Positions 1 to 64,000 of a stretch of 64,000 nucleotides of DNA are shown here, in pieces; the stretch's first letter is position 1; the number at the start of each line of letters is the position of its first letter. The notes under the pieces are model-generated. The model was not told where the DNA came from, made no database searches, and saw only the letters and a program-made list of their open reading frames with translations. A program made the position numbers and the translations under genes. The DNA is from Methylolobus aquaticus (GTDB taxonomy: Bacteria; Pseudomonadota; Gammaproteobacteria; Methylococcales; Methylococcaceae): positions 62,001 to 126,000 of the forward strand of contig SEYW01000003.1 of NCBI GenBank assembly GCA_004168015.1, read 5' to 3'.

Positions 1-198
1 GACCCATTGCACCTCCGGATCCATAACCCAGATGTCCGGCAGTCCCAGGTCGGTGATGAAGCTGTACGAACGCATGATCAGCCCGACGAAGATCGCCGGC
101 TGCTGCGTCATGATCAGCGACGCGAAGGTCAGGCCCATGATGATCCCGAGATACTTGCCGCGGTCGCCCATCAGCATCTTCAGCGCGATCCGGTACAT
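1..198 (-). CDS. ABC transporter permease, DevC/FtsX-MacB type (5' part only)
   Basis: Partial gene; the remainder lies beyond the left edge of the window. The first 66 residues begin MYRIALKMLMGDRGKYLG and continue into a hydrophobic segment (about residues 17-42, containing TFASLIMTQQPAIFVG). This is the usual N-terminus of DevC-like permeases of the MacB/FtsX class, which work with an ATPase and an HlyD-like adaptor in efflux or glycolipid export. The ATG lies four bases after the TGA of the tetR-type gene, so the two are almost certainly cotranscribed. Family assignment rests on N-terminal resemblance only; the substrate cannot be told. Confidence 0.7.
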   Translation of the reverse strand, partial: MYRIALKMLMGDRGKYLGIIMGLTFASLIMTQQPAIFVGLIMRSYSFITDLGLPDIWVMDPEVQWV

Positions 199-201
199 CG
201 C

Positions 202-843
202 TCAGATACCAGGCGTTGGCGGCAGGTGCGTCAGCGCCGCGAGCACGAAGCGGAACACATGCTCGGCCGTGGCCTCGCGGTCCTCCGGGCCAGCGACGAT
301 CTGCGGGCGCATCTGATCGATCACCGAACGGGCGTGCCGATAGACCAGACACTGCCCGAAAATGCTGAGCACGCAGCGCTCCAGACTGTCGTCGTCCAGC
401 CGGTGCGGAACCAACTGAATCACTATCCTGCGAACGGCGTCGAAACGCGGCCTCATGATGCTGTCGACGATGGGCACCAGCGCTGCGGTCGGCGACAGGA
501 TCTCACGTGTGATCAGTTTGCCGTGCCAGCCCAGATGCGTGTCGTCGAGCAGGCGCATCAGGAAGTTGCGAATGAAGTGGCGCAGGCGCTCGGCCGGAGT
601 TACGCCCTCGCCTTCCGGGCAATCGAAGGGATAACGCTCTTCGGCCTCCGCGAACGCGAAGCTCAAGGCTTCGAAATACAAGGCCTCCTTGTTTCGGAAG
701 TAGTAGTTGACCGACGCAACGTTGACCCCGGCCTTGCCGCAGATATCCCGCACCGTCCCATCGCGAAAGCCGCGCTCCGCGAACACCTCGCCGGCGGCGC
801 GCAGCACGCGTTCTCGGGTTTCCTCGGCCAGTTGGGACGACAT
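202..843 (-). CDS. TetR/AcrR family transcriptional regulator, CecR-like
   Basis: 213 residues. An N-terminal TetR helix-turn-helix spans roughly residues 10-57, with the recognition helix around TVRDICGKAGVNVASVNYYF. The C-terminal half has the CecR/CerR-like (YbiH) all-helical ligand domain, including a GWHGKLITREILSP stretch. CecR-type regulators usually repress an adjacent exporter operon. Here the gene is followed after three bases by an ABC permease start, which fits autoregulated efflux control. A perfect inverted repeat sits 25 bases upstream of the start. The effector is unknown. Confidence 0.85.
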   Translation of the reverse strand: MSSQLAEETRERVLRAAGEVFAERGFRDGTVRDICGKAGVNVASVNYYFRNKEALYFEALSFAFAEAEERYPFDCPEGEGVTPAERLRHFIRNFLMRLLDDTHLGWHGKLITREILSPTAALVPIVDSIMRPRFDAVRRIVIQLVPHRLDDDSLERCVLSIFGQCLVYRHARSVIDQMRPQIVAGPEDREATAEHVFRFVLAALTHLPPTPGI

Positions 844-867
844 TATCGAAACGGCTCAATCATATGT

Positions 868-898
868 TTCAAACGATGCTATTAAACATTCGTTTGAA
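868..898. promoter_or_regulatory. Candidate TetR operator (inverted repeat)
   Basis: Perfect 9-bp arms TTCAAACGA (868-876) and TCGTTTGAA (890-898) separated by 13 bp, just upstream of the tetR-type start at 843. Length, symmetry and position are typical of an autorepression operator. The block is AT-rich compared with the surrounding DNA, as expected for the overlapping promoter. Confidence 0.7.
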
Positions 899-1025
899 GC
901 GCAAGACAGCACTGCCCCGAGAGCGCACAGAAGCGCCGCTACGACGTCAGGATTGAGTGAGGAGACACGGGCGACAGCCTTGCCACCCGCGAGGATCAGG
1001 GTCGGCCGCAGCCGCGAGTGGAAGC

Positions 1026-1430
1026 CTAGTGGGATTTGCGGTCTGCACCCGAACTGCCCGCGGCGGCATAGCGCAGCACCGACCGGATCCGTGCCGTGAC
1101 TTGCCCCGCCATCCCCGACGCCGAACCCGGTGCGGCAGTCTCGTACCGCGTATCGACCGAGCATTGCCCATCGAGGAAAAATAGCACGGGAGTCCTCTCG
1201 GTCACAGGGTCGTCCGCCAGCAAGCGCTGCAGGTCCTTCGCCCCAGAGCCACTGACGGGTGTGGCCCAGATCACGGCGTCAGGGTGTCGCTGCCGGACAA
1301 ACTCCAGACCGGTCCAGCCATCGCGAGCCGTAATGACCTCGAACCCCGCATGCTGCATGGCATCACTCAGTTGCGCCAGACCGGCCGTATCGTCGTTGAT
1401 CAGTAGCACTCGCAAGATTCGATCCCCCAT
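1026..1430 (-). CDS. Receiver-domain protein lacking the phosphoacceptor (pseudo-receiver)
   Basis: 134 residues from an ATG at 1430, preceded by AGGGA; an in-frame start further upstream would add a non-receiver-like extension. The body folds as a response-regulator receiver: the acidic pair appears in VLLINDDTAG near the start. Where receivers carry the phosphorylated Asp (DLxxLDxxxP), this protein reads DAVIWATPVSG, with Ala at that position. The expected Thr/Ser and Lys of the later switch region are also not evident (VLFFLDGQ). There is no output domain. It is probably a phosphorylation-independent interaction module; its partner is unknown and no kinase gene is adjacent. Confidence 0.7.
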   Translation of the reverse strand: MGDRILRVLLINDDTAGLAQLSDAMQHAGFEVITARDGWTGLEFVRQRHPDAVIWATPVSGSGAKDLQRLLADDPVTERTPVLFFLDGQCSVDTRYETAAPGSASGMAGQVTARIRSVLRYAAAGSSGADRKSH

Positions 1431-2052
1431 GGCTATGTCCCTGCCGCGGCTTACGCCAAGATTCAAAGGTTCCCGAGGGATCACCGATTTCCCCGCGGGC
1501 CAGGGCGGTCTGGCCAACACAGCGTGTTCACCAACCTCCTTGAACTCGATGAAGCAGGAAGTCTGCCAATAGCCTTGGCCAGCGCGGCGCCCAGGTAAAA
1601 CCCCGTACCCGAGTACGCTTAACCCTCAACGTAACAGCAGCTTGTAGAAAGGACCGATTATCGGGACCGGCGGGCTAGCAGGCCGACGAGGCCCCGCTCA
1701 CCCTGGCGTGTTAAATGGATTGACACCCGGGCAGCGTGTCCGGGGATGGCAAGGGCGCCTGGCCGCGGCTCGGCCCAGACCCCGGAGCCGGACCTGCGAG
1801 TCCCGGCTCGCTTGCAAGACCATCAACCTGCATTCTCCGTGGCGCGATGGGGAGATGCTGGCCGGTGCTCGAAGGCCTGTGCGGCATTGCGCCCACACCG
1901 CGGGCCCGCGGTGTGGGCGCAATGCTGCGGCAACGGTTCCACGTCATCACGCACCAGCCGCCGGGATGCTACCCGGAGCGGGAATGTTGCCTAGTGAACG
2001 GATTCCGACAGGGCGGGCGGGGGCGCCCCGACACGGGCGCCGCGGAGTGTGC
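1431..2052. other. Intergenic stretch containing a long palindrome
   Basis: No convincing gene on either strand. Open frames here are short and have no recognisable start signals or family features. The only strong element is the 42-bp palindrome at 1884-1925, given separately. The right part lies downstream of the methyltransferase gene at 2053 and may carry its transcription end; the left part must contain the promoter of the receiver gene at 1430, but no clear hexamers were identified. Confidence 0.6.
1884..1925. repeat. Perfect 42-bp palindrome (21-bp arms, no spacer)
   Basis: The left arm runs from GCATTGCGCCCACACC through GCGGG and the right arm is its exact reverse complement, centred between 1904 and 1905. 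In RNA this would form a very stable hairpin. It lies about 130 bp downstream of the stop of the minus-strand methyltransferase gene and has no T-tract, so it may be a factor-dependent or structural transcription stop, a mobile repeat unit, or a dyad binding site. Confidence 0.8.
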
Positions 2053-2904
2053 TCAGGCGACGGTTTTCGTCAGCAGGAAATACGCGTAATTGCGGTCATT
2101 GATCGCGGGGTCGAGCGGAACCAGGGAGACCATGCGGGGCGTGAAGCCGAGTTCCTGAGCCTTGATCCAGAATTCCTCGATCTCGTAGGTGGCATGCCAG
2201 TTGAGGTTACGCTCGTAGGCCCACCGCCGCGTCGCATGCCGCCGCCGTGACCCCGGGTACTTTATCTGAATCAATGCCATACCCCGATCGGACAACAGGT
2301 CCCGCGCGATCTGCAGCACACGCAAACCGTATTCGGGTGTAGGCAGCAACTCAAAAACGTAAGTCGAAAGGAACAGATCGCAGGGACCACCGATCTGGTG
2401 CACCGCCGCTTCGGGGCACGATGAGTCAATCAACACCGGGCGGAAGTTGCTGAAGCCGGAGGCCGTCATTTGCCGTCCGCACTCGGCGAGGCTCTCGGGA
2501 GAGATGTCGACACCACAGTATTCGGGCGTTGTCGCGGCGAAGTGCACGGCGTTCATGCCCCCACCACACCCCCACTCGACGATGCGCTGCAACGGTGGCG
2601 TCAAGCCGACTGCCGCGGCGAACTCCCTGTAGAGACGGATATGCCGGCGCCCGAGTTCGAGCCAGAGCGCATCGTCAGCGAAAACACCCTGACCACGCCA
2701 ATGAGAATTCTCCTTGAAGGCTGGAGCGCCGGCATCCTTCCAGAAGTCCTGCGCATCGCTGACCAGCTTGTCCTCCGGCTCGTTGAGGCCGATCAGCTGG
2801 CGCAGGTTCAACTCCACACCTGACGCCAGCCCGCGGAACCGGCTCGTGAGTTTTTTCAAGGCGCCAGATTGGCCGCCGCCGCGCTGGACGTCGGGTTGTT
2901 GCAT
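2053..2904 (-). CDS. Class I SAM-dependent methyltransferase
   Basis: 283 residues from an ATG at 2904 with an AGGA ribosome site seven bases upstream. The SAM-binding motif I is VEWGCGGGMNAVHFA, followed by motif II GVDISPESL. A basic region precedes the fold. The C-terminal part (AQELGFTPRMVSLVPLD) completes a Rossmann methyltransferase with no further domain. The gene is divergent from a polysaccharide flippase, which suggests a substrate in envelope glycan or lipid modification, but that is guilt by association. Codon use and GC match the surroundings. Confidence 0.8.
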   Translation of the reverse strand: MQQPDVQRGGGQSGALKKLTSRFRGLASGVELNLRQLIGLNEPEDKLVSDAQDFWKDAGAPAFKENSHWRGQGVFADDALWLELGRRHIRLYREFAAAVGLTPPLQRIVEWGCGGGMNAVHFAATTPEYCGVDISPESLAECGRQMTASGFSNFRPVLIDSSCPEAAVHQIGGPCDLFLSTYVFELLPTPEYGLRVLQIARDLLSDRGMALIQIKYPGSRRRHATRRWAYERNLNWHATYEIEEFWIKAQELGFTPRMVSLVPLDPAINDRNYAYFLLTKTVA

Positions 2905-3212
2905 GCCGCTTCCTCCGGACCAAAACCTCGGCTCGGGCGACACTCGCGCCCGCGTCCGGCTCTTCTGTCGAAGACCCCGGTGCCGCGGAGAATACCATGC
3001 CGCGCCGCGCGGCTGGGAGCGACGGCGGGAACCCCTCGGGACCCCGCGGGCTCGCTTTGCAGCCCCCCTGCGCGCAGCGCGCCCATCGGCGACATCCGCC
3101 TGGACATGTAAGATACGCGCGTTAGGGAACGCCCGGCCGCGCGACGCCACGCTCCCGACACCTCCTACCGGTTAGCCCCGGCCACTCCCCCAGTTCAAGA
3201 GGCCCCCGCAGC
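2905..3212. other. Divergent intergenic region, methyltransferase / flippase
   Basis: 308 bp between two divergent genes, so it must hold both promoters. It is GC-rich; no convincing -35/-10 pair, operator or structured RNA was recognised. No coding potential beyond antisense and out-of-frame extensions. Confidence 0.5.
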
Positions 3213-4757
3213 GTGCTCGACGTCAAGAAGATCGCCTTCAACACGGCCATCATGTACGTGTGCCTGATCGCTCAAACCCTGGTCACCTTATACATGTCGC
3301 GCGTGATCCTGCAGGCCCTGGGCGTCATCGACTTCGGCATCTTCAATGTCGTCAGTGGCGTTGTGTTGCTGATGCAGTTCCTCAACAACACGATGTCCGG
3401 GTCGGTGCAACGGTATCTGAGCTTCGAACTGGGCAAAGGCCGACCCGACAACGTCACGCGCTTTTTCAATGTCGCGATTGCCGTGCATCTCGGCATCGCG
3501 CTGCTCGCCTTCATCCTTGGGGAATCAGCCGGCTTCTGGTTCCTGCGAACCTATCTCAACATCCCGCCCGATCGAATGGTCGCCGCGGAATCGGCGCTGC
3601 ACTGCGTGATCGCAATCTTCATGTGCACGGTCATGACCGTTCCCTGCACCGGACTGTTGAATGCGAAGGAGAACATGGTCGCGGTCTCGCTGCTGACCCT
3701 GGCCGGCGCGGTGGCAAAACTGGCGGCCGCCTTTGCGCTCATGGCATTCGAAGGCGACAAACTGGAGTTATACGGTCTCTATTTGCTGCTGATTGCCGCG
3801 GCGACACTCATCACGAACTACCTCATCTGCTGGAGCCTTTATCCGGAGGCGCGGCTGCGGCTGGTGCGCGAGAAGCGCATCTACCGCGAGCTGACCGGCT
3901 TCGCTGGCTGGGGCCTGGTCGGCGATCTGGCCAGCATCGCCAAAAACCAGGGCACGACGATCCTCTTCAATATCTTCTGGGGTCCGGCGGTCAACGCTGC
4001 CAATGGCATTGCGGCCCAGATCAGTGGACAGGTCCAGACCTTCTCCACCATGCTGATCGGGCCGACGGACCCGCAGATCGTCAAGAGCTATGCCCGTGGC
4101 GACAAGGACAGCATGTTCAAGCTGGTCTTCCAGACGACCAAGATCTGCTTCTTCGTGATGTATACCGTCTGCCTGCCCCTGGCCTTCGAGATGGAATGGG
4201 TGCTGCGTCTATGGCTGGCGCAGGTTCCCGAGTACACGCCCATCTTTGCCAGACTCGTGCTGGCGGACGGTCTGGTCCTGATGCTGTCATCGCTGCTGCC
4301 GACGGTCGCCCGCGCTACCGGCAAAATCGCGGCATTCCAGCTGATCGTCGGTCTGATCATCTTCATCAACCTGCCGTCCGCCTACTTGCTGCTGGCGAGC
4401 GGCTTTCCACCCTATACGGTGTTTCTGGTCAGCATCGCCGTTTCCTGCATGGCACTGTTCGCCCGTCTGCTGCTGCTCCGGCCGATGGTCGGCTTGAGCC
4501 TGAGCGCCTTCGTGCGCCAGGTGTTGATTCGCCTGGCATTTCTGGTCATGGTCACGGCCGTGCCGATGATTGCGCTCGACCAATACATTCCGGATGGACT
4601 GGCGCATACGGCGGCCATCATTTTTTCTGCTCCCGCACTTTCCGTGCTGGCCATGTGGCTTTTCGTTCTGACAGCGGCCGAACGCCGTTATGTGATCGCC
4701 GGCCTGGGCAAGCTGATCGCCCGCCGCAGAGGTGATCCGGCCAGGGCCACGAGCTGA
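3213..4757 (+). CDS. Polysaccharide/lipid-linked oligosaccharide flippase (Wzx/MVF-like)
   Basis: 514 residues starting at GTG 3213 after an AAGAGG-like ribosome site. The protein is almost entirely hydrophobic, with about 12-14 predicted membrane segments. The N-terminus (TLYMSRVILQALGVIDFGIFNVVSG) is characteristic of the Wzx/PST branch of the MOP exporter superfamily, which flips undecaprenyl-linked glycans across the inner membrane. Basic residues close the C-terminus. The next gene, an L,D-transpeptidase, starts 76 bases downstream on the same strand. No glycosyltransferases lie nearby, so this is an orphan flippase gene. Confidence 0.85.
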   Translation: MLDVKKIAFNTAIMYVCLIAQTLVTLYMSRVILQALGVIDFGIFNVVSGVVLLMQFLNNTMSGSVQRYLSFELGKGRPDNVTRFFNVAIAVHLGIALLAFILGESAGFWFLRTYLNIPPDRMVAAESALHCVIAIFMCTVMTVPCTGLLNAKENMVAVSLLTLAGAVAKLAAAFALMAFEGDKLELYGLYLLLIAAATLITNYLICWSLYPEARLRLVREKRIYRELTGFAGWGLVGDLASIAKNQGTTILFNIFWGPAVNAANGIAAQISGQVQTFSTMLIGPTDPQIVKSYARGDKDSMFKLVFQTTKICFFVMYTVCLPLAFEMEWVLRLWLAQVPEYTPIFARLVLADGLVLMLSSLLPTVARATGKIAAFQLIVGLIIFINLPSAYLLLASGFPPYTVFLVSIAVSCMALFARLLLLRPMVGLSLSAFVRQVLIRLAFLVMVTAVPMIALDQYIPDGLAHTAAIIFSAPALSVLAMWLFVLTAAERRYVIAGLGKLIARRRGDPARATS

Positions 4758-4833
4758 TGGAACCGAGCGGCACCAGCCCTCCGATGAGCGTTTACCGGTT
4801 TCCCCCCTCCTCGTTTTGTCGCCCTCTCGAACC

Positions 4834-6690
4834 ATGCCTGTGCGCCCGACAACCCGTTTAGTCCAGCCGCGCATGCGGCTTCTGATCCTGATTCTAATCA
4901 GCACGGCTGCCGCCACGGGTTCCGCAGCCCGCGCGGCTACCGAGCCCACTGTCGCGATGCCTGAGCTCGAGAAGAAGCTGGCCGAGTTGGCCAGTCCCGC
5001 CGCCGAGACGCCATCCGAACCGGACTGCGGCAGCGAAGTGGCCAGGGCGTATAGCGCACGCAAATTCACATCCGCCTGGTTGGCAAGCACCCATCCATCC
5101 TCCCGCGCCGCTGCGCTGCGGAGCGTGCTGGAGGCTTCCGGTGACGAAGGATTGTCCCCGTCCCGTTATCGCACGGCCGACATGGCGCGCTGGTGGGCCA
5201 GAACCGACACCACAAGTCGGGCGCGACTGGAAATCGCTCTGACGGAAGGCCTTTGCCGCTATATCCGCGACATCACACTGGGCCGCAGCGAACTGCGCAG
5301 CGTCGAACAAGCCACGACAGGCGCGAACGCCGCGGGTGTCAGCGCCCTGCGAGTGCTACTCCAGAAGGCACTCGACACAAGCTCGCTCGAAGCATTGTTG
5401 CGCCAACTGCCACCCCAGGATGCGGAGTATCAGCAGCTCAGGACTGCCCTCCGCAATCTGCGCCAACGTCCACGCGAGGGTGGCTGGAAGAACATCGAGA
5501 CCGGCCCGCTCCTGAAGCCGGGCGCCAGTGACCCGCGCATCCCGGCGATACGGCAACGACTCGCTGCATCGGGCGATTTTTCCGGCCCACTATCGAGTTC
5601 GACCACCTACGACGCCGAACTCACCAAGGCCGTTCGTCGGTTCCAGCGCCGTCATGCACTACCGCAGGAAGGCATCATCGGCGCGGCCACGGTCAGCGCT
5701 CTGAATATCCCCGTCGAGCAGCGGGCACGGCAGATCATCGTTAATCTCGAGCGCCGTCGCTGGAATCCTTCCCGCAGCGCCGGGCGGCAAATCGTCGTCA
5801 ACATTCCCGGCTTCGAACTGGTTGCGCTCAGCGACACGAAGACCGTCCTGGAAATGCCGGTCGTGGTCGGCAAGGCCTACCAGCAGACACCGGTCTTCGA
5901 CGAAAAGATGGAGTATCTCGAGTTCAATCCGGACTGGCTCGTGCCGCCCGCGCTGGCGGCCGCCGAGTTCCTGCCCGAACTGCAACAGGATCCGACCCGT
6001 CTGGCGCGTAAACATATCCGCATCTTCAAGGGTCTGGCCAAGGACGCGCCCGAAGTCGACCCGAAGTCGGTCGACTGGAAGACGATCACGCCGACGACGA
6101 TGGTCCGTTATGCTTTTCGCCAGGATCCGGGACCGTGGAACGCGCTCGGCCGACTGAAGTTCATGTTTCCCAACCCCCATAATGTCTACCTGCACGACAC
6201 CTCCGAGCCGCAGTTCTTCAACGAGCGCCAGCGCACCTTCAGCCACGGGTGCATCCGGCTGAGCCGCCCGGAGGAACTGGCCGCCTGGGTCCTGGAGGGG
6301 CTGGACCCGCCCTGGGATCGTTCCCGCATCCGTGCCACCGTAGTGGGCGGCCAACCGTTAACCGTACCGCTGGCGAAGCCGATTCCGATTCGGCTCGCTT
6401 ACCACACGGTGTTCTTCAAAGACGATCCGCTGTTGCACTTCCTGCCGGATATCTATGGCCGCGACGCGGCGTTGGAACGAGTCCTCCTCGGCGAAGAGAC
6501 CGGAAGCGACCACGCGCAGAAGCCGAAAGCGGCGGCCCCCATGGCGGCTCCCGCGAACCGGCAAGCTTCTGGCACGGCGGCAACGTCTGCGCCCGCTCGC
6601 ACGCCGCCGCCGAAGACTCCGCCGGCGGTGCCGAGCGGAGAACGCCCGAAAACTCCGGCATCAGTCAGTACTCGCATGATGATGCGATAG
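4834..6690 (+). CDS. L,D-transpeptidase, YcbB/LdtD type
   Basis: 618 residues from the ATG at 4834; an alternative ATG at 4873 gives a shorter signal sequence and is equally possible, as neither has a strong ribosome site. A hydrophobic export signal (RLLILILISTAAATGSA) leads into an SCP-like/YcbB N-terminal region. A peptidoglycan-binding domain lies around residues 245-300 (VRRFQRRHALPQEG), followed by the YkuD catalytic domain. The catalytic motif is HGCIRLS with His471 and Cys473. It forms 3-3 peptidoglycan crosslinks in the periplasm. The tail after about residue 560 is Pro/Ala-rich and low complexity, an addition not usual for the family. Confidence 0.9.
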   Translation: MPVRPTTRLVQPRMRLLILILISTAAATGSAARAATEPTVAMPELEKKLAELASPAAETPSEPDCGSEVARAYSARKFTSAWLASTHPSSRAAALRSVLEASGDEGLSPSRYRTADMARWWARTDTTSRARLEIALTEGLCRYIRDITLGRSELRSVEQATTGANAAGVSALRVLLQKALDTSSLEALLRQLPPQDAEYQQLRTALRNLRQRPREGGWKNIETGPLLKPGASDPRIPAIRQRLAASGDFSGPLSSSTTYDAELTKAVRRFQRRHALPQEGIIGAATVSALNIPVEQRARQIIVNLERRRWNPSRSAGRQIVVNIPGFELVALSDTKTVLEMPVVVGKAYQQTPVFDEKMEYLEFNPDWLVPPALAAAEFLPELQQDPTRLARKHIRIFKGLAKDAPEVDPKSVDWKTITPTTMVRYAFRQDPGPWNALGRLKFMFPNPHNVYLHDTSEPQFFNERQRTFSHGCIRLSRPEELAAWVLEGLDPPWDRSRIRATVVGGQPLTVPLAKPIPIRLAYHTVFFKDDPLLHFLPDIYGRDAALERVLLGEETGSDHAQKPKAAAPMAAPANRQASGTAATSAPARTPPPKTPPAVPSGERPKTPASVSTRMMMR

Positions 6691-6891
6691 ACTATGGCGG
6701 CATAGCCGTGCCGCTGTCGGCACGAATGCTTGCTTTCCACGCCGCAGAGAACGACCTGATCGGGGCTGTCGTCGAAAAGGCCCGCATCGTGCAGACGCAC
6801 CGAATCGCTTTGCGACAGTCTTAAAAGTCGAAATTGGACGGGGCATGAAGAAACCCGAAGAAAGCGGCATTGGCAAGGCGAGGGGCAACCC

Positions 6892-10287
<3,396 letters not shown>

Positions 10288-10390
10288 CCTGACCCATCGC
10301 CAGCTCCCGGCCCCCGCTGCGCGACGCACCGCGACGAACGAGTGCGCGCGACAGTCGCGTAATGGCCGAACAGGATCCCTCCGACGGCTC

Positions 10391-11131
10391 ATGGCGCCCA
10401 GAATCTGCCTCGCCGTCTTGTACCTGCTTGCACCGCTGGTCGCTACGGGTGACGAGATTGCGGTAATCCGCCTGCAACACCGCACTGTGGATCAGGTCGT
10501 GCCGATACTGCAACCGCTCGTCGATCCGGGCGGCGCGTTGTCGGGTATGGACGATTCGCTGTTCGTGCGTTCCAGCCCCGAGAATATCGAGCAGATACGG
10601 CAGGTTCTATCGGCCATCGACACCGCAGCGCGGGCGCTCATGATCTCGGTGCGTCAGGGCGGCCACGATGCCACCGATCGGCGCGGCGCCGGCGTCGATG
10701 ACCGCATCGGCCGCGGGCACGACGACGTGCTGCAACGTGTGAAGACGCTCGAAGGCAACCCCGCGTATATCGCGATCGGCCAGTCGGTCCCGGTCCCATC
10801 CGGTTACGCGGCTGTGACACCGGGCGGTGTCGTGATCCGGAACACCGTAACGATGCAGGACTACGCCACCGGCTTCACCGTCGTGCCGCGGCTCAGCGGC
10901 GATCGGGTCACGCTGGAGATCGGCACGGCGAAAGACCGGCCGATCGGCTATGGCGGCGCCGGCCGCCTACAGGGTCTGGCGACCACGGTCAGCGGCCGGC
11001 TCGGAGAGTGGATCGATCTGGGCGGCGTCGTGCAGTCGATCGCCCGCGACGAACGCTCGATCACCTCCGGGGCGACAGAGACACGCAGTCGCGCGGCAAC
11101 GATACAGGTGCGGGTGGATGAGGTACGGTAA
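10391..11131 (+). CDS. Exported mini-secretin-like protein
   Basis: 246 residues. The ATG at 10391 was chosen because it gives a clean signal peptide (MAPRICLAVLYLLAPLVATG). Residues about 21-85 resemble a secretin N0/N1 ring-building domain (VIRLQHRTVDQVVPILQPLV, then FVRSSPENIEQIRQVLSAID). The second half resembles the start of a secretin beta-domain (QSVPVPSG, TGFTVVPRLSGDRVTLEI, LGEWIDLGGV). It lacks the length and the pore-forming strands of a true secretin (usually over 400 residues), so it may be a pilotin-like partner or a periplasmic domain protein. It begins 104 bases after the hybrid kinase; no other secretion genes are present. Confidence 0.65.
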   Translation: MAPRICLAVLYLLAPLVATGDEIAVIRLQHRTVDQVVPILQPLVDPGGALSGMDDSLFVRSSPENIEQIRQVLSAIDTAARALMISVRQGGHDATDRRGAGVDDRIGRGHDDVLQRVKTLEGNPAYIAIGQSVPVPSGYAAVTPGGVVIRNTVTMQDYATGFTVVPRLSGDRVTLEIGTAKDRPIGYGGAGRLQGLATTVSGRLGEWIDLGGVVQSIARDERSITSGATETRSRAATIQVRVDEVR

Positions 11132-11182
11132 CGGATCGAAGGGATTGGGAGGCACCGCGGCCGTGGCGACGCGGCCGCCATC

Positions 11183-11686
11183 ATGAGCGTGCGGTGGGAC
11201 CCCGGAGCTTCCCAGGTCGGACGGCTGGTCTGGATCGGGCTACGGCCGGAGCGGCTGGCGCCGCTGACGACGCCCGACCAAGCCGATCTCGATACCGAGA
11301 CCGGCCTCGCCGGCGACCACTATGCCGGGCGAACCCAGCGCAAGCGCCAGGTTACCCTGCTGCAGTACGAGCATCTGGCCGTGATCGGGTCCTTGCTGGG
11401 GCGCGAGGTCACACCGGCACTGCTGCGGCGCAATCTGGTCGTCGCCGGCATCAACCTGCACGCGCTGAAGGATCAGCCGTTCGAGATCGGCCCCGTGCTG
11501 TTGCAGGGTACCGGCTTCTGCCATCCCTGCTCGCGGATGGAGACGGCATTGGGACCGGGCGGCTATCAGGCCATGCGCGGCCATGGCGGCATCACGGCTC
11601 AGATCCTGCGGAGCGGGACCATCCGGCTCGGCGATACCGTCCGGCCCGCGCAGTTGGATCTGTTCGCCAGCAGCAGCCGATTCTAG
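11183..11686 (+). CDS. MOSC domain protein
   Basis: 167 residues. The MOSC (molybdenum cofactor sulfurase C-terminal) fold is recognisable from GLAGDHYAGRTQRKRQVTLL and the conserved Cys region GFCHPCSRME (Cys113, Cys116). Stand-alone bacterial MOSC proteins of this size (YiiM-like) are linked to molybdopterin-dependent reduction or sulfur carrier roles, often of N-hydroxylated compounds. The gene is convergent with the DJ-1/PfpI gene and their stop codons overlap by four bases. No molybdenum enzyme is nearby. Start ATG 11183 has only a weak ribosome site. Confidence 0.85.
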   Translation: MSVRWDPGASQVGRLVWIGLRPERLAPLTTPDQADLDTETGLAGDHYAGRTQRKRQVTLLQYEHLAVIGSLLGREVTPALLRRNLVVAGINLHALKDQPFEIGPVLLQGTGFCHPCSRMETALGPGGYQAMRGHGGITAQILRSGTIRLGDTVRPAQLDLFASSSRF

Positions 11687-12375
11687 CCTACCGTAGGGGA
11701 CGTCAGCGCATCGATCAGTATCCGCGCGACGGCCTCCGATGACGCCGGATTCTGTCCGGTGATCAGCAGGTCGTCCCGGCAGCAAAACGGTTGCCAGTCG
11801 GCGGCCTGCTCGTAGCGACCGCCGTTCGCCTTCAGCATGTCCTCGACCAGGAACGGCACCACGTCCGTCAATCCGACCGCCGCCTCTTCGCTGTTGCTGA
11901 AGCCGGTCAAGCGTTTGCCTTCGACCAGCGGCTTGCCGTCGGGCGCGTGCGTATGGCGGAACACCGCGGGCGCATGACAGACCGCGGCCACCGGCTTGCC
12001 GGCGCGGATGAGCGCCTCGATCAGCGCGATCGAATCCGCATCCTCAGCCAGATCCCACAAGGGGCCGTGTCCGCCCGGGTAAAACACCGCGTCGAAGTCT
12101 CGCTCGGACACCTCGCAGAGCGGCACGGTGTTCGAAAGTGCGGCTTGCGCCTCTGCATCCTGCGCGAAGCGCCGCGTCGCCTCGGTCTGGAAGGCCGGGT
12201 CGCTGCTCTTCGGGTCGAGCGGCGGCTGACCTCCCTTGGGCGAAGCCAGTGTCAGCGTAGCGCCGGCATCGGCGAACACGTAGTACGGCGCTGCCAGTTC
12301 TTCCAGCCAGAAACCGGTCGGCCCGCCGGTCTCGCCGAGACGGTCATGGGAAGTCAACACGATCAGGATATTCAT
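11683..12375 (-). CDS. DJ-1/PfpI (type 1 glutamine amidotransferase-like) protein, glyoxalase III / HchA type
   Basis: 230 residues, ATG at 12375 preceded by AGAGG. The fold is clear from the nucleophile elbow AAVCHAPAVF with Cys133, the acidic residue in LGETGGPTGFWLEE near residue 15, and the PGGHGPLWDL loop. This class acts on methylglyoxal or on glycated proteins and nucleotides, or is a stress chaperone; the large C-terminal domain resembles cytosolic glyoxalase III-like enzymes. It lies 28 bases downstream of the coaX start region as the last gene on the strand and could be read through from the coaX operon. Confidence 0.85.
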   Translation of the reverse strand: MNILIVLTSHDRLGETGGPTGFWLEELAAPYYVFADAGATLTLASPKGGQPPLDPKSSDPAFQTEATRRFAQDAEAQAALSNTVPLCEVSERDFDAVFYPGGHGPLWDLAEDADSIALIEALIRAGKPVAAVCHAPAVFRHTHAPDGKPLVEGKRLTGFSNSEEAAVGLTDVVPFLVEDMLKANGGRYEQAADWQPFCCRDDLLITGQNPASSEAVARILIDALTSPTVG

Positions 12376-12402
12376 CAGACACCTCTGGGTGTATAGCGCG
12401 AG

Positions 12403-13143
12403 CTACGTCTCGTAGCGCGCAAGGCCTTCGAGCACTAGGTCCGGGGCTTGCTCGTGGCGTATCGACAGCCGTGGCGCGATCGTCGCGGCATCACCGCCGG
12501 TCAGCACCACGGTGGGTTCGGCGAGCAAGTCCTCGTGAGCCTGACGGACGGCGCGCTCGACCAATGCAATGGTCATCTGAACGACGCCGCTTTTCAGGCA
12601 GGCACCGGAATCACGCCCCCAGAATGCGGAACGCTCGACCGCGGCCTCGGGCCGGACCCCTTCCGCCCGTTGCAACACGCTGTCCTTCATCAAACCGAGA
12701 CCTGGCGCGATGAGTCCGCCACGGTGGCGACCATCGGCGTCGACCAGATCGACCGTCACCGCGGTACCGAGGCTAACCACGCAAACCGGCAGGCCGAACA
12801 GCGCCGCGGCGCCGATCATCGCGACCCAGCGGTCGGCACCGAGCCGTGACGGATCGGCGTAGGCGTTGACGATGCCATGTGCCTGCGGCGCGCTGCGAAT
12901 CCAGCGGGGGGCCATGCCCCAGAGCCGGGTGCACCCGTCGGTCAAGATAGGCTCGAGCTCCGCGCCCTTGACATTGCAGACCCACACCGCGGACGGACGT
13001 TCAATCCCGCCCCAGTGCCGCTGAAATTCACCCGGCAGCGCGTCGATGTCGCTCGGAAAGCTAGTGCCGGCGATCAGGTGACCCGAGCCCGCATCGCAGG
13101 CCCATTTGACCCGAGTGTTACCGATGTCGACCAGCAGCCTCAT
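12403..13143 (-). CDS. coaX: Type III pantothenate kinase
   Basis: 246 residues. Catalyses the first step of coenzyme A synthesis, phosphorylating pantothenate. Family marks: N-terminal ATP-binding DIGNTRVKWA, the GADRW motif with its essential Asp, and SLGTAVTVDLV followed by GGLIAPGLGLM. The ATG overlaps the TGA of birA by four bases (ATGA), so the two are translationally coupled, as in many proteobacteria. It is the last gene but one of the nudJ-to-coaX cluster. Length and motifs are standard. Confidence 0.95.
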   Translation of the reverse strand: MRLLVDIGNTRVKWACDAGSGHLIAGTSFPSDIDALPGEFQRHWGGIERPSAVWVCNVKGAELEPILTDGCTRLWGMAPRWIRSAPQAHGIVNAYADPSRLGADRWVAMIGAAALFGLPVCVVSLGTAVTVDLVDADGRHRGGLIAPGLGLMKDSVLQRAEGVRPEAAVERSAFWGRDSGACLKSGVVQMTIALVERAVRQAHEDLLAEPTVVLTGGDAATIAPRLSIRHEQAPDLVLEGLARYET

Positions 13144-14150
13144 GCCGAGACCGGACGTAGTCTCACATCCCCCGAAGCAAACTCCCGGCGCACTCCGTCG
13201 TCGCAGTCGAGCAGCAGGGTGCCGGATGCCGTGACGCCGGCGATGAGGCCTTCGATAACCGTCGTGTCCAGTTCCAAGCCGGCCCGGCGCCCATCGAAGA
13301 CGTGATAGCGCCGCCATTCCTCGACATGCGCGCCGAAGCCGCGCTCCTCGAAGGACGCAAGCATCGGCAGCAACTCACCCAGCAGCGCCGCCACCAGCTG
13401 ATTGCGCGAGGGCACGCGCTCACCCAGGATGCCGCGCAGATCAACGACGGCCTGATCGATCGCGGCCGCGTCCTGCGCCGGCAGATGGCAGTTAAGCCCA
13501 ATGCCGATCACGGCGGCAACGCGACCGTGCGTCTCACCGGTGACCTCGACCAGCACACCGCCCAGCTTGCGCTCGTTCCAGAGAATATCGTTAGGCCATT
13601 TCAGACCGGCCTCGGCGACGCCGGCCGCGCGTAGCGCCCGGATCAGCACGGCCCCGACCGCGAGGCTCAGCCCGCCCAGCACCGACGAATCCGAGAACGA
13701 CCACAGCACCGACAGGTAGATGTTGCCGGCGAACGGCGAGCGCCAGATTCGCCCGAGCCGGCCGCGGCCCTTGGTCTGCATTTCCGCCAGACAGACCGTG
13801 CCGCGCAGCGCGCCCTCACGCGCAGCCGCCAGCAGTGCGGCGTTCGTGGACTGGATGCACTCATGCACCCGGATCTCGCCCGCCAGCACCCGGGCAGCGG
13901 GCGTCATCGCCCCCCGGATCACCTCCTGATCCAGCAGTTCCAGCGGCGCATCCAGTCGGTAGCCCGCGCCGGGAACGGCATGGACTGTCAGGCCCAAGGC
14001 CTCGATCTGGTGGATCGCCTTCCAGATCGCGCTGCGGCTCAGACCCAGAGCCGCGGCGAGCCGACTGCCGGAATGCGCCCGACCGTCCGCCAGCAAGCCG
14101 ATCAGCGCTCGCTGGAGGGCGGTCAGGTCCGGCGCGGCGTCATGACGCAT
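13140..14150 (-). CDS. birA: Bifunctional biotin-[acetyl-CoA carboxylase] ligase / biotin repressor
   Basis: 336 residues from the ATG at 14150. An N-terminal winged helix-turn-helix (about 8-65, [20 protein letters not shown]) precedes the ligase domain with [20 protein letters not shown] and the catalytic lysine region [18 protein letters not shown]-terminal SH3-like domain completes it. It charges biotin carriers and, because the DNA-binding domain is kept, probably represses biotin synthesis genes, none of which are in this window. It overlaps rarA by 11 bases and coaX by 4. Confidence 0.95.
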
Positions 14151-15458
14151 CGGTCTTCGGGGCGATCCCGCTGGCCGCGCGCAACACGGCCAGCTTTTCG
14201 GCAATCTTGATTTCGAGTCCGCGCGGCACCGGATGGTAGTAGATGCGGCCCTGCAGTCCCTCCGGCAGATACACCTCGCCGGCCGCATAGGCATCGGGTT
14301 CGTCATGCGCGTAGCGGTAGGCCTTGCCGTAACCCAGCCCGCGCATCAGTGCCGTCGGCGCGTTCCGAAGGCGCAGCGGCACCTCCAGCGTCCCGGTCGC
14401 CTCGGCCTCGGCCCGCGCGGCCTGGAAGGCGCGGTAGACGGCATTGCTCTTCGGTGCACAGGCCAGGTAGGCGACGGCCTGGGCCAGCGCCAACTCGCCC
14501 TCGGGACTGCCGAGCCGCTCCTGGGCATCCCATGCATTCAGCGCCAGAGCCAACGCCCGCGGATCGGCATTGCCGATGTCCTCCGAGGCAATGCGGACGA
14601 TGCGCCGCGCCAGATAGGTCAGGTCGCACCCGCCGACCATCATGCGGCTCAACCAGTACAGCGAGGCATCGGGGTCGCTGCCGCGCACCGACTTGTGCAG
14701 GGCGGAGATCTGGTCGTAGAAGGCCTCGCCCTGCTTGTCGAAGCGCTGGCTCAGGCCACCCGCCAACACTTGCTCGGCCAGTTCGCGCGACACGACCGGG
14801 GCCGCGGCGTCGGGCATCAGGTCAGCGGTGATTTCAAGAAAACCGAGGAGTCGACGCGCATCGCCACCGGCCGCTCGCGCATACCAGCGGCGGATCTCCT
14901 CGGGAAAGTCCCAGCCCCTCCCCTCGGGGGACGCCAGTTCGGTCCGCAGCGCCCGCTCCAGCACGGCCAGCAAATCGTCTTCATCGATAGCTTTCAGCAC
15001 ATAGACGCGCGCCCGCGACAACAGCGCGCCGTTCAACTCGAACGAGGGATTCTCGGTGGTCGCACCGATGAAATAAATCGTGCCGTCTTCGATGTGCGGC
15101 AGGAAGGCATCCTGCTGGGACTTGTTGAAGCGATGGACCTCATCGACAAACAGCAGGGTCCGCCGACCGTAGCCGGCCCGCGCCTGGGCACGGGCGATCG
15201 CATCGCGGATGTCCTTGACGCCCGACAACACGGCAGAGAGTGGCTCGAACTCGGCGTCGGCCTGCTGCGCGACCATGCGTGCCAGCGTGGTCTTGCCGGT
15301 GCCGGGCGGCCCCCACAGGATCATCGAGTGCAGGCGCGCCGAACGCACCGCCTCGTACAGCGGCTTCCCGGGCGCCAGCAGATGCCGCTGCCCGCAGAAC
15401 TCGTCGAGCTTGGTGGGCCGCAACCGGTCGGCGAGCGGGCGGTAGTCGCTGGAACCGG

Positions 15459-15462
<4 letters not shown>
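14140..15462 (-). CDS. rarA: Replication-associated recombination protein A (AAA+ ATPase)
   Basis: 440 residues. Walker [10 protein letters not shown] (about 51-59), Walker [11 protein letters not shown], sensor 1 GATTENPSF and the C-terminal MgsA/WHIP tetramerisation region are all present. RarA acts at stalled replication forks with SSB and RecA. The start is a TTG that overlaps the lolA stop (TTGA). The lolA-rarA pairing is conserved across Gammaproteobacteria. Length matches the family (about 440). Confidence 0.95.
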
Positions 15463-18640
<3,178 letters not shown>

Positions 18641-18641
<1 letters not shown>

Positions 18642-19132
18642 TAGCTGGCTACCGGCCCATGAACGACCTTGATCAGGCCGGTGGGATAACGCTCACCCGC
18701 CAGGTAATCGGCGACCACGCTGCGGACCAGCGGACTGCGCAGCTGGTCTGACCTCTCGTTCAATTCGTGCCAGTCGAGCCACAACACGTCTTCGATCCCC
18801 TCGTCCAGTTGCGGAGCTTCGTCGCGCACGGTGACTTCACCACAGACCGCGAAACGCACGTAGTTCGGGCCATAAATCGAATGCTGCCACTGGTAGACGC
18901 CGACCACGGCTTCCGGGACGAAATGCCAGCCGGTTTCCTCGCGGGTTTCGCGGACCACGGCCTCCATCAACGACTCACCGCGTTCGAGATGGCCCGCGGG
19001 CTGATTGATCACGAGTCGCCCGTCGGCGGCGCGCTCCAAAACAAACAGGAATCGCGAGTCGCGCTGCACCACGGCGGCGACGGTTACGCGCGGTCGTTCC
19101 CGGGTCCCAGACGCCATTTCGCGTTCGTACAT
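18641..19132 (-). CDS. nudJ: NUDIX hydrolase, NudJ-like phosphatase
   Basis: 163 residues from the ATG at 19132; a second ATG at 19117 is an alternative. The Nudix box is [16 protein letters not shown] followed by TREETGW. Position directly upstream of mnmA is diagnostic for NudJ, which in E. coli hydrolyses nucleoside di/triphosphates and thiamin-pathway pyrophosphates such as HMP-PP. It is the first gene of a run that continues without a gap over about 60 bases to coaX, so its promoter probably drives that whole group. Confidence 0.9.
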
Positions 19133-19514
19133 GCAGTCTTCACCGTCGGTCCAATTGTATTGTCGGGACGCCTATGCTATCAAAATGCCGTAAGGGATCT
19201 GGAGCGCGCTCCCTATGGGTGGCAGGGAATCTGGCGTCGCGATGTGAACTCCGATATCGCGGGTAAAGGCCGGCATTCTACCCGATGTCCGCGGCCGACG
19301 AAGCGGCGCTTCCGATGCCTGACGGATCGGCCGCCAGGTTCACCCAAGCTGCAACCTAATGGCCCCGGCGCCGTCCAACGCCGCAAGGCTATCGGGATCC
19401 GACGCCGAATGCGTGTATCGCCCCGGCGCGGCGTAGACTCTCCGTGGTAAGCTGGAATCCGGGCCGCCGATGACCCGGCAGCATATGTAGTTGATTGCAG
19501 AGCAGGTTTGACAG
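19133..19514. other. Divergent intergenic region nudJ / clpS
   Basis: 382 bp that must carry the promoters for the nudJ operon (minus) and clpS-clpA (plus). In Pseudomonas this gap holds icd and cspD; neither gene nor remnant is visible here. The part near 19150-19190 is relatively AT-rich (TTGTATTGTCGG ... TATGCTATC) and could be promoter DNA, but no hexamer pair was clear enough to call. Confidence 0.5.
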
Positions 19515-19835
19515 ATGGCACAGTTTCCCGACCGGGTTCCCGGCGACGACTTCCTGGTACAGGAGGCCAAGCCGAAACTCAAGCGGCCGCCGCTGTTCAA
19601 AGTCATTTTGCTCAATGACGATTTCACGCCGATGGAATTCGTCGTGGACGTCTTGATGAACTTCTTCGGCATGGACGAGGAGAAAGCCACGCAGGTGATG
19701 CTGCACGTGCATACGCGCGGCGTGGGCGTGTGCGGGGTGTTTTCGAAGGATGTCGCGGAGACGAAGGTGAAGGTCGTGACCGACTATTCACGGCAACATC
19801 AGCATCCGCTATTGTGTACCTTGGAAGAAGCTTAA
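19515..19835 (+). CDS. clpS: ATP-dependent Clp protease adaptor
   Basis: 106 residues with an AGCAGG ribosome site. Binds N-degron substrates (N-terminal Leu, Phe, Tyr, Trp) and hands them to ClpAP. Ligand pocket elements [16 protein letters not shown] and the [13 protein letters not shown] helix-strand are intact. It is 27 bases upstream of clpA. Aat and Bpt, which create primary N-degrons, are encoded in the same window (38.0-39.4 kb). Confidence 0.97.
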
Positions 19836-19862
19836 CGAGCCCTCCTAACCCAGGCCATTCTT

Positions 19863-22136
19863 ATGCTCAGCAAAGAACTCGAATATTCGTTGAATACGGC
19901 GTTTCGGATGGCCTACGAGAAGCGCCATGAATTCATCACGGTGGAGCATCTCCTGCTGGCCATGCTGGACAACTCGGTGGCCGTGGAAGTGCTGAAGGCC
20001 TGCGGTGGCGACGTCGACGGTTTGCGGCGGGAACTGAACGAATTCCTCGACGAGACCACCCCGCAAATTCCGCCGGGCGTCAAGCGCGAGACCCAGCCGA
20101 CCCTCGGTTTTCAGCGGGTGCTGCAACGGGCGGCCTTCCATGTCCAATCCTCCGGCAAGAAGGAAGTGACCGGCGCCAACGTGCTCGTCGCCATCTTCAG
20201 CGAGCAGGACTCCCATGCCGTCTACCTGCTGAACAAGCAGGACGTGACGCGACTGGACATCGTAAACTACATCTCGCACGGCATCTCGAAAGTTCGTGAC
20301 GAGAGCGAACCGTCACCCCGCGGCGCGGCGCCGGAAGGCGACGACAGCGAAAGCCCCATGGGCAACCCGCTCGAGAAATTCGCCGCGAACCTGAACGAGA
20401 TGGCCCGCAAGGGCAAGATCGACCCACTGATCGGCCGCAAGGACGAAATCGAGCGGACCGTGCAGGTGCTGTGCCGCCGGCGCAAGAACAACCCGCTGCT
20501 GGTCGGCGAGGCCGGCGTCGGCAAGACCGCGATCGCCGAGGGGCTGGCGAAGAAGATCGTCGAGAACGACGTCCCCGAGGTGCTCAAGGACTGCGTGATC
20601 TATGCGCTGGACCTGGGGGCCCTGGTCGCCGGGACGAAATACCGCGGCGACTTCGAAAAGCGTCTGAAGTCATTGCTGGCGCAGTTGCGGAAGGAACCCA
20701 ACTCGATCCTTTTCATCGACGAGATCCACACGATCATCGGCGCCGGCTCGGCCTCGGGCGGCGTCATGGACGCCTCCAACCTGATCAAGCCCGTGCTGGC
20801 TTCGGGCGAACTGCGCTGCATCGGATCGACTACCTACCAGGAGTTCCGGGGTATCTTCGAGAAGGACCGCGCTCTGGCGCGCCGTTTCCAGAAGATCGAC
20901 ATCCACGAACCGACGGTCGAGGAAACCTACCACATCCTGCGTGGGCTCAAGTCGCGCTTCGAGGAACATCACGACGTGAAGTACTCTCTGGCCGCGCTGA
21001 AGACCGCGGCCGAGCTGTCCAGCCGTTACATCAACGACCGCCACCTGCCGGACAAGGCCATCGACGTGATCGACGAGGCCGGCGCGAGCCAACGCCTGCT
21101 GCCGCCGTCACGCCGGCGCAAGCTGATCGGAACGCTGGAAATCGAGGACATCGTCGCGAAGATTGCCAGGATCCCGCCGAAAACCGTGTCGACCAACGAT
21201 AAGGACAAGCTGCGGGAACTCGAGAAGAACCTGAAATTGCTGGTATTCGGCCAGGACGAAGCCATCACGACCCTGGCCTCCGCAATCAAGCTGTCGCGAG
21301 CGGGCCTGCGCGAGACGCAAAAACCGATCGGCGCCTTCCTGTTCGCGGGCCCAACTGGCGTCGGCAAGACCGAGGTGACGCGTCAGCTGGCCCGCGTGCT
21401 GGGTATCGAGCTGATTCGTTTCGACATGTCCGAATACATGGAGCGGCACACGGTGTCGCGTTTGATCGGCGCACCGCCCGGCTACGTCGGCTTCGACCAG
21501 GGCGGGTTGCTGACCGAAGCGATCAACAAGCATCCCCACGCCGTGCTATTGCTCGACGAAATCGAGAAGGCCCACCCGGACGTCTTCAATCTGCTGCTGC
21601 AGGTCATGGATCATGGCACGCTCACGGACAACAACGGCCGCAAAGCGGACTTCCGAAACATCATTCTGGTCATGACGACCAATGCCGGAGCCGCCGAAGG
21701 GGGTCGGCCGTCGATCGGTTTCACGCAGCAGGACCACACGACCGACAGCATGAAGGCCATCGAGCGTCTGTTCTCGCCCGAATTCCGCAACCGCCTCGAC
21801 TCAGCGATTCAGTTCAAACCGCTGAACATCGAAATCATCGGGCAAGTCGTGGACAAGTTCATCTTCGAGCTCGAAACACAGCTCGCCGAGAAAAGCGTGT
21901 CGCTGGCGCTCGAGCCGGACGCGCGGCAGTGGCTGGCGGAGCATGGCTTCGATCCGCGAATGGGCGCACGGCCGATGGCGCGCGTCATTCAGGACAATAT
22001 CAAGAAGCCGCTGGCAGAAGAGATTCTGTTCGGAACGCTCAAGGCGGGCGGCATCGTCCGTATCGCCCTGGCCGCGGACGGCGCGGGGCTGACCCTGGAC
22101 GTTAGGAATACCGAACGGGCAGTGGAAACGGTGTAG
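19863..22136 (+). CDS. clpA: ATP-dependent Clp protease ATP-binding subunit
   Basis: 757 residues, full length. N-domain (about 1-145), a charged linker rich in Glu/Asp/Ser around 140-165, NBD1 with [12 protein letters not shown]2 with GPTGVGKTE, and the ClpP-docking IGF loop (RPSIGFTQQ, about residue 617). The middle M-domain of ClpB/ClpC is absent, confirming ClpA. It unfolds substrates for ClpP; clpP is not in the window. Convergent with infA, with 28 bases between the stops. Confidence 0.97.
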
Positions 22137-22164
22137 CGACGGGTGGCGCTGATGCGCCCTGCCC

Positions 22165-22383
22165 TTAGCGCTGACGGAAGGTGATGCGGCCTTTCGTCAA
22201 ATCGTACGGAGTCATCTCGACTTTCACGCGGTCGCCGGTCAGGATGCGGATGTAGTTCTTGCGCATCTTGCCGGAGATGTGGGCCGTGATGATATGTCCG
22301 TTATCGAGCTGGACCCGAAACGTCGTGTTGGGCAGGGTCTCGATGACCTTACCCTCCATCTCCAGATGATCTTCTTTCGCCAT
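22165..22383 (-). CDS. infA: Translation initiation factor IF-1
   Basis: 72 residues, the exact standard length, starting [18 protein letters not shown] and ending in [11 protein letters not shown] single S1-like OB fold; binds the 30S A site during initiation. Longer upstream in-frame starts are rejected because IF-1 is almost invariant at its N-terminus. Neighbouring clpA is the conserved gammaproteobacterial arrangement. An extended -10 promoter and a palindrome lie upstream. Confidence 0.98.
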
Positions 22384-22421
22384 GAATGAGCTTTTGCAAC
22401 CGTAGAGCAATGCAGCCGCGG

Positions 22422-22427
22422 AGTATA
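22422..22427 (-). promoter_or_regulatory. infA promoter -10 (TATACT, extended by TG)
   Basis: Read on the minus strand the sequence is GTGCTATACTCC, a TATACT -10 hexamer preceded by TGC, i.e. an extended -10. It lies 39 bases upstream of the infA start. The -35 position (TCGGAG) is poor, consistent with an extended -10 promoter. Confidence 0.55.
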
Positions 22428-22450
22428 GCACGCATCCGCGCACGCTCCGA

Positions 22451-22464
22451 ATTTGGCGCCAAAT
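22451..22464. promoter_or_regulatory. 14-bp perfect palindrome upstream of the infA promoter
   Basis: ATTTGGCGCCAAAT, fully symmetric, placed just upstream of the -35 position of the infA promoter and on the divergent side of the lysozyme-inhibitor gene. It could be a dimeric regulator site for either gene; no regulator is identified. Confidence 0.4.
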
Positions 22465-22699
22465 GCAAGCAGGCGTCGTCAAGTCGCGCTGTTACCCCTC
22501 TCTCAGCGGTGCCGAAAATTCGGCCCGGTTCCCCAACCGTAATGCGCTGCGATCCGTAAGGCGCACACCGCTGTCGCGGTGCTCATGGAGCGAATTCCCG
22601 CTGTTTGATGGCAGTTCGACACCTGCAACCGGTATCCTGTCACCGGCCCAATGCGGGCCTGTCGTAGGACAAGACTCTAGTCGCATCGGAGATTCCGCC

Positions 22700-23650
22700 G
22701 TGAAGCCAGCTTTCAAATGGACATTGATCGGATTCCTGCTCACCGCAGCGCCAAGCCTTCTCGCCGCGGAGATGATCCGCCGGGAACCCATCCATTTCGC
22801 CAAGGGCGCCACCGGCGCTAGCGTCAAGGGCACGCTCAAGGGCGCCCAGACCGTCGACTATCTGTTGAAGGCCAAGGCCGGCCAGTCGATGACCGTGGAC
22901 TTCAAGCCGAGCAATGCCTCCGCTTACTTCAACGTTCTGCCGCCCGGGTCCGAGACCGCACTGTTCGTGGGATCGACCTCCGGCAACCATTTCGTCGGCG
23001 AGTTGCTCGCGGGTGGTCAGTACACGGTCCGGGTGTACCTGATGCGCAGCGCAGCGCGACGCAACGAAACGGCCAAGTATTCGCTCGACCTGGCGATCGC
23101 GGGCGCCAACACAACCGCCGGAGCGGCGACCACACCCGCGACGGGCGGCGGCGGATTCGACCGTAAGTTGGAACTGAACGGCATCCGCTTCCACGTCTCA
23201 AGCAGGAACGACGGCTCCCAAAATACCCTCCGAATCGCCCCAAACGGACTCGAAATCGACAACGCTCCGATCGTCCGGACCATTGACGGCACCGTGACGG
23301 GCGCGGAAGTCGCCGACATCAATGCCGATCGCTCGCCCGAACTGTATGTCTATGTGACATCGGCCGGCAGCGGCTCTTACGGCACGCTCGTCGCGTACTC
23401 CGCCAATCGTCGCAAATCGCTGAGCGAGATCTATCTGCCGTCCGTCGCCGAGGACGCAAAGCTGGGAAAGGGCTACATGGGGCATGACGAGTTCGCCGTG
23501 GTCGAGAGTACCTTCGTCCAACGCTTTCCCGTTTACCGGGAGGGTGACAGCAACGGCAAGCCCACGGGCGGTACTCGGCAGATTCAATACAGACTCAAGC
23601 AAGGCGAGGCCGGCTGGCTGTTGAAGATGGATCGGGTCGTCGAGTACTGA
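22700..23650 (+). CDS. Periplasmic lysozyme inhibitor, apparent PliG-PliI fusion
   Basis: 316 residues from the GTG at 22700 (GGAG upstream). Signal peptide to about residue 23 (TLIGFLLTAAPSLLAAE). Residues about 25-133 resemble the g-type lysozyme inhibitor PliG (E. coli YcgK), ending TVRVYLMRSAARRNETAKYS. An Ala/Thr/Gly linker follows (about 134-151). Residues about 152-316 match the i-type inhibitor PliI: FDRKLELNGIRFHVSS, GYMGHDEFAVVESTFVQRFP, RQIQYRLKQGEA and the inhibitory SGxY motif at Ser224-Tyr227. Both known families block host or grazer lysozymes in the periplasm. The N-terminal domain is a close paralogue of the next gene. The fusion reading is based on recognised motifs, not on a search. 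Confidence 0.8.
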   Translation: MKPAFKWTLIGFLLTAAPSLLAAEMIRREPIHFAKGATGASVKGTLKGAQTVDYLLKAKAGQSMTVDFKPSNASAYFNVLPPGSETALFVGSTSGNHFVGELLAGGQYTVRVYLMRSAARRNETAKYSLDLAIAGANTTAGAATTPATGGGGFDRKLELNGIRFHVSSRNDGSQNTLRIAPNGLEIDNAPIVRTIDGTVTGAEVADINADRSPELYVYVTSAGSGSYGTLVAYSANRRKSLSEIYLPSVAEDAKLGKGYMGHDEFAVVESTFVQRFPVYREGDSNGKPTGGTRQIQYRLKQGEAGWLLKMDRVVEY

Positions 23651-23992
23651 ATAACCCGGCGACCGTAGCCTCGGGCCATGTCGTCGGCCCGACGCCGGAC
23701 TCGATCACCCGGACCGACGGCCGAAAGCGATCGCCCTCTGCGGATTTCCACCGCACGGTCTGCCTGCTCTGAAGCGAAAGGTAGCAACTTACCGAGCGAC
23801 TCCGTAGGTATGTGATCTGCCAACGCGTCGACCGAGCGATGTTCCCGGCTACAGCCGACTGAAGCGGCTAATCGGAAGGAATAGCGGCCCTTCCTGTATC
23901 ATACGGCTTAGGCAATATATCGGGACGGTTTCGGTCCGATGCGGGCTGACAGCCGCACCAGTCCCCTTTGTCACACAGCAGGAACCAATTCC
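23651..23992. other. Intergenic stretch between the two lysozyme-inhibitor genes
   Basis: 342 bp without a supported gene. A local AT-rich patch at about 23890-23920 (TTCCTGTATCATACGG ... AATATA) could be the promoter of the second inhibitor gene, with hexamers that match consensus only loosely. No terminator hairpin with a T-tract was seen after the first gene. Confidence 0.4.
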
Positions 23993-24400
23993 GTGAAACG
24001 ATACGCCCCACTCGCGTTCGCGTGCCTCGGCCTGTTGGCCTCGCCCGCCTGGGCCGACAACGCCATCCAGCAGAAGACGGTGCAGTTTGCCAAAGGCAAA
24101 GACAGCATCACACTGAAAGGTCACATCAAGGGCGACCAGACCATCGACTACAAACTCGTGGCTCGGGAAGGACAGACCATGACGGTGACGCTGAAGTCCA
24201 GCAATCGCATGAATTATTTCAATATCCTGCCACCGGGAGCTGACTCTGCCCTGTTCGTCAGCGCCGACTCCAGCAACCACTATTCCGGGGCACTGCCGAA
24301 GAACGGAAGCTATACCGTGCGCGTTTACCTGATGCGCGCCGCAGCGCGTCGCAACGAGGCCGCCGACTACAGCCTCGACATCCGCATCACCGGGCATTGA
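23993..24400 (+). CDS. PliG-like lysozyme inhibitor, single domain
   Basis: 135 residues from a GTG at 23993 with AGGA upstream. Signal peptide ends near AWADN. The mature part parallels the N-terminal domain of the preceding gene throughout: VQFAKGKDSITLKGHIKGDQ, YFNILPPGADSALFVS, and YTVRVYLMRAAARRNEA. This ending corresponds to the C-terminal strand region of E. coli PliG (YcgK). It presumably protects peptidoglycan from g-type lysozyme in the periplasm. It looks like a tandem duplicate of a PliG domain; which copy is ancestral cannot be told. Confidence 0.75.
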   Translation: MKRYAPLAFACLGLLASPAWADNAIQQKTVQFAKGKDSITLKGHIKGDQTIDYKLVAREGQTMTVTLKSSNRMNYFNILPPGADSALFVSADSSNHYSGALPKNGSYTVRVYLMRAAARRNEAADYSLDIRITGH

Positions 24401-24460
24401 GCAATGACCAGCAGGGGACCGGCGACCGTCACGACTTATGGGCTCCTGTGCCACTTGCGT

Positions 24461-24495
24461 GATCATCCGGCTGCGGCTCATGGCAGCCGGTGATC
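24461..24495 (+). terminator. Hairpin after the PliG-like gene
   Basis: Stem CCGGCTGC / GCAGCCGG with an 8-base loop, extended outward by GATCA / TGATC with a single bulged T, 60 bases after the stop at 24400. There is no T-tract, so intrinsic termination is uncertain; it separates the inhibitor genes from the RND operon. Confidence 0.45.
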
Positions 24496-24659
24496 GCTGA
24501 CCGGGCTACCGGGTCAACCTGAGGAATGGTCTCAACTGTGGGAAAAGCCACCGGATCGCACCAAGGGCACGTTCCCCGGCGGCGGCAGCAGTCTCCTGAC
24601 CTGCTCCCGCCCGAACGCAATCCCCGATTCCAGTGAGGCCCGGCGGCAACGCAAAGTCG

Positions 24660-26105
24660 ATGCGATCGTATCTGTGCTTGTTCGGCGCGGCCACATTGAG
24701 CGGCTGCAGCTTGTGGGGACCCGACTACCAGGAGCCGCAAAACCAGGCGCCCGGCGCGTGGCGCTCCCAGGACGCTTACGCGAAGATCGGCGCCGAACGG
24801 ATTCCCGAGATGGCATGGTGGAACAAGTTCCGCGATCCGCTGCTGCAACAGCTGGTCGATAAGGCCCTGGAGCGCAACAACAACATCCAGTCCGCGGTGG
24901 GCGGGGTCTACAAGGCCAAGGCCATCCTGCAGCAGATCGAGATGAACTGGGTGCCGACGGTCAATCTCGGCGCGGGCTACATGTCGACCCAGCACGACCG
25001 CAATGACAGCACCTACACGACCCTGCCCTTCCCCGGTGCGTTCTCGGCGGGCTTCGTGCCCAACTACTCGCTGAACATACTCCAGCAGCTGCGCAACCAG
25101 GAACAGGCCGAGGCAAATATCGCGAGTGCCGTCGCGGCCAAGAACGCGGTCCGCCTGGCCATCATCGGCCAGGTCACGGGAAGTTATTTCAGCCTGCGGG
25201 AGGAGGAATACCGGCTGGAGCAGCAGCGGCAACTCGTCAGGAACCTGCAGGAAGTCGTTGCAAAGTATTCGGAGGCGCACCGGGCCGGGTTGATTTCGCT
25301 GTTCACGCTGCAACAGTACGAGGTGGAACTGGCCAAGGCGAACGCCGAGATCCCGGTGATCGAATACAACATCGTCCGGCTGAGCAACGCCATTCACGTG
25401 CTGCTGAACGAGAATCCGGGCACCATACCGCCCGGACAGCCCTTCATGGACCTGCAGTACAAGGGTATCGTCACCGCCAATCTCCCGTCGACGGTGCTCA
25501 AGAACCGCCCGGATGTCATCCACGCCGCTGCCGTGTTGAAGCAGGCGAATGCCAACATCGGGGTGAATACGGCCATCTTCTTCCCGACGGTCAAGCTGAC
25601 CACACCACTGGGCCTGGCATCGAACTCCCTGAGCAATCTGTTCACCGCCAAGGACAGTTACTGGCAATACCAGGGTGGCATCAACATGCCGATACTCAAT
25701 CTGGGCGCATTCGGCGCCATCAAGTCCGCAAAGGCACAGTACTACGCGGACTTTTTCGCCTACCAGGAAACGGTCAAGGCCGCCTTCGCGGCTGTCGACA
25801 GCGCTCTGTCGTCGCATCAGAAATATACCGACAGCCTGGACCGCATGCTGGCCTTCTACGGCACCACGGATCAGCGCTACCGCAACGAGCAGCTGCGCCA
25901 TCAGGAAGGACTCGTCGGCGGGCCACAGGTGCTGGCTCTGCGTGTCACGCTCAATCAGGCGGCGATCATGACGGCCCAGAGCAAGCTGGCCCAGTTGTTG
26001 AGCATCGTGACGCTCTATCAGGATCTGGGCGGCGGTTACCAGTACAAGAACAACGAAACAGTCCGGGATCTCGGTGATGGACATCGGTTCGGCGACCTTT
26101 TCTAG
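24660..26105 (+). CDS. RND efflux outer-membrane lipoprotein (NodT/OprM family)
   Basis: 481 residues from the ATG at 24660. A GTG nine codons upstream (24633) is the alternative. The 24660 start places the lipobox LSGC so that Cys16 is the lipidated residue. Two OEP repeats typical of TolC-like trimeric channels follow (AVGGVYKAKAILQQIEMNW..., and STVLKNRPDVIHAAAVLKQ). First gene of a three-gene operon; unusually for this class it precedes the adaptor and pump. It forms the outer-membrane exit duct. Confidence 0.9.
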   Translation: MRSYLCLFGAATLSGCSLWGPDYQEPQNQAPGAWRSQDAYAKIGAERIPEMAWWNKFRDPLLQQLVDKALERNNNIQSAVGGVYKAKAILQQIEMNWVPTVNLGAGYMSTQHDRNDSTYTTLPFPGAFSAGFVPNYSLNILQQLRNQEQAEANIASAVAAKNAVRLAIIGQVTGSYFSLREEEYRLEQQRQLVRNLQEVVAKYSEAHRAGLISLFTLQQYEVELAKANAEIPVIEYNIVRLSNAIHVLLNENPGTIPPGQPFMDLQYKGIVTANLPSTVLKNRPDVIHAAAVLKQANANIGVNTAIFFPTVKLTTPLGLASNSLSNLFTAKDSYWQYQGGINMPILNLGAFGAIKSAKAQYYADFFAYQETVKAAFAAVDSALSSHQKYTDSLDRMLAFYGTTDQRYRNEQLRHQEGLVGGPQVLALRVTLNQAAIMTAQSKLAQLLSIVTLYQDLGGGYQYKNNETVRDLGDGHRFGDLF

Positions 26106-26115
26106 AGCGCACGAG

Positions 26116-27276
26116 ATGCGGATACCCTGCTTATTGCTGGCATTACTGGCTCTGTCGACGGCCTGCAAGAAGGAGGAGCCCCCTCCGGACCCGACCATGC
26201 ACGTCAATGCCCAACAGGTCTACGGGCACGACATCGAATACGTCTACGAATACCCCGGTGTCGTCCAGGGTGTCACCGACTATCCGGTGATCCCGCGCAT
26301 CAGCGGCGCGATATTCAAGCAGCTCTATAAGGAAGGCGGTTACGTGCAGAAGGATCAGCCGCTGTACGAGATCGACAAGCGCCCCTACCTGTTTGCGCTG
26401 AAGAGCCTCGAAGGACGACTGCAGAAGGACAAGGCGGCCCGGGACAACTACAAGATCATCTACGACCGCTTTGCGAGCCTGACCGACAAGGACGTCACCT
26501 CAATCCAGGACGTCAACACCGCGCTGATCAACTATCAGGCGGCGGCCGGCGATGTCATGACCGATATCGCCAATATCGACAATGCCAAGCTCAATCTGGA
26601 GTACTGCACTGTGCGGGCACCCGCCTCGGGCTACATCTCGGAGCGCATGATCTCGCCCGGTATGATGGTTACGGCCTTCCAGACCCAGCTCAACGTCATC
26701 AACTCGCAGGATGCGATGTATGTGGCGTTCTCGATGCCGGAACTGGACCGCCTGGCCATCGAGAACGGTAAGCTGGACAGGCTGTATCAGGTGCCTGACG
26801 ACTATCGCTTCAATGTCGATCTCGAGCTGGCCGACGGTACCCGTATTGCAAACGCCGGGCGGGTCGAATTCAAGGACATCCGGGTCTCGTTCTCCGACGG
26901 CGTCTGGCAACTGCGCGCAACGATCGACAACACCCGATTACCCCGCAACAAGCTGCTGGCGGGACAGTTCGTGCATGTCTACCTCCGGAACCTCTACGTC
27001 AGGAAGACCTACGCGATACCGCAGGAAGCCATTTTTCGCGACCGCGAATCCTCGTACATCTTCATAAAGGACGGCAATAACGCCCGCAAGCATCGTGTCA
27101 CGGCCGGCAAATACCTGACGGACGGAACGCAACTGGTCGATGCGGGCCTGCAGGACGGCATGATCGTCATCACCAATGGCGGCGTCCGCATCGCCGACGG
27201 TGATCCGATTGCCGTGGATGAGTTGAAGAGCGACCGCGACCCCAGTTCGTCCACGCCGACGACTGACAGCCCATAG
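26116..27276 (+). CDS. RND efflux periplasmic adaptor (HlyD/AcrA family lipoprotein)
   Basis: 386 residues from the ATG at 26116. Earlier in-frame starts (26074-26077) overlap the previous gene and spoil the signal peptide. The lipobox is LSTAC, Cys17 lipidated. Then lipoyl half-motifs (GAIFKQLYKEGGYVQKDQPLYEID and CTVRAPASGYISERMISPG) flank a helical hairpin, followed by beta-barrel and membrane-proximal domains ending in GDPIAVDEL. It links the inner-membrane pump at 27288 to the outer-membrane channel at 24660. Confidence 0.92.
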   Translation: MRIPCLLLALLALSTACKKEEPPPDPTMHVNAQQVYGHDIEYVYEYPGVVQGVTDYPVIPRISGAIFKQLYKEGGYVQKDQPLYEIDKRPYLFALKSLEGRLQKDKAARDNYKIIYDRFASLTDKDVTSIQDVNTALINYQAAAGDVMTDIANIDNAKLNLEYCTVRAPASGYISERMISPGMMVTAFQTQLNVINSQDAMYVAFSMPELDRLAIENGKLDRLYQVPDDYRFNVDLELADGTRIANAGRVEFKDIRVSFSDGVWQLRATIDNTRLPRNKLLAGQFVHVYLRNLYVRKTYAIPQEAIFRDRESSYIFIKDGNNARKHRVTAGKYLTDGTQLVDAGLQDGMIVITNGGVRIADGDPIAVDELKSDRDPSSSTPTTDSP

Positions 27277-27287
27277 GACGCGCACCG

Positions 27288-30200
27288 GTGATCTCCGAGA
27301 CCTTCATCAGTCGCCCGGTGCTGGCGATCGTCTGCTCCATCATGATCGTGATCGGCGGCGTGATGGCCGCGCTGAATGCGCCGATCGACCAGTACCCGCT
27401 GATCATTCCGCCGGTGCTGAACATCAACTCCACGTTTCCGGGCGCCAGTTCCGAAGCGATCGCGAACGCCGTCGCCGCGCCGATCGAAGACCAGATCGCC
27501 GGCACCGAAAACATGATCTACATGCAGTCGGCCAGCCAGAACGGCAGCAACAGCGTGTCGATCAACGTCTACTTCAACGTGGGCACGAGTCTCGGCATCG
27601 TCGAGGCGGATACCCTGAACCGCTCGCTGACGGCTTCCAATTCCTATATCCCCGAGCAGGCCCGGGCGCAGGGCATCCGTATCCGCAAGATGATCCCGGA
27701 CCTGTTCCAGGTCATCCCCTTCTACACGGAAACCGGCTCACCCGACCCGCTGTACATCGCCAACTACGTGCAGCGCTACATCTACCCGGTGATCGAGCAG
27801 ATCCACGGCGTCGGCTTCGTCAACATTCTCGGGCAACGTTCCTACGCGATCCGCATCAACGTCGACCCGAAGCGCCTGGCCTTCTACAAGATCGGCATCC
27901 CCGAGATCATCGAAAAGGTCCGCGACCAGAGCGATCAGTACGCGGTCGGGCAAAACGCAATGCCGCCCACCTATGGGCCGGAAAAGTCGAACTTCCTGAT
28001 CACGACCACTGGCTATTACACCGACGTCAAGCAGTTTGAGAACATCGTGCTGCGGGCCAATCTGGACGGCAAGAACGAGGTACCGCTCAATAACCCTGAT
28101 CAGGTCGAAGCCGCGAAATTCAGCCTGGCGGGCAACGCCCAGATCGTCAAGCTCAAGGATGTGGCGCGGGTCGAACTGGATGCGAACAACTACAACAATT
28201 ACTTCCACGTCCACAAACGGGACGAGAAAACCGGCGAGGTCAAGACCTTCGAGGCGGTCTCGCTGCAGCTCTATCTGGTCCCTGGCGCCAACCAGCTCGA
28301 GACCAAAGCCTCCGTCGCCGCGGCGATGTCGCGCATCGACCAGTTCCTGCCGAAGGGCATCAAATATTTCTACCACTACGACTCGTCGATCTTCGTCTAT
28401 CAAGCCATCCAGGGCGTCGTTGTCACGCTGCTGATCGCGTTCGGGCTGGTCTTCGCGGTGGTGTTCCTGTTCATCCAGAATTTCCGCGGCACCATCATTC
28501 CAATCCTGGCCATCCCGGTCGCCGTGATCGGCGCGTTCGCCGGAATATATGCCAGCGGGTTCATCATCAATACACTGTCGCTGTTCGGCCTGGTGCTGGC
28601 GATTGGTATCGTCGTCGACGACGCCATCGTCGTACTGGAGAACGTCGAGCGCATCATGGAGGAGGACCATTTGAACTCCTTCGATGCGACGGTGAAAGCC
28701 ATGCGGGAGGTCTCGGCACCGGTCATCGCGATCGTGCTGGTGCTGAACGCCGTGTTCGTGCCTGTGGCGTTCCTGGGCGGATTCAGCGGCACGATGATGC
28801 AGCAGTTCGCCGTAACGATCGCGATCTCGGTGGTGATTTCGGGCTTCGTCGCGCTGACGCTGACACCGGCACTGTGCGTGATCTTCCTGAAGAACGTCAA
28901 GCACGACGCATCTAAACCGAAGTTCGTGTTCTTTCGCTGGTTCGATGCCGGCTTCGCGAAACTCCAGAGCGGCTATATGTCGACGGTGATCTGGCTCATC
29001 GACCATGCCAAGATCGGTCTGACGGTCTGGGCAGTGGTCCTGGTAGCGACCGTGGCGATGTTCCTGCGGATCCCGACCTCGCTGATTCCTCTGGAAGACA
29101 TGGGCTATTTCTACAACGTGACCCACGTCAATCCGGGCGGCGCGCTGAAATACAGCGTCGACGAAGCGAACAAGATCGCCGCCGAGATGATGAAGCGCAT
29201 TCCCTATCTGGACCGCCTGGTCGTGATGGGCTCACAGGACATCATCGACAACGGCACGTTCAAGACCAACACGTCGACCATCATGGGCGTCCTGAACGAC
29301 GAGGACAAACGCGACATGGTCCATCAGACCATCGACACGGCCATCGAGGAAACGACGAAGATCAATGGCGAAAACAAGAACATCAACGGCTATGCGTTCA
29401 ACCAGCCACCGATCCGCGGGCTGAGCCCCTCCGGCGGCGTGACGTTTTACCTGCAGGCGACGCAGCCGGTCTCGATCAAGGAAATCCACGACGATTCGGT
29501 CAAGCTGGTCGAATATCTGGAAAAGAACTACCCCTCGGTCAAGCGCGCCAGCCAGTTCTACGAGATCGACACCCCGGAACTGCGCGTCGATGTGGATCCG
29601 GAGAAGGCCTACTACTACAAGGTCGATTTCAAGAGTGCCTACAACTCCCTGCAGGGTATCTTCGGCCTGTACTACATCACCTTCTTCACGAAATGGGCGG
29701 ACCTGTTCTGGGTCGAGATCACCGGCGAATACGATTACCGCAAGAATCCGGAACTGCTGAATACCGTCTACATCAAGAACTCGGCGGGCGAAATGGTGCC
29801 GGCCGGCAACATCATGAAGTTGACCGAGACCACGGGTGCGGAAGTCGTGACGCGTCTGAACGACTTCCTGGCCAGCCAGATCGTCGTCGACCCGGATTCG
29901 GACAATGGCCACACCTCCGGCGAAATCATGGACATCATCGAGGACGTGGTGCCGAAGGTCCTCGGCAACCGCTACGACGTGAAGTGGTTCGGACTCGCCT
30001 ATCAGCAGCAAATCGCCGGCAACCAGTCCGCCGTGGCTCTGTCGCTGGGCCTGATCATGGTGTTCCTGATCCTGGCCGCGCTGTTCGAGATGTGGAGTCT
30101 GCCGATCGCGATCGTGATGGCACTGCCCTTCGCCCTGTTCGGCGCCGCATTCGTGCTGCTCGTGTTCCAGATGCCGAACGATCTCTATTTCCAGGTCAGC

Positions 30201-30566
30201 CTGCTGACACTTATTGGCCTGTCGGCCAAGAACGCGATCCTGATCGTCGAGTTCGCCATCGAGGGCGTCAAAAAAGAGGGGATGTCCTACCGCGATGCAG
30301 CGATCCACGCCGCCAAGCTACGTTTCCGGCCTATCGTGATGACGTCCATCGCGTTCATTCTGGGCGCCGTGCCCCTGGTCACCGCCACCGGCGCTGGCGC
30401 GCACGCCCAGAACTCCGTCGGCGCCGGCATCGTCGGCGGCATGCTCGGCTCGACCTGCGTCGCGGTGCTGTTCGTCCCGATGTTCTTCGTCGTGATGATG
30501 GGCTGGTCGGGAAAGAACAAGCCCGAGCCCGAGGGGACGCCGGGGCCGGAGAACGTCAGGGGATAG
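27288..30566 (+). CDS. RND efflux transporter, HAE1/AcrB family
   Basis: 1092 residues from a GTG at 27288 with AGGA-like upstream sequence, 11 bases after the adaptor. Twelve membrane segments in two halves. The proton-relay pair Asp444-Asp445 lies in GIVVDDAIVVLENVERIM. Slightly longer than AcrB (about 1050). N-terminal ISETFISRPVLAIVCSIM is typical of MexB/AcrB-class drug pumps. No local regulator gene flanks the operon. A shard of a related C-terminus lies 0.9 kb downstream. Confidence 0.93.
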   Translation: MISETFISRPVLAIVCSIMIVIGGVMAALNAPIDQYPLIIPPVLNINSTFPGASSEAIANAVAAPIEDQIAGTENMIYMQSASQNGSNSVSINVYFNVGTSLGIVEADTLNRSLTASNSYIPEQARAQGIRIRKMIPDLFQVIPFYTETGSPDPLYIANYVQRYIYPVIEQIHGVGFVNILGQRSYAIRINVDPKRLAFYKIGIPEIIEKVRDQSDQYAVGQNAMPPTYGPEKSNFLITTTGYYTDVKQFENIVLRANLDGKNEVPLNNPDQVEAAKFSLAGNAQIVKLKDVARVELDANNYNNYFHVHKRDEKTGEVKTFEAVSLQLYLVPGANQLETKASVAAAMSRIDQFLPKGIKYFYHYDSSIFVYQAIQGVVVTLLIAFGLVFAVVFLFIQNFRGTIIPILAIPVAVIGAFAGIYASGFIINTLSLFGLVLAIGIVVDDAIVVLENVERIMEEDHLNSFDATVKAMREVSAPVIAIVLVLNAVFVPVAFLGGFSGTMMQQFAVTIAISVVISGFVALTLTPALCVIFLKNVKHDASKPKFVFFRWFDAGFAKLQSGYMSTVIWLIDHAKIGLTVWAVVLVATVAMFLRIPTSLIPLEDMGYFYNVTHVNPGGALKYSVDEANKIAAEMMKRIPYLDRLVVMGSQDIIDNGTFKTNTSTIMGVLNDEDKRDMVHQTIDTAIEETTKINGENKNINGYAFNQPPIRGLSPSGGVTFYLQATQPVSIKEIHDDSVKLVEYLEKNYPSVKRASQFYEIDTPELRVDVDPEKAYYYKVDFKSAYNSLQGIFGLYYITFFTKWADLFWVEITGEYDYRKNPELLNTVYIKNSAGEMVPAGNIMKLTETTGAEVVTRLNDFLASQIVVDPDSDNGHTSGEIMDIIEDVVPKVLGNRYDVKWFGLAYQQQIAGNQSAVALSLGLIMVFLILAALFEMWSLPIAIVMALPFALFGAAFVLLVFQMPNDLYFQVSLLTLIGLSAKNAILIVEFAIEGVKKEGMSYRDAAIHAAKLRFRPIVMTSIAFILGAVPLVTATGAGAHAQNSVGAGIVGGMLGSTCVAVLFVPMFFVVMMGWSGKNKPEPEGTPGPENVRG

Positions 30567-30893
30567 CCGGGGCCGGACGATCGTGGACGCGGAGACATTC
30601 TGACGGAATGATGTCAGCGGTTATTCCGAGAGAGACATTGTTGTCTTTCCCGAGAGGATTAGATTCGCGATCGTTCCTGGATCACGCGTTTCCGGCAGCC
30701 ATCATGCGTAGTGAGTAAACGAAGCACCAATTAGACTACCAATAGGACCAACAAAAGGATTTACAAGCCGGGCCGAAATTCTATGCGCCCACATGCCTCA
30801 CGGGTTCCGGTAGAATTGGGGCCACGTTTTAGGTGTAAATTCGAGCATGAATAGATCGAATCGGTACTTTTCCCAACGCTAGAGGACACAGCG
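30567..30893. other. Intergenic boundary region, RND operon / accessory island
   Basis: 327 bp with no supported gene. From about 30700 the DNA becomes clearly more AT-rich than the RND operon, marking the edge of the accessory region. A 7-bp inverted pair AATTCTA / TAGAATT occurs near 30777-30819 with a long spacer; its significance is doubtful. The ribosome site AGAGGA of the next gene lies at its end. Confidence 0.5.
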
Positions 30894-31190
30894 ATGAAAT
30901 TGATGAGTTTTGTGATAACGAGCGCCTTATTGGCTACCGGCTGCGCAACGCAGACCTTTTACATCAATCCGAGCGCTTCAGCATCATCGGTACCGACAAA
31001 GCAACAAGAACAAAGCTTCATTTTCCGCGGGGTCGGGCAAACAGAATCGATAGATGCTGCACAAATCTGTGGTGATTCCAGTAAAGTCGTCAAAGTGGAA
31101 GCAACCTACACGGCAACTGATGGGCTTTTTGAGTTCTTGACGCTCGGGATCTATGCGCCGAGGGCAGCAAGGGTTTACTGCGCGAGCTGA
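30894..31190 (+). CDS. Bor/Iss family lipoprotein
   Basis: 98 residues with a strong AGAGGA ribosome site. Lipobox ATGC (Cys17). The mature part matches phage lambda Bor / plasmid Iss in length and in the diagnostic stretches IDAAQICGDSSKVVKVE and GLFEFLTLGIYAPRAARVYC. Bor and Iss are surface-exposed outer-membrane lipoproteins tied to complement/serum resistance in E. coli; what they do in an environmental bacterium is unknown. Base composition is lower in GC than the flanks and no phage genes are adjacent, so it is probably an acquired single gene. Confidence 0.85.
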   Translation: MKLMSFVITSALLATGCATQTFYINPSASASSVPTKQQEQSFIFRGVGQTESIDAAQICGDSSKVVKVEATYTATDGLFEFLTLGIYAPRAARVYCAS

Positions 31191-31360
31191 ATACAGGATA
31201 AGCAAACCCGCCCGGATCTGGGGGCGAGTCCGCTCGACTATCGCGGACACGCTCCCTGCACTGTCATCGTTGGTTTTCTCTGAGGAGAATACCCGGCGGA
31301 TAGCCCGCAGCGAAGGAGCACAGGAAAGGGAAAGGCGCGACAGCGGACGAGCGGTGTACC

Positions 31361-31380
31361 GCGACTCCCTGCGGAGTCGC
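31361..31380. repeat. Short hairpin, 8-bp stem
   Basis: GCGACTCC, loop CTGC, GGAGTCGC. No T-tract follows. Could end transcription from the Bor-like gene 170 bases upstream, but it may equally be an isolated structural repeat. Confidence 0.35.
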
Positions 31381-31453
31381 AGAGCCACCGTTTAGGAGAA
31401 TGGGGCCAGGGTGAGGTCACTCTTGGTCCACAGAACTCCGTCAGCCGCAACCT

Positions 31454-31541
31454 GGATCGACCCGCGTCGTGGTGCTATTCATGCCGATGTTCTTCGTCCT
31501 AATGATGGGCTGGTCGGGGAAGGACAACCCGCAGGCCGGTA
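31454..31541 (+). pseudogene. Remnant of an RND transporter C-terminus
   Basis: In frame this stretch reads GSTRVVVLFMPMFFVL, then MMGWSGKDNPQAGR. The intact pump at 27288-30566 ends GSTCVAVLFVPMFFVV, then MMGWSGKNKPEPEG. Similarity at both DNA and protein level is unmistakable over about 28 codons. There is no upstream coding sequence, so this is a fragment left after deletion or duplication of a related pump gene. Differences at synonymous and non-synonymous sites show that it is not recent. Confidence 0.8.
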
Positions 31542-31774
31542 GGTCACCGGCTCGCGTTGCAGCGTGTCGCGATGTTGTTCAAGAGAGAGAATCGCGGGCA
31601 CAATCCGCTGCATAGGCCGGTCTCGTTTGTCAGGGTGGAAAACGTCGAGAACTTCCCACGATAATTGAGGAGTACCGGCCTTCCTCAACCCCGGATTGTC
31701 TCGCCGTGTGAAAGGAAGACTTCTTTCGATCGCCCTGAAACACCAAGAGATGATTGAGCCCTAGCCGACTCAAC

Positions 31775-31806
31775 TACGGAAGGACGGAACACCAAGTCCT
31801 TCCGTA
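31775..31806. repeat. Inverted repeat, 11-bp perfect arms
   Basis: Arms TACGGAAGGAC and GTCCTTCCGTA with a 10-base spacer. It lies between remnant genes. Possible hairpin terminator without T-tract, or an end of a lost mobile element. Confidence 0.45.
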
Positions 31807-32126
31807 AGCCGGGTGATGAGCAGGTCGTTCCGAGAGTTGGCCGATTGCTCGCCGCTCACGGCGGAAAGCTGTCAAACGCGGGGACCTTATCCAGCCCCTG
31901 AACCCAAAATCCGCTTTGCTCGCAAGGAAGAGAGGCGCGTCTGGCATCAGAGCCACAGGCATATCGAGAGAACCGGCGGGAACGCGACCACTGTGTCGTC
32001 CGTCTCGTAGGGCAGGGCTGATACACAGACAGAACAGAAGCATTTTCTGTGTCGCGTGTCCGGAAGATTGAACGAGGTTGCCTTTTCCGCGCTGGCGGTC
32101 CACCGGAGACTAGCCGATTTCAGCAT

Positions 32127-32199
32127 CTTCGTATCGAGCAGTCTGGCATCATGCAACAGTCGGAGCACGATCACGCGATCACCTGCAAGCTTAAACATA
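32127..32199 (-). pseudogene. Remnant of a ParE/RelE-type toxin 3' end
   Basis: Minus-strand translation gives FKLAGDRVIVLRLLHD then ARLLDTKML, nearly the same as the end of the intact toxin at 33085-33408 (FKIAGDRVIVLRVLHG then ARLLDTKLL). DNA identity over about 70 bases is high, with scattered substitutions. Only the last quarter of the gene remains; the 5' part and the antitoxin are absent. An open frame continues past the family's stop, which is decay rather than extension. Confidence 0.8.
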
Positions 32200-32255
32200 A
32201 GCTAATCCGAGCCAGGCCCCTTCTCTCTTCATTTCCCTACCGCGACTGGCGAAAG

Positions 32256-32864
32256 CTACACCTCATCTTCATACCTTATTGGAAAGCCAAGGTCTTCGAG
32301 TGCGATGAAGTGCCAGGGAAACGGCTCAAGTGGCAGCATTTCTCTGATTCCGAATAACGTCTTGGCTCTTGAGTCTTCGAAGTTCCATCGGTCTCGAATC
32401 TGTTTCGCCCATTCTCGAGTTGGGACGATTAGCGTTGTGGCATCCGGCTCGAGGTCTAGCACATCTGTTTGAACTCGCCATTCACGTTCCCACGAATAGT
32501 CGATACCTCGATGCGGCTCATAACGAACATGCCGGTACTTTATTTCATCAGCGAGGATGGAGTATTCGCTTTCCGACTGATAGATAACAGGGCGTCCTCC
32601 CCTTTCGAACAACCAAGTCTTGCCCACCATAACACCAAAAGGATGATATCGGCAGCCTAATTGAGAGGGCAAGGCGAGCATCAGTGAAATTTTTGCCAGC
32701 GGCGCCTCGCTAAAACAAACGCACTTGAAACCGCCTCTTATATCGCGCCCACTTCCGCGCAGACTTCGGTCGCAGAGGATGCTGATGAAATTGTCTTCTG
32801 CAGCAGTTGCAGATTTTCCTCGTGTTAGGTGTATCAGACGGTCACTCAGATCATCGCGGAGCAT
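32256..32864 (-). CDS. Uncharacterised protein, possible AbiGi-like / ADP-ribosyltransferase-like
   Basis: 202 residues from an ATG at 32864; the ribosome site is weak. The N-terminus has LIHLTRG followed by a spaced FISILCDRSLRGSG and KCVCFSEAPL, a pattern reminiscent of DarT-like and AbiGi-like proteins in which an early H-x-T, a G-L and a CFSE/T stretch mark an ART-type fold. Later conserved-looking segments: RYHPFGVMVGKTWLF, GGRPVIYQSESEY, DEIKYRHVRYEP, and YSWEREWRV. No signal peptide or membrane segment. It is low in GC relative to the flanks and stands alone between toxin remnants and a toxin-antitoxin pair, so a defence or toxin role is plausible but unproven. Confidence 0.6.
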   Translation of the reverse strand: MLRDDLSDRLIHLTRGKSATAAEDNFISILCDRSLRGSGRDIRGGFKCVCFSEAPLAKISLMLALPSQLGCRYHPFGVMVGKTWLFERGGRPVIYQSESEYSILADEIKYRHVRYEPHRGIDYSWEREWRVQTDVLDLEPDATTLIVPTREWAKQIRDRWNFEDSRAKTLFGIREMLPLEPFPWHFIALEDLGFPIRYEDEV

Positions 32865-33084
32865 TCTTTTTGACTTTAAGGTTTAGACACGGCCTGTGGC
32901 CTTTCAGAGGCGTCGCTCCCGCAGCAAAGGGGCAAGGGCAAACATCAAATTGCAGTGGGTTAACGTTATGCGTGCAAGGGTATCAGCTCTCGCATCACAA
33001 GCCTTCACACTCAAGGCAACACGCACCACGCTGGAGTTAACGGAAAAAGTGAACCGTCGCCCGTTCCCTGTTGGGCGTATACAG

Positions 33085-33408
33085 CTATGTTGACTCCCCT
33101 TTCAATAACTTAGTATCGAGCAGCCGGGCGCCATGCAACACTCGGAGCACGATCACGCGATCACCGGCAATCTTAAAAATAGCCCGATAGTGACCGAACA
33201 ATAAATGGCGATATCGTTCGCCTAGAAGGCGGCTCTCGGGTATGCGAGGGCAGCGCTTGGGGAACCGCTCCAGAGCGCCGATCTGCTCTTCCAAACGCAG
33301 GATGAAGGCCGATGCCGCCTCGGGACTATCCTGCGCTATGTAGTCCCAGATGTCGGCAACATCGGCCTCGGCGGTTGCTGTAATCTCAACCCTGTATGTC
33401 CTTTCCAC
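33085..33408 (-). CDS. ParE/RelE-family toxin of a type II toxin-antitoxin system
   Basis: 107 residues from a GTG that overlaps the antitoxin 3' end by 23 bases. ParE-fold pattern: YRVEITATAEADVADIWDYIA, SPEAASAFILRLEEQI, LLGERYRHLLFGHYRAIF, and DRVIVLRVLHGARL. Members inhibit gyrase (ParE) or cleave mRNA on ribosomes (RelE); the sequence sits closer to ParE-type stabilisation toxins, but the target is inferred. A truncated copy of its 3' end lies 0.98 kb to the left. Confidence 0.9.
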   Translation of the reverse strand: MERTYRVEITATAEADVADIWDYIAQDSPEAASAFILRLEEQIGALERFPKRCPRIPESRLLGERYRHLLFGHYRAIFKIAGDRVIVLRVLHGARLLDTKLLKGEST

Positions 33409-33673
33409 CCTTGAACTCTTCCATGAATTCGCGCATCGGACGGGTCTTTCCGCTTTCGATATCGCGTTCGGCCGGTGTCAACAACTCGGCCATATTTCCC
33501 GCCCTCAGAAGCTCTTCGTAAGCGCGGACATCCAGCAACACGGAATCGGCACGCCCGTTCACCGTGAGGATGACCGGCCTACCCGTCGCATGAAGATGGT
33601 CGAGGATTTCGCGCGTATGGCGCTTCAGATCGGTGACGGAGCGGATATCTTCCGTAGGGCTGATCTGTGACAC
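33386..33673 (-). CDS. Phd/YefM-family antitoxin
   Basis: 95 residues from a GTG with an excellent AGGGG ribosome site. N-terminal Phd/YefM dimerisation and DNA-binding domain (DIRSVTDLKRHTREILDHL, PVILTVNGRADSVLLD, YEELL), then a charged flexible toxin-binding tail ending in FMEEFKGGKDIQG. It neutralises the toxin encoded by the overlapping downstream gene and probably represses the operon with it through the imperfect inverted repeat at 33688-33715. Confidence 0.9.
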   Translation of the reverse strand: MSQISPTEDIRSVTDLKRHTREILDHLHATGRPVILTVNGRADSVLLDVRAYEELLRAGNMAELLTPAERDIESGKTRPMREFMEEFKGGKDIQG

Positions 33674-33687
33674 GGCTTTCCCCTATG

Positions 33688-33715
33688 ATGCTTAATTTCG
33701 CACCGAACTTAGCAT
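33688..33715. promoter_or_regulatory. Candidate toxin-antitoxin operator
   Basis: Imperfect inverted pair ATGCTTAA (33688-33695) and CTTAGCAT (33708-33715), immediately upstream of the antitoxin ribosome site in AT-rich DNA. Place and form fit Phd-type conditional autoregulation. Confidence 0.45.
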
Positions 33716-33923
33716 TGCATTAGGCGATAGACAAGGTGCTTGGGAACGCTGTAGACGGGAGTTGCAGTTCCCCACACACTGCCTGATCGGGTCCATGGCA
33801 CACGACGGCGATCATCGGCATGAGATATTTGGGAACCAGACTGACAGAGAAAGCACACCAACTGGACGCCAGTACCCCCGAGCAGTACAACCCTAATTCC
33901 GACTACGGGCCACCTTCACCGCC

Positions 33924-34409
33924 ATGGCCAGGTCAGCACCTTCATCGCCGCCAAACACGCCCACAGTAGTTCGCGGGATCGCCCTGTTCGAAGCCTTGAA
34001 GGGCGCGCTGGTCTTCCTCGCTGGCTTCGGCGCGCTGTAGTTGCTCCATCAGGACATCGACGAGATTGCGGCGGAGTTGCTGACCCACTTTCACCTGAAT
34101 CCCGCCAAGCACTATCCAAGCATCTTTCTCGATGCGGCGGGAAAGCTCACTGATGCGCGTTTATGGACACTGGCGGCATTGGCTGCGGTCTACGGCACCG
34201 TCCGCTTCATCGAAGCCTATGGGCTGTGGCGGGAGCGGCGCTGGGCGGAATGGCTGGACGCCGGCAGTGGCGGTCTTTACATCCCTTTCGAGATCTACGA
34301 GATGACGCGGGGTGTCGCCTGGCTGTCGGTCGCCGCACTGGTCATCAACGTGGCGATCGTCGGCGTGATGGTCGATGCCCTGCGGCACCAGCGGGCGGCG
34401 GGGCCCTGA
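33924..34409 (+). pseudogene. DUF2127 membrane protein, interrupted by an in-frame amber codon
   Basis: The frame from ATG 33924 matches the DUF2127 pattern (GIALFEALKGALVFLAGFG, then the C-terminal LYIPFEIYEMTRG) over 162 codons. Codon 39 is TAG (34038-34040), right after the first membrane segment. A TTG follows directly and could in principle restart a 122-residue protein without that segment. The duplicate at 35978 has a Ser codon (TCG) at this place, showing that the stop is a lesion. DUF2127 proteins are small integral membrane proteins of unknown function. Confidence 0.85.
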
Positions 34410-34423
34410 ACCGTGCGGTCGAC

Positions 34424-34800
34424 TCAGTGCGCAGTCCGACGCATCGTTAAGCAGCGCATCGGCCGGCACCCGCGACAACTGCCCGTCCGCCGCCAGCTAA
34501 GCCGCCCGACACCCACCTGTCCCAGCACCTCCCGCCCCGTTTTCGTGAGCCGGCACACATCGCCGTTTTCGATCACGCAGGCCGTCGGCACATGGCAGTC
34601 GGTCGCAATCGCCGCATTGGCGGCCAGATGGCGCGGCGTCCCGTGCACCGGGATCACAGCCGGCGGCCGCACCCAGTCGTAGAGCCGGCGCAGGCCGGCT
34701 TCAGCCTTGTGTCCCGAGACATGCACGTGGGCCTTGCCGTCCGTTACGACCTCCACCCCGTGTTGTTTCAGGTGGGCCTGCACGCGTTTCGACGACCGGG
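34424..34800 (-). pseudogene. 3' fragment of an RNase J-like gene
   Basis: Minus-strand translation matches the last 120 or so codons of the intact RNase J gene (36477-37868): QAHLKQHGVEVVTD, YDWVRPPAVIPVHGTPRH, and CHVPTACVIENGDVCRL. Near the end, compensating indels turn LSVAADGQLSPVPADV into an unrelated stretch before the shared MRRTAH ending. No catalytic metallo-beta-lactamase half is present. It is a by-product of the segmental duplication. Confidence 0.85.
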
Positions 34801-34937
34801 CCGTCGTCGAGCTTTCAGCCGCCGGCATGCAGCGCGGCAACAAGCCACTCGGCAAGGCCCCATTCCGCGCGTTTTTCGCCCTGGCCTGCCAACGCACCCC
34901 GGTTACGGAGCTAAGGCCAGGGGAAGAGGAGATGGAA

Positions 34938-35603
34938 TCAGGGAGACTTACCGCTGCCCGCCAACGGCAGGTACTGCACGTTCAGCTTGAAGTCATGCGA
35001 TGAGGGGTTTCCACAGTTCTGCGCATTGCAACTGCCGCCTGCCGCGATGAGGTACTGTCCTGCACTCAGCGTCCGCGCGAACGCCGCATAGCGTGTCGCT
35101 CTGCGCGACATGTTGCCCGTCCCGGCCAATACCCTTTTGTTGTCCCCGTTCGTGAAATTCGTCCCGCCGTTCACGTAGCCCATGAACTGTGTTGCGCCAT
35201 CGCCCCCCTGCGACTGGGGTTTGAGGAAATCGCTGGAACCACTTAGCCCGACTTGATTGTAGGCGTGCGACAGATGATTGCCTCCGACGAACGTCCCGCT
35301 GGTCCTCCATACGGAAAAGGCAGGCTTCATCCGATTGACGCTGGACGTCATCGTGATCTGGACGGTAGCGGTCCTGGCCAGGGTGAAGGTGTACCACTTG
35401 CTGTTGTGCGCCCAACCCAGGTTCGGCGTGATGCCGTTCCAGCCATCCCATGCGTACTGGGGTACGATGCCGCTCGTGAAGACACCAGTTCTGGGCACGG
35501 CGCCCAGATCAATCACGGCGATCGCCGATGCCTCCGAAAAAGCGCCTGCGAGGACGGTGCCGGCCAACAGGGCCGCAACTCGGTTGCCTGGATTTCGTTT
35601 CAT
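34938..35603 (-). CDS. Exported protein of unknown function
   Basis: 221 residues from the ATG at 35603 with a GGGAGAA ribosome site. Clear signal peptide (RVAALLAGTVLAGAFSEASA). The mature part is rich in Gly, Ser, Thr and Asn, predicted mostly beta, with SKWYTFTLARTATVQITMTSS resembling the pre-peptidase/DVUA0089-like beta-sandwich found in many exported proteins. Two cysteines near the end (SCNAQNCGN) may form a disulfide. It ends abruptly in LPLAGSGKSP without a sorting anchor. Located exactly between the two halves of the segmental duplication, so it may have been inserted at a breakpoint. Confidence 0.7.
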   Translation of the reverse strand: MKRNPGNRVAALLAGTVLAGAFSEASAIAVIDLGAVPRTGVFTSGIVPQYAWDGWNGITPNLGWAHNSKWYTFTLARTATVQITMTSSVNRMKPAFSVWRTSGTFVGGNHLSHAYNQVGLSGSSDFLKPQSQGGDGATQFMGYVNGGTNFTNGDNKRVLAGTGNMSRRATRYAAFARTLSAGQYLIAAGGSCNAQNCGNPSSHDFKLNVQYLPLAGSGKSP

Positions 35604-35977
35604 TCTGTTCTCCCGATTGTTAGATAAACTTACTCGCGTTTCCGCGACCGCTTTCGGCATCGCGGAGCAGAACACCTGCCCCACCGACTGCGATGTCGGA
35701 CGGCGCGGCCGCATGGCCGCGTGACGGGTTTATCCAGAGCAACAGACGAACCAAGTGTGCGGAGACGTACTGAGGGACACCAAGTCGTTTTTGCACAAAC
35801 CTATTTTGTTTCTATGTTTCGCTCCGAACACACCTGACTCCGAGGCATATCCCTCACCTACTGAGGCAAATGCCGCAACCACGCCGGATCCGCGGCCGGG
35901 CCCGTTGGCTGCACCGCCTTTGAGAATTACGGGCTAGACGGAAGTGAGGGTTTACCTCACAGCGCGCCTTCACCGCC
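35604..35977. other. Intergenic stretch upstream of the exported-protein gene
   Basis: 374 bp. It must hold the promoter of the minus-strand gene starting at 35603. It includes a locally AT-rich patch (about 35785-35825) and a small perfect inverted repeat GTGAGG / CCTCAC at 35944-35960 just before the right duplication copy. No gene is supported. Confidence 0.5.
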
Positions 35978-36855
35978 ATGCCCAGGCAGGCACTTTCATC
36001 GCCCTCAAACACCTGCCCCATCGTTCGCAACGTGGCCTTGTTCGAGGCTCGAAGAGCGCGCTGGTGTTCCTGGCGGGATCCGGCATCCTGTCGCTGCTGC
36101 ACAAAGACGTGCAAGCGATAGCGGCGGAGCTGCTGACCCACTTTCAGCTGAACGCGGCTAAGGACTATCCCAGCATCTTTCTCGATGCCGCGGGAAAGCT
36201 CACGGATGCGCGACTCTGGACGCTTGCGGCAACGGCCGCAGTCTACGGCACCGTCCGCTTCATCGAAGCCTACGGTCTGTGGCGGGAGCGGCGCTGGGCG
36301 GAATGGCTGGCCGCCGGCAGTGGCGGCCTTTACATCCCTTTCGAGATCTACGAGATGACGCGGGGCTTCGGCTGGCTGTCGGTCGCCGCGCTGGTCATCA
36401 ACGTGGCGATCGTCGGCGTGATGGTCGATGCCCTGCGGCACCAGCGGGCGGCGGGGCCCTGAATCGTGTCGTCGGCTCAGTGCGCGGTCCGGCGCATGGT
36501 GCGCAGCACGTCGGCCGGCACCGGCGACAACTGCCCGTCCGCCGCCACGCTAAGACGCCCGACATCCACCTGTCCCAGCACCTCCGGCCCCGTTTTCGCG
36601 AGCCGGCACACATCGCCGTTTTCGATCACGCAGGCCGTCGGCACATGGCAGTCGGTCGCAATCGCCGCATTAGCGGCCAGATGGCGCGGCGTCCCGTGCA
36701 CCGGGATCACGGCCGGCGGCCGCACCCAGTCGTAGAATCGGCGCAGATCGGCTTCGGCGGGATGTCCCGAAACGTGCACGTGGGCGTGGGCGTCGGTCAC
36801 GACCTCCACGCCGTGCTGTTTCAGGTGGGCCTGCAAGCGCTCCACCGAGCGCTCG
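35962..36855. repeat. Segmental duplication, right copy (partner 33908-34800)
   Basis: Same-orientation partner of the left copy. It spans the second DUF2127 frame and runs into the 3' third of the intact RNase J gene, so this copy is the source or the less damaged descendant. Identity is high in the DUF2127 C-terminal half and lower at the 5' end. Confidence 0.85.
35978..36462 (+). pseudogene. DUF2127 membrane protein with a 1-base frameshift
   Basis: From the ATG at 35978 (position equivalent to 33924 in the left copy) to the shared stop is 485 bases, one short of the 486 in the left copy. The missing base falls near 36046-36052, where GCTCGAAGAGC stands against GCCTTGAAGGGC. Upstream of it the frame reads NVALFEA; downstream it continues KSALVFLAGSGILSLLHKD, as in the family. 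An open frame running in from 35944 replaces the true N-terminus and is an artefact of the shift. A sequencing error is possible but would be a coincidence given the independent lesion in the other copy. Confidence 0.75.
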
Positions 36856-37868
36856 TTGCCGGGAATCATGCGGGACGAGAAGATCACGGTGTCGCGCGGG
36901 TCCAGCAGCAAATAGGGGTGGCGATCGGTCGCGATACGCGCCAGCGCGGACGTGGCTTCGCCCTGGCTGCCGGTGCACGCGGCCAGCACCTCGCCAGGTG
37001 GCAGGAAGCCGAGATGGCGCGGGTCGACGAGATCGGGCAGATCGTCCGGCCAATAGCCGACGCCGCGGGCGAAAGCGACCATCCGTTCCATGGCCGGGCC
37101 GATCACACCGAACCGGCGGCCGACGCTCTCGGCCACCCGAGCCAGCGTGACCAGACGCGCGATGTTGCTCGAAAACGCGGTGACCAGCACGCGCCCCTGG
37201 GACTGTTCGGCCACTTCCCGCAGCGGAGCGAACAGCGAGGACTCGGAACCGGTGCTGCCGGGCACGACCGCATTGGTCGAATCGCAGACGACGGCGAGGA
37301 GCGGCTCGCGCCGCAATGACAGCAGCCGTCGGTGGTCGTAGCGGCGGCCGATGACCGGATCGTCGTCGAGTTTCCAGTCGCCGGTGTGCAGCACGGCGCC
37401 GCAGGCCGTCGTGATCAACAGCGCGTTCGGTTCCGGGATCGAGTGCGTCATGCCGATGTATTCGACCGCGAACGGGCCGACCTCGAAGCGTTCGCCGAGT
37501 CCGATCTCGGTCACCGGTGCATCGTCGATGCCGGCCCGCGCCAGCTTGAAGCGCGCCAGTGCCGCGGTGAACGGCGTCGCATAGACCGGGCAGCGCAGCC
37601 GCCGCCACAGATAGGGCAACGCGCCGAGATGATCCTCGTGGGCATGGGTCAGCACGAGACCCGCCAGGCGCTCGCGACGGTGCGCAATGAAAGCCGGATC
37701 GGCCATCATCACGTCGTAATCCGGAAAGTCGTCGCCCCCGAAGGTGATGCCGACATCCACCGCCAGCCACCAGCCGTCATGACCGTAGAGGTTCAGGTTC
37801 ATGCCGATCTCACCGGTACCCCCGAGGGGTACGAACAGGGTTTCATCCGAGGCAGGCGTCACGTGCAT
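36477..37868 (-). CDS. Ribonuclease J family metallo-beta-lactamase nuclease, short form
   Basis: 463 residues from the ATG at 37868; an ATG at 37934 has a better ribosome site (AAAGGA) and would add 22 residues. N-terminal LFVPLGGTGEIGMNLNLYG is the RNase J hallmark. Metal ligands His75, His77, Asp79, His80 in THAHEDHLGAL. The beta-CASP region shows STGSESS, TAFSSNIARL, GSQGEATSAL and VHVSGH. Typical RNase J has about 555 residues; the C-terminal dimerisation domain is missing here. RNase J is uncommon in Gammaproteobacteria. Roles are 5'-3' exo- and endonucleolytic RNA turnover. It is downstream of bpt on the same strand. Confidence 0.85.
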   Translation of the reverse strand: MHVTPASDETLFVPLGGTGEIGMNLNLYGHDGWWLAVDVGITFGGDDFPDYDVMMADPAFIAHRRERLAGLVLTHAHEDHLGALPYLWRRLRCPVYATPFTAALARFKLARAGIDDAPVTEIGLGERFEVGPFAVEYIGMTHSIPEPNALLITTACGAVLHTGDWKLDDDPVIGRRYDHRRLLSLRREPLLAVVCDSTNAVVPGSTGSESSLFAPLREVAEQSQGRVLVTAFSSNIARLVTLARVAESVGRRFGVIGPAMERMVAFARGVGYWPDDLPDLVDPRHLGFLPPGEVLAACTGSQGEATSALARIATDRHPYLLLDPRDTVIFSSRMIPGNERSVERLQAHLKQHGVEVVTDAHAHVHVSGHPAEADLRRFYDWVRPPAVIPVHGTPRHLAANAAIATDCHVPTACVIENGDVCRLAKTGPEVLGQVDVGRLSVAADGQLSPVPADVLRTMRRTAH

Positions 37869-38007
37869 GAGATTGGAGCGTGCATGAGATTCGAGTCGCC
37901 CGCGGGCGATGGGAGCATATCGGCTGGCCGCCATTCTGCCATCCTTTCGGGGCGCTGAGGCCGTGTCGGCGGGTCCGCGGAAGGCACCGAGCGGTGCGAA
38001 TCGCCCG

Positions 38008-38751
38008 TTACGAGCGCGATGCTTCCGCGGAAGCCCTGACCGTAGCCTCCGCGAGCGGAACCCACGACCCACCTACCCGGCCTTCCAGGGGCCGGAAGCG
38101 GCGCTTGTAGTCCATCTTCCGACTGCCTTCGATCCAGTAGCCGAGATAGCACCAGGCCAGATCCAGGGCCCGGCAGCGTTCGACCAGATACAACACGGCG
38201 TGAGTGCCCAGCCCGCGCTGGTGCTCGTCGGGGTCGAAGAACGTGTAAACGGCCGACAGTCCTGCATGCACCCGGTCGGCCACCGACACCGCCAGCAACC
38301 GGCCTTGCCGCCGAAATTCGACGAAGACGGTGTCCTGCCAGTCGCAGCTCAGGAAGCCGAGATATTCGTCCGGACTCATGCCCACCATGCCGCCATCGGC
38401 GTGACGGGACCGCTGATAGCGGAGGTAGAGCCGATAATGTTCGTCGCGGAACTCCGCTTCGGTTTCGGCCACGGTCAGATCGGCGTTCCGGCGCCAGGTC
38501 CGACGCTGAGAGCGATCCGGCGCAAACTCCGCAACCGGGAGGCGAACCGGAATGCAGGCCGCACACGCTTCGCAGTGGGGCCTATAGACGTCGCCGCCGC
38601 TGCGGCGAAAGCCCTGGGCGACCAGCGCGCCATAGACCCCGGGAACCGCCGCCCAGGCAGGGTCGACCCAGGCCAGGCGCGCCACGCGGCCAGGCAGATA
38701 CGGGCATGCATGGGGCGGACCGCAGCGAGCCGAAACAGCCGTCAGCGCCAT
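38008..38751 (-). CDS. bpt: Aspartate/glutamate leucyltransferase
   Basis: 247 residues from the ATG at 38751, overlapping aat by 10 bases. Homologue of eukaryotic arginyltransferase N- and C-terminal domains: the Cys-rich start (CGPPHACPYLPGR, CEACAACIPVRLPV) and the C-terminal YLGYWIEGSRKMDYKRRF with HADGGMVGMSPDEYLGFL. It attaches Leu to N-terminal Asp/Glu, making substrates for ClpS-ClpAP. The aat-bpt pair is the standard arrangement. Confidence 0.95.
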   Translation of the reverse strand: MALTAVSARCGPPHACPYLPGRVARLAWVDPAWAAVPGVYGALVAQGFRRSGGDVYRPHCEACAACIPVRLPVAEFAPDRSQRRTWRRNADLTVAETEAEFRDEHYRLYLRYQRSRHADGGMVGMSPDEYLGFLSCDWQDTVFVEFRRQGRLLAVSVADRVHAGLSAVYTFFDPDEHQRGLGTHAVLYLVERCRALDLAWCYLGYWIEGSRKMDYKRRFRPLEGRVGGSWVPLAEATVRASAEASRS

Positions 38752-39449
38752 GCGACGCGGCAGTCCTTCCAGGCAGACGGGTGGACCTTCGCGTCGCGAT
38801 GCCGGCCCAGCAGCGTCACGAACTCGGCGCGGGCGATCTCCCGCGCGCCCAGGCTCATCAAATGCGGCGTATGCACCTGGCAGTCGATCAGGCGGTAGCC
38901 CCAGTGCGCCATCGCCGCACAGGCGAAAGCCAGGGCCGCCTTGGATGCGTTGTCGACGCGATGGAACATCGACTCGCCGAAGAACATCCGCCCGATCGCG
39001 ACGCCGTAGAGCCCGCCAACCAGTTCGTCCCCTTGCCAGGCCTCCACCGAATGGGCGTAGCCCTGCCGATGCATTTCCACGTAGGCGCGCTTCATCTCCG
39101 GTGTCAGCCAGGTGCCCTGAGCGTAGGCGCGCGGCTCGGAGCACGCGTGCAGCACAGCTTCAAAGGCGCGGTCGCAGCTGAACTGGAACTCCTCGCGCCG
39201 GAGGGATCGCCGCAACGTCCGCGACAGATTGAAACCTTCGGGCTCGAGGACGAGCCGCGGATTGGGTGACCACCACAGAATCGGCTCGCCCACCGAGTAC
39301 CACGGAAAAATGCCATGGCGGTAGGCGTTGACGAGGCGTCGCACCGAAAGACACCCGCCGATGGCCAGCAAGCCATTGGGATCCTCCAGCGCCGATTCGA
39401 CCGGCGGAAACGGCTGGTTACGATCGTGCGGATTCAGCACCTTCAGCAT
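38742..39449 (-). CDS. aat: Leucyl/phenylalanyl-tRNA-protein transferase
   Basis: 235 residues from the ATG at 39449 with GGGAGG upstream. Transfers Leu or Phe to N-terminal Lys/Arg. Family marks: GLLAIGGCLSVRRLVNAYRHG, FPWYSVGEPILWWSPNPR, YVEMHRQGYAHSVEAW, and GMFFGESMF-type GRMFFGESMFHR. It overlaps the preceding acyltransferase by 7 bases and bpt by 10. With clpS-clpA at 19.5-22.1 kb it completes the N-degron route. Confidence 0.96.
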   Translation of the reverse strand: MLKVLNPHDRNQPFPPVESALEDPNGLLAIGGCLSVRRLVNAYRHGIFPWYSVGEPILWWSPNPRLVLEPEGFNLSRTLRRSLRREEFQFSCDRAFEAVLHACSEPRAYAQGTWLTPEMKRAYVEMHRQGYAHSVEAWQGDELVGGLYGVAIGRMFFGESMFHRVDNASKAALAFACAAMAHWGYRLIDCQVHTPHLMSLGAREIARAEFVTLLGRHRDAKVHPSAWKDCRVAWR

Positions 39450-40588
39450 CCCGCCTCCCGGCGATAAACCGAACGCCCAGCCAGTGCGTCCATGTAGGCG
39501 TCCACATCCTGGGCCTCGCGCTGCACGAAGCGCTGGATCCCGACCCGCAGTTCGGGATCGGCAATCCAGTGGTAGGACCAGGTCGGGCGTGGCATGAAAC
39601 CGCGGCTGACCTTGTGCTCGCCCTGAGCGCCGGGTTCGAATCGGCGCAGGCCCTGCTGAATGCAGTATTCGATGCCCTGGTAGTAGCACAGCTCGAAATG
39701 CAGCGCCGGCACCTCGTCCTCGGCGCCCCAGTAGCGGCCGTACAGGGCGTCCGAGCCCACCAGAGAAAAGGCCGCGGCGACGATCTCGTCGCCCTTGCGC
39801 GCGACCGTCAACAAGACCTGAGCGCCCATGGCCTCCCCCAGCCCCGAGAAGAAGGCGCGTGTCAGCGCCGCATGATTGCCGTGCTTGTCGAAAGTGATCC
39901 GGTACAGCCGGTGAAACTGTCGCCAAGCGCCGTCGCTGACGCGATCGCCGGGAAGCCGCTCGATCGACAGCCCCGCCGCGGCGGCCTGCCGTCGCTCGCG
40001 CCGGATTTCCTTGCGGCGCTTTGCCGTCAGCGTATCGAGAAAATCCTCGAAATCGCGATAACCCGGGTTCTCCCAATGAAACTGGCAGCCCTTGCGGGCA
40101 AGCAGTTCGGGATGCGCAGCCAGCTCGGAGTCCGTCCCGAACAGCCAATGTGCGGAAGACAGGCCGAGCTTCCGGGCGGCAGCGAGGGCGGCATCGATCA
40201 GCGCCATAGCCGCGGTTTCGCGGGGGGCCTGCTCAGCGATCAGCAACCGTGGCCCGTTAGCCGGCGTGAACGGCGACGCGATGACGGCCTTCGGGTAATA
40301 CTTGAGACCGCAGCGCTCATGGGCGTCAGCCCAGGACCAGTCGAACACGAATTCGCCGAACGAGTTGGCCTTCAGATACATCGGCAGTGCACCGATCAGA
40401 CGACCGTCATCCTCTTCGCAGACGAGATGACGGGGAAACCAGCCGACGTAACGGCCCAAACAATCGTGCGCCTCGAGCGCGTGCAGAAATTCGTGACGGA
40501 GAAACGGGTAAGGCTCAACCGACAGGGCATTCCAGACCTCCGGCGACAGCTCGTCGATACGGCTGAGCAGGCGCGTGTTCAGTGGCAA
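39443..40588 (-). CDS. COG3146-type N-acyltransferase (FemAB/GNAT-like)
   Basis: 381 residues if started at the TTG at 40588, the last plausible start before the conserved body; a TTG at 40675 is possible but would lie inside the divergent ettA start region. No ATG fits. The body has the COG3146/DUF482 pattern: VWNALSVEPYPFLRHEFLHALE, ALPMYLKANSFGEFVFDWSW, RRKEIRRERRQA, GRYWGAEDEVPALHFELCYYQG, and RRFEPGAQGEHKVSRGF. These are predicted FemAB-like aminoacyl or acyl transferases of unknown substrate. Translationally coupled to aat, suggesting a link with tRNA-dependent aminoacyl transfer. Confidence 0.85.
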   Translation of the reverse strand: MPLNTRLLSRIDELSPEVWNALSVEPYPFLRHEFLHALEAHDCLGRYVGWFPRHLVCEEDDGRLIGALPMYLKANSFGEFVFDWSWADAHERCGLKYYPKAVIASPFTPANGPRLLIAEQAPRETAAMALIDAALAAARKLGLSSAHWLFGTDSELAAHPELLARKGCQFHWENPGYRDFEDFLDTLTAKRRKEIRRERRQAAAAGLSIERLPGDRVSDGAWRQFHRLYRITFDKHGNHAALTRAFFSGLGEAMGAQVLLTVARKGDEIVAAAFSLVGSDALYGRYWGAEDEVPALHFELCYYQGIEYCIQQGLRRFEPGAQGEHKVSRGFMPRPTWSYHWIADPELRVGIQRFVQREAQDVDAYMDALAGRSVYRREAGC

Positions 40589-40678
40589 CTCCGTTGATTT
40601 TAAAACGGCGCGCGATGCGCGGAGGGCGCTTGCCGTGAAATAATAACGGGTTTTCGAAACTCCATTCTTCGGCAAGCC

Positions 40679-42343
<1,665 letters not shown>

Positions 42344-42372
42344 CGGCCGGCCCGGCAGCGCGGGAAAGGCTC

Positions 42373-43305
42373 ATGAGACGGCGCGGCCGCAGTAACGAAG
42401 CCGCTCAGCTGGAGCGGGTGTTGACGAAGGCGGAGCGACTGCTGGCGCGTATCGAGACCCGGCTCCCGGCTCCCGACGCGCCTCGCTTTGCCTGGGACGG
42501 CTACATCGCGTTCCGCTGCCTGGCTACCGACGGCGGGATCGCGCTGAAGGGCATCCGGCATCCGCACCGGATCGGGCTGGACGACATCCGCTGTGTGGAT
42601 GCCCAGAAACAGGAACTGGCCCGCAACACGCGCCAGTTCCTCGCCGGGCTGCCGGCCAACAACGCGCTGTTGTGGGGCTCGCGCGGGACGGGCAAATCCT
42701 CGCTGGTCAAGGCCCTGCTGCACGAATACAGCCTGCAGGGGCTGCGCTTGATCGAAGTCGACAAGGCGCTGCTGACCCATTTGCCCGATATCATGGAGCG
42801 GCTGGAGGGCCGACCCGAGCGCTATATCCTGTATTGCGACGATCTGTCGTTCGAGGCGGATGAGTCGGGTTACAAGACCCTGAAAGCCGTCCTCGATGGC
42901 TCGGTGAGCGTTCTCGGCGGCAACGTGCTGGTGTATGCGACCTCGAACCGTCGTCACCTGCTGCCCGAGTACCACCACGAGAACCTCGCCGCGCGCAGCG
43001 TCGACGGCGAAATTCATCACGGCGAGGCGGTCGAGGAAAAGATCTCGCTGTCGGAGCGCTTCGGCATCTGGCTGTCGTTCTACCCGTTCACGCAGGACGA
43101 GTATCTGGACGTCGTGCGGCACTGGCTGTACAGGCTGGGCGAACCGAGCGGCGCCTGGCATGAGGTGCGGGCGGAAGCCTTGCGCTGGGCGCTGCAGCGC
43201 GGATCGCGCAGCGGGCGTTCGGCCTGGCAGTTCGCCCGGGACTGGACTGGCCGGCAGGGGCTTCCATCAGGGGTGGACCCATCGTCGGCAGGCTTGCAAG
43301 ACTGA
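42373..43305 (+). CDS. DUF815 family P-loop ATPase
   Basis: 310 residues, ATG after GGAAAGG, 30 bases behind ettA. Walker A is GSRGTGKSS (102-110). Walker B region ILYCDDLSFEADES, sensor YATSNRRHLLPEY and the C-terminal helical region GSRSGRSAWQFARDW fit the DUF815 AAA+-like family, whose function is unknown. No transmembrane segment. Cotranscription with ettA is likely. Confidence 0.9.
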   Translation: MRRRGRSNEAAQLERVLTKAERLLARIETRLPAPDAPRFAWDGYIAFRCLATDGGIALKGIRHPHRIGLDDIRCVDAQKQELARNTRQFLAGLPANNALLWGSRGTGKSSLVKALLHEYSLQGLRLIEVDKALLTHLPDIMERLEGRPERYILYCDDLSFEADESGYKTLKAVLDGSVSVLGGNVLVYATSNRRHLLPEYHHENLAARSVDGEIHHGEAVEEKISLSERFGIWLSFYPFTQDEYLDVVRHWLYRLGEPSGAWHEVRAEALRWALQRGSRSGRSAWQFARDWTGRQGLPSGVDPSSAGLQD

Positions 43306-43371
43306 TCTCACCCCGAGGCCTAAGCTGGCGGCTCACAAACGCTCACCCTGCTCTCATGGCATGAACAGCTT

Positions 43372-43869
43372 ATGGAATCCATCTCCACAAGCTCCTGCGC
43401 CTTCACCTTACTGCTGGGCAATCGACCTGCACTGGCAACCGACACCGCCTGCCAACCGATCGTCGACGCCGGCAAGGCCCAGTGGCGCGCACCGATGGTG
43501 CATGACCGCAAGGTTCTGAGCGATGGCTACACCTACGAGATCATCAAGCGGGGCGACATGCTCTACCTGAAGAACGGCGCGACCTGGCGCATGATGCCGT
43601 CAGCCATGGCCAAGATACTGACCGATCCGGCCAGCATCGAGAAAGCCGGCCAGGAAATGCGTGACTGCAGGCAGACGGGCACCGAAATGATCGGTCCGAT
43701 GTCGACCGTGATTTATAGCTTTACGTCCACCCTCGCCAGTACGCCGCGAGACTCCGGCACCAGCAGGATCTGGATCGGCAGCGACGGCCTGCCCTATCGC
43801 CAGGAGAGCAAGGAATTCAACTCGACGACGGTATACGCGGGCGTGACGGCGCCGGCGCTGGGGAAGTAA
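43372..43869 (+). CDS. Putative exported protein, unknown
   Basis: 165 residues from the ATG at 43372. The first 23 residues look like a poor signal peptide (SSCAFTLLLGNRPALA, cut before TDTA); its polar start suggests that the true 5' end may have been altered, and an ATG 14 bases upstream is out of frame. The mature part (VHDRKVLSDGYTYEIIKRGD, WIGSDGLPYRQES) resembles small secreted proteins that measure bound lipid or act as lipoprotein-like carriers, but no family was recognised. No close operon partner. Confidence 0.6.
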   Translation: MESISTSSCAFTLLLGNRPALATDTACQPIVDAGKAQWRAPMVHDRKVLSDGYTYEIIKRGDMLYLKNGATWRMMPSAMAKILTDPASIEKAGQEMRDCRQTGTEMIGPMSTVIYSFTSTLASTPRDSGTSRIWIGSDGLPYRQESKEFNSTTVYAGVTAPALGK

Positions 43870-43955
43870 GGCCGGCCAGCCCTGCGCTCAAGCCGAGTAC
43901 GTGATCGATGGAGAGGCCGTGACGCCCGAATGCCTGACGACGCCTCCTCCGCTGC

Positions 43956-44243
43956 TCAGGCGGTAGCCGATTCCAGCCAGGCGAGGTTCCGGTAGGCCGT
44001 TTCGTCCCGGTCCCCGCACTGTTCCAGGCTGGCGCGAAAGCTGACGCAGATGGCCGGCCGTTCGGGCAGACCGAACAGACCGCAGCGGCTATCCTCCGTC
44101 AACTGCACGCACCGCACGCCGGCGGGTTTGCCGTTGGGCATCCCGGGTATCGGGCTGGAGATCGAAATTACGACGCAACAGGCGCCGCAGCCGATGCGGC
44201 ACGACACCGGGCTCGACCCGGCCAGCGGCAAATCCACTGTCAT
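43956..44243 (-). CDS. YkgJ family zinc/iron-chelating cysteine cluster protein
   Basis: 95 residues. Cys15, Cys19, Cys22, Cys23, Cys45, Cys54 and Cys66 follow the UPF0153 (YkgJ/YeiW) pattern SCRIGCGACC ... VRC ... RCGLFGLPERPAIC. Such proteins bind a metal cluster; the role is unknown. The ATG overlaps the stop of the HIT-domain gene by four bases. Confidence 0.9.
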   Translation of the reverse strand: MTVDLPLAGSSPVSCRIGCGACCVVISISSPIPGMPNGKPAGVRCVQLTEDSRCGLFGLPERPAICVSFRASLEQCGDRDETAYRNLAWLESATA

Positions 44244-44665
44244 ACAGACGCCTGCAGATCCGGCAGGTGGCGCAGGAAGGCCTGCAGCAACTCACCGACC
44301 TGTTCCGCGGGATAGGGTTCACCTCGCTCGCGGCCCCAGACCGTGCCGGGCCAGGCCGGATCGGAGCGGAACCGTGCCACGTGGTGCACATGTAGCTGGG
44401 GCACGAGATTGCCGATCGCCGCGATATTGAGCTTGTCGGGCTTGAACAGGGTCAGCATCGCTTGCGCCACACGGGAAGACTCGGCGATCAACACATGCTG
44501 ATCAGCTTCCGACAACTCGCAGATTTCCGCTATCCCGTTGCGTTGCGGCACCAGGATCAGCCACGGATAGGTCCGGTCGTTCATCAGCAGCACCCGACAC
44601 AGCGGGAGGGTGCCCAGCGTCAGGCAGTCGCCCGCCAGACGCGGATGCAGGGTGAAATCATTCAT
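44240..44665 (-). CDS. HIT domain protein
   Basis: 141 residues. Histidine-triad motif QLHVHHVARF with His92, His94 and His95, followed by DPAWPGTVWG, which places it in the small proteobacterial HIT subgroup often found beside YkgJ genes. HIT proteins are nucleotide hydrolases or transferases acting on diadenosine polyphosphates or AMP-conjugates. Sits 7 bases after the membrane protein at 44673 and is coupled to YkgJ. Confidence 0.9.
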   Translation of the reverse strand: MNDFTLHPRLAGDCLTLGTLPLCRVLLMNDRTYPWLILVPQRNGIAEICELSEADQHVLIAESSRVAQAMLTLFKPDKLNIAAIGNLVPQLHVHHVARFRSDPAWPGTVWGRERGEPYPAEQVGELLQAFLRHLPDLQASV

Positions 44666-44672
44666 CGTTCGT

Positions 44673-45758
44673 TCAACGCACGTCGCGCCCGTAGACGCGG
44701 GTGATCCAGCGCGTCATGGCCGGTACGCCGACGATCAGATAAGGATAGTAGCCGATCAGGCGCCACAGGATGGCAACCGACAAAGCGGTACCCACCGGCA
44801 GCAAATCCCCGAACAGCCACGAGAAACCCAGCTCCGCAATACCGGCGCTGCCGGGCGTTGGCGACAGCACCATCATCACCCACAGGACGGCCTGACGCGC
44901 CGAGGCCAGCACGAAGTCGAAGAAGCCCATCGGCGTCGTAGCGAAGGCTCCGACGAGACCGTTCAGGATCCAGTAGCGCGCCAGCCAGGCCAGCGAGGTC
45001 GCGGCCCACACCGCGAGCCAGAAGCGCAGGGGCCGCCGCCGGAGGTCGCCCGAGGCGACGAGCAGGTCGTTCGCCATGTGCAGGCCGCGGTCGCGCCATG
45101 GCGCCAGCCAGGGCAGCCCGAACAGCTTGGCAAGCCACCAGTGGATCAGGCGGGGCGCCACGAACAGCGCCGCGATCAGAAACAGCACATAGGCCAGCAG
45201 CGAGCCCCAGGCGCTCCAGAAGCCCGCGACCATGCCGGTGCCCAACAGGTCGGACTTGACCCGATACAGCGGTGCGAAGATGTCGTCCTGCGGCACGAAG
45301 AAGCTGACGTACAACGGGATCGCGGTATAGAACACCTGATCGAGGAAGATCGTCGTGAACACGATCGTCGTGGTTCGCCCTACGCTGAGCCCTTCCTTCA
45401 GGAGCATGAAGATCGCGACCGCCGTGCCGCCGATGATGGACGGCGATACCGCCGCGAAGAAATTCCACAGCACGACGACCTGGAAGCAGCTGGCCCAGCT
45501 GAGCTGGCGATCCGTCAACAGCCGCAATTGCCAGATGTAGCCGAACTCGCGCACCGGCACCATCGCCACCGAGAACGCCAGCCAGAAGTACGTGCGCGCC
45601 GTCCAGTTCACCGCCAACCAGGCTTCCTCGAGTTGTTTGCCGCTCTTGGCGAACTCCCCGTAGAGCACATAGCCGACGATGCCGAGCCCCAGCAGAATCG
45701 GAATCACGATGCGACCCGGGCTAAACTGGCGGAGCGCTTCGGGTGATTTTCGGTCCAT
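44673..45758 (-). CDS. Lysylphosphatidylglycerol synthase TM-region family membrane protein (UPF0104)
   Basis: 361 residues with about eight membrane segments. Family patterns include SPSIIGGTAVAIFMLLKEG, and LSPTPGSAGIAELGFSW. Only the flippase-like membrane part of MprF is present; the aminoacyl transferase domain is absent. Such stand-alone proteins probably move lipids or polyprenyl carriers across the inner membrane. First gene of the operon with HIT and YkgJ. Confidence 0.88.
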   Translation of the reverse strand: MDRKSPEALRQFSPGRIVIPILLGLGIVGYVLYGEFAKSGKQLEEAWLAVNWTARTYFWLAFSVAMVPVREFGYIWQLRLLTDRQLSWASCFQVVVLWNFFAAVSPSIIGGTAVAIFMLLKEGLSVGRTTTIVFTTIFLDQVFYTAIPLYVSFFVPQDDIFAPLYRVKSDLLGTGMVAGFWSAWGSLLAYVLFLIAALFVAPRLIHWWLAKLFGLPWLAPWRDRGLHMANDLLVASGDLRRRPLRFWLAVWAATSLAWLARYWILNGLVGAFATTPMGFFDFVLASARQAVLWVMMVLSPTPGSAGIAELGFSWLFGDLLPVGTALSVAILWRLIGYYPYLIVGVPAMTRWITRVYGRDVR

Positions 45759-45879
45759 GATGGCTCGAATTGTTCTCGGGGGCGGACACGCGGGACATGG
45801 CGGTCGCCGGTGGCGCCCTTCTCGGGCTTGGCGCGAACCGGGACGCCCTTACGGAAGCCGGCGCGGGTAGCGATGCGGT

Positions 45880-46914
45880 TTATCGTCTGATCTTCGGCGT
45901 TACGAACATCGCATCGCCGTAACTGAAGAACCGGTAGCGGGCGTCGACCGCATGTCGATAGGCCGACATGGTCTCATGATATCCGGCCAAGGCACAGACC
46001 AATGCCAGCAGCGTCGATTCGGGCAGATGGAAGTTCGTGATCAGCGCATCGACGCAGCGGAACGGAAAGCCGGGTTGTATGAGCAGATCGGTCGCCCCGC
46101 GAAAGGCCCGCAGGTCACCGTCGCGGGCTGCGGTCTCCAGCGAGCGCACGACGGTGGTGCCGACCGCGACGACACGTCCGCCACGTTCGCGGGTCGCCCG
46201 CACCTGCCCGACCAGATGCTCGTCCACCTCACATTCCTCGCTGTGCATCGGATGGTCATTCAGATCGTCGACCCGCAACGGCTGGAACGTGCCGCTGCCC
46301 ACGTGCAGCGTCACGAAACCTTGCTGAACGCCGGCTTCGGTCAGGGTCCGCAGTACGTCCTGGTCGAAATGCAGGCCGGCGGTCGGCGCGGCAATTGCCC
46401 CGGGACGGCAGCCGTAAACCGTCTGGTAGCGCGTCGCATCGGCCGGCTGATCGGCGCGCTCGATGTACGGCGGCAAGGGAATATGGCCGATCGCATCGAG
46501 CACCTCGGACACCGTTCGGCCCGCCGCGAACTCGAGGATGAAGCGTTGATCCTCGCGCGCGACGACCTTGGCCGAGTGGCCTCCGTCGAGCAGGATCGTG
46601 AACTCGCTCCGCGGAATCTTGCTGGCGCGGATCATCGCCAGCGCGCGCTGATCCGACAGGATCCGCTCCACCAGCACTTCAACCTGTCCCCCGGTCGGTT
46701 TGCGGCCGAACAGGCGCGCGCGGATCACCCGGGTGTCATTGAAGACCAGCAGGTCTTCGGGGCGCAGCAAGCCCGGGACACCGCGGAACATCCGGTCCTG
46801 CACGTTTCCGGTCGCGCCGTCCAGCACCAACAGGCGGCTGGCACTGCGCTCGGGCAAGGGTTCCTGGGCAATCAGGTGTTTGGGGAGTTCGTAAAGGAGA
46901 TCGCTTCTCCGCAT
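45880..46914 (-). CDS. queA: S-adenosylmethionine:tRNA ribosyltransferase-isomerase
   Basis: 344 residues from the ATG at 46914 ([17 protein letters not shown]). Catalyses the penultimate step of queuosine synthesis by adding the ribosyl part of SAM to preQ1-tRNA. Family segments: [39 protein letters not shown], and [12 protein letters not shown]. Divergent from the tRNA-Leu gene. tgt, yajC and secDF, often downstream, are not here. Confidence 0.97.
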
Positions 46915-46954
46915 GGCGGGTTTGAATGGTAACGAGCAATAGACAAGGCGCATC

Positions 46955-46983
46955 TGGCGCGCCGGGACTTAATTTTCTATACT
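46955..46983 (+). promoter_or_regulatory. Promoter of tRNA-Leu with GC-rich discriminator
   Basis: -10 TATACT at 46978-46983 and a poor -35 (TGGCGC, about 46955). Between the -10 and the start of the mature tRNA lies ACCGCGC, a GC-rich discriminator typical of stringently controlled stable-RNA promoters. TSS expected near 46990. Confidence 0.6.
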
Positions 46984-46996
46984 ACCGCGCTGACAC

Positions 46997-47083
46997 GCCG
47001 GGGTGGCGAAACTGGTAGACGCGCCAGACTCAAAATCTGGTTGGGGAAACTCAGTGTCGGTTCGATTCCGACCCTCGGCACCA
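46997..47083 (+). tRNA. tRNA-Leu, anticodon CAA
   Basis: 87 bases including an encoded CCA. Acceptor GCCGGGG pairs with CCTCGGC (one G-T). Anticodon stem CCAGA / TCTGG encloses loop CTCAAAA, giving anticodon CAA (codon UUG). A long variable arm (TTGGGGAAACTCAG region) identifies a class II tRNA. T loop GGTTCGATTCC. Confidence 0.95.
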
Positions 47084-47089
47084 AATAAG

Positions 47090-47127
47090 AAAAAAGGACT
47101 TGCGAGGAATCGCCGGTCCTTTTTTTT
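47090..47127 (+). terminator. Intrinsic terminator after tRNA-Leu
   Basis: Stem AAAAAAGGAC / GTCCTTTTTT with a 16-base loop, followed by two more T. It begins seven bases after the CCA end of the tRNA. The A-tract makes it potentially active in both directions. Confidence 0.85.
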
Positions 47128-47186
47128 GGCCCCGCCCGCCCGGTGGCCAACGCGCCCGTCACCGCAATCCCAACCCACGGTCATCC

Positions 47187-48830
47187 ATGAAGCTAGAGAA
47201 ATCATCCCGTTTCAGCCCCTGCCCCGGCCCGCTCGTCACCGTGATCCTCGACGGCGTGGGCATTTCGCCGCGTGAGGACGGGGATGCCGTCAAGTCCGCC
47301 CGCACACCGACGCTGGACCGGCTGATGGCGACTTATCCGACGACCGCGTTGCGCGCCCACGGCACCGCTGTCGGCATGCCCAGCGACGAGGACATGGGCA
47401 ACAGCGAGGTCGGCCACAATGCGTTCGGCGCCGGCCGCGTGTTCGCGCAGGGCGCCAAGCTGGTGGCCGAGTCAATCGCCAGCGGCAGCCTGTGGCACGG
47501 ACAGGCCTGGGCGGATGTCATCGGCGCCGCAAAGAGCGGTGGTACGCTCCACTTCCTGGGTCTGTTCTCGGACGGCAATGTGCATTCGCACATCGACCAT
47601 CTGAAGGCGATGCTGGTCCGGGCCAAGGAGGAAGGCGTCAAACGGGTCCGCATCCACATCCTGCTGGATGGCCGCGACGTCGGCGAGACCTCGGCGCTGG
47701 ACTATGTCGATCCGTTCGAGCTGTTTCTGGCCGGCCTGCGTGACGGCGGTTTCGACGTGGCGATCGCCTCCGGCGGCGGTCGCATGCAGATCACGATGGA
47801 CCGCTACGAAGCGGACTGGTCCATGGTCGCGCGCGGCTGGGCGATTCATGTCCGCGGCGAAGGGCGCGCCTTTGCCAGCGCCCGTGAGGCCATCGAGACG
47901 TATCGCAACGAAGCCGCGGTAATCGACCAGGATCTGCCGGGCTTCGTGATCGCTGCCGACGGCAAGCCGCTGGGCCCGATCGTCGACGGCGACGCGGTGG
48001 TGCTTTTCAATTTCCGTGGCGACCGGGCGATCGAAATCTCGCGGGCATTCACCGAAGAGCACCTTGCAGCCTTCGATCGCGGGACCGTACCACGAGTGAC
48101 CTATGCCGGCATGATGCAGTACGACGGCGACACCAAGATGCCGGCCCGCTTCCTGGTCGAACCGCCGGCGATCGACCGCACTCTGGGCGAATATCTGGCC
48201 CGCAATGGCATCAGTCAGTATGCCATCAGCGAAACGCAGAAGTACGGGCACGTCACCTACTTCTGGAACGGCAACCGATCCGGCAAGTTCGACGAAGCAA
48301 CCGAGACCTACGTCGAGATCCCGAGCGATGTCGTGCCATTCGAGCAGCGACCCTGGATGAAATGTGCCGAGATCACCGACGCGCTGATCCAAGCCGTCCA
48401 GAGCGGACATTACCGCTACCTTCGCGTCAACTACGCGAACGGCGACATGGTCGGCCACACCGGCAACTTCGAGGCCGCCGTGACCGCAATGCAGGGCCTC
48501 GACCTGCAACTGGCGCGCTTGATTCCGGCCGTGCTTGCGGCCAATGGCACCGTGATCATCACCGCCGACCACGGGAATGCCGACGAGATGTACGAACTCG
48601 ACAAGAAGGGTAACGTCAAACGTGACGCCGAAGGCCGCACGAAGGCGAAGACTTCGCACACGCTGAACCCGGTGCCCTTCGTGCTGATCTCGGCGGCCAG
48701 CCACCCGGGCTATGCCCTGCGCGACGATCTGGCGGCACCCGGTCTGTCGAACGTTGCCGCAACGATTCTGAACCTGCTCGGTTTCGAAGCGCCGACAGAC
48801 TATGATACGAGCCTGATCAAGCCGGTGTAG
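47187..48830 (+). CDS. gpmI: 2,3-bisphosphoglycerate-independent phosphoglycerate mutase
   Basis: 547 residues from the ATG at 47187. Alkaline-phosphatase superfamily, two Mn ions. Phosphoserine nucleophile Ser73 in GNSEVGHN; other metal regions ILDGVG, HSHIDHL, LLDGRD, and [10 protein letters not shown]. Glycolysis/gluconeogenesis step 3PG to 2PG. Slightly longer than E. coli GpmI (514), with an extended N-terminus and an insertion near PMKPD-like [15 protein letters not shown]. Confidence 0.96.
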
Positions 48831-48925
48831 ACCAGCGACTGTTTTGTCTATATCGAGAGTGTGATCCGGCGCGGCCGGCGTTATCATGGACGACATATGG
48901 AAACACCCCGCTGGCAGCTGACCCC

Positions 48926-49864
48926 ATGAAGTACAAGGACTATTACAAGGTCATGGGCCTCGAGCGGACGGCGACGGCGGAGGACATCAAGAAAACCTAC
49001 CGCAAGCTGGCCCGCAAGTATCATCCGGACGTCTCGAAGGAAGCCAACGCCGAGGAGAAATTCAAGGAAGTCGCCGAGGCCTACGAAGTTCTCAAGGACC
49101 CGGAAAAGCGAGCGGCCTACGACCAATTAGGCAGTCATCAGCCCGGCCAGGATTTCCGCCCGCCCCCTGGATGGGAACAGCAGTTCAGCGAGCGCGACTT
49201 TTCGTTCGACGGCATCGACCTCTCGGATCTGTTCGCCGCCTTCGGTGGAGCGCGCCCTCGCGGAGCTGCCAGCGGTGGCCGCCACCCCATCCCCGGCGAA
49301 GACTACGAGGTCAATGTCAAGATCACGCTGCAACAGGCCTGCGATGGCAGCGAGCTGGACCTGCGGCTGGAACTTCCCGAGTACGATACCCACGGTTTCG
49401 CACACCGGGTGCCGCATACGGTCAAAGCCCGCATTCCAAAGGGCGCTACCGAAGGTCAGCGGCTGCGCCTGTCGGGCAAGGGAGGCAAAGGACTGAACGG
49501 CGGCCGCAATGGCAACCTATACCTGAACATCTCGCTGGAACCGCATCCGCTCTTCCGTGTCAGCGGCCACGATTTATACCTGGATCTTCCGCTGACTCCC
49601 TGGGAAGCGGTGCTCGGCACAGCCGTCCAGGTACCCACCCTGAAGGGGGATGTGCGGCTCAAGATACCGTCCGGCACCACCGGTGGACAACGACTGCGCG
49701 TGGCCCACCGGGGTCTCCCAAAACCTCATGAAGGCGCGGGCGACCTGTTCGCGATCGTGCAGATCGCGGTACCGACGACGGTCAGCGACGACGAGCGGAA
49801 GCTGTTCGAAGCGCTGGCCGAGAAATCACAGTTCGATCCGCGCCGCCATTTCGAACGGAGGTAG
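48926..49864 (+). CDS. cbpA: DnaJ-like curved-DNA-binding protein
   Basis: 312 residues. J domain 1-70 with HPD at 33-35; a short Gly/Phe region ([10 protein letters not shown]); two DnaJ C-terminal beta domains ([14 protein letters not shown]..., [18 protein letters not shown]). The zinc-finger domain of DnaJ is absent, identifying CbpA. Co-chaperone of DnaK that also binds curved DNA. Followed after three bases by its modulator cbpM. Confidence 0.96.
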
Positions 49865-49867
49865 GCC

Positions 49868-50194
49868 ATGTCGGAAGCACCAGCAGATTCCCTGTGGCTG
49901 CACCACTATCGCATGTGCTCTCTGACCGAGGTCGTGGAACTCTCGGGATTGACCGAATCGGAACTGCGCGAGTGGGTCGAGGCCGGCATTCTTGATCCTG
50001 CCGACCCGCAGGTCGAACCCTGGTCGTTCCGGGCCGACTGCGTCGTGACATTGCGCACGGCCTGCCGTCTGCGCCAGGATTTCGATCTGGACACGCACAG
50101 CGTCGCCCTGATGGTGACGCTGTTGGACCGAGTGCATGCCCTCGAGGCAGAGGTTCGCGAGTTGCGGGCCCAATTGCCGCAGACTCATCGCTGA
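49868..50194 (+). CDS. cbpM: Chaperone modulator CbpM (MerR-like)
   Basis: 108 residues. MerR-like helix-turn-helix core (LTEVVELSGLTESELREWVEAGIL) and a C-terminal coiled coil (LLDRVHALEAEVRELRAQL), the CbpM architecture. Inhibits the J-domain activity and DNA binding of CbpA. Position three bases behind cbpA supports the call. Confidence 0.93.
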   Translation: MSEAPADSLWLHHYRMCSLTEVVELSGLTESELREWVEAGILDPADPQVEPWSFRADCVVTLRTACRLRQDFDLDTHSVALMVTLLDRVHALEAEVRELRAQLPQTHR

Positions 50195-50540
50195 CCCCCG
50201 ACGCTCCGGTGTCTTACGCCCGGGGGTTTGACCGTCTCTGCCGCGCACTTCCGGGGCAGGGTGCCACGTCGCAGGGGATGAACGGTGATTCAGGACCCAG
50301 ACGACCGGGAGCCGCGAAGCCAGGGGGCAACAGCTTCGATCCGGTCTTGACGGTGCGGAGAATCGCAGACGGAACGCGGGCTGCGCCCCAGTTGGGTCCC
50401 GGTGTGGAGTGCGGCTCAACGCAGACGTGCTGCGACATCCAGGCGCGGTGGCCGTCCGCAGCGGGCTGCCGCCTTGTTATGGCGAAGGAAGGCGTGGCAA
50501 CCACTGCCACGGCGGGAAGTGGGATTCAGAGGAAACAACG
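50195..50540. other. Long leader/intergenic region before the cytidylyltransferase-like gene
   Basis: 346 bp between cbpM and the next plus-strand gene. GC-rich, without an open frame that has a start signal. Several small GC-rich inverted segments are visible but no known riboswitch consensus was recognised. The ribosome site AGAGGAAACAACG lies at its end. Confidence 0.45.
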
Positions 50541-51317
50541 GTGAAAGTAGTACTATTTTGCGGCGGGCTCGGAACACGGCTTCGGGAGCATTCGGATACT
50601 ATCCCAAAACCCCTGGTCAACATCGGCTACCGGCCGATCATCTGGCACCTGATGCGGTATTACGCTCACTATGGTCACAATGATTTCATCCTCTGCCTTG
50701 GGTACCGTGGGGACCTGATTCGGAAGTTCTTTCTGACGTACAACGAGTGCATGTCGAATGACTTCGTGATGTCCGAGGGAGGTAAGAAGATCGAACTGCA
50801 GTCCAGTGATATCGACGACTGGCGCATCACCTTCGTCGATACCGGGATGCACGCGAATATCGGGCAGCGCCTGTTGCGCGTCCGGAAATACCTTGAGGGC
50901 GAAGAGATGTTCCTTGCGAACTACTCCGACGGACTTTCGGATCTTCCGCTTGATCGGCACATCGCCGATTTTCAGGCACGCGGAGTCATCGCCGGATTTC
51001 TGTCGGTGAGGCCATCACAAAGTTATCACGCCATCCGGACTGACCCGCAAGGCTTCGTGACCGAGTTGGAGCCGGTCAGCGAATCGGACCATTGGGTGAA
51101 CGGCGGCTTTTTCTGTCTGCGTCCGCAGGTATTCGACTACATCCAGGAAGGCGAGGAACTCGTGGACGAACCCTTCCACCGCCTGATTGCCAAGAAGCAG
51201 TTGTGGGCACCCCGTCATCAGGGGTTCTGGGCATCGATGGATACCTTGAAGGACAAGATCACCTTCGATCGTCGCGACGCCCGCGGCGATTGCCCGTGGG
51301 CGGTCTGGAACTCCTGA
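50541..51317 (+). CDS. Glucose-1-phosphate cytidylyltransferase-like nucleotidyltransferase
   Basis: 258 residues from a GTG at 50541 with AGAGGA upstream. NTP-transferase signature GGLGTRLREHSDTIPKPLV. RfbF-like features HYGHNDFILCLGYRG, FVDTGMHANIGQRLLRV, and WVNGGFFCLRPQVFDYI, length equal to RfbF (257). It would make CDP-glucose for deoxysugars of surface polysaccharides. The usual partners (rfbG, rfbH) are absent; it stands alone before a strong hairpin. Confidence 0.85.
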   Translation: MKVVLFCGGLGTRLREHSDTIPKPLVNIGYRPIIWHLMRYYAHYGHNDFILCLGYRGDLIRKFFLTYNECMSNDFVMSEGGKKIELQSSDIDDWRITFVDTGMHANIGQRLLRVRKYLEGEEMFLANYSDGLSDLPLDRHIADFQARGVIAGFLSVRPSQSYHAIRTDPQGFVTELEPVSESDHWVNGGFFCLRPQVFDYIQEGEELVDEPFHRLIAKKQLWAPRHQGFWASMDTLKDKITFDRRDARGDCPWAVWNS

Positions 51318-51367
51318 GCACTGGCCTGCGGCCGGTGTCCCGCCCGGAATCTAGCCCGGCTGGGAAA

Positions 51368-51401
51368 GGCCCGATGCGAGTTCCCTCACTCGCATCGGGC
51401 C
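51368..51401. terminator. Bidirectional hairpin, 14-bp perfect stem
   Basis: GGCCCGATGCGAGT, loop TCCCTC, then the exact complement. Lies between the convergent ends of the cytidylyltransferase-like gene (51317) and the zinc-ribbon gene (51407). No T-tract on either side. Confidence 0.65.
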
Positions 51402-51406
51402 ACCGA

Positions 51407-51661
51407 TCAGGTCATCCGCCCCATCATCAGCAGCACGATTCCGGGTAGCAGTACGGCCGGCCCCCACCAGTTTCCAATCACCGTAGCGATCACGCCCGCC
51501 GCCAGCAGCAGGACGCCGACGGCCTGGAACTTGCCGCCGATCCCGGCGATCAGCCGGCGCCCGCCCTCGGACTGCGCTCCAGAGGCCCCGCCACATTTGG
51601 GGCATTCGACCGCCTTGTCGGATATCTCGGCCCCACATTCGGGACATGCGATCAGTGCCAT
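51407..51661 (-). CDS. Zinc-ribbon membrane protein
   Basis: 84 residues with a GGGAGGGGAGAGG ribosome site. A zinc ribbon at the N-terminus (ACPECG, Cys6 and Cys9; ECPKCGG, Cys20 and Cys23) is followed by a Gly-rich linker and one or two membrane segments (FQAVGVLLLAAGVIATVIG, PAVLLPGIVLLMMG). Function unknown. Confidence 0.85.
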   Translation of the reverse strand: MALIACPECGAEISDKAVECPKCGGASGAQSEGGRRLIAGIGGKFQAVGVLLLAAGVIATVIGNWWGPAVLLPGIVLLMMGRMT

Positions 51662-51915
51662 AACCTCTCCCCTCCCCTTTTCGCGGATCGAGCGCTAAGC
51701 GGCGCCCGTCTCTTGGTTTTGTATTCGACGGGCGGATGGCAGATCCGGAAACGGGCCAAACCGAACGTCGTTGTCGCCGGATGAGTTTGTCGCAGGCCGC
51801 GACTCCGCTCCGGACCGGCGGAGCGTATCATGGCGCGGCCCTTCGTTTCGAGACGAACGGAGAAAACCCCCGGACGATGCGCGGCGCCCGGACGCTCCGA
51901 GCGGCTCCTGCTGGG

Positions 51916-52998
51916 CTAGGGGAGGAAGTAAAAGGCAATCGCCAGAATCACATACACAGCGAGCAACTGGACGCCTTCCATCCAGTTCGACTCACCGTCC
52001 ATGGCGATGACCAGCACGACCCACGATGACAACACCACGGCGACCGTCTCGAAAGTCGTGAAGACCAGGTCCATCGGCTGGCCGATCAGGTAGCCAGTGA
52101 AAACCAGCACCGGCGCAACGAACAGTGCGATCTGGATGCTCGACCCGATCGCGATATTGATGGCCAGGTCCATCTGGTTTTTGGCGGCCATCAGCACCGC
52201 AGTGCTGTGCTCGGCCGCGTTGCCGACGATCGCGACGAGCACCACGCCGATGAACACATCGGTCATTCCCAGTGCTCGCGCGGTGTGCTCCACTGCACCG
52301 ACCAGGAATTCGCTCATGACGGCTACCACCATCGTTGCGAGCAACAGGACGATCAGCGATTTTTTCTGGCTCCACGTTTCCATACCGAGGGCTTCGTCGC
52401 CAGCCTGGGTGGCTTCGCCGACGTACAGGTGCCGATGCGTGCCCAGAGAGAAGATCAGGCTCAGGATGTAGCTGATGAACAGGACCGCCGCAATCTCCAG
52501 GCTCAGTTCGCGCTCGTGAGCCGCGGGATGACCGGCAACCACCATATGAAAGATGGCCGGCACCACCAACCCGATCGTGCTGAGCGACAGCAGCGTAACG
52601 CCGACGCTGGCGGCCGTCCGGTTGAAATACTGGGTCTGGTGCTTGAGCCCACCGACCACGACTGCCCCGCCCAGTACCAGCAGCGCGTTGCCGATAATTG
52701 ACCCGGTGATGGAGGCCTTGACCACATCGATCAAGCCGGCTTTCAATGCCATGAAGCCGATGATCAACTCCGCCGCGTTCCCGAACGTCGCATTGAGCAG
52801 TCCGCCCAGCCCCGCACCGACATGCTCTGCCAGATGTTCGGTGGCCTTGCCCATCAAACCGGCCAAAGGGATGATCGCAAGCCCCGACATCGCAAAAATC
52901 CAGACCGGATCGGCGTCCAGGAATTCCAATACGATACTGATCGGTACGAAGATCAGCATGACCGACAGGGGCTCCACGTCCCAGCTTCCGATTCGCAT
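51916..52998 (-). CDS. Calcium/proton exchanger (CaCA family, Cax)
   Basis: 360 residues from the ATG at 52998. About 11 membrane segments with the two inverted CaCA repeats: [20 protein letters not shown] in the first half and [20 protein letters not shown] in the second, each carrying the ion-binding Glu. Exports Ca2+ in exchange for protons across the inner membrane. Upstream in-frame sequence is a poor extension. Stands alone on this strand. Confidence 0.93.
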
Positions 52999-53279
52999 TA
53001 TTTTGGTACTCAAGAATGATCGTTCAGCCACTCTGGCTATGGCCAGGCGCGGTCGGTCGCGTGCCTCTGCTCCGCGGTATCCCAGCCGCACTCCGTCGAA
53101 GGAACGGAAAGGGTTCGACGCGCCGGGGCGGCACGACAGGGAGGCATCGCGGGGTGGACGGAGATGGCTGCGACCGGTCACCCCGTGGGGGGGCGGCGCG
53201 AACAACGCTTGCCGTCCATGCGCAGCCTGATTGCATTATCGCCGAGCCCCGAAACAAACGCGACGCGGTCAGCACGCCG

Positions 53280-53687
53280 TCATCGTGGCGGTTTGTGAAA
53301 ATCCGGATTCTCCATGCGCTCGACCGCTGCGGCGACCGGTGCCAGTGAAATTACCACGCTGATCGCAGCGGCACCGAGAGCGGTCGCCAGCGCCTCGGTC
53401 CACGGCCCGCCAAACCCCGAGGGATGGGCCAGCCGATCGGCTATCAGCGTGCCCAGAAAGGAAATGAGCGCAAACGACACAATGGGGTTATAGCGTCGGA
53501 ACAGCGGCGTGAAGCTGACGAGAACGGCGAAGGCACCGGCCAGCGCCCCGGTCATCAGGGCAACAGTCCAGTGCTTCAGCGTGACGGTCGAGAAGTCGCC
53601 CTGAGTCATTGCCGTGAGGCACGCAATAGTAGACTGCCCCAGATGGCGACCGAAGATCGCGACCTTGATCATGATGCTGTTCCACAT
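53280..53687 (-). CDS. Small membrane protein, unknown
   Basis: 135 residues from the ATG at 53687 with AAGGAG upstream. Three predicted membrane segments (WTVALMTGALAGAFAVLVSF, NPIVSFALISFLGTLIAD, ALATALGAAAISVVISLAPV) with short loops. No family recognised. It is 131 bases downstream of crtNb on the same strand and could be cotranscribed with the carotenoid genes. Confidence 0.7.
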   Translation of the reverse strand: MWNSIMIKVAIFGRHLGQSTIACLTAMTQGDFSTVTLKHWTVALMTGALAGAFAVLVSFTPLFRRYNPIVSFALISFLGTLIADRLAHPSGFGGPWTEALATALGAAAISVVISLAPVAAAVERMENPDFHKPPR

Positions 53688-53818
53688 GGAGGCGCTCCTT
53701 GTACCGTTGATGTGTCGCGCGCGCTGCGCAGCTGCCCACCCTGACTGATGCGGCGCTTCCTACGATAGCGGGCTGTATCGCCTGACCACATCCACGGAGC
53801 CAGTCACTCAGCGTAAGC

Positions 53819-55318
53819 TTAGGGCGTTGCGATATCCGCGAGAATCTTATCCCGAACGAGCTGCCCGGACAGCGTGACCATCGGCATACCGCCGCCCGGG
53901 TTCACGCTGCCGCCGACGAAATACAGATTCCGATATGTCCCGCTGCGCTGGGGCGCCTTGAACCCCAGATTCGTAAAGCGGTCGCTAACCACGCCGTAGA
54001 TCGCGCCCTGATTGGAATAGTACTGCGCCTGAATGTCGAGCGGCGTCCAGGTTTCCTCGCAGACGATATGCCGACGGAGATCGGTCAAGCCCATGCGCTC
54101 CAGTTTCGTCAGAACGCGCTCGCGAAATGCCAGATAATCCTGCTGCGTGAGGGGTTGGCGCTCATCGATATGCGGGATGTGCGGCAGCGCCTTGATGACT
54201 TCGCAGCCGGCCGGCGCCTGCCCGGGATCGGACTTACACGGTGCCACCAGATAAATCGTCGGATCCTCGGACAGCTGCCGGGTGCGGAACACGGCGTCGA
54301 AATGTGCCTTCGAGTTCTGCGAGTAGAAAAAATTGTGGTGAGCCAGTTGCGGGTACTGCCGATCGACCCCCAGATGCAGGACCAGGCCCGAGCAGGTCGG
54401 CGCGAACTTTCGCAGAGGACGCAGCGCCACCTCGTCGGCCTTGAGCAAGCGCCGCAACGCCGGAATGACTTCCATGTTCGAAACGACGATGTCGGCCTGG
54501 AGTCGTTCCCCGGCCGCGGTCAGCACCGCGCTCACTCGACGGCCATCCCGCTGCACCTCGACGATTTCGGTGTTCAGCTGGACCTTGACGCCCAGTTCTC
54601 GCGCCAGCCGCTCCAGGCCGACCGCCAGGTTGTACATGCCCCCGTTGACGTACCAGAGGCCGTAACCGAACTGGATATGCGGCAACAGGTTCATCAGGGC
54701 CGGAGAACGGTAAGGCGATGAGCCGACGTACTTGATGAAGTAGTTGAGTGTATCGACGAGCTTGTCGTTGGTGACGAACCGTCGGACGCCCTGGTCCATC
54801 GAACGGAACACATCGAAACCCAGCAGACTTCGCACCGGGCCATAACACTTCAGAAGTTCCCAGAATGAATCCAGGCCCTTCGCGAAATAGCCCTCTTCGG
54901 TAATGGCAGAGAGCTTGCGCGAATACTCCAGGAAACGGTAGAAACCGGCCGCATCCTCCGGCGCGACGCGGGCCAGCTCGGCGTCCATCGCGGCGCGGTC
55001 AGGCGTCAGGTCGAATACCGTCCCGTCCTCGAAGAAATTGCGCCAATGCGGCATCACCGGGGACAGGCTCACGTAATCGGACATCTTCCGTCCGGCGCGC
55101 GTGAACAAGGCCTCGAAGATGTGGGGCATGGTCAGGATCGACGGCCCCAGATCGAACGTGAACCCGTCCTTGCGCAGCACGTTCAGCTTGCCGCCCAGCT
55201 TGTCGTTCTTCTCGACGATCGTGACCGCGAAGCCCTCGGTCGCCAGCGAGATCGCCGCCGACAACCCACCGAGCCCACCCCCGATCACCACTATCTGTTT
55301 GCCATCACTTGCTGACAT
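53819..55318 (-). CDS. crtNb: Diapocarotenoid oxygenase/desaturase, CrtNb (CrtP-like)
   Basis: 499 residues. FAD-binding GGGLGGLSAAISLATEG (about 13-29) and the C-terminal phytoene-desaturase signature FVGGSVNPGGGMPMV. Together with the next two genes it reproduces the crtN-ald-crtNb order of Methylomonas, where CrtNb oxidises terminal methyl groups of 4,4'-diapolycopene to the aldehyde. Desaturase and oxygenase paralogues are hard to separate by motif, so the label depends on gene order. Membrane-peripheral. Confidence 0.8.
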   Translation of the reverse strand: MSASDGKQIVVIGGGLGGLSAAISLATEGFAVTIVEKNDKLGGKLNVLRKDGFTFDLGPSILTMPHIFEALFTRAGRKMSDYVSLSPVMPHWRNFFEDGTVFDLTPDRAAMDAELARVAPEDAAGFYRFLEYSRKLSAITEEGYFAKGLDSFWELLKCYGPVRSLLGFDVFRSMDQGVRRFVTNDKLVDTLNYFIKYVGSSPYRSPALMNLLPHIQFGYGLWYVNGGMYNLAVGLERLARELGVKVQLNTEIVEVQRDGRRVSAVLTAAGERLQADIVVSNMEVIPALRRLLKADEVALRPLRKFAPTCSGLVLHLGVDRQYPQLAHHNFFYSQNSKAHFDAVFRTRQLSEDPTIYLVAPCKSDPGQAPAGCEVIKALPHIPHIDERQPLTQQDYLAFRERVLTKLERMGLTDLRRHIVCEETWTPLDIQAQYYSNQGAIYGVVSDRFTNLGFKAPQRSGTYRNLYFVGGSVNPGGGMPMVTLSGQLVRDKILADIATP

Positions 55319-55351
55319 GCGACTCCCGTTGCGCAGACACCGGCCTGGCGG

Positions 55352-56869
55352 CTAGCCGCCCTTGTTCAACTTCTGCCGGAGATTGAATGTGAAGAACTCG
55401 CGAAAGCTCTTGAGCGCCGACCAGTTGCGCACGAAACGCCGCGGCAGGCTACCCTCACCGAACACGAAGTCCATGAAGCCGCGGAGATCGCGGTAGCGCT
55501 CCGCCGAGTACGGAAACCAGTTCGGCTCGCGCGGCATGCGCCCGGTATTGACGAGCACGGAGACCGGCTGCGTGAAGCTCAGTAAGCCCTCCGCACCGTG
55601 CGAACGCCCGAACCCGCTGTGCCGGACGCCGCCGAACGGCAAGCCCGGGTGCCCCGCGTTCTTGATGACGTCGTTGACGGCGCAGCCCCCGACCGCGAGG
55701 CGGGAGGCGAGGCGCCGTCCCTTGGCGAGATCGGTCGTCCAGACGCTGCCGTTGAGGCCGAACGGCGTGTCGTTCGCGAAACGAACAGCCTCCTCTTCGT
55801 CGTCGAACGGCATGACCGCCAACAGCGGCCCGAAGGTCTCCTCGCGCATCACCTGCATCGAGTGGTCGACATCCCACAGCACCACCGGATGGACGAAATC
55901 ACCCTCCCGCTGCCAGGGTCCGGAAGCCTGTGCGCCTTTCGCCAAGGCATCGCGATAGTGCGCTTCGACGATCTCGATCTGCCGGGGCGAGGTCATCCGA
56001 CCGAGGTCGCTGTCGCCGTCGGTCCCCACGCGCAATGCCCGTGTGGCGGCAACCACGTCCTGCACGAAACGCGGATAGATCTGCCTCTGGACATAGAGAC
56101 GCTCGACCGCGATGCACATCTGGCCGCTGTTCGCGAAGGCGCCGTAGACCGCCGCGCGCACGGCACGTTCCCTGGGCGCATCGGCACAGACGATCATCGC
56201 ATCCTTGCCCCCCAACTCCAGGATTACCGGCGTGCCATTGCGGGCCGCCAGCGCCATGACCGCGCGCCCCGCCTCCCCGCCACCCGTGAAGAAGATCAGA
56301 TCAGGGCCGGCGGCAACCAGGGCCTGCCCGGCTGCGCCATCGCCCTCGAGTACCTGCAACGCCGCGCCTATCGCCGGCACTTCCCGCAACAGGTCGGCAA
56401 TCAGCGCCGCGACCGACCCGCATAGTTCGGAGGGCTTCAGACACACGGTATTGCCTGCCAACAGCGCCGTCGCCGCCGGAATCAGCGACAACTGAAAGGG
56501 AAAGTTCCACGGCGAAATCACGGCGACCGTACCGAACGGCCGCCGTTCGACGTACGCGCTGGCAAAGGGATAGGCGAGTGCCGAGGTCGGCACGGACTGA
56601 GTCCGCAGCAGTCGCGCGGCCTCCTGCTCGTAGTACCGCAGCACTTCGAGCGTCGGGTAGATTTCCCCGAGCAGGGCCTCCGTCGGCACCTTGCCGGTAT
56701 CGTGGCAGACGATCTGGACGATCTCGTCACTCCGCTGCTGGATGACCCGGCGCAAGGCAGCCAGGGCTGCCGCGCGCGCAGCGACGGACCGGGACGACCA
56801 GTCGGGAAAGGCCGCGCGCGCCGCGACGAGGCACTCCTGAGCGCGCCGCGCGGGATCGCTATCAGCCAC
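55352..56869 (-). CDS. Aldehyde dehydrogenase, likely diapocarotenal dehydrogenase
   Basis: 505 residues from a GTG at 56869. ALDH fold with general base Glu218 in VILELGGKD and catalytic Cys252 in NSGQMCIAVE; PWNFPFQL and FTGGGEAGRA mark the cofactor site. The C-terminal VRNWSALKSFREFFTF tail suggests membrane association as in fatty-aldehyde dehydrogenases. Placed between two carotenoid desaturases, it probably oxidises 4,4'-diapolycopene aldehyde to the acid. Confidence 0.85.
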   Translation of the reverse strand: MADSDPARRAQECLVAARAAFPDWSSRSVAARAAALAALRRVIQQRSDEIVQIVCHDTGKVPTEALLGEIYPTLEVLRYYEQEAARLLRTQSVPTSALAYPFASAYVERRPFGTVAVISPWNFPFQLSLIPAATALLAGNTVCLKPSELCGSVAALIADLLREVPAIGAALQVLEGDGAAGQALVAAGPDLIFFTGGGEAGRAVMALAARNGTPVILELGGKDAMIVCADAPRERAVRAAVYGAFANSGQMCIAVERLYVQRQIYPRFVQDVVAATRALRVGTDGDSDLGRMTSPRQIEIVEAHYRDALAKGAQASGPWQREGDFVHPVVLWDVDHSMQVMREETFGPLLAVMPFDDEEEAVRFANDTPFGLNGSVWTTDLAKGRRLASRLAVGGCAVNDVIKNAGHPGLPFGGVRHSGFGRSHGAEGLLSFTQPVSVLVNTGRMPREPNWFPYSAERYRDLRGFMDFVFGEGSLPRRFVRNWSALKSFREFFTFNLRQKLNKGG

Positions 56870-56907
56870 GGCGGAGTCCGGCGTCCAGCGTCGTGCTCAT
56901 GCCGGGG

Positions 56908-58437
56908 TCAAGCGCCGGCCTCGTCCAGCAACGGAGCCGGCTGCGGATGCGGGATGCCGAACTGGCGGCAGATCAGATTCGAGGAAAGCTGCGCGGACAC
57001 GTAAATCGTCGGCAGGCCACTCCCGGGGTGCGTGCCACCGCCCACGAGATAGCAGTTATCCAGTTCCTCGAACTTGTTGCGCGGCCGCAGGTAGAGCAGT
57101 TGGGAAAACTTGTGGGACAGGTTGAAGGTCGCGCCCTGATAGATGTTCTGGGCACCTTCCCAATCACCGGGACTAATCATCCGTTCCACCTCGATCTGGT
57201 CGCGGAGATCCGCAAAGCCGGTCCGCTGAATGACCGTGTCGAGCAGGCGATCGCGGAAAGCGGACTTCTCCGCCTGCCAGTCGATCCCACTGCTATTGTT
57301 CGGAACCGGCGCCAGGATATACAGCGTCGACTTGCCCGAAGGCGCCAGCGTCGGGTCGGTGACCGAAGCATTCTGGACGTAGATGGACATGTCGTCAGAC
57401 AGCTTCTTGTCGCGAAATATGTCCCTGATGTTCGTCTGATAATCTCCGGCGAACAGGACGTTGTGGTGCTGCAGCGGGTAATGCTTCTTGACGCCAAGGT
57501 AAAGCATAAAGGTGGAGCACGAAAATTCGCGCTTTTCGAGTTTGTCCGGGCGGTATTTCTTCAACACGCCCGGCGGTACCAGACGTGACATCGCGTAGCC
57601 GAAATCCGCATTGACGACGACCGAGTCGGCAGCAATCCGCTCGCCGTCCTCCAACACGATGCCCTTGACCCGGCGTCCGTCGAGGTCCAGCGAGCGCACC
57701 GCGGTATTCGTCAGGATGGCGCCGCCATTCTCCCGGACCACAGTGGCCATGGCCTCGGAGATCCGGTTGAGCCCACCCATGACATGATGGATGCCGTAAC
57801 GGTGTTCCACGAAGGGCAGCATCGTGAACAACGCGGGGCATTCCCACGGCGACATGCCGAGGTATTTCGACTGGAACGAAAACGCGAGGCGCAGTTTCTC
57901 ATCGCCGAAATACCGTCCCAGGTTCTTGAAGACACTGTTCGGCAGGGCCAGGTAGGGCACCGCGCGCAGCAGGTCCCACGACAGGAAGCGCCTGAAACTG
58001 GTGTAGTCGCGCTGGATACAAGGGTAGAGCCGTTTGAAGCGTTGCTCCTCGTGCGCCAGGAAGGCATCGAGACCGGCATCGCCCTCCGGGAAAACCCGCC
58101 GCAGTTCGCGCCGCATCGCCTCGCGATCCGACGACACCAGCAGTTCGCGGTCGTCGTATTGCAGGCGATACATCGGGTCCAGCTGAACCGTCTCCAGATA
58201 GTCTTCGATCCGTCGTCCGGCTTCCCGGAACATGGCATCCAGCACGAACTTCATCATCAGAAAGGTCGGCCCGGTATCGAAGGTGTAGCCGTCGACATGG
58301 ATCGGGCGGTTGCGCCCACCGACGGCGGACTCCTTTTCGACCACGGTGACATTGAAGCCACGCTGCGACAGGATCATTCCCGCGCACAAACCTCCGGGAC
58401 CCGCCCCGACGATGACGATATCTTTGGTCTTCGACAT
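56908..58437 (-). CDS. crtN: Diapophytoene (dehydrosqualene) desaturase, CrtN
   Basis: 509 residues. FAD-binding VGAGPGGLCAGMILSQRG and EKESAVGGRNRPIHVDGYTFDTGPTF typed across the N-terminus; C-terminal YLVGGGTHPGSGLPTI. First gene of the three-gene cluster; in methanotrophs CrtN removes hydrogens from 4,4'-diapophytoene made from squalene or farnesyl-PP. No crtM/hpnCDE genes are in the window, so the C30 backbone must come from elsewhere (for example hopanoid HpnCDE squalene synthesis). Confidence 0.85.
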   Translation of the reverse strand: MSKTKDIVIVGAGPGGLCAGMILSQRGFNVTVVEKESAVGGRNRPIHVDGYTFDTGPTFLMMKFVLDAMFREAGRRIEDYLETVQLDPMYRLQYDDRELLVSSDREAMRRELRRVFPEGDAGLDAFLAHEEQRFKRLYPCIQRDYTSFRRFLSWDLLRAVPYLALPNSVFKNLGRYFGDEKLRLAFSFQSKYLGMSPWECPALFTMLPFVEHRYGIHHVMGGLNRISEAMATVVRENGGAILTNTAVRSLDLDGRRVKGIVLEDGERIAADSVVVNADFGYAMSRLVPPGVLKKYRPDKLEKREFSCSTFMLYLGVKKHYPLQHHNVLFAGDYQTNIRDIFRDKKLSDDMSIYVQNASVTDPTLAPSGKSTLYILAPVPNNSSGIDWQAEKSAFRDRLLDTVIQRTGFADLRDQIEVERMISPGDWEGAQNIYQGATFNLSHKFSQLLYLRPRNKFEELDNCYLVGGGTHPGSGLPTIYVSAQLSSNLICRQFGIPHPQPAPLLDEAGA

Positions 58438-58725
58438 GATGAGAAAGTTGAGGTAGCTAGAACGAGCAATGGCTAGCGGCGTCGTGCCCTACATTCAGCC
58501 CGCCGATACAAATGGCATTCGGGTGCCCCCCGCGGTAAGCGCGGCGGAAAACCGCAGTTCCAGAGGATTGCAGGAAAGGGGAAATCGCTTCGCACCCGGG
58601 GTCATCGCGCGTAATGCCGAGTCGGTGCTGCCGCAACGATGGTACGGCAGCCTTCCAACAAGTCCAAATACTGAAAACGCTATCGATGCTCCGACAATCC
58701 GTCCGAGGTTTTGTTTCAGCAGCGG

Positions 58726-59472
58726 CTAGACTGCATAGGCCTTGCGGTAGTAAGGCCAGGTTTCCACATGCAGATACCGCCGTATCGGAGATTTGATCAC
58801 CGACACGCACAGCGCGATCGAGAACAGGCACCAAACCGCCGCGTATTCGTTCGGATCGCGGGTCAGGATGTCCGAGATCAGCGGACCTACGAGATAATGG
58901 AATCCCACGAAGCGCCAGGAGCCATAGAGGATCGGCATCCAGAACGCCGTCACGATGTACGTCACGCCGTGCAACCCATAGCGGAAACCGATCGCGTTTT
59001 CGGGCGAGTCCGACAGGAGGCCGTTCAGCGGCAACTGCCACGCGATATGCCAATCTCCCGACACCGAGCAAGCCTGAGTGCCGCAGAAGCCCTCCCAGCC
59101 GACGATGCAGTTACCCGCCCAGGCCATCGGATACATCTTGACGAGCATGGCGAGGGCGCCGACCGCGCAGATCGAGTAGACGATGGTGCTGATGCGCTGT
59201 TTGACCTCCTGTGGAATGAAATACATCGCCACCATGTTCACGAAGAAGGGCTGGAAAGCAATGTGGATGTAGCCGAACAAGGTCAGTATCTGGTTCGGAG
59301 GCGCATCGCACTGATCGATGTAGACGTATGTTGCGGCCTGCAGCAATTCCATGCAGGCGAAGTACGTCAGCGGGATCCACAGTTCTTTGGACTCGCCCTT
59401 GTACGCGACATAGGTCGCTGTTCCGAAGCCGATCGTGGCGAGGACCGCCGACGCTTCTCCACTCCAACACAT
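58726..59472 (-). CDS. DUF5765 family membrane protein
   Basis: 248 residues with about six to seven membrane segments. The start MCWSGEASAVLATIGFGTA is the family hallmark; several Trp/Cys residues (WEGFCGTQACSVSGDW) probably lie on the periplasmic side. Function unknown. On the same strand and 288 bases upstream of crtN; the 58438-58725 gap between them shows no gene and probably carries the crt promoter. Confidence 0.8.
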   Translation of the reverse strand: MCWSGEASAVLATIGFGTATYVAYKGESKELWIPLTYFACMELLQAATYVYIDQCDAPPNQILTLFGYIHIAFQPFFVNMVAMYFIPQEVKQRISTIVYSICAVGALAMLVKMYPMAWAGNCIVGWEGFCGTQACSVSGDWHIAWQLPLNGLLSDSPENAIGFRYGLHGVTYIVTAFWMPILYGSWRFVGFHYLVGPLISDILTRDPNEYAAVWCLFSIALCVSVIKSPIRRYLHVETWPYYRKAYAV

Positions 59473-59590
59473 ACCGTTTCCTCCCGAGAATGCTTGATAT
59501 CTAGGTATTCGTGATTATTTCTGACGCAGACGGGCGCCGGGCAAGGATAACGCCCGGCCTCCCGACCTTGCTGAACGCCACAGGCGGTGA

Positions 59591-61276
59591 TCAACCGACA
59601 TCGAACGTCCGATAAGTCTTCATGCCTCCGGACAGGATCTTCACTTGTAGGCCGTGCTGCATCAGCGCCCGCAACCCGAAATAGGCGCGCTGCCCGACCC
59701 CGCAGACCAGCCAGCACTCCCTGTTGCGCGGCAGTTCCGCAAGGCGCTCACGCAACTCCTCCAGCGGCAGGTTTACGGCGCCCGGTACGTGTTCCTGCGC
59801 AAATTCGTCGCGACTGCGAACGTCGACCACCAGGGCTGAGGTGCCCGGCAGGTCCTCCCAGCGGGCGAGCGGCAGATCGCCCCGAACATGGTTGGCGGCG
59901 ATCATGCCGGCGATGTTGACGGGGTCCTTGGCCCCACCGTACTGAGGCGCGTAGCACAACTCGGCCTCTTCGAGATCGAACACGGTACCGCCCATCTGCA
60001 GGGCCATGGCGATCACATCGATGCGCCGGGCGACATCGGCTTCGCCGACGGCCTGAGCACCCAACAACCGGCCGTCGGTCGGCGCGAACAACAGTTTCAG
60101 GTGAATGGGCTTGGCGTCCGGAAAATACGAGGCGTGATTGCCGGGGTGCAGGTAGACCTTCTGGTAATCGGTCTGCCCGGCAGCCAGCAAGGCTTTCTCG
60201 GTCGCGCCGGTCGCAGCCACCGTGAGACCGAACGCACCGCAAACGGCCGTGCCTTGAATGCCGCGAAAACGCATCGGCGAGCGCTTCAGGCAATCAGGAT
60301 CACCGAGCCCTCGCAGCACCGACGATGCCGCGATGCGTCCCTGCCGGTTCGCGGGCCCCGCCAGCGGCACCGGCTGGTTGACCCCGGTGACGATGTCCGG
60401 ACTGCCGACGACGTCCCCCACCGCCCAGATGTGCGCATCGCTGGTCTGCATGAACTCGTCGACGACGATCTCGCCCCGCTTGCCGAGCCGCAGCCCAGCC
60501 TCGGCGGCCAGCGTCGACGCCGGCCGGACGCCGATGCCCAGGATAGCCAGATCGGTCGCAATGGCCTCGCCCGCCGATGTCTCGACCCGCAGGCCACCGC
60601 CCGGCGCTTCCTCAAAGGCGCTAACGCTCTGTCCCAACAGCAGCCGCACCCCTTGCTGCTCAAGGCGCTCCGCCACGTACACCGCCATCTCGGCGTCGAG
60701 CACCGGCAAGATCTGCGGTGCCAACTCGACGAGCGTCACCTGAAGCCCGCGATGAACGAGATTCTCCGCCATCTCGAGGCCGATCATCCCGCCGCCTACC
60801 ACGACCGCGCGTTGCGCGCTCTCGACCGCGGCACGGATCTTCCGGCTGTCGGGGATGGTTCTGAGTACATGAACCCCGGGCAGGTCGATGCCGGGCAGCG
60901 GCGGCCGAATCGCCTGAGCTCCGGTCGACAGAACCAGTGCATCATAAGCCTCTTCGCGCCGGGCACCGGTGCGCAGATCCCGCACCTCGATCACGCGGCG
61001 CAGCGGATCGACATGCGTCACCTCATGCTCGAGATGCACATCGATGTTGAAGCGGTCCCGGAACAGCTCGGGCGTCGCGATCAGCAGCTTTTCCTCGGCC
61101 TTGATCACGTTGCCCACATAATACGGCAGGCCGCAATTCGCAAACGAAACGTAAGGCCCCTTGTCGTAGATGACGATCTCGCACCGCTCGCAAAGCCGCC
61201 GCGCACGGGTCGCGCATGACGCGCCTCCGGCCACTCCGCCGACGATCAGGATACGCTTCCTCGTTGAGCTTGCCAT
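59591..61276 (-). CDS. CoA-disulfide reductase with C-terminal rhodanese domain
   Basis: 561 residues from the ATG at 61276 (GGAGAAG upstream). Pyridine nucleotide-disulfide oxidoreductase with GGVAGGAS FAD site and the single active Cys48 in FANCGLPYYVGN, as in CoADR/NADH persulfide reductases. The C-terminal rhodanese (about 465-561) has Cys in WLVCGVGQRAYFG. Such fusions reduce CoA disulfides, CoA-persulfide or polysulfide. Fourth gene of the rluD-pgeF-ZIP-CoADR run. Confidence 0.92.
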   Translation of the reverse strand: MASSTRKRILIVGGVAGGASCATRARRLCERCEIVIYDKGPYVSFANCGLPYYVGNVIKAEEKLLIATPELFRDRFNIDVHLEHEVTHVDPLRRVIEVRDLRTGARREEAYDALVLSTGAQAIRPPLPGIDLPGVHVLRTIPDSRKIRAAVESAQRAVVVGGGMIGLEMAENLVHRGLQVTLVELAPQILPVLDAEMAVYVAERLEQQGVRLLLGQSVSAFEEAPGGGLRVETSAGEAIATDLAILGIGVRPASTLAAEAGLRLGKRGEIVVDEFMQTSDAHIWAVGDVVGSPDIVTGVNQPVPLAGPANRQGRIAASSVLRGLGDPDCLKRSPMRFRGIQGTAVCGAFGLTVAATGATEKALLAAGQTDYQKVYLHPGNHASYFPDAKPIHLKLLFAPTDGRLLGAQAVGEADVARRIDVIAMALQMGGTVFDLEEAELCYAPQYGGAKDPVNIAGMIAANHVRGDLPLARWEDLPGTSALVVDVRSRDEFAQEHVPGAVNLPLEELRERLAELPRNRECWLVCGVGQRAYFGLRALMQHGLQVKILSGGMKTYRTFDVG

Positions 61277-61339
61277 GACTTCTCCGTGAACTCGTGTTGA
61301 CTGCCGCCGCAAAGATGCTGGGACCAACGCCGGCCGCAC

Positions 61340-62170
61340 CTAATGCGGCAGCGCGATCGCGGCAGCGGGACCCGGGTGCGCCGAGCCGCCATCCCGTTCC
61401 AGATCGTGCACCAGCGACTGCGCCGTCAGAATGAGGGCCACGCCGGCCGCGATGAACACGATCTGCTGCACGGTTTCGATTCCGCGCGTCTTGCGGTGCA
61501 GCGACGGTATCAGGTCGGCCACGGCGACGTAGATGAAACTCGATGCGGCGATGGCCAGAAAGTACGGCAGGCTGTCGTGCATCGATTCGAGGCCGAGGTA
61601 CGCCAGCACCCCACCCACCACTGCGCCGAGGCTGGACAGGAGGTTGTACATGAAGGCCCTGGCAGGCGGATAGCCGCTTTGCAGCAGGATTGCAAAATCG
61701 CCGACTTCCTGTGGTATCTCGTGGGCCGCCACGGCCAGACTGGTCACGACGCCGAGTTGGATGTCGACGAGGAAGGCCGCGCCGATCAGGACGCCATCCA
61801 CCAAATTGTGGATGCCGTCCCCGAGCACGATCAAGGTACCGGCCGGCTGATGGAAGTGCGCTTCCGAATGCACGTGGCACTCGCTGGCATGACAATGACG
61901 CCAGATCAGGAGTTTCTCCAGCAGGAAAAAGCCCATCAACCCGGCCAGCACCGTCGCGAACAGTCCACCCACGCGCTCCGGACCCACCTTCTCGACCGCA
62001 TCGGGCAATAGGTCCAGCAGGGCCACGGTCAGCAAGGCACCGAGCGCGAAACTGACGCCGTGCGGCACGATGTCGGGATGACGGTGATGGGGGATCAGCA
62101 GCAGCATCGATGCCGCCGCAACGCTCAGTACTCCACCCAGCAGCGTGAAGGCCACGATCCAGATCAGCAT
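61340..62170 (-). CDS. ZIP family metal transporter
   Basis: 276 residues from the ATG at 62170; an ATG at 62188 would add six residues. Eight membrane segments with metal-site motifs HNLVDGVLIG (TM4) and HEIPQEVGD (TM5), plus a His-rich loop HCHASECHVHSEAHFH between TM3 and TM4. Imports Zn2+, Fe2+ or other divalent cations. Lies 34 bases after pgeF and 63 before the CoA-disulfide reductase. Confidence 0.93.
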   Translation of the reverse strand: MLIWIVAFTLLGGVLSVAAASMLLLIPHHRHPDIVPHGVSFALGALLTVALLDLLPDAVEKVGPERVGGLFATVLAGLMGFFLLEKLLIWRHCHASECHVHSEAHFHQPAGTLIVLGDGIHNLVDGVLIGAAFLVDIQLGVVTSLAVAAHEIPQEVGDFAILLQSGYPPARAFMYNLLSSLGAVVGGVLAYLGLESMHDSLPYFLAIAASSFIYVAVADLIPSLHRKTRGIETVQQIVFIAAGVALILTAQSLVHDLERDGGSAHPGPAAAIALPH

Positions 62171-62204
62171 CCCGCCACCGCCCCGCATGCGGGAATGCGC
62201 TGCC

Positions 62205-62927
62205 CTACACGCGCCATATCAGCGTCGCCATACGCCCCGTGATGCCATCCCGCCGGTACGAAAAGAAGCGGTCCGGATCGCTGTACGTGCAGTGCCCGCC
62301 CCCGTAGCAGTCGTCAACGCCGACAGTGTGCAGCTGCCGGCGGGCGATCGCGTAGATGTCGGCCAACCACTTGCCGTCGCCAACGGAACGGAAAGCGCCA
62401 GCCAGCTCCGCATCGCCGGTAAGAAAGGTATCGCGCACCTCGTTGCCGACCTCGAAGGCCTCCGGCCCGATGGCCGGCCCGAGCCACGCGATCAGGCGGC
62501 GCGTCCCCATTGCGGTGACAGTCGTTTCCAGGATGCCGGCCGCCAGACTCCGCCATCCGCCATGCACCGCCGCAACGCATTGTCCGTCGACAGAACACAG
62601 CAGTACCGGGAGACAATCGGCCGTCATGACCGCACAGACCGGCCCAACGGCGGCGGTGAACGCCCCATCCGCTTCCGAACCGGTGGCGCCTTCCGCATCG
62701 ACCACGCGGGAACCGTGCACCTGCCGGAGCCAGACCGGCTCCGAGGGCAGAGCCAGTGCCTCGCGCACCCGCTGCCGATTGCGCTGCACGACGGCGGCGG
62801 CGTCGCCGACGTGATCGCCCAGATTGAGTGCCGCGTAGGAACCCTGGCTGAATCCGCCGGCCCGCAGCAAGCTGGCGGCCCGCACGCCCGGCGGCGCCGG
62901 CCATTCCGGCGTCAGCCAGAACGTCAT
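62205..62927 (-). CDS. pgeF: Purine nucleoside phosphorylase / multicopper-polyphenol oxidase-fold protein, YfiH family
   Basis: 240 residues from the ATG at 62927, which overlaps the rluD stop (ATGA). Metal-site residues His71 (RQVHGSRVV), Cys105 (TADCLPVLL) and His122 (AAVHGGWRS) are all present. YfiH/PgeF proteins correct peptidoglycan precursors mis-made with serine and have purine nucleoside phosphorylase activity. rluD-pgeF adjacency is conserved in Gammaproteobacteria. Confidence 0.95.
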   Translation of the reverse strand: MTFWLTPEWPAPPGVRAASLLRAGGFSQGSYAALNLGDHVGDAAAVVQRNRQRVREALALPSEPVWLRQVHGSRVVDAEGATGSEADGAFTAAVGPVCAVMTADCLPVLLCSVDGQCVAAVHGGWRSLAAGILETTVTAMGTRRLIAWLGPAIGPEAFEVGNEVRDTFLTGDAELAGAFRSVGDGKWLADIYAIARRQLHTVGVDDCYGGGHCTYSDPDRFFSYRRDGITGRMATLIWRV

Positions 62928-63883
62928 GCCTCCTCCCTCAACACGGCCAGTAGGCCACGAAGATCGGCTGGCATCGGAGCGCACCATTCGAGCGATTCGC
63001 CGCTGGTGGGGTGCTGCAGTCCCAGGCGTTCAGCGTGCAGGGCCTGACGCCGGAAGCCGCGGAGCGCAACCGAAACCGTCTCGCTTGCGCCGGCCGGCAA
63101 GCGCAGCCGACCGTAGACCGGATCGCCGACGAGGGGATGATGCAGATGACTCATGTGAACGCGGATCTGGTGGGTGCGGCCGGTCTCCAGACTGACCCGC
63201 AGCAAGGTGTGTTGGGACAAACGTTCTTCAACCCGAAAATGCGTGACGGAGGGTTTACCCGCATGGTGTACGGCAAAACGCTTGCGGTCGACCGGATGAC
63301 GGCCGATGGGCTGATCCACGGTCCCGCCCGCGATGACCTCTCCCTGCACCAGAGCCAGGTATTGCCGCCGCGCTGTCCTGGCCTGGAGTTGCTCTACCAG
63401 CGACTTGTGGGCCGTCAGCGAGCGCGCAACCATCAGCAGGCCGCTGGTGTCCTTGTCGAGGCGATGCACGATACCGCAGCGCGGCAGCTTCGCCAATTCC
63501 GGCATCGCGTGCAGCAGTGCGTTCAACAACGTGCCACGACTATGGCCGGCTGCCGGATGGACAACGAGTCCGGCCGGTTTGTCAATAATGACAAGATCGG
63601 CATCCTGATGGACGATACGCAGCGGCAGATCTTCGGCGACATCGCCCACGGTCTCCTCGAGGTCCGCCCGCAGGGCCACGACTTCGCCACCGACGATGCG
63701 CTGCCGCGGCGCCACCTGGGCGCCGTCCAGCAGCGCACACCCGTTGCGGATCCAGCTCTGGAGCCGGCTCCGTGAGTACGCGGGAAATAGCTCGGTCAAT
63801 GCCTGATCGAAACGCAGGCCAGCCAGATGATCCGGAATCGCTACGACCTGGTCCGACCCTGGCGGCGCTGAAGCATCAGTCAT
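62924..63883 (-). CDS. rluD: Ribosomal large subunit pseudouridine synthase D
   Basis: 319 residues from the ATG at 63883. S4 RNA-binding domain (about 18-75) then the RluA-type catalytic domain with Asp143 in HRLDKDTSG. Makes pseudouridines in helix 69 of 23S rRNA. The upstream in-frame extension was rejected because it crosses the bamD promoter. Divergent from bamD, as in E. coli. Confidence 0.96.
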   Translation of the reverse strand: MTDASAPPGSDQVVAIPDHLAGLRFDQALTELFPAYSRSRLQSWIRNGCALLDGAQVAPRQRIVGGEVVALRADLEETVGDVAEDLPLRIVHQDADLVIIDKPAGLVVHPAAGHSRGTLLNALLHAMPELAKLPRCGIVHRLDKDTSGLLMVARSLTAHKSLVEQLQARTARRQYLALVQGEVIAGGTVDQPIGRHPVDRKRFAVHHAGKPSVTHFRVEERLSQHTLLRVSLETGRTHQIRVHMSHLHHPLVGDPVYGRLRLPAGASETVSVALRGFRRQALHAERLGLQHPTSGESLEWCAPMPADLRGLLAVLREEA

Positions 63884-63892
63884 GATTGTCGG

Positions 63893-63898
63893 TATAAT
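63893..63898 (+). promoter_or_regulatory. -10 element of the bamD promoter
   Basis: Perfect TATAAT 33 bases upstream of the start at 63931, in the 47-bp rluD/bamD gap. The -35 position (about 63870-63875, GAAGCA) is poor and lies inside rluD. Confidence 0.6.
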
Positions 63899-63930
63899 CC
63901 CGAATCCCGGTCCAGAACGACTTTTCCCGC

Positions 63931-64000
63931 ATGGTTTCCTCGCGTTCACGATCCAGGATCGCCGACTACTTGAGGCACCTGGGTATGCTGCTGCTGTTCG
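63931..64000 (+). CDS. bamD: BamD-like outer-membrane assembly lipoprotein (5' end only)
   Basis: Only 23 codons are in the window (MVSSRSRSRIADYLRHLG, then MLLLF). The sequence looks like the start of a signal peptide; a second ATG at 63985 may be the real start. The call rests almost wholly on position: bamD is the gene divergent from rluD in Gammaproteobacteria. Confidence 0.5.
   Translation, partial: MVSSRSRSRIADYLRHLGMLLLF

Follow-up and report, generated by a model that had tools for sequence, protein, structure and literature searches.

A predicted secreted two-domain protein and a lone PliG are encoded side by side

The window analyzed here is a 64,000-nucleotide stretch of contig SEYW01000003.1 from Methylolobus aquaticus, whose genome assembly spans 3.39 Mb, is 89.5% complete, and has Methylotetracoccus oryzae strain C50C1 as the nearest relative found. 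On the forward strand of this window, positions 22700..23650 encode a 316-residue protein with a GTG start codon and a GGAG ribosome site ~9 bases upstream. A signal peptide (residues 1-23, 22700..22768), judged by eye to be type I (KPAFKW, a hydrophobic stretch, then LLAA/E), is followed by a PliG domain (residues 24-136, 22769..23107) that contains the YTVRVYLMRSAARRNETAKY motif, a linker (23108..23155), and a PliI-like domain (residues 153-316, 23156..23647) that carries an SGSY loop at residues 224-227 (23369-23380). The linker is rich in Ala/Thr/Gly and predicted to be disordered, with model confidence <50 for residues 136-150 and a sequence that varies among fusions; model confidence is also low for residues 1-24, in the signal-peptide region. 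A preliminary description of this DNA had proposed just such an order of parts within one protein, with an SGxY motif at Ser224-Tyr227, and both the profile searches and the predicted fold described below bear this out.

Downstream and on the same strand, a second gene with a GTG start and an upstream AGGA (23993..24400) encodes a 135-residue protein predicted to be secreted. Its signal peptide has an A-x-A type site (AWA/D), as does that of the fusion (LLAA/E), both assigned by eye only. This protein matches Aeromonas hydrophila PliG (4dzg) with E=3.4e-21 in a phmmer search of the PDB and shares 55% identity with the PliG domain of the fusion (alignment A3), in agreement with the earlier proposal that the neighbor is a lone PliG-like protein paralleling the first domain. 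The two copies fall on separate branches, and the fused domain is closer to the PliG of another fusion, that of L032 (66% identity), so a recent duplication of the fused domain is not supported as the origin of the lone PliG. In the 342-base gap between the two genes (23651..23992), no promoter or terminator consensus exceeds chance expectation. Judged from sequence, the flanking genes are clpA (19863-22136, forward strand) and infA (reverse strand, ending at 22165) upstream of the fusion, and an RND efflux operon starting at 24633 downstream of the lone PliG.

The N-terminal domain is PliG

In phmmer searches of the PDB, the best match of the N-terminal domain was A. hydrophila PliG (4dzg, E=9.8e-20), followed by the PliG proteins of E. 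coli and Salmonella (5e-9 to 5e-7), with no other credible match. A 31-sequence profile built from alignment A3 matched A. hydrophila PliG at 2.2e-24 and other PliG at ~3e-14, while its best non-PliG match was a collagenase binding domain (E 1.3e-4). A mixed alignment (A1) placed rows with PliG alone wrongly and was left out. We used only the PliG part and linker of the full-length fold prediction, which was made from six rows and has an overall pLDDT of 62; pLDDT of the PliG domain is mostly 70-90. The top six PDB matches of this domain in Foldseek were all PliG (4dzg: TM 0.88 on the target, rmsd 1.6 A), against a TM of 0.63 for collagenase/PPC domains, and Pfam gave no PPC match in proteins P0001-P0004. 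The possibility raised beforehand, that another family such as PPC or a generic beta-sandwich would fit this domain better than PliG, therefore failed by both profile and fold, with collagenase/PPC domains next in rank and far behind. By homology and fold, the domain is PliG.

The relationship to the characterized proteins from A. hydrophila (4dzg), E. coli (YcgK/PliG; 4dy3, 4g9s), and Salmonella (4dy5) extends over their full length and includes the same beta-sandwich, probable secretion, and the conserved pattern G-x-Y-x-x-(R/Q)-V ... R-x-x-A-R-(R/K), which appears as R-x-x-A-R-R-N in the PliG alignment and may include residues that contact lysozyme. Known PliG proteins consist of a single domain, whereas here one PliG is joined to a PliI-like domain and another stands alone beside it. 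No model in Pfam or NCBIfam matches the PliG domain, which could account for its being easily overlooked.

The C-terminal domain belongs to a longer PliI-like subfamily

The C-terminal domain matches the Pfam PliI family (PF16743) with 35.6 bits, above the cut-off of 27, and the PDB structure of A. hydrophila PliI (PliI-Ah, 3od9) with E=8.7e-6. An AlphaFold2 model made from 38 sequences is confident (pLDDT 93.8, pTM 0.89), and its first five PDB matches in Foldseek are all PliI-Ah (probability 1.00, TM 0.55-0.57 over ~103 columns). PliI-Ah (3od9, 4pj2) has the same core fold as this domain and a SAGSGSY loop that matches it residue for residue. Within that loop, which is inhibitory in PliI-Ah, Ser104 contacts the catalytic Glu18 of i-type lysozyme (PMC10933484), which makes the SGSY loop the best handle on mechanism.

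Unlike PliI-Ah, which measures ~120 residues in its structure, the domain is ~165 residues long, and ~60 of these have no counterpart in PliI-Ah. The PF16743 match is confined to positions 52-101 of the 123 in the model, and the C-terminal half carries its own conserved pattern (GYMGHDEFAVVE..RRF..RQ.QY.L..GEA), kept across Pseudomonadota, Acidobacteriota, Bacteroidota, Verrucomicrobiota, and Cyanobacteriota. Mean column identity across phyla is 63% and is highest in this half, which canonical PliI does not match. The initial assignment as a full PliI domain was thus too strong: this is a distinct, longer, non-canonical PliI-like subfamily. SGxY is present in 46 of 60 members and absent from the other 14, which include two fusions (L034 and L113); members without the loop may act otherwise. 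Together with the strong cross-phylum conservation of the C-terminal half, this loss suggests that the subfamily may do more than act on i-type lysozyme, or do something else entirely, and it counts against the double-inhibitor reading given below.

The two domains could also be generic binding modules, a PPC-like beta-sandwich and a small propeller-like domain that have no inhibitory activity and whose ligand is peptidoglycan, sugar, or some other surface component. That 14 of the 60 members have lost SGxY would fit such a role, as would the weak FG-GAP matches within the PliI-like domain, the position of PPC/collagen-binding domains as the next structural neighbors of PliG, and the occurrence of PliG alongside SH3 or LysM-like segments in some proteins. 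We nonetheless consider it quite improbable, given an inhibitory loop identical to that of PliI-Ah, the wide margin by which PliG is the top match of the first domain, and the first rank of PliI-Ah for the second.

A second alternative is that these are immunity-type proteins that neutralize peptidoglycan hydrolases injected by rival bacteria. Orphan immunity genes of this kind do not depend on a secretion system in the same genome. The Xanthomonas type IV secretion immunity protein X-Tfi(XAC2610) and the type VI secretion protein Tsi1 share with PliI-Ah both its topology and a loop that plugs the active site (PMC10933484), and this common mechanism favors the idea. Each of these proteins is paired with a cognate effector, and neither shows a detectable sequence match to the C-terminal domain, for which our sequence search recovered PliI-Ah. 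No effector gene lies beside the fusion, whose neighbors are clpA, infA, and RND efflux genes, and neither type VI VipB nor type IV TrbI/VirB10 was found in the 89.5% complete source genome. On balance, an immunity function appears very improbable.

The fusion is constrained but evolves faster than its neighbors

A 10.96 kb region around both genes is collinear in M. oryzae and 95.6% identical. Across this comparison, the fusion has a dN/dS of 0.18 and the lone PliG one of 0.10, with values of 0.02-0.12 among the neighbors. Together, the conserved gene order and these ratios show that the fusion and the lone PliG are real, selected genes. The fusion is under purifying selection and is changing faster than its neighbors: it is 89.8% identical to its M. 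oryzae counterpart at the protein level, compared to 96.3% for the lone PliG and 97-99.6% for the flanking genes, and its dN of 0.056 is the highest among the syntenic genes compared (0.002-0.017 for the others). In the PliI part dS reaches 0.44, versus 0.03-0.17; recombination may have contributed to this, along with constraint that is relaxed or shifting. Divergence from M. oryzae is 7-18% over positions 22495-23694, comprising the fusion and its upstream region, versus mostly 1-5% in the flanks; recombination or replacement of this segment is possible.

The fusion is rare and scattered among distant bacteria

We found the fusion in six genomes belonging to five groups. The source genome and M. 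oryzae form the first, and the others are a metagenome-assembled genome (MAG) labeled as a cyanobacterium (L032, on a 6.6 kb contig and possibly mis-binned), an Arenicellales MAG (L033), a Comamonadaceae MAG (L034, on a 254 kb contig), and one other gammaproteobacterium. About 24-25 of 300-301 genomes from the same order match some part of the protein, and M. oryzae alone among them has the fusion. Of 396 other genomes of the phylum, 29 match and one carries it (G676/L113). L032, L033, and L034 came from a scan of 84,980 species genomes, which was seeded by short exact peptide patterns, so its counts are lower bounds. In three further genomes (L014, L051, and L122), PliG and PliI genes are adjacent yet separate. 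Phages, plasmids, and viral contigs yielded single PliG or PliI matches only, giving no support to carriage of the fusion by phages or plasmids.

The architecture had been flagged at the outset as unusual, and this distribution agrees: the fusion is real, rare, and scattered among distant bacteria. Our literature search, which left most subscription papers outside its scope, found no paper describing a PliG-PliI fusion. A protein with two inhibitor domains is not without precedent, since a lipoprotein of Mycobacterium tuberculosis, LprI, combines an LprI and an MliC domain, both named as lysozyme inhibitors, in one secreted protein (PMC7933661). That lipoprotein draws on other domain families and lacks the g-type plus i-type pairing. 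By itself, an LprI domain does not necessarily inhibit lysozyme (PMC7933661).

The origin of the fusion was assessed on the PliI tree; the PliG tree lacks resolution. Fusions do not form one clade on this tree and require five changes; 0% of bootstrap trees require only one, and the supported branches force at least two. The L033 protein, for example, lies inside a supported group of proteins without PliG. A single origin is therefore unsupported on the PliI tree, and repeated fusion, or an old fusion followed by losses and transfer, both fit the data.

PliI-like and PliG domains recur with other partners

Among 59 distinct PliI-like proteins, 34 lack a long N-terminal partner, six have PliG, eight have a domain that we term SQRQG, two have LprI, one has MliC plus another domain, and the rest have other or unclassified extensions; these counts are pattern-based and come from a sample biased by the query. 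A Sulfurovum MAG (L058:468-1340) encodes an LprI domain joined to a PliI-like domain, both above the Pfam cut-off, and in L067 LprI passes the cut-off with PliI below it at 20.9 bits. A Draconibacterium MAG (L064:4266-5492) encodes MliC, an unknown domain, and a PliI-like domain, with MliC and PliI above the cut-off. With the same PliI-like domain joined to LprI and MliC elsewhere, multi-inhibitor fusions look modular. We can suggest only tentatively that lysozyme-inhibitor domains make up a combinatorial toolkit, in which a conserved PliI-like module would be combined, in different lineages, with PliG, LprI, MliC, or at least one undescribed domain (SQRQG). The resulting poly-inhibitors would each be suited to more than one peptidoglycan hydrolase, and partners that are so far undescribed would represent new inhibitor families.

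The SQRQG domain is an undescribed segment of ~90 residues (C..C-x-F-S-Q-R-Q-G .. G-L-G .. V-x-V-Y-W) with two invariant cysteines, found N-terminal to the PliI-like domain in eight genomes (L037, L012, L050, L052, L054, L065, L074, and L082). It has no match in the PDB and, in L054, none in Pfam, and by association it is a candidate new inhibitor family. The other partners of the PliI-like domain likewise hint at candidate inhibitor families that are undescribed. A second undescribed domain, YHATG..C.FGVIR..IPDAVI.GG, is very often found C-terminal of PliG (L075, L077, L080, L083, L085, L086, L089, L090-L092, L095, L097, L100, L102, and L105), in two cases with an SH3-like segment between the two (L020 and L130). 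It has no credible match in Pfam or the PDB, and homology between the YHATG and SQRQG domains found no support. A Chthonomonas MAG (Armatimonadota; L110:4893-6053) encodes a protein with three consecutive PliG-like domains, and in Rhodoferax (L087:4956-7370) PliG is fused to a segment that by eye resembles an M13 (neprilysin-type) metallopeptidase.

A putative periplasmic inhibitor of two lysozyme classes

PliG and PliI are periplasmic proteins that each guard against their own class of lysozyme, and E. coli benefits from pliG in the hemolymph of mussels (PMC3458809; PMC10609593). We think it somewhat probable that the fusion is a secreted periplasmic double inhibitor of g- and i-type lysozymes that protects peptidoglycan. 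Binding by the N-terminal PliG domain would plug g-type (GH23) lysozymes, and the SGSY loop of the C-terminal domain would enter the active site of i-type lysozymes in the manner of Ser104 in PliI-Ah, which contacts Glu18 of its target. The flexible linker would let the two domains act independently, and perhaps simultaneously, and the neighboring lone PliG would add g-type capacity. Periplasmic peptidoglycan would in this way be protected from animal or predator lysozymes that cross the outer membrane. The identical SAGSGSY loop, the highest dN of the compared genes, the adjacent PliG and PliI genes of three genomes, and the LprI and MliC fusions all count in favor of double inhibition. As to the ecological cause of the fusion, selection by grazers or hosts, as proposed at the outset, is plausible but was put too strongly there, given that the lone PliG is not supported as a recent duplicate and that endogenous peptidoglycan enzymes are possible targets. 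We found no host or grazer link to the fusion, which counts against double inhibition.

PliG domains are often joined to C-terminal SH3 domains, an arrangement that also fits an endogenous, wall-associated role and so argues against inhibition of foreign lysozymes. This is the main rival explanation: both domains might restrain the cell's own peptidoglycan hydrolases, chiefly the GH23 lytic transglycosylases, which share a glycoside hydrolase family with g-type lysozymes. Four SLT (GH23) proteins score above the cut-off in the source genome, the PliI-like domain is strongly conserved between phyla, and Pseudomonas aeruginosa Ivy inhibits MltB, a precedent from which it has been proposed that lytic transglycosylases are the main enzymes controlled by such inhibitors (PMC10746161). 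These enzymes are almost universal, however, whereas only about 25 of 301 order-mates match any part of the fusion; moreover, no peptidoglycan gene adjoins the fusion, and it is the fastest-changing gene of the locus. We regard endogenous control as unlikely.

The characterized PliG and PliI proteins are single domains that each act on one lysozyme class. If the fusion is instead a double inhibitor, it would be a natural bispecific one, and could serve as a trap for both lysozyme classes. That its carrier is a methanotroph, not an animal pathogen, bears on whether such proteins arose against host immunity, against grazers, or in control of a cell's own wall enzymes. Elsewhere in the source genome (G000:C28:243484-243597; L112), an MliC-like match of 21 bits, below the cut-off of 22, may represent a c-type inhibitor.

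Follow-up and report, generated by a model that had tools for sequence, protein, structure and literature searches.

The locus and the question

A DUF2127 gene occurs twice within a short interval of the Methylolobus aquaticus genome, with its reading frame disrupted in each copy by a different lesion, which raises the question of how the two copies arose and whether either of them still encodes a protein. We explored this locus in a window of 64,000 nucleotides (the whole stretch of DNA analysed; GCA_004168015.1, contig SEYW01000003.1, positions 62,001 to 126,000) from a 3.39-Mb draft of 42 contigs, 89.5% complete, using as comparison genome Methylotetracoccus oryzae C50C1 (contig L017), the nearest named relative, from the same genus. 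The reading that we favour, with a probability of roughly 70%, is the ordinary loss of a duplicated accessory membrane-protein gene at a recombining spot, with both copies decaying. The features of the locus are the following.

33085 to 33673, minus strand: ParE-like toxin and Phd-YefM-like antitoxin pair, upstream neighbour of DUF2127 (Pfam ParE_toxin 68.9 bits, PhdYeFM_antitox 53.1 bits)
33924 to 34409, plus strand: left DUF2127 copy (486 nt), in-frame TAG at 34038-34040 (codon 39)
34424 to 34786, minus strand: RNase J C-terminal fragment (roughly one quarter of the gene); compared with M. oryzae, it has single-base indels at 34445 and 34496
34787 to 35958, no strand: insert between the repeat copies (1172 bp), absent from M. 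oryzae at this locus
34938 to 35714, minus strand: CorA-like gene in the insert (PF18252 23.8 bits, cut-off 27; NCBIfam FDP_fam 19.2, cut-off 29)
35978 to 36462, plus strand: right DUF2127 copy (485 nt), one base missing at about 36049
36477 to 38072, minus strand: intact RNase J gene, convergent with the right DUF2127 copy (Pfam RNase_J_b_CASP 111.9 bits)

Two DUF2127 copies with different lesions

Consistently with the sequence-only reading, the two copies had different lesions. Translation of the left copy runs for 38 codons from its ATG and then meets the TAG; its match to Pfam PF09900, with this one TAG inside, reached 156.6 bits (cut-off 24.3 bits), and the frame that remains after the TAG (34041-34409, 122 aa) scored 131.3 bits alone. 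The right copy is one base shorter than the left, the missing base being placed in codon 24 by three-way alignment and at 36049 by blastn against M. oryzae, and matched the same family at 141.7 bits. M. oryzae C50C1 has a single, intact and open DUF2127 gene of 161 aa (L017:3881-4366), flanked on one side by a Phd/ParE-type pair and on the other by a convergent RNase J gene. Both copies are thus disrupted in frame relative to an intact orthologue, as pseudogenes are. The earlier claim that both are broken holds firmly for the left copy; the right one is likely broken too, and is the less certain casualty, with most of its domain within one open GTG frame (35944-36462, 172 aa).

A mosaic direct repeat around an insert

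The copies are parts of an 874-bp direct repeat (33913-34786 and 35967-36839) that is 87.7% identical over 877 columns, so their resemblance is not due to chance. The repeat comprises DUF2127 and the last quarter of RNase J, running beyond the DUF2127 stop codons. On the left side, the original upstream context is kept (the toxin-antitoxin pair is also present in M. oryzae, collinear with L017) and RNase J is truncated, without the part upstream of its RMMBL domain; on the right side, RNase J is whole (463 aa from the M. oryzae-matching start at 37868) and what lies upstream has been replaced, as judged against M. oryzae. The window aligned to M. oryzae from 1 to 31551 at 94.9%, from 33026 to 34786 at 89.7% (L017, collinear) and from 35959 to 59869 at 95.3% (collinear), and the last two blocks overlap each other on the M. 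oryzae contig.

The insert's 258-aa ORF, the only insert ORF scanned with Pfam, is the weakly matching CorA-like gene, relatives of which (69-72% identical) occupy several other sites, both in this genome and in M. oryzae. Across four genomes (G000-G003), no other close copy of the insert was found; only this genome and G002 gave matches, namely the CorA-like relatives and two fragments of 39 and 72 bases. G002 is taken to be the M. oryzae C50C1 genome, the RNase J and DUF2127 sequences of the two being 100% identical. A transposon origin was considered and rejected, with no inverted repeats of at least 14 nt within 34700-36100; the same region holds a 16-nt direct repeat at 35671 and 36008.

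Identity to M. oryzae is about 95% around the locus (background mean 95.1%, 1st percentile 82.2, 184 windows of 300 bp) and fell to 75, 75 and 88% in the three 100-bp windows that cover 33900-34199 in the left block. Synonymous divergence changed abruptly along the gene: for codons 1-38, 40-90 and 91-161, respectively, dS was 0.58, 0.75 and 0.09 between left and right, 0.52, 0.27 and 0.05 between right and M. oryzae, and 0.85, 0.64 and 0.035 between left and M. oryzae. Compared with the whole right RNase J gene (dS 0.088 and dN/dS 0.079 against M. oryzae, 463 codons), the 3' part of DUF2127 lies close to the background level, which the 5' part greatly exceeds. Likewise, the left RNase J fragment had a dS of 0.57 to M. 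oryzae in its 32 junction-side codons and of 0.06 in the next 63. The observed clustering of differences (segment score) was reached by none of 100 permutations in each of the three pairs, the strongest cluster of the right-M. oryzae pair being confined to the first 84 columns. The DUF2127 copies are therefore mosaics with sharp divergence shifts along their length, in a repeat whose middle is near-identical between the copies and in M. oryzae and whose ends have diverged. In trees with nine outgroup sequences, left, right and M. oryzae clustered together in both halves (support 1.000), and the order among them had supports of 0.185 and 0.768 in the two parts.

These data are consistent with the following course of events. 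An accessory DUF2127 membrane-protein gene would originally have stood beside RNase J, and recombination between stretches of homology would have brought into the locus a segment carrying DUF2127, an RNase J tail and the CorA-like gene. The incoming DNA was probably that of a related Methylotetracoccus; among 38 family genomes, the left 5' part (33913-34212) matched only this genome and M. oryzae, with no donor found. The outcome would be two mosaic copies flanking the insert: on the left side, the old upstream region and the truncated RNase J; on the right side, a new upstream region and the intact RNase J. Both copies would have evolved as working genes until a nonsense change struck one and a one-base deletion the other, presumably because the gene was dispensable. 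M. oryzae is the one relative with a matching arrangement, and the proposed order and direction of events rest on this single comparison.

Since the three sequences group together with their inner order unsettled, a serious rival is an old tandem duplication in the lineage, after which gene conversion would have kept the mid-part of the repeat alike and M. oryzae would have lost one copy by recombination between the repeats. We consider it possible, at well under even odds; it has two decaying copies in common with the favoured reading, so the odds of the two overlap. The single group in both halves and the near-identical middle between diverged ends both fit such a history. However, a collapsed repeat in M. 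oryzae predicts a left-like 5' part, and its codons 1-38 are no nearer to the left copy (dS 0.85) than to the right (0.52); moreover, M. oryzae shares the near-identical middle, and the whole insert was not found there, a 71% relative of its gene lying on another contig along with weaker ones.

The neighbourhood was also searched in other genomes. RNase J was detected by tblastn in the fetched flanks of one of 20 DUF2127 loci (L003-L015 and L018-L024, without L016 and L025), namely that of M. oryzae itself (L008, the same locus as L017), the flanks being 1.5 kb or less at 13 of the 20. In the same-genus draft G001, contig ends fall in both DUF2127 and RNase J, and the arrangement can be judged in part only. 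One of its contigs (C263, L042) has a DUF2127 fragment at its end (4849-4938) and then a long ORF (2222-4717) that looked by eye like phosphoenolpyruvate synthase and not RNase J.

Sequencing or assembly error

That the lesions, or the entire repeat, are sequencing artefacts or the product of a draft assembly mixing two strains is unlikely. Such errors would fit a draft in 42 contigs, with exact runs of up to 73 bp common to both copies, and the two large blocks aligned to M. oryzae contained 38 indels, of which 29 were not a multiple of three and 18 were of one base. In the window, at least one other recognisable gene is also split: a zinc-ribbon ORF lies in two parts, with a one-base difference from M. 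oryzae near 51678. It emerged from a survey in which a window match was found for 45 of 50 ORF proxies from M. oryzae and 13 of these 45 were covered by less than 90% by one window ORF; nine of the 13 were run through Pfam, giving this one match, and the remaining poorly covered ORFs were mostly taken for shadow ORFs. Against error, the copies differ at 12% of positions and would be hard to mistake for each other, the base that the right copy lacks sits in a two-base run and not in a long homopolymer, several of the one-base indels occur in close groups, and 38 indels per approximately 55 kb are few at 5% divergence.

Coding potential and selection on the two copies

It is similarly improbable that the right copy is alive, that is, translated from the GTG at 35944 or another start into a DUF2127 protein with a replaced N-terminus. 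The 172-aa frame is open across the domain (35980-36459 covers Pfam positions 7-137 of 140, at 142.4 bits), and right-specific changes in codons 40-161 favour synonymous sites (8 versus 3). However, the new part of this frame consists of the old gene in a shifted reading frame, the region upstream is the replaced one, and the first hydrophobic segment falls under the threshold of 1.3, leaving one segment near the C-terminus; the M. oryzae protein has this C-terminal segment and a first segment, by a method that is a rough guide and may miss weaker middle helices. A dead left copy beside a right copy that makes a near-full-length DUF2127 protein, with a frameshift-made N-terminus of about 35 residues drawn from the old gene and its upstream region in another frame, is an outcome to which we give slightly less credence still.

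It had also been suggested that a restart yields a shorter product. For the left copy a restart is unsupported: no purine-rich stretch was seen by eye directly before its TTG, and the remainder has one strongly hydrophobic segment, near the C-terminus (threshold 1.3). For the right copy the suggestion may hold.

Left-specific changes in codons 40-161 were 14.5 synonymous and 6.5 non-synonymous. Assuming 26.5% synonymous sites, the synonymous excess had a binomial p of 0.00014 for the left copy (14/21) and 0.0018 for the right (8/11), which indicates that, over a large part of their history, the two lineages were evolving as functional genes. The dN/dS test that the sequence-only reading had proposed for the C-terminal part gave a low value, 0.22 between left and M. 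oryzae (codons 40-161), and is confounded by the truncated RNase J fragment, with 0.29 over 95 codons. As this fragment shows a similar, weaker bias, the synonymous bias of either DUF2127 copy may predate the damage. Its left-specific changes were more even (11.5 to 10.5), and some later constraint on DUF2127 is thus possible. Selection for a short C-terminal product is unsupported by this comparison of 0.22 with 0.29. The high similarity of the C-terminal halves, which had been pointed out earlier, was confirmed, although it is a weak sign of retained function, since M. oryzae is near-identical there and the identity extends into the truncated RNase J.

Occurrence of DUF2127 in the family

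DUF2127 scored above the cut-off in only 14 of 38 family genomes, and the gene therefore seems dispensable, judging from its distribution. At E 0.001, 15 of the 38 had a match and 23, some of them incomplete drafts, had none; two matches were found in this genome only. The other 14 matching genomes (13 above the cut-off) had no stop inside the matched stretch, to which the count was confined, two of these matches being short and partial, and one of the two below the cut-off. Selection against the full protein, one of the explanations first offered, found no support. Relaxed need, another, fits best, for the whole gene and not for its N-terminal segment specifically. A literature search on DUF2127 returned no paper on its function, judging by title.

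The surrounding window

Upstream of the locus, a variable island (31551-33026) differs from the corresponding M. oryzae region (L017 545-2985, with a VapC-like gene and a GFA-family gene). Within it, an ORF (31947-32198) looked by eye like a junction of two gene ends, one from a ParE gene and one from a GFA-family gene: 31816-32116 aligned at 80% to the end of the GFA gene in L017, and 32118-32199 is an 85% repeat of 33100-33181, which lies in the ParE gene. A direct repeat of about 100 bp (30431-30531 and 31439-31538, 81% identical) lies at the island's edge. A 202-aa ORF (32256-32864) had no match in Pfam (0.001) or NCBIfam (0.01), and PADLOC found no defence gene among four proteins near the locus, this one included.

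Comparison with known arrangements

The M. oryzae C50C1 locus resembles this one in its toxin-antitoxin-type upstream neighbour, its convergent RNase J gene and its DUF2127 gene of 161 codons, and differs in having one open DUF2127 copy, without the insert and without a truncated RNase J. The locus is a small, clear case in which recombination next to a conserved gene, at a variable site, would produce mosaic duplicates that then decay. Its importance is modest; it also carries a caution, suggested by the truncated neighbour fragment: a "surviving" half can owe its low dN/dS to inheritance. Duplicate-gene pseudogenes flanking a recombined insert are a general kind in bacteria, and this locus shares with them the direct repeat around an insert, the truncated neighbouring gene and the nonsense and frameshift lesions. 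It differs from them in that both copies are hit, by different lesions, and in the alternation of diverged and near-identical stretches.
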